Of a stretch of DNA of 37,627 nucleotides, positions 1 to 37,627 are shown piece after piece. A program made the translations under genes and the position numbers. Under the pieces are notes generated by a model. That model saw only the letters and a program-made list of their open reading frames with translations. It did no database searches and was not told where the DNA came from. The stretch's first letter is position 1. Each line of letters opens with the position of its first letter. The DNA comes from Rhodospirillales bacterium (GTDB lineage: Bacteria; Pseudomonadota; Alphaproteobacteria; Rhodospirillales; JASLLV01): contig JASLLV010000004.1 of the NCBI GenBank assembly GCA_030746935.1, positions 1 through 37,627 of the forward strand. Direction: 5' to 3'.

Positions 1-46
1 GAAAGGGAGAAATAGGGTAATTCGTCCCTATCCGCGTGCTCCCTAG

Positions 47-81
47 AAAGAAATCGGCTCCAGCCGTTTCCAGCCTGAGCC
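47..81 (-). terminator. possible weak terminator after tRNA-Arg
   Basis: Read leftwards from the tRNA, GGCTC (81-77) can pair with GAGCC (60-56), followed by a T-rich stretch (55-47). The stem is only 5 bp, so this is tentative. A second small inverted repeat, ATAGGG (12-17) with CCCTAT (26-31), lies further left and has no T-tract. Confidence 0.25.
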
Positions 82-109
82 TCAATAATGTATTTTTCAA
101 TAAACTAAA

Positions 110-186
110 TGGCGCGCCCGGGAGGACTCGAACCCCCAACCTCCTGATCCGTAGTCAGACGCTCTATCCAATTGAGCTACGGGCGC
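110..186 (-). tRNA. tRNA-Arg(ACG)
   Basis: The minus strand folds into a full cloverleaf. The 7-bp acceptor stem pairs GCGCCCG (186-180) with CGGGCGC (120-114). The D arm is GCTC/GAGC. The anticodon stem TCTGA/TCAGG closes a loop CTACGGA, giving anticodon ACG, which is normally modified to ICG and reads CGU/CGC/CGA. The T arm has a TTCGAGT loop. The discriminator is G and the terminal CCA is encoded (112-110). The gene is transcribed leftwards, away from the lipoprotein gene. No integrase or duplicated tRNA end is seen nearby, so there is no sign that it serves as an attachment site here. Confidence 0.97.
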
Positions 187-489
187 ATCACTAGGCGGCA
201 TCCCGAGAGCGTCGCGCCATGAACTTGGGCGCGCGGCTCGCCGCCGCGAAGGGACGCGAAACTACGCCCAAGGGCCGCTTTGGGTCAAGCGCGCCCGGGG
301 CCCCCCGCGGGGCCCGATGCGATCCTTCGAAAACCGGCTGGCGGAGGCCCTTGACAATCCTGACTTGTCCGGTGTTAGGCCTTTGCGTAAACTCGCGAAA
401 ATTCGATTCGGGGGGACGCTACCGGTCCGTGTCGTTTCCGGCTCATGCGGGGCCGCGCTTCACCTCGATTGATTGAGGATGCCGACGCA
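187..489. other. divergent intergenic region between tRNA-Arg and the lipoprotein gene
   Basis: About 300 bp with no supportable gene. It contains a GC hairpin, GGGCCCC (298-304) with GGGGCCC (309-315), loop 4 nt, without a T-tract. It also holds a candidate rightward promoter at 351-380. The in-frame ATG at 445 would add 15 residues in front of a good lipoprotein signal peptide, so this part is treated as leader rather than coding sequence. Confidence 0.5.
351..380 (+). promoter_or_regulatory. candidate sigma70-type promoter for the lipoprotein gene
   Basis: A perfect TTGACA at 351-356 is followed after 18 bp by TTAGGC (375-380), a poor -10. It lies about 110 bp upstream of the chosen start at 490. 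The -35 is convincing, the -10 is not. Confidence 0.35.
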
Positions 490-1659
490 ATGACCCTTTG
501 GAAAATTACGACGGCGCTCGCGTCGGCCGCGTTGTTCGCGGCCGGGTGTACGTTCACCGAGGAGGCCCTTTGGCCGTCGCTGACGGGCGAAGAGCCATCG
601 GGGGGATCGGCTCAAGAAGCAGCCGCCCCGGCACCCGCCGCGTTACCTGCCCCGGCGCGCCCGCCCGTCCAGCAAGCGCAGCGGCCCGCCTCGGCGCCGC
701 GCGCCGCGCCCCAGGCCGCACCGCCGCCCACCGGCGGCGAGACGGGAACCTCGGTCGGCAAGAAGATCGGAGATCTGGGCGTCGAGCTCGATCGCCTGCG
801 CGGCTCGATCTCGCAGCACAATTCCATGCTTCAGGAACTGCGCTCCACAGTCGTCCAGGATTCGCAGCGCTATCACGGCACCGTCGCGGCGATCAACGCC
901 CGCCTCCAGGTCGGTACCACACCCGGCAACCCGGTCCTCGTGCAGCAGTTTACCGCTGCCCAGAGCGAGCTCGACCGCGTCGCAACCAGCATCGGCGGGC
1001 TCAACCGGCTGGCGGCGGCGGTGGACGCGGATTCCACGCTTTCGGCATTTCTGTCTGAATCCACCCACGCCGCCTTTACCCTTACCGGCGCCGTCGACGA
1101 GGATCATCGCCGGCTCGCCATCCTCGAGGACGAGGTGAACCGAACCGTCGTTCTGGTCGATCGGCTGATGAACGAGGTCGCCGACGACGTTCGCAGGCAA
1201 ACCCAGTACGTCGCCACCGAGCGCAGCAATCTGAATTTGCTCTCGACCGGCATCAAGGTCGGCGAGATCTACGGCGCGAGTCTGGTCAACCGGGCCGTGA
1301 CGGCGGCCGGCGCTTCGGCGCCGACAGGTCCGCTGTTGGCCTCGGCCGACATCTCCGGACGCCGCCCGCTCGTGCTCATCCGCTTCGACCGGCCCGACGT
1401 CCCCTTCCAACAAGCGCTCTACAACGCCGTCAGCCGGGCGCTCGAGCGGCGCCCCAACGCGTCCTTCGATCTGCTCGCCGTGGCGCCCGCGGTCGGGACC
1501 CGGGGCCAAGTGGCGTTGAACACTACCAAGGCGCGGCAGGAAGCCGGGGGGGTCTTGCGGGCGCTCATCGAGATGGGACTGCCGCCGAGCCGCGTCGCCA
1601 TGTCGGCGAGCATCAGCGCGGCGGCGACCACGAACGAGGTTCACCTCTACATCCGCTGA
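490..1659 (+). CDS. lipoprotein with coiled-coil middle and OmpA-like C-terminus
   Basis: The 389-residue product starts at ATG 490 with GAGGA about 10 nt upstream. The N-terminus is a type II signal peptide with a lipobox ending LFAAGC (Cys about residue 20), so it should be lipidated in the envelope. A Pro/Ala-rich linker follows (about residues 40-85). The middle (about 90-270) is long and helical and looks like coiled coil. The last roughly 100 residues, from RPLVLIRF to EVHLYIR, resemble an OmpA/MotB peptidoglycan-binding fold: a strand-helix repeat with KARQEAGGVLRALIEMGLP before the final strand. I do not recognise a named family. An envelope tether or spacer between membrane and peptidoglycan is inferred. 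A longer start at 445 would bury the signal peptide. Confidence 0.8.
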   Translation: MTLWKITTALASAALFAAGCTFTEEALWPSLTGEEPSGGSAQEAAAPAPAALPAPARPPVQQAQRPASAPRAAPQAAPPPTGGETGTSVGKKIGDLGVELDRLRGSISQHNSMLQELRSTVVQDSQRYHGTVAAINARLQVGTTPGNPVLVQQFTAAQSELDRVATSIGGLNRLAAAVDADSTLSAFLSESTHAAFTLTGAVDEDHRRLAILEDEVNRTVVLVDRLMNEVADDVRRQTQYVATERSNLNLLSTGIKVGEIYGASLVNRAVTAAGASAPTGPLLASADISGRRPLVLIRFDRPDVPFQQALYNAVSRALERRPNASFDLLAVAPAVGTRGQVALNTTKARQEAGGVLRALIEMGLPPSRVAMSASISAAATTNEVHLYIR

Positions 1660-1768
1660 ACGGGCCGCCGATTCAGGCGCTTCCAGGCCCAATCCGCGAC
1701 CGCGCGCGCCACCCGGCGCCCGCACCCAGGGCATCGCGCCCCGCTAACACCGAGAAGAGCTCGAATCC

Positions 1769-2674
1769 TTGAGAACGCCGGTCTTCTCGCCGCCCGCCGG
1801 CCTATTGCTCGTCGCCACGCTCAGCATTCTCTGGGGCGTCAACTGGCCAATCATGAAGGTGGCGCTGAACGAGATCCCGCCGTGGACGTTCCGGGCGCTC
1901 GCGGGACCGGCGGGCGGCCTCGTCCTTCTTCTCGCCGCCCGGATGCGGGGAATCTCGACCGCCATCCCGAGACGGGTGTGGATGGCGTTCGCATTCGTCA
2001 CGCTTTGCAACGTTACGCTCTGGCACTTGAGCTATTCCATCGGCCTCACGCATCTCACATCGGGCCGGGCGATCTTGATCGGCTACACCATGCCGCTCTG
2101 GGCGTCGATGTTGGCGGTGTTCGTTCTTGGCGAGCGGATCACGGCCCGCCGGGCGCTGGCATTGGCGCTCGGCATGGGTGGAATCGCCGTTCTTCTCGGC
2201 TCCGACATCGGCGCCGCCGCGACCGCGCCGGTGGGCGTCGCGTTCATGGTGTTCGGTGCAATCACTTGGGCGACGGGTACGGTGTTCCTGAAGCGCATAA
2301 CCTGGGGCGTTCCGATTCTCGCGCTTACCGGATGGCAGCTCCTCCTAGGATCGCTTCCATACGTTCCGGGCGCGATTCTCTTCGAGGACGCGAACTTGGG
2401 CGCGATCTCGCCGGCGGCCGCGCTGGCGGTGCTCTACAATGTTTTCGTCGCCATCAGCCTCGGCACCTACCTGTGGTTCAGGATCGTCCGGCTTCTTCCG
2501 GCCAACGTCTCGGCGATCTGCACGCTGATGAGCCCGGTGATCGGCGTCGTCGCCGGCAATCTCGCGCTCGGCGAGCCGCTCGGCGGAACCGAGCTGGCGG
2601 CGCTCGCGCTCGTGTGCTCGGCCCTCGTCCTGGCACTGTTCGAACGCGAAACGCAAGGGGCTCCGCGCCGGTGA
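1769..2674 (+). CDS. DMT-superfamily permease (EamA domain)
   Basis: A 301-residue integral membrane protein of the drug/metabolite transporter family. Hydrophobic segments fill most of it, arranged as two EamA repeats of about five helices each, which is the usual length and layout. The first helix (LLLVATLSILWGVNWPIMK) contains the Gly-Trp-Asn motif typical of the family. The second repeat begins near residue 150 (VGVAFMVFGAITWATGTVF). The start is TTG 1769, because the next ATG falls after the first helix. Substrate cannot be read from sequence; amino acids, nucleotides or other metabolites are all known for the family. It stands alone, with 109 bp before it and 232 bp after it. Confidence 0.88.
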   Translation: MRTPVFSPPAGLLLVATLSILWGVNWPIMKVALNEIPPWTFRALAGPAGGLVLLLAARMRGISTAIPRRVWMAFAFVTLCNVTLWHLSYSIGLTHLTSGRAILIGYTMPLWASMLAVFVLGERITARRALALALGMGGIAVLLGSDIGAAATAPVGVAFMVFGAITWATGTVFLKRITWGVPILALTGWQLLLGSLPYVPGAILFEDANLGAISPAAALAVLYNVFVAISLGTYLWFRIVRLLPANVSAICTLMSPVIGVVAGNLALGEPLGGTELAALALVCSALVLALFERETQGAPRR

Positions 2675-2906
2675 GCGCGCCCTCTTCGCGACCGGCGTTG
2701 CGGGCGAACCCTGGATCGTTATCCACTCATGCGGAATCGCACCAGCCCCCGCCCGACCGCAAGGAGAGTGGTACGCTTGGGGCGGCCGCGCAGAAGTGCT
2801 GAGCGGAGCCGACTCAACGGATAAAGCGCTGGCGTGTTGTCGCGGGCGCGCGCGCGACGCACAATCGCGGATCGACGCTTGCCGATAGTCAATGAGAGAG
2901 GCCCCC

Positions 2907-3935
2907 GTGAGATCCCGCATCCGCACACCTTTGATTGGAGCGACTGTCCTGGCGCTCGTCTCGGCCACGTTGGGCGCGTGCTCGGCGGTGGCCGATGACT
3001 TGAACGCGGTCTTCGTCGGAACCCGGGGCGATTCCGTTTACGCCATCGTCGATGACGAACGCGACGGGACGGCGGACCGGACCCTGAAAGTGCTCTCGGG
3101 TCTCAATGTCGCCAACGGCATCGCCTATGGCGACGCCGTTCTCTACGTGGCCGAACAGCACCGCGTCGCCCGCTACGATGTACGCGATCTCGAATCTCTG
3201 GCCCGCGCCCGGCCCACGGTCATCTACAACCGCCTTCCGGACAAGCGCTGGCACGGCTGGCGCTACGCCGCGCTCGGCCCCGACCGGGGCCTTTACGTCA
3301 CCGTCGGCTCGCCGTGCAACATCTGCAAGCCCACCGGCCTCGAGGGAACGATCTTGCGGTTCGACCCCGGTGGCGGTGAGCCGCAAATCGTCGCCCGTGG
3401 GGTACGCAATTCGGTCGGCATGGACTTCCACCCCAATACCGGAGAGCTCTTCTTCACCGACAACGGTGCCGACGGCATGGGTGACGATGTGCCTCCCGAC
3501 GAGCTCAACCACGCGCCCCGAGCGGGGATGCATTTCGGATTCCCCTATTACGGTGGCGGCGACGCGGCCACGGATTTCTTGCCCGGCGGCGGTCCACCGT
3601 TACCGGTGATCATGCCGGTGGTAGCTTTCGCCGCCCACGTCGCGGCGCTCGGCGTGCACTTCTATCGCGGCGCCACGTTTCCGCCCCAATACCGGGGCGA
3701 CGCCTTCGTCGCCCAACACGGCTCGTGGAACCGGACCATTCCCGACGGCTACCGGATCGCCCGGGTGCGCTTCGACGAAAGCGGCGGCGCCACGTGGAAG
3801 CCATTCGCCGAAGGCTGGCTGACGCGCGGCCAGGCGTGGGGCCGCCCCGTGGACGTCAAGGAGCACTGGGACGGCTCGCTCCTGATCTCCGACGACCGCG
3901 CTGGCGTCGTCTACCGGATCGCCCATGGGTCGTGA
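2907..3935 (+). CDS. sorbosone/glucose dehydrogenase-like beta-propeller lipoprotein
   Basis: About 342 residues in the L-sorbosone dehydrogenase / PQQ-dependent glucose dehydrogenase-like beta-propeller family. After a signal peptide with lipobox LGAC (Cys about residue 25), the propeller shows typical pieces: NVANGIAYGDAVLYVAEQ, GPDRGLYVTVGSPCNIC, GVRNSVGMDFHP, FTDNGADGMGDDVPPDELN, and WNRTIPDGYRI near the end. The family oxidises sugars or aldehydes in the periplasm, often with PQQ; the substrate here is unknown. I chose GTG 2907 because GAGAGAGG (2895-2902) lies just upstream, whereas the ATG at 2892 has no ribosome-binding site. Its end faces panC, 15 bp away. Confidence 0.82.
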   Translation: MRSRIRTPLIGATVLALVSATLGACSAVADDLNAVFVGTRGDSVYAIVDDERDGTADRTLKVLSGLNVANGIAYGDAVLYVAEQHRVARYDVRDLESLARARPTVIYNRLPDKRWHGWRYAALGPDRGLYVTVGSPCNICKPTGLEGTILRFDPGGGEPQIVARGVRNSVGMDFHPNTGELFFTDNGADGMGDDVPPDELNHAPRAGMHFGFPYYGGGDAATDFLPGGGPPLPVIMPVVAFAAHVAALGVHFYRGATFPPQYRGDAFVAQHGSWNRTIPDGYRIARVRFDESGGATWKPFAEGWLTRGQAWGRPVDVKEHWDGSLLISDDRAGVVYRIAHGS

Positions 3936-3950
3936 GGCGCGGTTGGGCGA

Positions 3951-4817
3951 TCAGGCATCGCGCGCAGGCTCCGGCGCGACCGCCACGTTGTCGATGAGCC
4001 GGGTCGTCCCGAGACGGGCGGCGGCGAGCACGCGGGCCGGCCGCGCCGGGTATGCGGGCGGACCCAGGGTCTCGGCGTCGCGCACCGCGACGTAATCGAC
4101 GTTCGTGAAGCCCGCGTCCAGCAATGTCTGGCGGGCATCCGCGCAAGCCCTATCCGCATCGCCGCCGGCGCCGACCGTTCGCGCGACGTAGGTGATCGCG
4201 CGAAAGAGCCGGGGCGCACGTTTGCGTTCGGCGGGCGACAAATAGGCGTTGCGGGACGCGGCCGCGAGGCCGTCCGCTTCGCGCACCGTGGGTGCGGCCT
4301 CGATCGCAACCGGGATGTCGAGATCCGCGACCAGGCGCCGGATCACGACCAGCTGTTGATAGTCCTTTTCGCCGAAAAAAGCCGCGTCCGGCAGCGCCTT
4401 CATGAGAAGTTTGGTCACCACCGTGGCGATGCCCTCGAAAAATCCGGGCCGGAACGCGCCTTCGAGATCGTCTCCCAAAGCGTCGACCACGACGCGGGTC
4501 GCGAATCCGGGCCCGTAGACGTCGCCCACGTCAGGGGCGTAGAGGGCGTCCGCGCCCTCGGCTTCGAGGAGGGCGGCGTCGGCCGCCTCGTCGCGGGGGT
4601 AACGTGCGAGATCTTCGCTGGGCGCGAATTGCTTGGGGTTGACGAAGAGCGTTACGCAGGTACGCGTGGTCGCCGCGCGGCAAAGGCGCACCAGCGAGAG
4701 GTGCCCTTCGTGCAACGCGCCCATGGTTGGGACCAGGCCGACGCTTTCGCCGGCGCATCGCCAATCGCGGAGCTGCGCGCGTAGCTCTTCTGTGGTCCTG
4801 AGGATGGGAAGCGCCAT
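3951..4817 (-). CDS. panC: pantothenate synthetase
   Basis: This enzyme joins pantoate and beta-alanine with ATP to form pantothenate, the last step of vitamin B5 synthesis, in the cytoplasm. The 288-residue length is normal. The nucleotidyltransferase signature VPTMGALHEGH is at residues 29-39, followed by TLFVNPKQF, and FGEKDYQQLVVIRRL carries the ATP/pantoate-binding residues. Later come VREADGLAAASRN and YLSPAER. The start is ATG 4817; the open frame runs on to 5024 but only through the hairpin block, and family members start at this MALPILRT. No clear ribosome-binding site precedes it. It follows panB on the same strand but is separated from it by 327 bp of structured DNA. Confidence 0.96.
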   Translation of the reverse strand: MALPILRTTEELRAQLRDWRCAGESVGLVPTMGALHEGHLSLVRLCRAATTRTCVTLFVNPKQFAPSEDLARYPRDEAADAALLEAEGADALYAPDVGDVYGPGFATRVVVDALGDDLEGAFRPGFFEGIATVVTKLLMKALPDAAFFGEKDYQQLVVIRRLVADLDIPVAIEAAPTVREADGLAAASRNAYLSPAERKRAPRLFRAITYVARTVGAGGDADRACADARQTLLDAGFTNVDYVAVRDAETLGPPAYPARPARVLAAARLGTTRLIDNVAVAPEPARDA

Positions 4818-5118
4818 GGTTAGTCGTGAAAAAGTCCCTCGCCCTCGGCTCGGTGTACTTTTTCCCGGTGTGAATGCGGCCGAATCGGCCCTTGAGGCAG
4901 CTCCGCGGGCCGATTCGAGAGTCTTCCTCCAGCCACGTAATTCGGCGTGGCGGAAACATATTGCAAGGATTTGCGCCCTTCGTCTGCAAATCCTTGCGAA
5001 AGAGAGCAAGCGGAAGGCGGGCACCGGGCCGCCCCAAGCCCGCCTTCTTCATTGTAAAAATTGAAGAAAAGTACACTGAGCGTTCGCGAAGGACTTTTCT
5101 TCACGGTCAACACCATGG
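4814..5118. repeat. six-hairpin intergenic element between panB and panC, bounded by diverged inverted repeats
   Basis: Six successive inverted repeats fill this spacer. H1 pairs 4828-4835 with 4857-4864 (8 bp). H2 pairs 4881-4891 with 4907-4917 (11 bp). H3 pairs 4932-4937 with 4946-4951 (6 bp). H4 pairs 4963-4974 with 4986-4997 (12 bp). H5 pairs 5013-5022 with 5038-5047 (10 bp). H6 pairs 5062-5072 with 5093-5103 (11 bp). All stems are perfect and loops are 8-21 nt. The two ends, about 4814-4867 and 5056-5118, are also similar to each other in inverted orientation, each running from a CCATGG through a GGACTTTT-like segment to a GTAC(A/T)CTTTT-like segment. That layout fits a MITE-like or REP-like mobile repeat, or a structured leader RNA for panC. 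No coding function is supported. Confidence 0.75.
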
Positions 5119-5144
5119 CCCCGGCCGCCGGACGGCGACGCGCG

Positions 5145-5996
5145 TTAGGCGGAAGCGGCCCTGGGAACCTTGGGGCCGAAGAGATTCTCCGGCCCGGGGA
5201 ACCGTCTGGCGCGCACATCGTCCGCGTACGCTTCGGCCGCCGATTCGACCGACGCCCCGAGCTCCGCATAGCGGCGGACGAACCGCGGCGTAAAGTCGAG
5301 AAACAGGCCCATCAGGTCTTCAGTCACCAGGATCTGGCCGTCGCAGGCCGGCGATGCCCCGATCCCGATGGTGGGAACCGGAACCTCGTCGGTGATTCGC
5401 CGCGCCAAGGGCTCGACCGTGCTCTCGATCACGATGGCGAACGCGCCCGCGTCCGAGACGGCCTTGGCGTCGTCCATGATGCGGGCCGCGTCTTCGGGCG
5501 CGCGTCCTTGCGCCCGGTATCCGCCGGCCGTGTGGACCGACTGCGGCATTAGGCCGACGTGTCCGAGGACCGGAATTCCGCGGGCGGTGAGAAACGCAAT
5601 GGTCTCGGCCATTTCGGCGCCGCCCTCGAGCTTGATGCCGGCGCAGCCGGTTTCCGCCATGACGCGGGCCGCGTTGCGAAACGCGAGCGCCGGCGTTTCC
5701 TGATAGGTGCCGAACGGCATGTCCACGATCACGCACGAAAGCTCGGCTCCGCGCACGACCGCGCCGCCGTGGGCGATCATCGTCTCAAGCGTCACGGAAA
5801 GCGTGCTGGAATGGCCGTAGATCACCATCGCCAGCGAATCGCCCACCAGCAAAAGATCGACGTGGGAATCCAGAAGCTGCGCCATGGGCGTCGTGTAGGC
5901 GGTCAGGCACACCAGCGGAACGCCGCCCTTGCGCCCCCCAATCTCGGGCACGGTCGTCCTGTGTTTCCGATGCGGTCCGTACACGCACGGCTCCAT
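5145..5996 (-). CDS. panB: 3-methyl-2-oxobutanoate hydroxymethyltransferase
   Basis: PanB transfers a hydroxymethyl group from methylene-tetrahydrofolate to alpha-ketoisovalerate, giving ketopantoate for pantothenate synthesis. The 283-residue product has the TIM-barrel landmarks: [15 protein letters not shown] (25-39), the metal-binding VGDS (51-54), [25 protein letters not shown] (91-99), the [10 protein letters not shown] segment, [11 protein letters not shown], and [12 protein letters not shown]. The order and length match the family. It is the first gene of the minus-strand panB-panC pair. A candidate promoter lies at 6040-6068, about 45 bp upstream. The ribosome-binding site is weak (GGAA about 10 nt before the ATG). 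Confidence 0.96.
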
Positions 5997-6039
5997 CGAA
6001 CGGGATTATTCCGCGGCCACGGCGTTTTCGCTGCACTGC

Positions 6040-6068
6040 AGCATATGCGCCCGCAAGGTGGATTGCAA
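6040..6068 (-). promoter_or_regulatory. candidate sigma70-type promoter for panB-panC
   Basis: On the minus strand TTGCAA (6068-6063) is followed after exactly 17 bp by TATGCT (6045-6040). Transcription would begin near 6033, leaving a leader of about 37 nt before the panB start at 5996. Spacing and position are good, and both boxes are near consensus. Confidence 0.5.
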
Positions 6069-6312
6069 CCGATTCACAACAACCGTAAAACGCTGTCGAA
6101 CTCCTGCATCGGGGTGGGTCGGGCGAGGCGACTGTCAATTACCACCCAGCGCATCCATGCGGTTCCGGCGCGCGTCGCGGTGGAGCGATTTCGCTCATCT
6201 GCTTGTGAATCGTGGGGAAAACCTGGCAATCGGCGGATTTTCGCGCCCTGGCGGCGGGGCGTGCGGGGATGGTTGCGGGGATCGTTTCCATGTTTGCATG
6301 CATCTTAAGCGA

Positions 6313-6342
6313 TTGTGACGGTGCGGCGGTCTCTGCTAGCCT
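6313..6342 (+). promoter_or_regulatory. weak candidate promoter for dcd
   Basis: TTGTGA (6313-6318) and TAGCCT (6337-6342) are spaced by 18 bp, about 65 bp upstream of the dcd start. Both boxes are imperfect. Confidence 0.28.
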
Positions 6343-6408
6343 CGGTGCGGGATACGGAACGCCACCCGGCCTTGGGGGATCGCATTTTCCGGGGCCAGCG
6401 AGGGTGCC

Positions 6409-7620
6409 ATGCACAATTCCGAGTCCGAAAGCGGATTCGATCTTCTTCGCCATCTGGAGCCATCGGAAGGAGCGGAGACCGCGGCCGGCGCAAAGCCGGT
6501 TGAGGCCGAGCGCCGGGCGCATGCCACCGGGATCGTCCCCGCTCAAACCATCCGCGCCATGGTCCGCGAGCGCCACATTCAGGCGCTCGATCCGGTTTCC
6601 GAGGATCAGATCCAGCCGGCGAGCTTGGATCTGCGACTCGGGCACATCGCGTACCGTGTGCGCGCGAGCTTTCTCCCCGGCGAAGGCGTCGGCGTGGCCG
6701 ACAGGATCGAAGCGCTGGGCATGCACGAGATCGACTTGAACGAAGGTGCCGTGCTCGAGAAGGGCTGCGTCTACATCGTCCCGCTGATGGAATCGCTATC
6801 GCTGGGCAAACGGGTCTCGGGCGTCGCGAATCCCAAGAGCTCGAGCGGCCGGCTCGACATCTTCACCCGTCTCATCACCGACGGCGCCCGCGAGTTCGAC
6901 CGGGTGCGCCCCGCCTACAAGGGGCCGCTTTACGCCGAAATCTCGCCTCGGGCGTTCAGCATCGTCGTCCACCGCGGGGACCGACTCAATCAGATCCGTC
7001 TGCGCCGCGGCAGCCCGCCGACAAGCGACACAGCGCTCAGGCGCCTGCACGCCGAGGTCGGGCTCGTGGATGCGGATGCGGGGGACGCGAACATCTCGGG
7101 CGGGATCGCCCTGACCGTCGATCTGCGCGGCGAAGGCGGCGAGGCGCTCATCGGATATCGGGCCAAGCCGCACGCCAGCCTCATCGACATAAGCCTGACC
7201 GACCACTACGAGCCTGAGGATTTTTGGGAGCCCGTCCGCGCAGAACGGGGCAATGGGCTGATCCTCAACCCCGGCGATTTTTATATTCTCGCCTCGCGCG
7301 AAGCTGTCACCGTTCCCCCGGACCACGCCGCCGAGATGCGCGCCTACGACATACTCGTGGGCGAGTTCCGTGTTCACTACGCGGGTTTCTTCGATCCCGG
7401 TTTCGGTTTCGCGGAAAGCGAAGGGGCCGGCTCGCGCGGCGTTCTCGAGGTCCGTTCCCACGAAGTGCCGTTCGTCCTCGAGCACGCCCAGGTCGTCGGC
7501 CGAATCGTCTACGAACGGCTGACCGACGTACCGGACAAGGTCTACGGCCCTGCCATCGGTTCCAGCTACCAGCGCCAGGGCCTGCAGCTCGCCAAGCAGT
7601 TCAAGCGGCCGTCGTCCTGA
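6409..7620 (+). CDS. dcd: dCTP deaminase, double-length alphaproteobacterial form
   Basis: The enzyme deaminates dCTP to dUTP, supplying dUMP for thymidylate synthesis. At 403 residues it is twice the size of E. coli Dcd (193). Two dUTPase-like halves are visible. The first (about 45-210) has EDQIQPASLDLRLG, NPKSSSGRLDIFTRLI and GPLYAEISPR. The second (about 285-395) has LNPGDFYILASREAV, PDHAAEMRAYD, HYAGFFDPGFGF, GVLEVRSHEVPF and the YQRQGLQLAKQF tail. This long form is known in Alphaproteobacteria. ATG 6409 follows AGCGAGGG by a good distance. The first 42 residues (Glu/Ala-rich) look like an extension ahead of the usual start TGIVPAQTIRAM. Confidence 0.9.
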   Translation: MHNSESESGFDLLRHLEPSEGAETAAGAKPVEAERRAHATGIVPAQTIRAMVRERHIQALDPVSEDQIQPASLDLRLGHIAYRVRASFLPGEGVGVADRIEALGMHEIDLNEGAVLEKGCVYIVPLMESLSLGKRVSGVANPKSSSGRLDIFTRLITDGAREFDRVRPAYKGPLYAEISPRAFSIVVHRGDRLNQIRLRRGSPPTSDTALRRLHAEVGLVDADAGDANISGGIALTVDLRGEGGEALIGYRAKPHASLIDISLTDHYEPEDFWEPVRAERGNGLILNPGDFYILASREAVTVPPDHAAEMRAYDILVGEFRVHYAGFFDPGFGFAESEGAGSRGVLEVRSHEVPFVLEHAQVVGRIVYERLTDVPDKVYGPAIGSSYQRQGLQLAKQFKRPSS

Positions 7621-7654
7621 CGCGCGGCCGGCCACGCGCCGGGACGGGCGGTCA

Positions 7655-7786
7655 TTACACCGGGTCGTCGTCGGGCGGGCGCGAACGCCGCGGACGAAAT
7701 GCCCAATAGACGACGCCGACGAACAGGACGACGAGCAGAAAGACCCAGGCTGGACCCACCCCTTCAAGAATCTCGGAAATCGGCAC
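7655..7786 (-). CDS. CcoQ-like small membrane peptide (43 residues)
   Basis: A short open frame that I consider real because of its content. GTG 7786 has GAGG just upstream. The product has one membrane helix (about residues 14-30) ending in WAFRPRRSRPPDD. That helix-then-FRP pattern resembles CcoQ/FixQ, the small assembly-stability subunit of cbb3-type cytochrome c oxidase, whose helix commonly ends VGVVLWAFRP. No ccoN, ccoO or ccoP gene is in the window, so it is an orphan. The frame continues upstream to TTG 7936, but that part is basic and unlike the family. It lies between dcd (its end faces that of dcd) and ggt, which is transcribed the other way. Function is inferred from resemblance only. 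Confidence 0.55.
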   Translation of the reverse strand: MPISEILEGVGPAWVFLLVVLFVGVVYWAFRPRRSRPPDDDPV

Positions 7787-7956
7787 CGCCTCGATTCCCC
7801 GCCGGAACCCGGGGCGCCGAAACCGCCGGCTCCGCCTCGGGCCACGCCGGAGCATAACGGAACCACGAGCGCAATTTCCACATCCGCGCATCCACATCGG
7901 ACGGACGAGGGACAATCCAAACTCTCGGGTCCACAACCGCGCCGAGGCAGGCTACG

Positions 7957-9780
7957 ATGGTTGCCTTGCAAGCCGCTTCGAAACATATGCGAGAGCCGCC
8001 GCGGGCGGCATCCAGGCGGGCCCGCCGGGGACTCGCCCGCGCCCTTGTGGCCGCCGCCGCGCTCGCGGGCCTGATGGCTTGCGCGCCTGCGCGGGCGCCG
8101 GACGCGACCGCGCCCGGAACGCCAACCCAACCCGAGACCGCGCGGTCGAACCAACCGGCGCGCGCCACGCGCCACATGATCGCTGCGGCCAATCCGCTCG
8201 CCGCCGAGGCCGGTCTCGCGATCCTGCGCGAAGGCGGCAGCGCACTCGACGCGGCGATCGCTGCGCAGATGGTGCTCAATGTCGTCGAGCCCCAGTCGTC
8301 GGGCATCGGCGGAGGAGGGTTCCTCGTCCACTTTTCCGAGGCGAGCGGCGACATCATCGCCTACGACGGCCGCGAAACGGCGCCCGCGGCCACGGCGCCG
8401 GATCGGTTCCTTGACGCGAGCGGCGTTCCGATGAAGTTCATCGACGCCGTTGTGGGCGGGCTTTCGGTCGGCGTCCCCGGATTGCTCCGCATGTTGGAGG
8501 CCGCGCACCGCGACTATGGAAAGCTTCCGTGGCGAAGGCTGTTCGAACCCGCGATCGGGTTGGCCGAAAACGGCTTTTCGATTTCGCCGCGCCTTCACGC
8601 CTCGATCGCCGCAGACAGGCACTTAGACACCTTCGATGAAGCGCGAACCTACTTCTACACACCGGTCGGAGAGGCGAAGGCGGCGGGAGCGACACTCGTC
8701 AACCGGCCGTTCGCCGAAACGCTTAGGGCCATCGCCGAGGGAGGCGCGGACGCGTTCTATGAGGGCGAAATCGCCCGCGACATCGTCCGCACCGTACGCG
8801 CCGCGCCGCGCCATCCCTCCGACATGACCGAGGACGACCTCGCCGCATACGAAGCCAAACCCCGTGCGCCGCTTTGCCTTCCGTACCGCTTTTGGCTCGT
8901 CTGCGGCATGCCGCCCCCCACCTCGGGCGCCATCGCTACTCTCCAGACATTGGGGATCCTTCAAGAGTTCGACTTAGGGGCGCTCAAGCCCGATTCGGCG
9001 CGCGCCGTGCATCTGATCGCCGAGGCGAGCCGACTCGCGTTCGCCGATCGCAACACCTTCGTCGCCGATTCCGATTTCGTGTCGGTGCCCACCGCGGCGC
9101 TCTTGGATCCCCGCTATCTCGTCGAGCGCGCGAAGGCCATCTCGCCCGAAAAAAGCATGGGCCGCGCCGTGCCCGGCGATGTCTTCGCCGAATCGAGCCA
9201 TGGCGCCGTCGCCGAGCGCGAAAAGGGCGCCTCGACGACGCATCTGAGCGTCGTCGACGCAGACGGCAACGCGCTCGCGCTCACGTCTAGCATCGAAGGC
9301 CCCTTCGGTTCGCGCCTGATGGTCCGGGGATTCCTCCTCAACAACCAGCTTACCGATTTCTCGTTCGTGTCCGAGCGCGACGGAGCGCTGGTGGCGAACC
9401 GGGTGGAGGGCGGAAAGCGCCCGCGCAGCTCCATGTCGCCCACCATCGTCTTCGACGGCAGCGGCCGGCCGGTCCTGGTGGTGGGCTCGCCGGGCGGCTC
9501 GCGCATCATCGGCTATGTGGTCAAAACCCTGATCGGCGTCCTCGACTGGGGCCGGAATGTTCAAGAAGCCATCGCGGCGGCGCATTTCGTCAACCGCAAC
9601 GGTGCGACGGACTTGGAGGCGGGCACTCCGATCGAGGCCTTGAAGCCCGAACTCGAGGCCCTCGGCCACGAGGTCACGTTGCGCGCGTTAACGAGCGGAC
9701 TTCACGCCATCGCCATCACCGAAGACGGACTCTTGGGTGGCGCCGACCCGCGCCGCGAAGGCCGGGCGCTCGGCGATTGA
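7957..9780 (+). CDS. ggt: gamma-glutamyltransferase, lipoprotein form
   Basis: This N-terminal-nucleophile enzyme cleaves or transfers the gamma-glutamyl group of glutathione and related peptides in the periplasm. The 607-residue precursor should cut itself before Thr427 in the GASTTHLSVVD motif, giving large and small subunits. Other family landmarks are NPLAAEAGLAILREGGSALDAAIAAQ, ESQSSGIGGGGF-like VEPQSSGIGGGG, DGRETAP, PPPTSGAIATLQ, and SSMSPTIVFD with the GSPGGSRII oxyanion region. The N-terminus is a basic leader followed by a hydrophobic stretch and a lipobox LMAC (Cys about residue 42). ATG 7987 is an alternative start. The stop overlaps the next gene's TTG by 4 nt. Confidence 0.95.
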   Translation: MVALQAASKHMREPPRAASRRARRGLARALVAAAALAGLMACAPARAPDATAPGTPTQPETARSNQPARATRHMIAAANPLAAEAGLAILREGGSALDAAIAAQMVLNVVEPQSSGIGGGGFLVHFSEASGDIIAYDGRETAPAATAPDRFLDASGVPMKFIDAVVGGLSVGVPGLLRMLEAAHRDYGKLPWRRLFEPAIGLAENGFSISPRLHASIAADRHLDTFDEARTYFYTPVGEAKAAGATLVNRPFAETLRAIAEGGADAFYEGEIARDIVRTVRAAPRHPSDMTEDDLAAYEAKPRAPLCLPYRFWLVCGMPPPTSGAIATLQTLGILQEFDLGALKPDSARAVHLIAEASRLAFADRNTFVADSDFVSVPTAALLDPRYLVERAKAISPEKSMGRAVPGDVFAESSHGAVAEREKGASTTHLSVVDADGNALALTSSIEGPFGSRLMVRGFLLNNQLTDFSFVSERDGALVANRVEGGKRPRSSMSPTIVFDGSGRPVLVVGSPGGSRIIGYVVKTLIGVLDWGRNVQEAIAAAHFVNRNGATDLEAGTPIEALKPELEALGHEVTLRALTSGLHAIAITEDGLLGGADPRREGRALGD

Positions 9781-10976
9781 CGAAAACGGACGCCGAGACT
9801 CCGAGCGTCTTCATGCTGCCGGGCCGCGACCGGCGGGTTCGCGGCGGCCATCCGTGGGTCTATTCCAACGAGATTCACATGACCCCCGAGGCCAAGGGGC
9901 TCGCAGCCGGAACCGTTACCCGTCTGCGCCGAGCCGATGGCAAGCCACTCGGCGTCGGCACCTTCAACGCCCAGGCCCTGATCGCCTATCGACAGTTCTC
10001 GCCTCGGGCCGAGACGGTCGTCGACGGCAACCTGATCGCCGAGCGCTTGATGCGCGCGCTGGCGCTTCGCGAGCGCTTGTTCGCCGAACCTTATTACCGC
10101 CTGGTGCACGGCGAGGCCGACGGGCTTCCGGGCCTGATCGTCGATCGATTCGCCGACGCTTTCGTCGTCCAGATCGGGACCGCCGGAATCGAGACTTTGG
10201 TCGACGACGTGATTGCAGCGCTGAACGAAAGGCTCGGTGCGAGAACCGTAGTCTTGCGCAATGACGGCCCCTTCCGCCGCCTCGAGAGCTTGGACGCCTA
10301 CGTCCGGGCGGTGACGGGCGAGATCCACGAGCCCGTCGAGGTGATCGAAGGGGGATTGCGCTTTCCCGCCGACCTAATGGCCGGACAGAAGACGGGTTGG
10401 TATTTCGACCAGCGCGCGAGCCGCGCCTTCGTCGCACCCCTGGCGGCGGGCGGAGCGATGCTGGACGTCTATTGCTACACGGGTGCATTCGCGCTTGCAT
10501 CCGCGGCGGCGGGGGCGGACGCCGTGCTGGGCGTCGATTCCTCGCGCGAGGCGCTGACGCTGGCGCGGCGGGCGGCGGATTGGAACGGCGTCGGTGCCGG
10601 CATCGAATTCGAGCGTGGCGACGCGTTCCGGAAGCTGGCCGAGCTCGCCGGCGAGAAACGACGGTTTCGCGTCGTCGCTGCCGACCCGCCCTCGTTCGTG
10701 CGCTCGCGAGGAGAGTTGAAATCAGGGCTTCGCGGCTATCGCAAGCTCGCCCACCTCGCATCCCATCTCGTCGAAAACGGCGGCTTCCTGTTCATCGCAT
10801 CGTGTTCGCACAACGTGCCTGGGGACGCGTTCGCGAGCGAGGTCGCGCTGGGAATCACGCGTGCCGGGCGCGCGGCGCGCATCATCCGCGCGGCGGGCGC
10901 CGGCCCCGATCATCCGGTACACCCGTTTCTCGCCGAAACCGCTTATCTCAAATCGCTCGTGCTTCAGATCGACTGA
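9777..10976 (+). CDS. class I SAM-dependent RNA methyltransferase, RlmI family
   Basis: A 399-residue protein of the RlmI/YccW family, which methylates C5 of a cytosine in 23S rRNA. An N-terminal PUA RNA-binding domain (about 12-75, with GRDRRVRGGHPWVYSNEI) is followed by a central domain (about 80-190, EADGLPGLIVDRF) and a Rossmann methyltransferase. That domain shows KTGWYFDQRASR, the SAM loop DVYCYTGAFALASAAAGA, and the catalytic ADPPSF and ASCSHNV motifs. Target specificity is inferred from the family. The TTG start overlaps the ggt stop (TTGA), suggesting translational coupling of two genes with no obvious shared function. It ends 17 bp from the convergent DUF547 gene. Confidence 0.9.
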   Translation: MTKTDAETPSVFMLPGRDRRVRGGHPWVYSNEIHMTPEAKGLAAGTVTRLRRADGKPLGVGTFNAQALIAYRQFSPRAETVVDGNLIAERLMRALALRERLFAEPYYRLVHGEADGLPGLIVDRFADAFVVQIGTAGIETLVDDVIAALNERLGARTVVLRNDGPFRRLESLDAYVRAVTGEIHEPVEVIEGGLRFPADLMAGQKTGWYFDQRASRAFVAPLAAGGAMLDVYCYTGAFALASAAAGADAVLGVDSSREALTLARRAADWNGVGAGIEFERGDAFRKLAELAGEKRRFRVVAADPPSFVRSRGELKSGLRGYRKLAHLASHLVENGGFLFIASCSHNVPGDAFASEVALGITRAGRAARIIRAAGAGPDHPVHPFLAETAYLKSLVLQID

Positions 10977-10993
10977 GCAGATCGCGGCCGCGA

Positions 10994-11836
10994 TCAACGG
11001 GCGACGTTTAGCCCCCAATCGTAGGCGTGATCCGCGACGCGGCGCGCGCTTTTCAGGCGGGCGCGCAACGCCGGGGCGGCGAAACGCGCGAGATGGGCGA
11101 TCACGCCCGCATCGTCGGCGCCGAAGTCGTCGGCGTACCAGACATAGAGGCTGGAGGCCTTGAGGCCGTCTTTATCGAAGTGGACGCCGCGCGGGTGATT
11201 GACGTAGGCGCGCGCCCCATCGCTTAACAATCGCTCGGCGTTCGCGGCGCCGTACGCGTGTGGCTGCAGGTTGGGACACCCCACGGCGGTGCAGTTCACT
11301 GCGTAGTGAATGCGCGGATCGCGCCAGATGGGCCTTAGGATCCGATGTTCGATATCGTCGAGCGAGACCGGAACGTTCTCCACTTCGACGAGCTTCTTCC
11401 GCCACGGGCCGTCCGCGAAAATTCCGGGCGAGATGTCGATGTCGCGAATCGAGGCGACCGGATAGTGCTCAACGATCACGCGCACCGTCAGCGCGTTGTA
11501 GAGGTTGATCCAGTAGGCGCGCTGCTCGGATCGGTTCAGGGCGCTGACCGGAATCCCTGACAAGTGCAAGACGTAGTCTGCGAGTCGCGCGCGCCCGGCC
11601 GCCGAGACACGGCCATAGGCGATGCGGTTGACGCCGTCGTCGCCGGCGACCAAGTAGGAATCAAGAAAAACCTGCCATTCTCGGTGGTCGACCGTGCGCG
11701 TCGACTCGGGCTCGTGGACGAGTCAGCGTTCCCAGAGCTCGGCCTCGGGGGCGGCCTCGGCTCTTGCCGCTAGTACCAAGGCGATCGTGGCCAAGACGGC
11801 GGCGGCCGCCGGGCGGGGGAACAATCGCGCGCTCAT
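10994..11836 (-). CDS. DUF547 protein gene interrupted by an in-frame TGA at codon 38
   Basis: One continuous reading frame runs from ATG 11836 to the stop at 10994, broken only by a TGA at 11725-11723. Before the TGA lies a signal peptide (MSARLFPRP, hydrophobic core, cleavage near ARAEAAPEA) ending in ELWER. After it the frame continues LVHEPESTRTVDHREW and then the complete DUF547 domain: RAYWINLYNALTVRVI, YAVNCTAVGCPNLQPHAY, VNHPRGVHFD, LYVWYADDFG. Homologues commonly have Trp after LWER, so TGG to TGA is the simple reading. The frame from TTG 11653 down could give a cytoplasmic domain of 219 residues. The ATG overlaps the upstream methyltransferase stop (ATGA). DUF547 has no firm biochemical role. 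Pseudogene, readthrough or a sequencing error are all possible. Confidence 0.8.
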
Positions 11837-12675
11837 CGCCGCGCGACGAGGAACAGCCGGCGGAAGGGAAACAATGTCCGGCCGTCGCCGCGCCGTGGAT
11901 AGGCCGCTCTCGTAAGCTCGCCATAGACGGCGAGGAATCCGTTCTTGTCTTCGCCCTCGAGGGCCTGGAGATAGGGCCGCAGTCCGGTGCCGGCGGTCCA
12001 CTCGAGCACCGCGTCTTCGCCTTCGAGGGCGTGCAAATACGTGGTCTCCCAGACCTCGAGTTCGCGGACGTGGGGCGCGAGGATGTCAAAATAGTCCTCG
12101 GGTGCCGCCACGGGCCGGGCACGCAAGATCGGCTCGAGCCGCGCCCGCCACGGGCCCGATCGGGCGGCGACAACCATGTTCTCGTGCGACGGCTGGTCGT
12201 AGTTGCGCGGCATCTGGACGGCGAGCAACGCGCCCGGTCGCAGCGGCCCGATCAGGTGCGGGAACAATTGGGCGTGGTTGTCGAGCCACTGGAGAGCGGC
12301 GTTGGAGAATAGGAGATCGGCGTCGTCGGGCGGCGACCAGGCGGCAAGATCCGCCTCGCGCCATTCGATCGCCGCGTCGCCGGCCCGCGCCTGCGCCAGC
12401 ATGGGGGCAGAGGAATCAATGCCGGTCACCCGTGCGGCGGGCCAGCGCTCGGCTAATAGCCTCGTGGTCATTCCGGTCCCGCAGCCGAGATCGAAGATCG
12501 CGCGCGGCGCAGCACCTTGCGAAAGTGCGCGCTTCACTCCGTCGAGCAAATCGAGTGCCGGCCGCGCCCGCTCGGGCGCGAACTTGAGGTATTGCCCGGG
12601 GCTCCAATCCACCGCCGCCGGTGTCGTTGGGGCGCGCGTTCGCCCGGCGCTGGACGCCGGTCCGCGCGCGCTCAT
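11833..12675 (-). CDS. tam: trans-aconitate 2-methyltransferase
   Basis: Tam uses SAM to methylate trans-aconitate, a side product that inhibits the TCA-cycle enzyme aconitase. The 280-residue product carries the family start VDWSPGQYLKFAPERARPALDLL (about 22-44), the SAM motif DLGCGTGMTTRLL (62-74), the acidic-loop region VTGIDSSAPML, FSNAALQWLDNH, and the C-terminal TGTGLRPYLQAL and YPRRGDGRTLFPFRRLFLVARR. E. coli Tam is 252 residues; the extra length is at the N-terminus, so initiation might be further in. It overlaps the kinase gene upstream and the DUF547 gene downstream, both by ATGA. Confidence 0.88.
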   Translation of the reverse strand: MSARGPASSAGRTRAPTTPAAVDWSPGQYLKFAPERARPALDLLDGVKRALSQGAAPRAIFDLGCGTGMTTRLLAERWPAARVTGIDSSAPMLAQARAGDAAIEWREADLAAWSPPDDADLLFSNAALQWLDNHAQLFPHLIGPLRPGALLAVQMPRNYDQPSHENMVVAARSGPWRARLEPILRARPVAAPEDYFDILAPHVRELEVWETTYLHALEGEDAVLEWTAGTGLRPYLQALEGEDKNGFLAVYGELTRAAYPRRGDGRTLFPFRRLFLVARR

Positions 12676-14105
12676 GGCGCGGTTGCCGGTCCGCGCGGCT
12701 GCGCCGGGAACTCGAGCCGGAAGGTGGTGCCGTCGTCTCTCGAATGTACCAGCGTGATCTCGCCGCCGTGGGCGTGCATCACGTCGCGGGCGATGACCAG
12801 TCCGAGCCCCGTACCGCCGACGCGCGCCGATCCCGCGAAAGGCCGGAAGAGAACGTGGCGGGCCTTCACCGGAATGCCGGGGCCGTCGTCCGTGACGTCG
12901 ATGACGACCCGATCTCCGTTCGCACTGGCGCTAACGCGCACGTTCGTGCCGCCGGCCTGGAATGCGTTTTCGCCGAGGTTGGCGAACACCCGGAAGAGCT
13001 GCTGGCGGTCGGCGTTGATTTCGAACTCCTCGGGCACCCCGTTGAGCCACTGCCGCGACGCGCTCGTGTCGGCGGCAGTGTCGGGAACGGCGCGGATCGA
13101 CTCGCCCGCCTCGGCCACCAGTTCGCGCAGACCGAACCGGACCGGTTTGAGCGGCGGCGTGGCGTCGGCGACGAAGTTGAGCGTTTGGCTGCACAGCTCG
13201 ACGGCCCGGTCGATCGATTGGTAGAGCCGGGGCGTGACCTTCTTGACCTCGGGATCGTCGACTTCGGCGAGCCGGTCCGAGATCAGAACCGCCGTCGACA
13301 GGCTGTTGCGGAGATCGTGATTGATCTTGGCGACCGCCGCGCCGAGGGTGGCGAGTCGCGTCTTCTGGCGGAGCGCGGCCCTGAGCTGCTCCTGCATCAC
13401 CGCCAATTCGCGCTGCGCGACGCCAATCTCGTCGCTACGCGTGCTCGGGATCAGGGCCCGGGACATGTCCTCGGGGTCTTCGCGGAACGAGGTCATGGTA
13501 TCGGTGATCCGGCGCATGGGCCGGACCAGCAAGAGCTGCAGGCTCAAATAGACGAGACCGGCGGTGATCAGCGAAATGACGATGGATAGCTGCAGTATCC
13601 GGTTCGAATATCCGTACATGGCCTCGCGCATCGGCGATTCATCGAGAACCACTTCGATGGTCGTCTCCGGCCCCTTCGGCGAGGGTCCGAGAACCCGGAT
13701 GATCCGATTCTCGTCTTGGCCCAAGGCCGCAAACGCATCGACGATCCACATCACGAAATTGCCCTGGCGCATATCGAATATGGCGTCGACCGCGGGCGGC
13801 ATCTCCTTGCGCACCACCAGGATGTGCCGTCCCTCGGCCCGCAGCACGATCGCGTGTACGCCCGTCTGGGCCAGGACCTCGTCACCCAAGCCCTTGCTGA
13901 CGCCGAGTTCCGGCGCCGCGTCCAGGGCGACCGTCGCCAGATGCGCGCGGTTTAGGTGGTCTTCGAGATAGGCTTGCCGGAACCGGGCGATGGAGGGGGT
14001 GTAGATGAGGAGCTCCGCCACCATGACGAAGAACACCGTGAGCAGAAGCAGCCGGGCCGACAGGCCCATGCTCACCGGGCGCCGGGTTGAAGCGTCATCC
14101 GCCAT
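12672..14105 (-). CDS. membrane sensor histidine kinase
   Basis: A 477-residue kinase (from ATG 14105; GTG 14114 is an alternative). One helix near residues 14-37 and a second near 170-193 bracket a periplasmic sensor region of about 130 residues. A HAMP linker follows (RPMRRITDTMTSF). The H-box AKINHDLRNSL puts the phosphoacceptor at about His263. The N-box is NLGENAFQAGG, G1 is DDGPGIP and G2 is GGTGLGLVIA, so it looks catalytically complete. No response regulator is encoded beside it. It is the third gene of the minus-strand operon led by the TVP38 protein, 71 bp after the flavin oxidoreductase, and its stop overlaps tam. Confidence 0.92.
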   Translation of the reverse strand: MADDASTRRPVSMGLSARLLLLTVFFVMVAELLIYTPSIARFRQAYLEDHLNRAHLATVALDAAPELGVSKGLGDEVLAQTGVHAIVLRAEGRHILVVRKEMPPAVDAIFDMRQGNFVMWIVDAFAALGQDENRIIRVLGPSPKGPETTIEVVLDESPMREAMYGYSNRILQLSIVISLITAGLVYLSLQLLLVRPMRRITDTMTSFREDPEDMSRALIPSTRSDEIGVAQRELAVMQEQLRAALRQKTRLATLGAAVAKINHDLRNSLSTAVLISDRLAEVDDPEVKKVTPRLYQSIDRAVELCSQTLNFVADATPPLKPVRFGLRELVAEAGESIRAVPDTAADTSASRQWLNGVPEEFEINADRQQLFRVFANLGENAFQAGGTNVRVSASANGDRVVIDVTDDGPGIPVKARHVLFRPFAGSARVGGTGLGLVIARDVMHAHGGEITLVHSRDDGTTFRLEFPAQPRGPATAP

Positions 14106-14176
14106 GGCCGTCACCGTACATCACCGTGTCGCGGCGTCAAACCGGCCCGGCGTGGGCGTTCGATCGCCCTCCGGCG

Positions 14177-15607
14177 TCAACCCAGATGGCGCAACCATCT
14201 GACGAGCCGGCGCGTTTGCGGGCCGAACAGCGTCGGCGCGAAGAAGCTGCCGGCGGCGCGTTTGCTGACCTCGCCGAATGTGGGATAGGGAGACACCATC
14301 TTGGCGATCGCGCCTAAGCCGAGCCGTTCCTGGATCGCGAGAACCCAGGTCTGGATGAGCTCGCCGGCGTGCGGACCGACGATGCCGGCGCCGAGAATGC
14401 GGCCCCGGGGCGTCGCCACCACCTTGACGAGCCCGTCGATCTCGGCTTCGGCGCGCGCCCGGTCGATGTCGGCGAACGGCCAGCGAAGGATCCGGATTCC
14501 ACCCCCCTTGGCGACGGCCTGTTGTTCGGTCAGGCCGACTTGGGCAAGCTCGGGCGCGGTGAACGTGACCCATGGAAAGGCGTCCAGGCGCACCCTGGCA
14601 GGAATGCGGAACAGCGCGTTCCGGATGACGATGGCGGCGTGATAGGTGCACATGTGGGTGAACCGGTGGCCGCCCCGAACCACGTCGCCGATGGCAAAGA
14701 CGCGGCGGTTGTCGGTGCGCAGGCGCGCATTCACCTTGACGCCGGCCGCGTCGAAGGCGATCCCGGCGGTCTCCAAACCCAAATCGTCGACGCTGGCCCG
14801 GCGGCCGGCGGCCACCAGGACATGCGAGCCCTCGACGGTATCTTCGGCGCCGTTGGAATCGCGAACCGTCACCACCACGCGCTTGTCCGTTCGCTGGACG
14901 TGGGTGACGGTGGCGCCTTCGCGTATCGCGACGCCGTCGTCCACCAGCCGGTCGCGCACGACGCCCGCCAGTTCGGGGTCGTCTCGCGCCAGGACCGAGA
15001 ATTGCTCGACCACGCTCACTCGCGCCCCAAGTTGGCGGAACGCCTGCGCCAACTCGACGCCGATCGGGCCGCCGCCGACAATGATCAGATGCTCGGGCAG
15101 CTGGGCGAGATCGAAGACGGTCTCGTTGGTGAGATAGCCCGCCTCGGCGAGCCCGGGAATCGGCGGGACCAGGGGGCGGGATCCGGTCGCGATCACGAAG
15201 CGCCGGGCGCCGATCCGCATCCCGTCCACCTCGATCGTGCGCGGGCTGACGAACCGCGCCGAGCCCTTGATCACCGTCGCGCCCAGTCCTTTGAACCGCT
15301 CGACCGAATCGTTGGGCGCGATTGCGGCGATCGTCGCGTGGACGTGCTTCGAGACATCCGCGAATTCGACGCCAGCGCCGTTGAGGCGGACGCCCAAGGC
15401 CGGCGCGCGGGCAACCAGCGCCGCGGCGCGGGCCGATGCGAGCAACGCCTTCGACGGCACACAGCCCGAGTTCAGGCACTCGCCGCCCATCTCGCCCCTT
15501 TCGACGAGGACGGTGGGGGCGCCCATTTGTGCCGTTCCCGCAGCGACCGACAAGCCGGCCGCGCCGGCGCCGATCACGCAGATGTCGACCTCTCGCTCGT
15601 CGGCCAT
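14177..15607 (-). CDS. flavin-dependent pyridine nucleotide-disulfide oxidoreductase (mercuric reductase-like)
   Basis: A 476-residue class I disulfide oxidoreductase. The FAD site is VIGAGAAGLSVAAG (11-24), the redox-active pair is in GGECLNSGCVPSKAL (Cys44 and Cys49), and the NAD(P)H site is IIVGGGPIGVELA. The second FAD motif is RRVFAIGDVVRG. At the C-terminal interface, where lipoamide dehydrogenases have a His-Pro-Thr segment, it has SPYPTFGEVSK, nearer to the Tyr-containing mercuric reductase type. It lacks the C-terminal vicinal cysteines of true MerA, so mercury reduction is unlikely. It begins 11 bp after the TVP38 gene. The two families occur together or fused elsewhere, which suggests a membrane-linked redox pair. 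The true substrate is unknown. Confidence 0.88.
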   Translation of the reverse strand: MADEREVDICVIGAGAAGLSVAAGTAQMGAPTVLVERGEMGGECLNSGCVPSKALLASARAAALVARAPALGVRLNGAGVEFADVSKHVHATIAAIAPNDSVERFKGLGATVIKGSARFVSPRTIEVDGMRIGARRFVIATGSRPLVPPIPGLAEAGYLTNETVFDLAQLPEHLIIVGGGPIGVELAQAFRQLGARVSVVEQFSVLARDDPELAGVVRDRLVDDGVAIREGATVTHVQRTDKRVVVTVRDSNGAEDTVEGSHVLVAAGRRASVDDLGLETAGIAFDAAGVKVNARLRTDNRRVFAIGDVVRGGHRFTHMCTYHAAIVIRNALFRIPARVRLDAFPWVTFTAPELAQVGLTEQQAVAKGGGIRILRWPFADIDRARAEAEIDGLVKVVATPRGRILGAGIVGPHAGELIQTWVLAIQERLGLGAIAKMVSPYPTFGEVSKRAAGSFFAPTLFGPQTRRLVRWLRHLG

Positions 15608-15618
15608 GGTCCGCCCGT

Positions 15619-16359
15619 TCAGCCCTTGGTGCGCCGCAACTTCTTATAGGCGATAGGAATCAGTGACAGTAACACCAATCCGCAGATCGGGATCAGGACC
15701 TCGGGCTCGAAGATGACGCCGAGGTTGGGCTGCTTTCCGGCATCGATGATCATGGCGAGTCCGTTTCCCACCAAGACGTAAACGAAACTTCCCGGAATGA
15801 TGCCGAGAAACGTGCCGAGCACGAAGGTCGATAGCCGAACGCCGAGGAACGCGGGCACCAGATTGACCAGCCAGAAGGGAAACAGCGGGATAAGGCGCAG
15901 GACCAGGAGATAGCTGAGTGCGTTCTCGCGGAATCCCTTTTCCATCTTGCGGACCGTGGGACCCGCCCGGGCGCGGAAAGCCTCGCCGAGCCCGAGGCGC
16001 GCGGCGAGGAACAGCGCCGTCGCGCCCGCCGTCGCGCCGACTACGACGTACCCGGTCGCAGCCCACAGCCCGAAGAGGAAGCCGCCGGCGATTGTCATCC
16101 ACACCGCGCCCGGTATCGAAAACGCGACGATGGGGGCGTAGAGCAAGACGTAGCCGACTGCGCTCAGCACATGGTGTTCGGACCGCCAGACGAGAAGCGT
16201 CTGGCGATGATCGCGCAATGCCTCGAATCCGAGGTAGTGGTCGAGCCCGAACGCGAAAAAGGCAACGAGTCCGCCGGCGACAAACGCGATGGGCAACAGC
16301 CGCCAGCGCGAAAAGCCTCGCGGTTGCGGATTCTCGCGGCTGTCCTTGGTCGCGATCAT
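15619..16359 (-). CDS. TVP38/TMEM64 (DedA-like) membrane protein
   Basis: A 246-residue inner-membrane protein with about six hydrophobic segments. The SNARE-associated/DedA-type core is recognisable: YAPIVAFSIPGAVWMTIAGGFLFG (near 74-97), GATAGATALFLAARLG, and the re-entrant LRLIPLFPFWLVNLVPAFLGV segment (near 156-176) with the conserved LRLIPxFP pattern, followed by GIIPGSFVYVLVG. Family members are thought to move lipids or act as membrane carriers. The start is ATG 16359, the first gene of a five-gene minus-strand operon. The pairing with the downstream flavin oxidoreductase is the main clue to function. Confidence 0.9.
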   Translation of the reverse strand: MIATKDSRENPQPRGFSRWRLLPIAFVAGGLVAFFAFGLDHYLGFEALRDHRQTLLVWRSEHHVLSAVGYVLLYAPIVAFSIPGAVWMTIAGGFLFGLWAATGYVVVGATAGATALFLAARLGLGEAFRARAGPTVRKMEKGFRENALSYLLVLRLIPLFPFWLVNLVPAFLGVRLSTFVLGTFLGIIPGSFVYVLVGNGLAMIIDAGKQPNLGVIFEPEVLIPICGLVLLSLIPIAYKKLRRTKG

Positions 16360-16524
16360 GGCGGCGGCGCTCCGGTCGGCCCCAAGCTCTCTCGCGGTCC
16401 CGAGGATTGACGCCGCCGGACGTGCGCCGAAGTCCCGGCGAACTTCGATGCCCGGCGTCGTCGGTTCGGATTCTCGCGTGAAATCAGATTATTGAGAAGA
16501 TCGGATCGAGGCGCCATTCACCAT

Positions 16525-16565
16525 CGTGTGATTCGCGGGCCCGAATCGCGTGATTCGCGGGTCCG
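16525..16565. repeat. tandem 19-bp direct repeat upstream of the rpmH promoter
   Basis: Two copies of CG(T/C)GTGATTCGCGGG(C/T)CCG lie at 16525-16543 and 16547-16565, starting 22 bp apart, about two helical turns. Two mismatches separate them. Each copy can also form a partial palindrome with flanking CGAATC. They lie 35 bp upstream of the rpmH -35 box, in the 297-bp gap (16360-16656) between the divergent TVP38 and rpmH transcription units. An operator or activator site is plausible. Confidence 0.6.
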
Positions 16566-16599
16566 CAAACCGAATTGACGGACCGCTGGCCGGGTATCG

Positions 16600-16628
16600 T
16601 TGACTTCGAAGGGGCAAGCCCGTATACA
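16600..16628 (+). promoter_or_regulatory. sigma70-type promoter for rpmH-rnpA-yidD-yidC
   Basis: TTGACT (16600-16605) and TATACA (16623-16628) are separated by exactly 17 bp. Transcription would start near 16635, giving a short leader before the rpmH ATG at 16657. It is the best-looking promoter in the window. Confidence 0.7.
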
Positions 16629-16656
16629 GCGAGCCGGGATTTTCCGGGATCGGCCC

Positions 16657-16791
16657 ATGAAACGTACGTTTCAACCAAGCAGGCTCGTTCGCAAGCGCCG
16701 CCACGGCTTTCGCGCGCGGATGGCGACGGTGGGCGGTCGGAGGGTTCTTGCCAATCGGCGCGCAAAGGGCCGCAAGCGTCTGTCCGCCTAG
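16657..16791 (+). CDS. rpmH: 50S ribosomal protein L34
   Basis: The 44-residue basic protein [18 protein letters not shown]...[11 protein letters not shown] is a textbook L34, part of the large ribosomal subunit. The length and the conserved KRTFQPS start are exact for the family. ATG 16657 is preceded by a short leader from a strong promoter. The frame runs open upstream to an ATG at 16600, but those residues are not L34. Its last 44 nt overlap the likely start of rnpA. Confidence 0.99.
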
Positions 16792-17221
16792 TCCGTTCGA
16801 ACTCGCCGCCGTCTTACGCATCAAGCGGCGGGTCGATTTCGTTCGCGTTGCGCGCGCGGGACGGAAATGGGTGGCGCCCGGGCTAATTCTTCAGGTGTTG
16901 AACGCGCCCGAAGGGGGCAACTCGGCGGACGGAAGGGCGGTCGTGCGGGTCGGGTTTACCGTGAGCCGAAAAGTGGGAAATGCCGTGGTGCGCAACCGGG
17001 TCCGCCGCCGCCTCAGGGCCGCCGTCGGCGAAGTCATGCCCGCGTTCGCTGGGGCTGGCCACGATTTCGTCGTCATCGGGCGTGCGGCGACGCGGCGGCG
17101 ACCGTATGCGTCCCTCATCACCGACTTGAAGCGGGGTCTGAAGCGTCTCGACGTCTTCGAAGATCGGCCCACGGAGGCAGCTTCGAAAGGCGGCGCGATA
17201 CAATCGGCGAGGCTCGGATGA
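16748..17221 (+). CDS. rnpA: ribonuclease P protein component
   Basis: RnpA binds the RNase P RNA and helps it trim the 5' leaders of tRNA precursors. The product has [27 protein letters not shown], the strand [15 protein letters not shown], and the RNR signature RNRVRRRLR (about 82-90), followed by [13 protein letters not shown]. It is 157 residues from TTG 16748, somewhat longer than the usual 115-130. No ATG, GTG or TTG lies between 16748 and the conserved LRIKRR segment, so translation apparently starts inside rpmH, 44 nt before its end. The stop overlaps yidD (ATGA). Confidence 0.92.
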
Positions 17222-17493
17222 AGGCCGCAACCACCCTCATTAGGGGCGCGATCCACGCCTATCGGTTTCTGATCTCGCCCGTATTCGGGCCCGCGTGCCG
17301 GTTCCAGCCGAGCTGTTCGAGCTATGCCCTCGAGGCGGTAGATCGCCACGGCGCCGCAAAAGGGAGCTGGCTCGCGTTCAAACGTTTCGGCCGATGCCAT
17401 CCCTGGGGCGGGTCCGGCTACGACCCGGTTCCCGATCCCAAGGCTTCTCGCCGATCCGCGTCCGGCGGCCTTCCCGCCACGGGACGGCGTTGA
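17218..17493 (+). CDS. yidD: membrane protein insertion efficiency factor YidD
   Basis: A 91-residue YidD. The family core is complete: [35 protein letters not shown], with three conserved cysteines, then [29 protein letters not shown]. YidD is an amphipathic, membrane-associated helper of YidC-dependent insertion. ATG 17218 overlaps the rnpA stop by 4 nt. The last 15 residues are a variable Ser/Arg/Gly tail. Confidence 0.97.
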
Positions 17494-17533
17494 GCGGGCG
17501 GCGACGGCGCGATGCACGGGGACGCGACGGCCG

Positions 17534-19288
17534 ATGGATAACCGCAATCTGATCCTCGCGATCGCTTTGTCCGTCGCGATCGTCTTCATTTACGAGTGGC
17601 AATTCGCACCGAAGCCGCCGCCACCATCCGAGGTGGCGGGCGCCGAGCAGACGCAGGCGCCCAAGGGCGGCGAGGCAGCCCGCGAGGTTCCGGTCCCTGG
17701 CCGCGCCGCGACCGAAGCCGACGCCCCGAGGCCGTCGGCGGACGTCGCGGCGGGGGACTCGTCGGCGGCCGAGGGGCTCAGCCGCGCCGCGGCGATCGCC
17801 GCGAAACCGCGCCTGGCGATCGATTCGTCCCAGCTGCACGGCTCGATCGCACTGACCGGCGCGCGGATCGACGATTTGACGCTGGCCGGCTACCGCGAGA
17901 CCGTGGACCGTGACAGCCCGGAAATCATCCTGCTGTCTCCCCAGGACGCCACCAACGCGTATTACGCGTATTTCGGCTGGGTTGGCGAAGGTGATATTGC
18001 CGTCCCCGGACCGGACACCGTATGGACCGCGGACCGCGACGTATTGGTGCCCGATTCTCCGGTGACGCTGAGCTGGGAGAACGGCGAAGGGCTGCGGTTC
18101 GTTCAGATCATCGCGCTCGACCGGAACTATATGTTCACGGTCATCCAACGCGTCGTGAACACAACGGGCGTGCCCGTCTCCGTCTTTCCGTTCGGCCTCG
18201 TATCGCGCCGGGGGACGCCGGAAGTCAGCCGGTTCTTCATCCTGCACGAGGGGCTTCTCGGTGTCTTCAATGGAACCCTCGATGAAGTGGATTACGACGA
18301 TATTCAGGACGCGGGCGCCATCACGGAAAAGACGACCGGCGGCTGGATCGGCATCACCGATAAGTATTGGCTGACTGCGCTCATTCCCGATCAACAGACC
18401 GAAGTCAGCACCCGTTTCCTCCACCGCCTCGCCGATGGCAATGACCGCTATCAGGCGGACTTTCTGCGCCCGGCACTCGCCGTGCCGCCGCGTGGCGCGG
18501 CCGAAGCGACCAGTCGGCTCTTCGCCGGCGCCAAAGAGGTCGCGCTGCTCGACGGCTACGCCGAGACCTACGCGATCGAACTCTTTGACCGCGCCATCGA
18601 CTTCGGCTGGTTCTACTTCCTCACCAAGCCGATCTTCTACACGCTCATCTTCATCAACGACCACGTCGGAAACTTCGGCATCGCGATCCTTCTGCTGACG
18701 GTGGGAATCAAGTTGATCTTCTTCCCGCTCGCCAACAAGTCCTACCGGGCGATGAGCAAGCTCAAGAAGCTGCAGCCCGAGACCGTGAAGCTGCGCGAGC
18801 GCTTCGGCGAGGACAAGGCGAAGATGAACCAGGAGCTGATGGCGCTCTACAAGCGCGAAAAGGCGAACCCGGCGTCCGGGTGTCTGCCCATGGTCGTGCA
18901 GATCCCGGTCTTCTTCGCGCTTTACAAGGTGCTGTTCGTCACCATCGAGATGCGCCAGGCACCGTTCTTCGGCTGGATCAAGGATCTCTCGCAGGCCGAC
19001 CCGACGTCGCTCTTCAACCTGTTCGGATTGTTGCCGTTCACGCCCCCGGATTTCCTCATGATCGGAATCTGGCCACTGATCATGGGCGCCAGTATGTTCC
19101 TTCAGCAGCGCCTGAACCCACAGCCGGCCGATCCCATCCAGGCCAAGGTGTTCCTCATGCTGCCGGTAGTCTTCACCGTGATTTTGGCGCCGTTTCCGGC
19201 CGGGCTCGTCATCTACTGGGCCTGGAACAACTCGCTGTCGATCCTCCAGCAATGGGTGATCATGAAGCGCATGGGAGCGTTCAGTTAG
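17534..19288 (+). CDS. yidC: membrane protein insertase YidC
   Basis: YidC inserts and folds inner-membrane proteins, alone or with SecYEG. The 584-residue product has the Gram-negative layout: an N-terminal helix (about 4-20, NLILAIALSVAIVFIYEW), a linker rich in Pro/Ala/Glu, a periplasmic beta-sandwich domain (about 90-345), then the five-helix insertase core starting near residue 357 (FYFLTKPIFYTLIF). In the core, IKLIFFPLANKSYRAMSKLKKLQPE is the conserved cytoplasmic loop and ANPASGCLPMVVQIPVFFALYKVL the next helix. It ends WVIMKRMGAFS without a long basic tail. It is 40 bp downstream of yidD. Confidence 0.98.
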   Translation: MDNRNLILAIALSVAIVFIYEWQFAPKPPPPSEVAGAEQTQAPKGGEAAREVPVPGRAATEADAPRPSADVAAGDSSAAEGLSRAAAIAAKPRLAIDSSQLHGSIALTGARIDDLTLAGYRETVDRDSPEIILLSPQDATNAYYAYFGWVGEGDIAVPGPDTVWTADRDVLVPDSPVTLSWENGEGLRFVQIIALDRNYMFTVIQRVVNTTGVPVSVFPFGLVSRRGTPEVSRFFILHEGLLGVFNGTLDEVDYDDIQDAGAITEKTTGGWIGITDKYWLTALIPDQQTEVSTRFLHRLADGNDRYQADFLRPALAVPPRGAAEATSRLFAGAKEVALLDGYAETYAIELFDRAIDFGWFYFLTKPIFYTLIFINDHVGNFGIAILLLTVGIKLIFFPLANKSYRAMSKLKKLQPETVKLRERFGEDKAKMNQELMALYKREKANPASGCLPMVVQIPVFFALYKVLFVTIEMRQAPFFGWIKDLSQADPTSLFNLFGLLPFTPPDFLMIGIWPLIMGASMFLQQRLNPQPADPIQAKVFLMLPVVFTVILAPFPAGLVIYWAWNNSLSILQQWVIMKRMGAFS

Positions 19289-19328
19289 GCCTCGCGAACC
19301 CGATTCCGCAGCCCAAGCGGCCGAGGAC

Positions 19329-19940
19329 CTGGAATTCGGCCGCTGGCTGTTCGCGCAAAGCTGCGAGTTCGTCCTTGGCGTCGCCGGTGCCGATCAACTG
19401 CCCGACGCATCACTGCCCGAGGTCGCGTTCGCCGGCCGCTCGAACGTCGGCAAGTCGAGCCTGGTCAACGCGCTCACCGGCCGCAAAACGCTCGCCCGGG
19501 TCTCGAACGCGCCCGGGCGCACCCGCCAGCTCAACTTCTTCGCCCTCGCCGAACGTCTGATGCTGGTCGATCTTCCCGGTTACGGTTACGCCAAGGTGCC
19601 GCGAAGCGAGGCGCGGCGATGGACCGATCTCGTCGAAGCCTATCTCCGGGGCCGGCCGAACCTGCGCCGGGTCTGCCTGCTGATCGATGCGAGGCGCGGC
19701 GTCGGTGAAAGCGACCGCGAGCTGATGGCGATGCTCGATGTGGCCGCCGTCCCCTACTGGGCCGTGCTCACCAAGTGCGACAAGCTTTCTAAGGCCCAGC
19801 TTGCCGATCTCACGGACGCGATCGAAGGCGAGCTTGCCCGGCACGGCGCCGCGGCGCCGCGAGCGATGCCGACGAGCGCCCGCGCACTCAGCGGAATCGC
19901 CGAGCTTCGCGCCGGTCTCGCGGCGATCTCCCGCGACTAG
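19329..19940 (+). CDS. engB: ribosome-biogenesis GTPase EngB (YihA/YsxC), start codon unclear
   Basis: EngB is a GTPase needed for assembly of the large ribosomal subunit. All GTPase motifs are present: G1 [13 protein letters not shown], the G2 region [10 protein letters not shown]3 [12 protein letters not shown]4 LTKCDKLSK and G5 TSARALSG. The frame is open from 19266, after a TGA at 19263, but contains no ATG, GTG or TTG before ATG 19560, which lies beyond G1 and G2 and cannot be the true start. I placed the start at CTG 19329, giving 203 residues, near the 200-210 expected; CTG 19347 is another option. It begins about 40 bp after yidC and is probably cotranscribed with it. A sequence error near 19290-19330 or an unusual initiation codon would explain this. 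Confidence 0.85.
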
Positions 19941-19975
19941 CGAAGCGCGGGCGATTCGGATACGGTGCCGCCGCC

Positions 19976-20887
19976 ATGACCGAGAATGCGGACAAGACCA
20001 GCGACGAAATCTTCGCCCAGGCGCGCACCCTTTCCGAAGCGCTGCCGCATATGCGCCGGCACGCGGGCCAGACCTTCGTCGTCAAGTTCGGCGGCCACGC
20101 CATGGGCGATGAGGCGCTGATGAAGACATTCGCCCGCGACGTGGTGCTGTTGAAACAAGTAGGGATCGAACCCGTGGTCGTGCACGGCGGCGGCCCGCAG
20201 ATCGGCGCCATGCTCGAACGCCTCGAGGTCAAGAGCGAGTTCATCGACGGGCTCAGGGTAACCGATGCCGAAACGGTGGACGTGGTCGAGATGGTGCTGT
20301 CGGGGACCATCAACAAGAAGATCGTCTCGGCGGTGGGCGAAGCGGGCGGCTTCGGTCTCGGGATTTCGGGCAAGGACTGCAACCTGATCCGGGCCGGCAA
20401 GCTCACGCGCGTCAAGCGCGATCCCGGATCCAACATCGAACGCGTGGTGGACTTGGGCCTGGTGGGCGAGCCGAGTGCGATTGCGCCCGACATCCTGGCA
20501 CTTTGCCGGGACTCGGAGACCGTGATCCCCGTGATCGCCCCCATCGGCATCGGGCCCGAAGGCGAGACACTGAACATCAACGCCGACACCGCGGCCGGCG
20601 CCATCGCCGCCGCATTGTGCGCGAAGCGGCTGTATTTGCTGACCGACGTCGCCGGGGTTCTCGATGCGGACGGCCGCCTGATCACCGAGATGTCGGCGGA
20701 GCGCGCCCGCGCCCTGATCGACGACGGCACCATCAACGGCGGCATGATCCCGAAGATCGAGACGTGTCTCGCGGCGGTCGAGAACGGCGTCGGAGCCGCG
20801 GTCATCCTCGACGGCCGGCTGGAGCACGCGCTTCTGGTCGAGATCTTCACCGAGCACGGCGCCGGCACCATGATCCGCGCCGGGTAG
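19976..20887 (+). CDS. argB: acetylglutamate kinase
   Basis: ArgB phosphorylates N-acetylglutamate in the second step of arginine synthesis. The 303-residue length suits the arginine-regulated hexameric form, which carries an extra N-terminal helix (about residues 8-28, [19 protein letters not shown]). The amino acid kinase motifs are [49 protein letters not shown] and [18 protein letters not shown]. The extra N-terminal helix predicts feedback inhibition by arginine (inference from the family). It sits 35 bp after engB, as in many alphaproteobacteria. Confidence 0.97.
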
Positions 20888-20910
20888 GCTAGATTCAATC
20901 GCGATCCGCC

Positions 20911-22626
20911 CTACCGCCCGCGCCAGGCGGGGAACATGTTGGGGGGCCGCGAATCGCGAAAAACGCGAACGTCCGCCGACGGCTTTCCGAACAGATATCC
21001 CTGCACGTACTGGACGCCGCAATCGCGGATGAATTCGAGCCCGGCACGGTCGTCCACCATTTCGGCGATGGTCTCGACGCCCAAATCCCGGCACAGGCCG
21101 ACCAGCGCCTTCAGGAACGCCCGCCCTTTCTGCGCCTTTTGGGCGTTGCGCACCGCAGACCCGTCGAGCTTGACGATGTCGACCACCATGGTGCTCAGGT
21201 ACTGGAAGTTGGCGGCGCCCGCGCCGAAATCGTCCAAACACACCGTGTAGCCTTCGGTCCGGAGCGACTGGATGAAATTGTCGGCGGCGCCGAGATCGGT
21301 CATGCGTGCCGATTCCGTGATCTCGAACATGAGCCGACCGCGTAGCCAGAGGTTGTCTGCGAGCAGCTTTTGGAGCCCGCTCATGTACGGCGCCGATCCC
21401 ACGGAATGGCCCGAGACATTGACCGCGAGCGAGGTCGTCGAGTTGCGCGGCGTCTTGCCCAGCCATTCGACCACTTTTTGCGCCATTGCCAGGTCGAACT
21501 CTTGGATCAGTCCCGTTTCCTCGGCGAACATGATGGTCTCGTACGGTGATGCGCCGCCGTTCTGGGATTCGAACCGGGCCAGCGCCTCGAAGTGGTGGAT
21601 CTCACCGGTCATCACGTCGATGATCGGCTGCAGCGCGACCGCGAAGTCCGCTTCCGCCACCACGCGCTTGAAGCTGTTGACCGATTCCGTCGCCGTCGAG
21701 ACCAGCGCCGAGATGTTGGTCGAAAGCTGCTTGATGGAGAAGCCGCGGCCTTCGGTGCTGCGAAAACGGTTGATGGCGTAAACGAGGCCGTTGGCGAGAT
21801 CCTCGTCACTGATGCCATCGCCCTCGACCTCGACGGTCGCGGTTTCGACTTCGGCGCCGCGGCCTTCGGGATCGGCCTCGCGGGCGAAGTCGGCGATTTT
21901 GCTTTCCAATTCCTTGACGTCGACGTCGGCGGCGTGGACGAGGCCGTAGCGGTCGTCGGCGATCCGGGCGGCGGTGTCTCCGTCCACCGAGCTCGCCTTG
22001 AGGAAGGTGCCGAAGGTGTTGAGCAGGGTCTCGCGCGCCCCTTCGTCGAGGCGGTCGTGCAACTCCTTGTAGGCTGGAAGCTCGATCAACGTGAGCTGGT
22101 TCTGCTCGCCCGATTCGGCACCGGCGCGGACCCGATCGCCGACCACCTCGGCGAATGATTCGGCGTCGAAGAGGCCGCTTTTCTCGTCGCGCTTCAGTCC
22201 TAGGCGGGATTCGGTTTCGGCCCGCTTGGACCCCATGCGGAACGCCAGGAAGTAGTGGCGGCCGAATTCGTCGAGGCGGTAGCCGGCGAACGCGAACGGC
22301 GCGGTTGGTCCGCGGCGCCCGGCGAGGCGGACTGAGGCGTTCTCGATCCGGCCGTGCCGGCGGGCGACACCGAGAAGTGCTCCGACCAGGGTCCGGTCGG
22401 GTTCGGCGATAAGCTCGAGGACGGGAACCCCGATAAGCGCCTCGGGCGCGCGGCCCATCAGCGCAGCCGTCGGTCCGGCAGCGAATGTCACGGTTGCGTC
22501 CGCGTCGAGCTCCACCAGAATGTCGGCCCAGCAGGACGCCAGCGCCACGAACCGGTCGCGCTCGGCCCGAAGCGAGGGTGTTTGCGAGGATCCCGTGTTT
22601 GCGTCCGCCGACACGTGTGCGCCCAT
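20911..22626 (-). CDS. PAS / degenerate GGDEF / EAL-domain protein
   Basis: About 571 residues with three parts. Near 30-120 is a PAS-like sensor fold (ADILVELDADATVTFAAG). Near 145-250 is a region in the position of a GGDEF domain (KSGLFDAESFAEVV), but the active site GG(D/E)EF is replaced by IADDRYG, so it should not make cyclic-di-GMP. The C-terminal EAL domain (about 325-560) has HHFEALARFE, NVSG, FEITESAR, LDDFGAG, VKLDG and TIAEMVDD, so the metal-binding and catalytic residues look intact. Cyclic-di-GMP breakdown is likely. No membrane segment is visible. It is transcribed against its neighbours. GTG 22638 is an alternative start. Confidence 0.88.
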   Translation of the reverse strand: MGAHVSADANTGSSQTPSLRAERDRFVALASCWADILVELDADATVTFAAGPTAALMGRAPEALIGVPVLELIAEPDRTLVGALLGVARRHGRIENASVRLAGRRGPTAPFAFAGYRLDEFGRHYFLAFRMGSKRAETESRLGLKRDEKSGLFDAESFAEVVGDRVRAGAESGEQNQLTLIELPAYKELHDRLDEGARETLLNTFGTFLKASSVDGDTAARIADDRYGLVHAADVDVKELESKIADFAREADPEGRGAEVETATVEVEGDGISDEDLANGLVYAINRFRSTEGRGFSIKQLSTNISALVSTATESVNSFKRVVAEADFAVALQPIIDVMTGEIHHFEALARFESQNGGASPYETIMFAEETGLIQEFDLAMAQKVVEWLGKTPRNSTTSLAVNVSGHSVGSAPYMSGLQKLLADNLWLRGRLMFEITESARMTDLGAADNFIQSLRTEGYTVCLDDFGAGAANFQYLSTMVVDIVKLDGSAVRNAQKAQKGRAFLKALVGLCRDLGVETIAEMVDDRAGLEFIRDCGVQYVQGYLFGKPSADVRVFRDSRPPNMFPAWRGR

Positions 22627-22756
22627 TGTTCTTGTCACTTGGGCCGATCACTCTCATCGAGATGGGGCGGCGGTTCAACAACGAAAACGGAAGAATGGAA
22701 GTGCGAAATTCGAAAATGGGGTTGCCAGCGACGCCGGCGCGGAACACAAACGCCTG

Positions 22757-23476
22757 ATGACACGGAACCCGCCCGACCTGGCACGCGATGGGGCCGGCGC
22801 TTCGCGCGCCCTCGTCGCGACCGAAACCTGGATCTTCGACCTCGACAACACGCTCTATCCCGCCTCCACCAACCTGTTCGACCAGGTGGACGCGCGGATC
22901 ACCGAATACATCGCCAAGCTTCTGAGCCTGGATCACAAAGAGGCCCGCGCGACCCAAAAGCGGTACTTTCACGAGTACGGCACCTCGATGCGCGGCCTGA
23001 TGACCCGCCACGGCGTGGACCCGCGGCCCTTTCTCGACTTCGTCCACGAGATCGACATGACCGTTCTCGATCCGGCGCCGGAGCTGGACGCGGCGCTGGA
23101 CCGTCTCCCGGGACGCAAGATCATCTTCACCAATGGAGACACGGCCCACGCGGAGAAGGTGATGCAAAGGCTCGGCGTCGAACGCCATTTCGATGCAATC
23201 TTCGACATCCACGAATCCGATTACGTGCCCAAGCCGCAGCCCGGGCCCTATGCGAAGCTGGTGGCACGGTTCGGAATCTCGCCCGAACGCGCGGTGATGA
23301 TCGAGGACCTCGCCATCAACCTGGTGCCGGCGGCCGCCATAGGGATGACCACGGTGTGGGTGCGCACAGATTCCGAGTGGGCCGACGACGGGGCGGCGGA
23401 CGCGCACGTCCACCACGTGGTCGACGACCTCGCCGGTTGGTTGGCGGCACTGACGGCCGACGCCGAGACGGCTTAA
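22757..23476 (+). CDS. HAD-family pyrimidine 5'-nucleotidase-like hydrolase
   Basis: A 239-residue haloacid dehalogenase-superfamily phosphatase. Motif I is WIFDLDNTLYP (Asp28 and Asp30), motif II IIFTNGD, motif III has Lys in YVPKPQPGPY, and motif IV is MIEDLAINL. A helical cap lies between motifs I and II. It is of the Sdt1/pyrimidine 5'-nucleotidase type and is regularly found between argB and dapD in alphaproteobacteria. The substrate is inferred. The start is ATG 22757. The frame is open further upstream, but the residues there are not conserved-looking. It is 105 bp before dapD. Confidence 0.9.
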   Translation: MTRNPPDLARDGAGASRALVATETWIFDLDNTLYPASTNLFDQVDARITEYIAKLLSLDHKEARATQKRYFHEYGTSMRGLMTRHGVDPRPFLDFVHEIDMTVLDPAPELDAALDRLPGRKIIFTNGDTAHAEKVMQRLGVERHFDAIFDIHESDYVPKPQPGPYAKLVARFGISPERAVMIEDLAINLVPAAAIGMTTVWVRTDSEWADDGAADAHVHHVVDDLAGWLAALTADAETA

Positions 23477-23581
23477 GGGCACTTGAATCGCGCCGCCCCG
23501 GGCCGTATTGACAGCCCCCGGGTGCTCGACCATTGTCGAACGCGCCCCAAACCCGGCGGCCGCGGACCCCGAAGACGAGCG

Positions 23582-24424
23582 ATGCCCCACCAAGACCTTC
23601 TGTCCGTCATCGACGCCGCCTGGGAAACGCGCGACGCGATCGGCACCGACACGGCCGGCCCGGTGCGCGACGCCGTCGAGGCGGCGCTCGCTCTTCTGGA
23701 TAAGGGCGAGGCGCGCGTCGCCGAAAAAATCGACGGTGCCTGGCACGTCAACCAATGGCTGAAGAAGGCGGTGCTGTTGTCGTTCCGCCTGAACGACATG
23801 GCGCCGATCGCGGGCGGTCCCGGCCGATCCGGCTGGTACGACAAGGTTGCGTCAAAGTTCGACGGTTGGGACGCAGCCCGCTTCCGCGCCGCGGGATTTC
23901 GCGCCGTCCCCAACTGCACGGTGCGCTATTCGGCATTCATCGCACCGGGTGCGGTCTTGATGCCGTGTTTCGTCAACCTCGGTGCCTATGTGGGATCGGG
24001 AACCATGGTCGACACCTGGGCGACGGTCGGCAGTTGCGCCCAGATCGGCGCCGAGTGCCACATCTCGGGCGGCGCCGGGATCGGCGGCGTACTCGAGCCG
24101 TTGCAGGCGAACCCCGTGATCGTCGAGGACAACTGCTTCATCGGCGCACGTTCGGAAGTTGCCGAAGGCGTCGTGCTCGAAGAAGGGTGCGTGCTCGCCA
24201 TGGGCGTCTACGTCGGTGCGTCGACCAAGATCGTCGACCGCGCTACCGGCGAAGTGCACTTCGGGCGCATCCCCGCCTATTCGGTCGTCGTACCGGGATC
24301 GCTGCCGGGACGCACCCTCGCCGAGGGAACCCCGGGACCGGGTCTCTATTGCGCCGTGATCGTGAAGCGGGTTGACGAGAGAACCCGTTCGCGCACGTCG
24401 ATCAACGAGCTCTTGAGAGATTGA
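23582..24424 (+). CDS. dapD: 2,3,4,5-tetrahydropyridine-2,6-dicarboxylate N-succinyltransferase
   Basis: DapD succinylates tetrahydrodipicolinate in the succinylase route to diaminopimelate and lysine. The 280-residue product has a helical N-terminal domain ([19 protein letters not shown]) and a left-handed beta-helix built of hexapeptide repeats (about 110-250): [57 protein letters not shown]. It ends [20 protein letters not shown] 23582 gives the standard length. The stop overlaps the TTG of dapE (TTGA), so the two successive enzymes of one pathway are translationally coupled. Confidence 0.97.
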
Positions 24425-25584
24425 CCGCCACCATCGACGCGGTCGCGCTGGCGCAGGCTCTGATTCGCTGCCCCAGCGTCACGCCCGCCGACGCCGGCGC
24501 CCTCGATGTTCTCGCCGACGCCCTTCGGGGTTTGGGATTTGCCTGCGAGCAACCGCGATTCTGTGAGCCCGGAACCGATGCGGTCGAAAACCTGTACGCG
24601 CGGATCGGCAATGCGCCCCTCAATTTCTGTTTCGCCGGCCACACCGACGTGGTGCCGCCGGGCGACGAGGCCGCGTGGACGCGGGCACCCTTCGCCGGAC
24701 GGATCGCGGACGGGCGGCTGTGGGGGCGCGGCGCCGCCGACATGAAGGGCGCCATCGCCGCCTTCGTCGCCGCGAGCGGGCGGTTTCTCGCGCGCAGGCG
24801 GTCGGCGTTCGAGGGATCGATCAGCCTTCTCGTCACCGGAGACGAGGAAGGCCCCGCGATCAACGGGACGGTCAAGGTTCTCGAATGGTTGCGGATGCGC
24901 GGCGAGACGATCGACGCGTGCTTGGTGGGCGAGCCGACCAATCCCCGGAACCTCGGCGAGATGATGAAGATCGGCCGGCGCGGAAGCCTCAATGCGGTGC
25001 TCACGGTCCTCGGCACCCAGGGGCACGCGGCGTACCCCGCGCTCGCCGACAATCCGATCCCGCGTCTGATCGCCATGCTGGGGGCCATCGACGAGGCGCC
25101 GCTCGATACCGGAACCCCCCATTTCCCACCGTCGACAGTCGCGCTTACCTCGGTGGACGTGGGGAATACGGCGACCAACGTGATTCCGGAGCGTGCCCGC
25201 GCCGCGTTCAATATCCGCTTCAACGACAGCCATACGGGCGCATCGCTGGAGCGTTGGCTGAACGAGCGGTTTGCGCAGATCGGCGGGCGCTACGTACTCG
25301 ACGTCTCGGTCTCGGGCGAGGCTTTCCTGACCGCGCCGGGCCCCTTGAGCGAGATCGTCGCCGCGGCCGTCCGCGCCGCCACCGGGTCCGAGCCCGAGTG
25401 CAGCACCACCGGGGGAACCTCGGACGCGCGCTTCATCAAGGACCATTGCCCGGTGGTGGAGTTCGGCCTGGTCGGCGCCACCATGCACCAGGTGGACGAA
25501 AACGTCGCCGTGGACGATATCAACGCGCTTTCGGAAATTTACGAGGGCGTGCTCGCGCGCTTCTTCCCGGACGAGGGAACATGA
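24421..25584 (+). CDS. dapE: succinyl-diaminopimelate desuccinylase
   Basis: DapE is the zinc-dependent M20 hydrolase that removes succinate from N-succinyl-LL-diaminopimelate. The 387-residue enzyme has the two-metal site spread over [12 protein letters not shown] (His74, Asp76), GRGAADMKG (Asp107) and [12 protein letters not shown] (Glu142, Glu143), and the later [11 protein letters not shown] typical of DapE. The dimerisation domain lies about 180-290. It starts at TTG 24421 within the dapD stop and its own stop overlaps the next membrane-protein gene (ATGA). Confidence 0.96.
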
Positions 25585-26147
25585 TTACGCTCAACGAAGC
25601 GACGACGGCACTCTACGGCGCGTACCGGCTGGCCCGTTACGACCCGAGTGGCGTGAACTATTTCGACACCACGATTGCCGGATTCTGGCGCTCGTTCTAC
25701 GGCGCGGTTTTCGTCGCGCCGCTATTCCTGTTGCGAATATCGATCCGCTTCCAGAACGGCGCGTGGGACGCGCCCGCCGTCCACGTCGTGGCGATCGAAT
25801 CGCTGGCATACGTGATCGGCTGGGTGGCGTTTCCGCTGGCCATGGTTTGGGTTGCGCGGCTGCTCGAGCGCGAGTCCGCATTCATCCGCTACATCGTCGC
25901 CTACAACTGGGCGCTCGTGCTTCAAAGCGCCGTCTTCATCCCGGTCGAGGCGCTCTCGCTTACGCGCATGATCCCCATCGCGGCGGGAAATATGATGCTT
26001 CTCGTCCTTGTCATGGCGATAGCCGGCTACACATGGTTCGTCGCGCGCACCGCCCTCAACCTTGCCCCCGTCACCGCGGCTGGGATCGTCGCGCTCGACT
26101 TCGTGCTCGCGATCGTGATCGACGCCATCGCCGAAAGCCGGCTTTGA
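25581..26147 (+). CDS. conserved-looking membrane protein, five helices
   Basis: A 188-residue membrane protein that I do not recognise by name. Hydrophobic segments lie near residues 37-54, 68-94, 103-126, 131-154 and 163-184. The soluble N-terminus contains [20 protein letters not shown], which places an aromatic, acidic motif just before helix 1. The gene overlaps dapE (ATGA) and is probably cotranscribed with dapD and dapE, though nothing shows a lysine-related role. It converges on the small minus-strand gene, 21 bp away. Confidence 0.8.
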
Positions 26148-26168
26148 TCAGAGAGCGACGGGCGCGGC

Positions 26169-26384
26169 CTACGCCCACCCCAACCACACGATCAGCCAGC
26201 CGAGCCCGAGCATCGCCAGGAGAAGCGGCGAGCTGAACAGCCCGAAGATCGTCAGCACTAGGCCGGCTGCGCCCCAGGCGGGGCGCCGGCGCAAGAAAGC
26301 CACCAGACTGAATACAAGCGCGAGCGGCACGAATACGGGGCCGAAGGAAAAGATCCCGGCAAACCCGAACCCGATGGCGAGCAA
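26169..26384 (-). CDS. small membrane protein, two helices
   Basis: A 71-residue hydrophobic protein. Helix 1 covers about 2-30 and is followed by a basic loop FLRRRPAW, then helix 2 (about 38-69, LTIFGLFSSPLLLAMLGLGWLIVW). The pattern is like small DUF4190-type membrane proteins. The start is TTG 26384; the frame upstream is open for 20 codons with no other start. The ribosome-binding site is weak. Function unknown. It is codirectional with truA, 61 bp upstream. Confidence 0.55.
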   Translation of the reverse strand: MLAIGFGFAGIFSFGPVFVPLALVFSLVAFLRRRPAWGAAGLVLTIFGLFSSPLLLAMLGLGWLIVWLGWA

Positions 26385-26445
26385 TCCGGAAAGCGAGATT
26401 TCGCGGGGGACACGCGCGCGCGCGCCGGCCGGTCACCGACCTCGG

Positions 26446-27249
26446 TCATGGTGCAGGCGCGGACGCGTGGCCTTCGCCGGCGCCCGTCTCCGTCCTCGCG
26501 GCCTCGCTGTCACCGTAGCCGACGCTTTCGAGATAGAGCCCGCACGCGGGCGCCGTCGGCCCGGCGGCGGCGCGATCATGGGCCCGGAGCGCGGCCGCGA
26601 CGTCGTCTCCGGTCCACCGGCCCTCGCCCACCAGCCTCAGCGTGCCTGTGACGTTTCGGATCTGGTGGTGCAGGAACGAACGCGCGCGGGCGCGGACACG
26701 GAGCTCGTCGCCGGCGCGTTCGACCCCGAGTTCGTCGAGGGTCCTGATCGGCGAGGCCGCCTGACAGACGGACGCGCGGAAACTGGTGAAGTCGTGCCGG
26801 CCCACCAGGACGCGCGCCGCCCGATCCATGGCATTCGCATCCAGCAAAACCGGAACCCACCAGGCGCGTCCGCGCTCCAGCGTAAGGGGCGCGCGGCGGT
26901 TGACGATTCGGTACAAATACGTCCGCGCGATCGCCGAGAAGCGGGCGTGAAAGCTGTGGTCCACGCGCACCGCGCTCAGCACCCCAACCGCGCTCGGCTT
27001 CAAGTGGAAGTTCAAGGCGTCGCGTACCGTATCTGTCGGCACCTCGCGGGCAAGGTCGAAGTGGGCCACCTGGCCCAACGCGTGGACCCCGGAATCGGTG
27101 CGGCCCGAGCCGAAGACCGTGACCCGCTCGCCCGAGAACGCCCGGACCGCGTCCTCGATCGCCTCCTGGACGCTGAAGCCGTTCGTCTGGCGTTGCCAAC
27201 CGACGAAGTCGGTCCCGTCGTATTCGACCGTGATCCGATAACGGGCCAT
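26446..27249 (-). CDS. truA: tRNA pseudouridine(38-40) synthase
   Basis: TruA converts uridines 38-40 in the anticodon arm of many tRNAs to pseudouridine. The 267-residue product has the start [21 protein letters not shown], the catalytic Asp52 in [18 protein letters not shown], and the C-terminal [16 protein letters not shown] region that binds tRNA. An extra C-terminal tail ([15 protein letters not shown]) is low complexity. The ATG at 27249 fits the family; the open frame continues far upstream only as an antisense shadow of the peptidase gene. Confidence 0.96.
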
Positions 27250-27495
27250 AGGTGCAAGGTTAGCCGTCGCGCAAGCGCGCCGCGACCGTTTTCCGGTGCG
27301 CACCGGTGTAGGGGACGGCACGAAGGCAAACGCGCCGCCTCCGCCATCTCGGAGCCGCGCTGACGGTCGGGGTATTGCGCGTCCGCGATCGGCGATTTGC
27401 CGCCTGGGCCTTCTTCTGTATCTTCCGGTGCGTGCGTCGTCGCCCGAGCGGCGGCCCGCGCCCGCCTGCCGGCACCACAAGGACGTCTTCGCCCC

Positions 27496-29574
27496 ATGAC
27501 CACGCGCCCCCCCGTCGCGCCCCGCCGCCCGGCGAAATCGGTCCGCCACGGCGATACGCAGATCGACGACTACGCCTGGCTCAGGGACGACAACTGGGAA
27601 GCGGTGATGCGCGATCCGGGTGTCCTGACGCCTGGGATTCGCGCCTATCTCGAGGCCGAGAACGCGTATGCGGAAGCCGCTCTCGCGCCGGACGCCGAGC
27701 TTCGCGGAACCCTCGTCCAAGAGATGCGGGCGCGCATCAAGGAAGACGATTCTACCGTACCGGCCACGGACGGGGCCTTCGCGTATTACACCCGATATGA
27801 TTCTGGCGGCCAGCACCCGGTCTTCTGCCGCCACCCGATTCGCGGCGGCGGTGAAGAGATCCTGCTCGACGCCAACGAAGAAGCGAAGGGGCATGCGTTC
27901 TACCGCCTCGCCACCTGTATTCACAGCCCCGACCACCGCCTGCTCGCCTATACGGTCGATCTGAACGGATCGGAGTACTACGAGGTTCACTTCCGCGATC
28001 TCGAGACCGGGACCGAGCTTGCCGATCGGATGACCCGCGCCCAGGGCGATATCGTCTGGGCGGGCGATTCGCGCACGGTTTTCTATACGGTTCACGACGA
28101 CCACCACCGCCCGTCGCGCGTCTTTCGCCACGCGATCGGCGATGATCCGGACGACGACGTGCTCGTTTACGAAGAATCGGATCCCGGCTTCTTCGTCGGT
28201 ATCGACAAGACCGAGAGCCGGGCCTTCGTCCTGATCGTCGCCCACGACAACACGACCACAGAGGTTCGAATCCTGGATGCCGACGCGCCGAGCGCCGAAG
28301 CACGCCTGATCGCGCTCCGCGAGCCCGGCATCGAATACGACGTCGCCGACGTCGAAGACCGATTCCTGATCCGCACCAACGCGGACGGCGCCGAAGACTT
28401 CAAGATCGTGGAAGCGCCCATCGCCTCGCCAACGCCCGACGCGTGGACCGACGTAGTGCCGCACCGGCTCGGATCCCTGATCCGCGCGCAGCTCGCCTTC
28501 GCCGATCACTTGGTCCGGCTCGAGCGGATTGACGGCCGTCCACGGATCGTAGTCCGCCGGCTCGCCACGGCCGAAGAGCACGAGATCGCCTTCGACGAGG
28601 ACGCGTTCGAACTCGGCATCGTGCCCGGCTACGAGTTCGCGACGACGACGCTTCGCTTCATCTACACCTCGCCGACGACGCCGAGGCGCACCTACGACTA
28701 CGATATGGAAACGCGCGGGCGCACGCTTAGGAAGGAGGACGTGATCCCGAGCGGCCACGATCCGGACGCGTATTGCGCCGAGCGCATTTTTGCCATCAGT
28801 CATGACGGCGAGCGCGTGCCGGTCTCGATCCTGAGAAGCCGTGATGCGGTGGTGGACGGCGAATCACCGCTCTTGCTGTACGGATACGGCTCGTATGGCT
28901 TCGCGACGCCCGCCAGCTTCTCGGCCAACCGCTTCAGCCTGGTGGACCGGGGTTTCATTTACGCGATCGCCCATGTGCGGGGCGGAATGGAACGTGGCTA
29001 CCGCTGGTACCGCGAAGGCAAGCTTGCGAAGAAGACCAATACGTTTCTCGATTTCATCGCCGCCGCCGAAGCCCTGATCGAGGCGGGTTACGCGCGGGCC
29101 GGAAACATCGCCGCCCACGGCGGCAGCGCCGGCGGAATGCTGGTCGGCGCGGTCGCCAACATGCGGCCCGATCTGTTCCGGGCCATCGTCGCCGAGGTTC
29201 CGTTCGTCGACGTGCTCAACACCATGTGCGACGCGGCGTTGCCGCTGACGCCGCCGGAATGGGGCGAATGGGGCAACCCGATTACCGACGCCGACGCCTA
29301 TCGCACCATCCTCGCCTATTCGCCCTATGAAAACGTTTGCGCGCAGGCCTATCCCAGCATCCTCGCGCTGGCGGGGATCTCGGATCCGCGCGTCACCTAC
29401 TGGGAGCCGGCGAAATGGGTGGCCAAGCTGCGCGCGATCAAGACCGACGACAACCTCGTGGTCCTCAGGACGAACATGACGGCGGGCCACGCGGGCGCAT
29501 CGGGGCGCTTCGACAGGCTCGAGGAAGTGGCGCTGGTTTACGCCTTCTTGCTGACGGCGTTCGAGCGCAGTTAA
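27496..29574 (+). CDS. ptrB: oligopeptidase B (S9 prolyl-oligopeptidase family)
   Basis: A cytosolic serine peptidase that cuts small peptides after Arg or Lys. The 692-residue length matches oligopeptidase B. The N-terminal beta-propeller spans about 70-410 and the alpha/beta hydrolase domain about 420-690. The catalytic triad is visible as Ser544 in HGGSAGGML, Asp630 in [13 protein letters not shown] and His665 in [10 protein letters not shown]. The typical YGYGSYG and [19 protein letters not shown] precede it. No signal peptide is present. It is divergent from truA (246 bp between) and its end nearly meets fmt, 6 bp away. Confidence 0.95.
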
Positions 29575-29580
29575 GCCGGC

Positions 29581-30516
29581 TTATCCGAGGCGCGTGCCCG
29601 CAGGAATCGGGAATCCGCGCAGGAACGCCGGCGTTTCCATCGCTGCCCTGCCGCCGCGCTGGGCTTCGATGACGCGAAGCGCCGATGGTCCGTCCGGGCT
29701 TTCGCCGCAGGCGACGCTCAAGCGATCGTCGAGAACCGTACCGGGCGGCGCTCCCGTCTCGCCCGCCGCGAGCGCCGCCTTGAGCACCCGGACGCGGGTT
29801 TCCCCAACCTCGAACCAGGCGCCGGGCCGGGGGTGGAAGGCGCGGACCCGGCGTTCGAGCGCGGCGCCGGGAAGGCGCCAGTCGAGGCGGCCGTCGGCGG
29901 GTACGATCTTGGGCGCGTAAGTAACGCCCTCGTCGGGCTGCGGCCGCGCCGGCAGGTCTCCCTCGGCGACACCGGCAAGCGCCCGGACGACCAGCTTTGC
30001 GCCCAGCCCCGCCAGCCTTTCGGAAAGAGAAGCGGGGGTGCTTGCGGCATCGATCGGCACGCGTTCGCACATCAGGATGGCGCCGGTATCGAGGCCCGCG
30101 TCCATCTGCATGATGGTGACCCCGGTTTCGGCATCGCCGGCGATGATCGCATGCTGGATCGGCGCCGCGCCGCGCCAGCGCGGAAGAAGCGACGCGTGGA
30201 CGTTGAGGCACCCCAATCGCGGGCCCGCGAGCATGGGCCCAGGCAGGATCAGGCTGTACGCCGCGACCACCGCAGCATCCGCGCCGAAGGCCGCGAACGG
30301 GGCGTGCTCGGCCCCGTCTTTCAGGCTTGCGGGCGTCTGCACCGCGACGCCCAGCGACTCGGCCAGCGCGTGGACGGGCGAGGGGGCGAGGCGGAGCTTG
30401 CGACCGCGTGGGGCGGGCGGGCGAGTGTAAACGCAGGCGATCTCGTGGCCCGCATCGGCGAGCGCACCCAGGATCGGCACCGAGAAGCCGGCGCTGCCCA
30501 TGAAGATCAGGCGCAT
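29581..30516 (-). CDS. fmt: methionyl-tRNA formyltransferase
   Basis: Fmt formylates initiator Met-tRNA using 10-formyl-tetrahydrofolate. The 311-residue enzyme has the start MRLIFMGSAGFSVPIL, AYSLILPGPML, the active-site segment NVHASLLPRWRGAAPIQHAI, and VTIMQMDAGLDTGAIL. The C-terminal tRNA-binding domain begins near residue 205. The true start is ATG 30516; the frame upstream to 30612 is not conserved. It follows def on the same strand, 162 bp away, linking addition and removal of the formyl group. Confidence 0.97.
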   Translation of the reverse strand: MRLIFMGSAGFSVPILGALADAGHEIACVYTRPPAPRGRKLRLAPSPVHALAESLGVAVQTPASLKDGAEHAPFAAFGADAAVVAAYSLILPGPMLAGPRLGCLNVHASLLPRWRGAAPIQHAIIAGDAETGVTIMQMDAGLDTGAILMCERVPIDAASTPASLSERLAGLGAKLVVRALAGVAEGDLPARPQPDEGVTYAPKIVPADGRLDWRLPGAALERRVRAFHPRPGAWFEVGETRVRVLKAALAAGETGAPPGTVLDDRLSVACGESPDGPSALRVIEAQRGGRAAMETPAFLRGFPIPAGTRLG

Positions 30517-30662
30517 TGCGGGGCGGTTTCCAACCTTCCGGCCGCCGCAACCGTATCCAATCGCGTCAGGGCCGTTCCCGGGCCGGAGACGGCCATGACG
30601 TTCCAGGCCCAATGGTCGGTCCGCCCGTCCCCAATCCTAAGTCGGCGCGTGCGGGGCGAGGG

Positions 30663-30678
30663 CGCGGCCATGGCCGCG
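30663..30678. repeat. 16-bp perfect palindrome abutting the def stop codon
   Basis: CGCGGCCATGGCCGCG reads identically on both strands and touches the def stop codon at 30679-30681. It can form an 8-bp GC stem but has no loop or T-tract, so a terminator role is doubtful. Confidence 0.5.
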
Positions 30679-31203
30679 TCAGTCGGCGGCTTCGGCGGCG
30701 AGCTTCTTGGTCTTGGCGAGCTTCCGCAAGATGACGTTGCGCTTGAGCGCGGATAAGTATTCGACGAAGAGGAGACCGTCGAGGTGGTCAATCTCGTGCT
30801 GGACGCAGCGCGCGAGCAAGCCGGCCGCCTCGAGCTCGCGGGCGCGGTTCTCATGATCGAGATAAGCGACCCGCACCCGCTCCGGACGGGTGACGGGCGC
30901 GAAGTGCTCGGGAAAAGAAAGGCATCCCTCCTCGCGTTCGACCAACTCGTCGGAAACCCAGCGGATCTCGGGGTTCGCCAGCCGCAGCGGCTGCGGCTCG
31001 TTATCGGCGCGGGCCACGTCGAGGACGATCACGCGCGCAAGGACGCCGAGCTGGGGCGCTGCGAGACCGATACCGTTCGAGGCGTACATGCTTTCGAGCA
31101 TGTCGTCCATGAGCGTGCGAACGCTTTTGCCGACGCCTTCGACGGGCTTGCACGCCAGCTTGAGGCGCTTGTCGGGCGCGATGATGATAGGTCGAACGGC
31201 CAC
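30679..31203 (-). CDS. def: peptide deformylase
   Basis: Def removes the formyl group from the N-terminal Met of new proteins. From GTG 31203 the product is 174 residues, normal for the family. The three motifs are intact: GIGLAAPQ (44-51), EGCLSFP (92-98, metal ligand Cys94) and QHEIDHLDG (135-143, ligands His136 and His140, catalytic Glu137). I chose GTG 31203 because AGGAG lies at 31213-31209, 5 nt upstream; the upstream GTG 31221 would place that ribosome-binding site inside the gene. It is divergent from rmuC. Confidence 0.97.
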   Translation of the reverse strand: MAVRPIIIAPDKRLKLACKPVEGVGKSVRTLMDDMLESMYASNGIGLAAPQLGVLARVIVLDVARADNEPQPLRLANPEIRWVSDELVEREEGCLSFPEHFAPVTRPERVRVAYLDHENRARELEAAGLLARCVQHEIDHLDGLLFVEYLSALKRNVILRKLAKTKKLAAEAAD

Positions 31204-31360
31204 CTGCGCTCCTGATTCCACGCGCCCCCGGCGGGGGGTCCGCCGTTCGGCGCGCGTTCACGACATATGGCGTCGGCGGGGTCGCGTCAAGCGGCCGACT
31301 TGGGGGATGCGCGCGCTCCATCGCTGGTCTAATCTCGCCGCGTAGCCGATTCGGGGAACC

Positions 31361-32446
31361 ATGGGCGAAACAGTCGTCATAGCCGTCGTCGCGGCGGTAT
31401 TTCTGTTGGCCGCCGTGTTTTGGTATCGCGCCGAGCGGGCGCGCGCCGAGACCGCCCGGCGCGTGGCCCGCGTGGACGAGGCGGCGGAGAAGCTGATGGC
31501 CGCCCAGTCCGAGCTTGCCGGCGGCCAGCAGATGGCACAATCGGGGATGAACCAGCGCCTAGACGCCATCACCAAGCGTCTCGACGAAGGGCTTTCGAAG
31601 CAAACGGAGAAGACCGGCGAGACCCTTCGCCACCTGCACGAGCGGATTGCGGTCATCGACGCGGCGCAAAAGAACCTGACCGAGCTTTCGCAACAAGTGG
31701 TCGGGCTTCAGGACATCCTATCCAACAACCAGGCCCGCGGCGCGTTTGGCGAGATTCAGCTCAACGACATCGTCACGAGCGCCCTGCCGCCGTCGGCCTA
31801 CGGGTTCCAGGTGAAGCTCGGCAACGGGCGGATGGCGGATTGCCTTTTGCACCTTCCCAACCCGCCGGGATCCATCGCCATCGACGCCAAATTCCCGCTC
31901 GAGAGCTACCGCGCGCTCCGCGAAGCGAAGGACGAGGCCGGCCGGACAAAGGCGGCGCGCGCGTTTTCGGCCGATGTTACGAAACACGTGCGCGACATTG
32001 CCGAGCGCTACATCGTCGCCGGCGAGACCGCCGAATCGGCGCTGATGTTCCTGCCGTCGGAAGCCGTCTACGCCGAGCTTCACGCGCGTTTCGCCGCGGT
32101 CGTCGAAGATTCGTACCGGCGACGGGTCTGGATCGTCTCGCCGACCACCTTGATGGCGACGCTCAATACCGTGCGCGCGGTGCTCAAGGACGCGCGGATG
32201 CGCGAGCAGGCCGACGTCATCCAGATCGAGGTCCTGAAGATGCTGACCGACGTCGAGCGCCTCGACAAGCGGGTCGGAAATCTGCAGCGCCACTTCACCC
32301 AGGCCACCGACGATGTGCAGGAAATCCGCACGTCCACGGAAAAGATAACCCGGCGCGCGAACCGCATCGAAGAGCTGCAGATCGGGGACGACGAGCAGCC
32401 TGCGGAATTGCCGCCGCCCTCGGGCCGGATCGAATCCGCTTCCTGA
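31361..32446 (+). CDS. rmuC: DNA recombination protein RmuC
   Basis: RmuC limits recombination between inverted repeats and is thought to be a nuclease-like protein. The 361-residue product has an N-terminal membrane helix (about 4-22), a coiled coil (about 25-110) and the RmuC domain (about 120-320) with RGAFGEIQLNDIV, SIAIDAKFPLESYRAL, FLPSEAVYAEL and VWIVSPTTLMATLNTV, including the PD-(D/E)xK-like AIDAKFP. E. coli RmuC is 475 residues; shorter alphaproteobacterial forms are usual. The terminus is acidic and Pro-rich. It is 157 bp from the divergent def gene. Confidence 0.93.
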   Translation: MGETVVIAVVAAVFLLAAVFWYRAERARAETARRVARVDEAAEKLMAAQSELAGGQQMAQSGMNQRLDAITKRLDEGLSKQTEKTGETLRHLHERIAVIDAAQKNLTELSQQVVGLQDILSNNQARGAFGEIQLNDIVTSALPPSAYGFQVKLGNGRMADCLLHLPNPPGSIAIDAKFPLESYRALREAKDEAGRTKAARAFSADVTKHVRDIAERYIVAGETAESALMFLPSEAVYAELHARFAAVVEDSYRRRVWIVSPTTLMATLNTVRAVLKDARMREQADVIQIEVLKMLTDVERLDKRVGNLQRHFTQATDDVQEIRTSTEKITRRANRIEELQIGDDEQPAELPPPSGRIESAS

Positions 32447-32478
32447 GACGGGCCGCCGCTCCGGCCCCCGAGCCCGCT

Positions 32479-32531
32479 AGCGCTTAATCCGCTTAGTCGG
32501 CTGGTGCGATACCACGTAAGCGGATAACGCT
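32479..32531. terminator. likely bidirectional terminator between rmuC and the ABC exporter operon
   Basis: The left arm (32479-32495) pairs with the right arm (32517-32531), giving about 15 bp with two single-base bulges (C32483 and A32486). The uninterrupted core is ATCCGCTTA with TAAGCGGAT. The 21-nt loop has its own TGGT/ACCA pairing. The hairpin abuts the stop codon of the minus-strand gene and lies 32 bp after rmuC. T-tracts are short on both sides. Confidence 0.5.
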
Positions 32532-34430
32532 TTAGGTCGCGGCCGCCGCGTGGCTGGCCTTGCTGATGAGGTTGTCCGGGATGTCGTCGAACGAGGCGTA
32601 GTTCAGTGAATAAAGGCGCGCATAGAGGCCCTCTTGCGCCAAGAGCTCGGTGTGGGTGCCGGTTTCGATGATCTCGCCATCCTGAAGCACGATGATGCGA
32701 TCGGCGTTGCGGATGGTCGCGAGCCTATGGGCGATGACCATGCCGGTACGTCCCTCCAACAGCGTGGCGAGCGCGTTCTGGATGAGCATCTCGGTATAGC
32801 TGTCGATGTTGGCCGTGGCTTCGTCGAGGACCAAGATCGGCGTGTCGGCGACGATCGCGCGCGCGAAGCTGATGAGCTGGCGCTGGCCGAGCGACAGATT
32901 CCCGCCCCGCTGGTCGAGCTCGGTCTCGTAACCGTCAGGCAGTTTGACGATGAAGTCGTGTGCGCCGACGGCGCGAGCCGCGCGCTCGACATCGTCTGGT
33001 GTCGCGTCCGCGGTGCTGTAGCGGATGTTGTCGAACACCGTGCCCGTGAACAGGAAGGGCTCTTGGAGGACCATCGAGACCATGCGCCCGAGCGATGTCT
33101 GGGTCGCATCGCGCACGTCGTGGCCGCCGACGATTACCTGGCCGTCCCCGACCTCGTAGAACCGGTGCACGAGCGAGATCGTGCTGGTCTTTCCCGAGCC
33201 GGTGGGGCCGACCAGCGCCACCGTTTCTCCGGGCTTGACCCGGAAACTCACGTTCTTGAGCACGGGTTGGTCCGGGTAGTATCCGAACGTTACGTTCCGG
33301 AACTCGATCGAACCTTCGCACGACTCCAGCGACACCGCGTCTGATTTGTCGTCGATATCGACCGGAACGTCCATCACCTCGAACGCACGGTGGCCCGACG
33401 CCATAGCGCGCTGCATGACGCTGTATTGCATGGTGAGCGAGCGGATCGGGTCGAAGAAGCGCTGAACGTAAAAGAGAAAAGCCACCATGACACCGAGATC
33501 GAGGGTGTCGTCCAGTACCATCGCGCCGCCGACCACCACGACGATCGCCATGGCGCTGCCGGTCAGGAGATCGACGATCGGTACCATCACCTGGGCGAAC
33601 TTCGTCGCCCGCAAATGGGCGCGAAGATTGTTCGCCGCGAGATCGTCATAAAGATCGTAATTGACGCTTTCGCGGATCATGCCTTGGACCGTGCGCACCC
33701 CGTGAATGCCTTCGGCGAGGGCCCCATTGGCAATGGAATTGGTCTCGCGGGCGCGCAAGAAGGCTTCTCTCGCGCGCGGCAGCCACACGATCCGGACGAC
33801 CAGCAGCACCGGAACGACCGACAGCGTCAGAAGCCCGAGATCGAGATCGAGAACCAGGAGCACGACGACGATTCCGACCAGGAGCACGAGATCGCCGATG
33901 GCGAATACCGACGTTTCCAGGAATTCCTGCATGGCGTTCACGTCGCCCTGGAGCCGGGACATGAGGCGGCCGACCTCGGTCCGGTCCATGAACGAAAGCG
34001 ACACCACTTGCAGGTGCTCGAACATGGCGCGGCGAAGCGCGATCAGGACGCGCTCGGCGATGCGCCCGACGATGATCTCCTGGCCGAAGTTGGCGGCGTA
34101 ATTTATGGCGATAACCGCGGCGAAGCCCAAAGCCAGGATGTGCACAAGCGCGCGGTCCTGCGATTCGCCGACGAGCGCGTTGTCGATGGCGCTGCGGATC
34201 ACCAGCGGTATCGACACCTGGGTGGCGGTGAAGATCAGGACGGAACCGATCGCGACCGCCATCGCTGCGCGGTGGGGGCGGAGAAAGGTGAGGAAACGCT
34301 TGACGACGCGGCCGTCGAACGCGCGGCCGAACATCTGCTCTTCGTAGTGGCTCACTTGCGAGCCTACTACGGCCTTAGGCGGTCTTTCGCCCGCCGTCGG
34401 CGCCATTCTCGGGGCATTAAGCGCGACCAC
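32532..34430 (-). CDS. ABC exporter subunit with canonical Walker B glutamate and degenerate signature
   Basis: A 632-residue fused permease-ATPase of the heterodimeric multidrug/lipid exporter type. The membrane domain (about 50-350) has six helices and the ATPase domain starts near 380. The Walker A is VGPTGSGKT, the Walker [13 protein letters not shown] keeps the catalytic Glu, and the H-loop is IAHRLAT. The signature is LSLGQRQ instead of LSGGQ. GTG 34430 lies 3 nt after the stop of the partner gene, pointing to coupled translation; GTG 34355 (SHYEEQMFG start) is an alternative. The substrate is unknown. Confidence 0.93.
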
Positions 34431-34433
34431 GGC

Positions 34434-36347
34434 TCAAGTCCCTTTCTTGGGCGCATCGCGGTCGGCGAAACGGATGACGGAGTCTTCGCCGGGCCGGATC
34501 TGCAACTCGTACAGGTCTTTGTACCGGCCGCCGGCGGCGACGAGTTCGTCGTGGCGGCCGCGCTCGACGATCCGCCCCTCTTCGATGAAGAGGATTTCGT
34601 CGGCGTGCATGAGCGAGCTCAGCCGATGCGAGATGACGATCGTCACTCGTTTTTCGGTCAGATCCTTGGTCGCGGCGCGGATGCGCTGCTCGGTGGCGGC
34701 GTCGATGGAGGCGGTCGAATCGTCGAACACCAGGATTGCCGGCTCGAGCATGATCGAGCGCGCGATCGACAGTCGCTGGCGTTGCCCCCCGGACAGTGAA
34801 ACGCCGCGCTCGCCGACCAGGGTCTGATAACCCATGGGCAACCGTCCGACGTATTCGTGAAGTTGGGCATCCCGATTGGCGCGGGCGATTCGCTCGTCGA
34901 CGGCCCAGGGATCGCCGTAGGCAACGTTGTTTTCGATCGAGGCCGTGAACAGGAAGCTGTCCTGCTGGACGACGCCGACCGCGCGGCGGAGCGATTCCAG
35001 AGTTACGTCGCGGATGTCGCGGCCATCGATGGTAATGCGTCCGCCAGTGACGTCGTAGAAGCGCGGGATCAGATGCGCGATGGTCGACTTGCCGCTGCCC
35101 GGTGGGCCGACGATGCCGATGGTCTGGCCGGGACCCGCTTCGAAACTAATCCCGCTGAGCGCCTTGTGGGCACTTTCGTCGTCGGCGAACGCGAAGTCGA
35201 CGTCCTCGAACCGAAGCACGCCTTCGCGAATCACGAGCTCCTCGGCGCCGGGGCGGTCCTGAACCCGGGGCTTGAGGTCGAGGACCTCGAAGAAACGCCC
35301 GCCGCAGATGGAAGCGCGGGCGAACGAGTTCACCATCATGCCAAGCTGGCGCACCGGCATTTGCAGGATGGTCATGAATGCCAGGAACTCGGCGAGTGTT
35401 CCGACGGTGATCTCGCCCTCGAGTACCCTCAATCCCCCCACCCACAGCACCAGTCCCATGGCCAGAAAATAGGCGAAGGTCATAACCGTGGTGTTGCGGA
35501 CCCGGATTCCGACCCGCTGATACGCGAGCGCGAGCGCTTTCAACGAGCTGTCGTCGAACTTTCGCATTTCGTGGATCTGCGCCGCGAACGCCCGGACCAC
35601 GCGGATACCGCCCAGGTTCTCTTCCATCACCTGGGTCAGCACCGCCATCCGGTCCTGCAGGAGAAGCCACATCCAGCGAAGTTTGAGCCGCGCGGCGGAG
35701 GATCGCCAAGCGACGAAGGGGACGAAGCTGAGGCTGAGAAGACCGAGAACGAGATCGGCACTGAGTAGCAGATAGCTCCCGATTCCGATCAGCGTCGCAA
35801 GCAGGACGACGCGCACGAGGCCGGTGTTGAAAAACATCCGCACGCCTTCGAGGTCGAGCATGCCGCGGGTGATCAACTCGCCGGTGTGCACGCGGTCGAA
35901 GAAGCTGAAGCTCAACCTTTGAAGGTGGCGATAGAAGTCCATGCGCAGCCGACTGGCGATGCAGTGGCCGACGGATTCGCCGAAGTAGTTGTGCAACATG
36001 GTGAACAAGCCGCGCAGCGCGCTGACGCCAAGCAGAAGAGCGGCCGCGGTAAAAAGCGCCGCCTTGGCGTCCTCTTCGGAGCCGCCGGCGAGGAAACCGT
36101 GGGCGTGGTCGACCGCGTCACCCAGGAACTGGGGGATCATGAGCTGAAAGAGCGCCGCAATTACGGTCGTGCTGACGGCGATCAGAACCCGCCATGGGTG
36201 GCGGAGGTTCAGCCGCGCGATTCGCATCAGCACCTTGAATTCGACGCCACCGCGGGAATCGTCGTCGGTCTTGGCGAAAGGTCCGAGACCACGGCGCAGG
36301 CGGTCGGGTACGCCGTAGCGCGCGGCCATGGCTGATTGAATCGTCAC
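34434..36347 (-). CDS. ABC exporter subunit with Asp in place of the catalytic Walker B glutamate
   Basis: The partner half-transporter, 637 residues. The membrane domain (about 45-340) has six helices, for example VLIAVSTTVIAALFQLMIPQFLGDAV and VVLLATLIGIGSYLLLSADLVLG. The ATPase domain has Walker A VGPPGSGKST, Q-loop VQQDSFLF, a normal signature LSGGQRQRL and H-loop ISHRLSS. The Walker B reads ILVFDDSTASID, with Asp where the catalytic Glu should be. It is first in the operon. The start is GTG 36347, or ATG 36329. A short CGAAA repeat lies just upstream of it. Confidence 0.93.
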   Translation of the reverse strand: MTIQSAMAARYGVPDRLRRGLGPFAKTDDDSRGGVEFKVLMRIARLNLRHPWRVLIAVSTTVIAALFQLMIPQFLGDAVDHAHGFLAGGSEEDAKAALFTAAALLLGVSALRGLFTMLHNYFGESVGHCIASRLRMDFYRHLQRLSFSFFDRVHTGELITRGMLDLEGVRMFFNTGLVRVVLLATLIGIGSYLLLSADLVLGLLSLSFVPFVAWRSSAARLKLRWMWLLLQDRMAVLTQVMEENLGGIRVVRAFAAQIHEMRKFDDSSLKALALAYQRVGIRVRNTTVMTFAYFLAMGLVLWVGGLRVLEGEITVGTLAEFLAFMTILQMPVRQLGMMVNSFARASICGGRFFEVLDLKPRVQDRPGAEELVIREGVLRFEDVDFAFADDESAHKALSGISFEAGPGQTIGIVGPPGSGKSTIAHLIPRFYDVTGGRITIDGRDIRDVTLESLRRAVGVVQQDSFLFTASIENNVAYGDPWAVDERIARANRDAQLHEYVGRLPMGYQTLVGERGVSLSGGQRQRLSIARSIMLEPAILVFDDSTASIDAATEQRIRAATKDLTEKRVTIVISHRLSSLMHADEILFIEEGRIVERGRHDELVAAGGRYKDLYELQIRPGEDSVIRFADRDAPKKGT

Positions 36348-36356
36348 ACGCAGACT

Positions 36357-36373
36357 CGTTTCGTTTCGTTTCG
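36357..36373. repeat. short pentanucleotide repeat in the leader of the ABC operon
   Basis: Three copies of CGTTT plus CG (read CGAAA on the transcribed strand) lie about 10 nt upstream of the GTG at 36347. Three units is few for slippage, so this may be chance. The rest of the 234-bp gap (36348-36581) shows no gene. Confidence 0.4.
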
Positions 36374-36581
36374 CCTCGCAGGCCGCGGCAGACGCCGCTC
36401 CGCGGGCGTGTCCCGGCAGGAATCATTCGCTCAAGTTCGGAATCAATTACCGTATCCGTCCGCAGGTTCGGGTCGAATCCCCGCGGCGGCGGCAATTCAT
36501 ACCACTAAAAGAGCGGGATATTCAACATCGCCCCGCTCCGCCAGGCCCGGTTTCCAACCGGTAGCCCCGAGCCTCGGCGCC

Positions 36582-36959
36582 TCAGAGCGCGTAGTAGACT
36601 TCGCCCGTCTCCAGGTAGCGCTCGAGCGCGTCGGCGACGTGAACCGGTGCGATTCGATGTCCGGGGATCGCTTCGCCGCCTTTTCCCGCCGGCGTACGGA
36701 AGAGGCCGTTGGCGGCATCGCCGCCGATCCCGACCAGCCTCTCGACAAGTTCCGGGAACGAGTATGGGCGCGGCAGGTCGAGATTGAAGTATCGCACGCC
36801 GTTTAGGTGCATGATCATGCCGATCGCGCAGCGGTCGCAGTTATCGAAATCCCAAACGAATTCCTCGGGCCACCGGTCGCGTGCGCGAAGCCGGTCGATG
36901 AGATCGAGACATCGATCGGGCATGGTCGTTCGTCCCGTCAAGGGTCCATCGTACGGCAT
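36582..36959 (-). CDS. small uncharacterised protein with a CDRC motif
   Basis: A 125-residue soluble protein that I do not recognise. ATG 36959 has a strong ribosome-binding site GGAGGAA 5 nt upstream, which rules out the longer frame to 37088. It contains LIDRLRARDRWPEEFVWDFDNC, then DRCAIGMIMHLNGV, so a CxxC pair sits in an Asp-rich setting and could bind a metal or form a disulfide. Later come NLDLPRPYSFPELVERLVGIGG and APVHVADALERYLETGEVYYAL. It precedes the ABC exporter genes in the same direction, 234 bp away. No signal peptide or membrane helix is visible. Confidence 0.75.
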   Translation of the reverse strand: MPYDGPLTGRTTMPDRCLDLIDRLRARDRWPEEFVWDFDNCDRCAIGMIMHLNGVRYFNLDLPRPYSFPELVERLVGIGGDAANGLFRTPAGKGGEAIPGHRIAPVHVADALERYLETGEVYYAL

Positions 36960-37210
36960 GCCGGTTCCTCCAGATTGCCTCGCCGGCTCGATTGAACCAC
37001 GATTGCCGGGAAACGCAAGAACTTCGCATCGATCGCCGGGACGATCGCTAAAGGCGAGGGCACACGCCACGGCCGTGGGTAGGCACACGCGCCGGCCGCG
37101 ATCCGTCTTGACCGAGAAGTGGGTTCGCGACCATAGATGATGCGGCTATCCTGGATCGCGTGCACGAACACCGCCCAAGCCGGTGGCCAATCGCCCGAGG
37201 GGGGAACGTC

Positions 37211-37627
37211 ATGACCACGCCCACCATTTGCCGCTCACCCAACCGGCCCACCATCATGGGCACGCGCCATATGGTGGCGGCCGGACACTATCTGGCGGCC
37301 CAGGCCGGTCTGCAGATTCTCGAGGCCGGAGGCAACGCCGTGGACGCGGGCGTCGCCGCGGGACTCGCGCTTGGTGTCGTCGAGAGCGAGTACGTGGGCG
37401 TCGCGGGGGTCGCGCCCATACTTATCCGTATGGCTGAGAGCGGCGAGATGGCGACCATAGACGGTCTCGGCACCTGGCCGAATGCGGCGTCATGCGATTA
37501 CTTCCGCGAGCACCACGGAGGCGAGGTGCCCCACGGCATATTGCGCACAGTTGTGCCGGGGGCGCCCGACGCCTGGATCACGGCGCTCGAGCTGTTCGGG
37601 ACGCTCCCATTCCGAGACGCCGCCGCC
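37211..37627 (+). CDS. gamma-glutamyltransferase family protein, 5' part (runs off the window)
   Basis: The frame from ATG 37211 stays open to the window end, 139 codons. A good ribosome-binding site GAGGGGGGAA precedes it. The start MTTPTICRSPNRPTIMGTRHMVAAGHYLAAQAGLQILEAGGNAVDAGVAAG-type sequence matches the large-subunit N-terminus of the family (GHxLAAxAGxxILxxGGNAxDA). Here the usual conserved GIGGGGF is replaced by YVGVAGVAPILIR, so it is a divergent paralogue of the ggt at 7957. No signal peptide is present, so it may be cytoplasmic. The catalytic Thr region lies beyond the window. Confidence 0.85.
   Translation, partial: MTTPTICRSPNRPTIMGTRHMVAAGHYLAAQAGLQILEAGGNAVDAGVAAGLALGVVESEYVGVAGVAPILIRMAESGEMATIDGLGTWPNAASCDYFREHHGGEVPHGILRTVVPGAPDAWITALELFGTLPFRDAAA

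Follow-up and report, generated by a model that had tools for sequence, protein, structure and literature searches.

The spacer between panB and panC in this Rhodospirillales genome raises the question of whether a series of hairpins just before a gene has evolved to control that gene or has arrived there by other means. In the window (the whole stretch of 37,627 nucleotides that was analysed) both genes are on the minus strand, and positions 4828–5103 between them are filled by six perfect hairpins with stems of 8, 11, 6, 12, 10 and 11 bp and loops of 8–21 nt. The sequence-only reading had described these hairpins as lying head to tail, with stems of 6–12 bp, three of them of 11 bp or longer, and on re-measurement all of these values were recovered. 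We have compared the spacer with shuffled controls, with the corresponding locus of a congener and with related copies in other genomes.

Hairpins of the panB–panC spacer

The genes and hairpins are as follows.

3951–4817, minus strand: panC, pantoate--beta-alanine ligase (TIGR00018, 273.8 bits)
4828–4864: H1, left terminal hairpin; perfect part of the stem 8 bp, loop 21 nt
4881–4917, plus strand: H2, conserved-loop hairpin; 11-bp stem, 15-nt loop TTGAGGCAGCTCCGC; model R1, 41.8 bits; covariation
4932–4951: H3, inner hairpin; perfect part of the stem 6 bp, loop 8 nt
4963–4997: H4, inner hairpin with arms GCAAGGATTTGC/GCAAATCCTTGC; 12-bp stem, 11-nt loop; resembles the leader hairpin of ISRsp18-like insertion sequences (ISs)
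5012–5048, minus strand: H5, second conserved-loop hairpin, an inverted copy of H2; model R1, 46.4 bits; perfect part 5013–5047, with a 10-bp stem and a 15-nt loop
5062–5103: H6, right terminal hairpin; 11-bp stem, 20-nt loop
5145–5996, minus strand: panB, 3-methyl-2-oxobutanoate hydroxymethyltransferase (TIGR00222, 304.9 bits)

The order in this region had been judged to be far above chance, and the controls bear this out. Base-shuffled sequences contain about 1.0 non-overlapping hairpin with a stem of at least 6 bp (maximum of four in 300 shuffles), and stems of at least 11 bp, of which there are three in 4828–5103, are absent from all 300. The RNA fold of 4814–5118 has an energy of −151.5 kcal/mol, compared with −100.9 ± 5.4 for dinucleotide shuffles (z = −9.4); the opposite strand gives z = −8.6 against dinucleotide shuffles. 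In the minimum-energy fold H1 and H6 open and pair together as terminal inverted repeats, so that the region could adopt either six separate hairpins or a single long-closed multibranch fold.

A mobile element at the start of panC

The hairpins lie within an element with the following parts.

4813–4818: left target-site duplication GCCATG, assigned from the sequence and the 6-bp duplications of the family; five of its six bases match the right copy
4819–5111: very probable MITE of 293 bp between panB and panC, assigned from dispersed copies, target duplications in the family and the empty site in the congener (G001)
4819–4837, plus strand: left terminal repeat GTTAGTCGTGAAAAAGTCC, from the sequence and family comparison
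5091–5111, minus strand: right terminal repeat, GTTGACCGTGAAGAAAAGTCC when read inwards, from the sequence and family comparison
5112–5117: right target-site duplication ACCATG, from the sequence and the 6-bp duplications of the family
4820–5116, minus strand: 98-codon open frame running from the duplicated ATG through the whole element and closed by TAA, 2 nt short of the panC ATG; may be a chance feature

We are confident that the element is a non-autonomous MITE of the IS5-family ISRsp18-like group, inserted at the start of panC and most likely passive there. It carries no transposase gene, only short non-conserved frames, and its terminal inverted repeats are imperfect and 19–21 nt in length (family consensus GTCGGTCGTGAAAAAGTCC). 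The left duplication includes the panC start codon (4817–4815, minus strand). When the element and one duplication are removed from the window, the sequence aligns to the congener over 901 bp with 90% identity and two gap positions; if the element is retained, the alignment to the panB–panC junction of the congener breaks in two. The simplest reading is that insertion would have followed the split between the congener and the host lineage, precise loss in the congener being the alternative. The congener has a nearly full-length relative of the element.

The sequence-only reading had proposed a search for other copies, and these are present in the same genome and in related ones. In the host genome (G000) three contigs (C143, C159 and C163) carry short forms of about 175 bp, and a fourth (C192) has a partial match. 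Full-length relatives with 78–84% identity occur in two genomes of another family of the same order (G018 and G038). A DNA search of 317 genomes of the order gave relatives of the element in 25, and a covariance model built on a single hairpin of the element gave matches in 27 of the 317, representing 13 genera. Among GTDB contigs, a pattern scan picked out Magnetospirillum fulvum, M. moscoviense and several MAGs from Rhodospirillales and other Alphaproteobacteria; in M. fulvum there are 78 terminal sequences, equivalent to about 39 copies. Plasmids and phages gave no match to the element. The identity of the element across families (84%) is high compared with that of PanC (65% at the amino-acid level), which suggests that it may have moved between lineages.

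Target duplications are a property of the family. A flanking direct repeat of at least 6 nt is found in 49 of 80 distinct paired copies, against 5.7 expected when flanks are shuffled among copies. In 31 copies the duplication is exactly 6 bp, adjoins the terminal repeat and shows a preference for TANNTA. Of the 80 elements 26 lack IS-like ends on both sides, and 11 of those 26 still have direct repeats.

These observations bear on the roles that had been offered for the hairpins. A cis-acting structured RNA evolved to regulate panC, whether as a leader, a riboswitch or a processing array, would be in keeping with the very stable fold, the covarying stems described below and the location just before the gene. 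We nevertheless consider it highly improbable: panB–panC of the congener is without the element, copies with target duplications lie at many unrelated loci, and no Rfam family matches at the gathering score. Among the three suggested roles it is thus the mobile repeat with recombined hairpins that is upheld, by the dispersed copies, the 6-bp duplications and the empty site, whereas a dedicated panC-controlling RNA is contradicted by that empty site and by the unrelated loci. In the whole window, tRNA is the only match to Rfam 15 at the gathering score. A permissive search of 4780–5150 was also considered and gave sub-threshold matches only, to unrelated families. A tRNA-Arg (ACG) gene is located near the start of the window (110–186, minus strand).

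With respect to panC expression, a passive insertion is the most likely state of the MITE. No sigma-70-like promoter was found, and the one terminator-like match is at chance level. With the element, the transcript would gain about 290 nt of stable structure ahead of panC, and this may be processed by RNases or crossed by translating ribosomes; if the genes are co-transcribed, the hairpins would be in that transcript and an incidental effect on panC is possible. Since the 98-codon frame stops 2 nt before the panC ATG, a translational-coupling layout, ribosomes could cross the element by reinitiation. Among copies of the element this frame is not conserved; it may be due to chance, and we have set aside coupling through it as a supported reading.

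Two-hairpin modules and covarying stems

Two inverted modules, each consisting of a terminal hairpin and a conserved-loop hairpin, make up the body of the element and flank inner hairpins, which can be lost. In each half the terminal hairpin is followed, after 17–19 nt, by an 11-bp stem, free in sequence, that carries a 15-nt loop, TTGRGGCGGCYCNGC. The loop is kept across genera while the stem sequence is free, and a 3-bp mini-stem around GCGG inside the loop also covaries (GGG/CCC, GAG/CTC and AAG/CTT, with GAA/TTC in G569, a genome of another family of the class). The fetched loci contain 103 distinct contexts of this hairpin, which were deduplicated by exact sequence only, include paralogues and are consequently not independent events; 100 of them adjoin a terminal hairpin, which is lost or absent in L214 and a few others. 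The hairpin faces inward from the adjoining terminal hairpin in 99 of the 103 (three of the 99 having a terminal hairpin on both sides), with a spacing of 17–19 nt in 94 of the 99.

The inner hairpins H3 and H4 are variable in sequence and sometimes missing. At one orthologous site G038 has a long element (L002, 1501–1793) and G018 a short one (L030, 1429–1610) from which the central hairpins are missing, so that loss (or exchange) of inner hairpins can occur in place. Two copies with 329-bp cores (L021 and L027) have an extra, very G+C-rich block (GGGGGTCGCGGGGGCGCCCCCCG...) inserted in the H2 loop, which may be another sign of modular growth. In the A/T-rich genome G569 (L202, 1380–1800) the terminal-hairpin core and the conserved loop are the same and the stem is entirely different, which suggests that the element may have spread beyond the order.

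Covariation of the stems, which the sequence-only reading had put forward as a check in homologous panB–panC spacers, is pronounced across copies of the element. For the six local hairpins in 15 long copies, 34 pairs are changed on both sides (16.0 ± 2.4 when shuffled) and there are 85 double-change cells (22.5 ± 3.8 when shuffled). None of 500 shuffles reaches the observed number of pairs or cells, and sliding the partners abolishes the signal. Of the three outcomes that the sequence-only reading had named as jointly counting against it (folding like that of shuffled sequence, an absence of further copies, and stems that do not covary), none was observed. Over all helices there are 16 G-U cells against 84 double Watson–Crick changes, and G-U occupies one of 330 cells in the outer stems of 30 conserved-loop hairpins, a set picked for complementarity and in which the percentage paired is biased for that reason. 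Because the covariation is Watson–Crick and almost without G-U, the arms are probably kept matched at the DNA level.

How this matching arises may be considered in terms of template switching, the marks of which are arm homogenisation and spacer inversion (PMC8604942, PMC8794818). Likenesses to both are present here. At an orthologous insertion (L017/L024) several neighbouring H4 stem positions differ on both arms, equivalent to the multi-base compensatory arm changes of template-switch hairpins, and in L016 the loop of H4 nearly matches the reverse complement of its usual sequence (ACGAAGA compared with TCTTCTT). The published cases concern RNA genes and yeast coding genes (PMC8794818, PMC8604942), whereas here we are dealing with a mobile element, in which no inversion of the H2 and H5 loops was seen. 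Template switching within each short inverted repeat might copy one arm onto the other, folding might be selected on both strands, or both processes could contribute; both-strand selection would also suppress G-U, so the two are not separated by these data. The family provides a natural test of whether DNA template switching can give rise to compensatory change, which is commonly accepted as proof of a functional RNA, and the test material includes matched Watson–Crick changes at one orthologous insertion.

The conserved loop and the fixed orientation go beyond what template switching alone explains. In the conserved-loop hairpins the sequence of the loop, the length of the stem and the orientation are additionally constrained, and conserved loops on free stems constitute a separate, testable sign of constraint. 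It is conceivable, if unlikely, that the element is a MITE by descent in which these hairpins are functional folded nucleic acid (single-stranded DNA or RNA) to which a host or transposon protein binds and which selection maintains, with template switching secondary. The conservation of the loop across genera, the covarying mini-stem, the regular spacing and the inward orientation would all fit, as would the local pairing of the terminal hairpin in elements without IS-like ends also. The near absence of G-U from the outer stems is unlike RNA selected on one strand, the contexts include paralogues and there is no match to a known family. The more specific proposal, that the inward-facing hairpin with loop TTGRGGCGGCYCNGC, set 17–19 nt from the terminal hairpin, is a putative recognition element for such a protein on folded single-stranded DNA or RNA, is in our view rather doubtful. 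If true, a DDE-type MITE family would retain a structured nucleic-acid signal across many genera of the order.

A likely IS partner and comparison with known systems

Comparison of the ends points to an IS5-family (ISRsp18-like) transposase as the likely mobiliser of the MITE. A search with ends of type GTCGGYCGTGAA gave ISs of about 1.5 kb in two genomes (G107 and G108), each IS with a gene for an IS5-family transposase (NF033578, 505.6 bits; PF05598 and PF01609). The same ends and 6-bp duplications recur in annotated ISRsp18-like elements from Sinorhizobium and in relatives from elsewhere in the class; the duplications of the IS5-family ISs include CATATA, GATTTA, TATCAA, TCATTG and TAAATA. 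The most MITE-like IS end (L177, GTCCGACCTGAAAAAGTCC) agrees at 16 of 19 positions. The ISRsp18-like ISs (NF033578) thus have in common with the MITE the terminal repeat GTCG(G/T)(C/T)CGTGAA(G/A)AA and a 6-bp target duplication. They differ in being about 1.5 kb in length with a transposase gene, which the MITE lacks, and the MITE has extra hairpins missing from the IS ends. A leader hairpin is also present in most of these ISs, at a distance of about 65 bp from the left end and with arms of the TTGCARG type; its likeness to H4 is suggestive of descent of the MITE from such ISs. Three IS copies of the nearest relatives (L154, L155 and L161) show no target duplication.

We propose that transposase would be supplied in trans by an IS absent from the assembled genome, recognising both terminal repeats, and that insertion at the panC start would have copied 6 bp. 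An ISRsp18-like transposase was not found at E 1e-20 in the host genome, which is 83% complete, or in most of the element-rich genomes searched, the assemblies of which are incomplete; with no such transposase found, present mobility in these genomes is doubtful. A partner IS in the same genome is no requirement for a MITE. The MITE and an ISRsp18-like transposase co-occur in G293. G320 has IS-like ends at contig ends, and at the start of its contig C28 (L146, 1–60) an IS-like terminus, GTCGGCCGTGAAGAATTCCCAAG, abuts apparent MITE sequence as if the partner IS had inserted into a MITE. Long-spaced pairs of ends (L047, L050, L091 and L144) were considered as autonomous elements and rejected, since on inspection by eye they resemble ordinary host DNA between single hairpins and not an IS.

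The many intergenic copies of paired inverted hairpins recall REP/BIME-type repeats, which are moved by RAYT (Y1) transposases and have a like layout of short hairpins as inverted intergenic pairs. We attach almost no probability to such an origin and have rejected it. The RAYT domain (PF01797) is present in only three of 13 genomes tested and was not found in the copy-rich host genome, M. fulvum, G018, G038, G136 or G257, so RAYT genes are mostly absent and are lacking from the genomes richest in the element; the 6-bp target duplications and IS5-type (DDE-type) ends also distinguish the present family from REP/BIME.

What had the appearance of a panC regulator turns out, very probably, to be a mobile element, and for Magnetospirillum and its relatives there is now a MITE family that can be searched for and that has a likely IS partner. 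The family is apparently not yet described: no description was found in the open-access literature on Magnetospirillum MITEs and REPs or on ISRsp18, with ISfinder outside the search. Bacterial MITEs such as ERIC, Correia, QMITEs, RUP and BOX are short, non-autonomous and mostly intergenic, with terminal repeats, target duplications and stable stem-loop transcripts (PMC10969869), and the element at 4819–5111 has these general features in common with them. It differs from those families, as they are described, in its strict series of hairpins, its conserved loops and its free, covarying stems.
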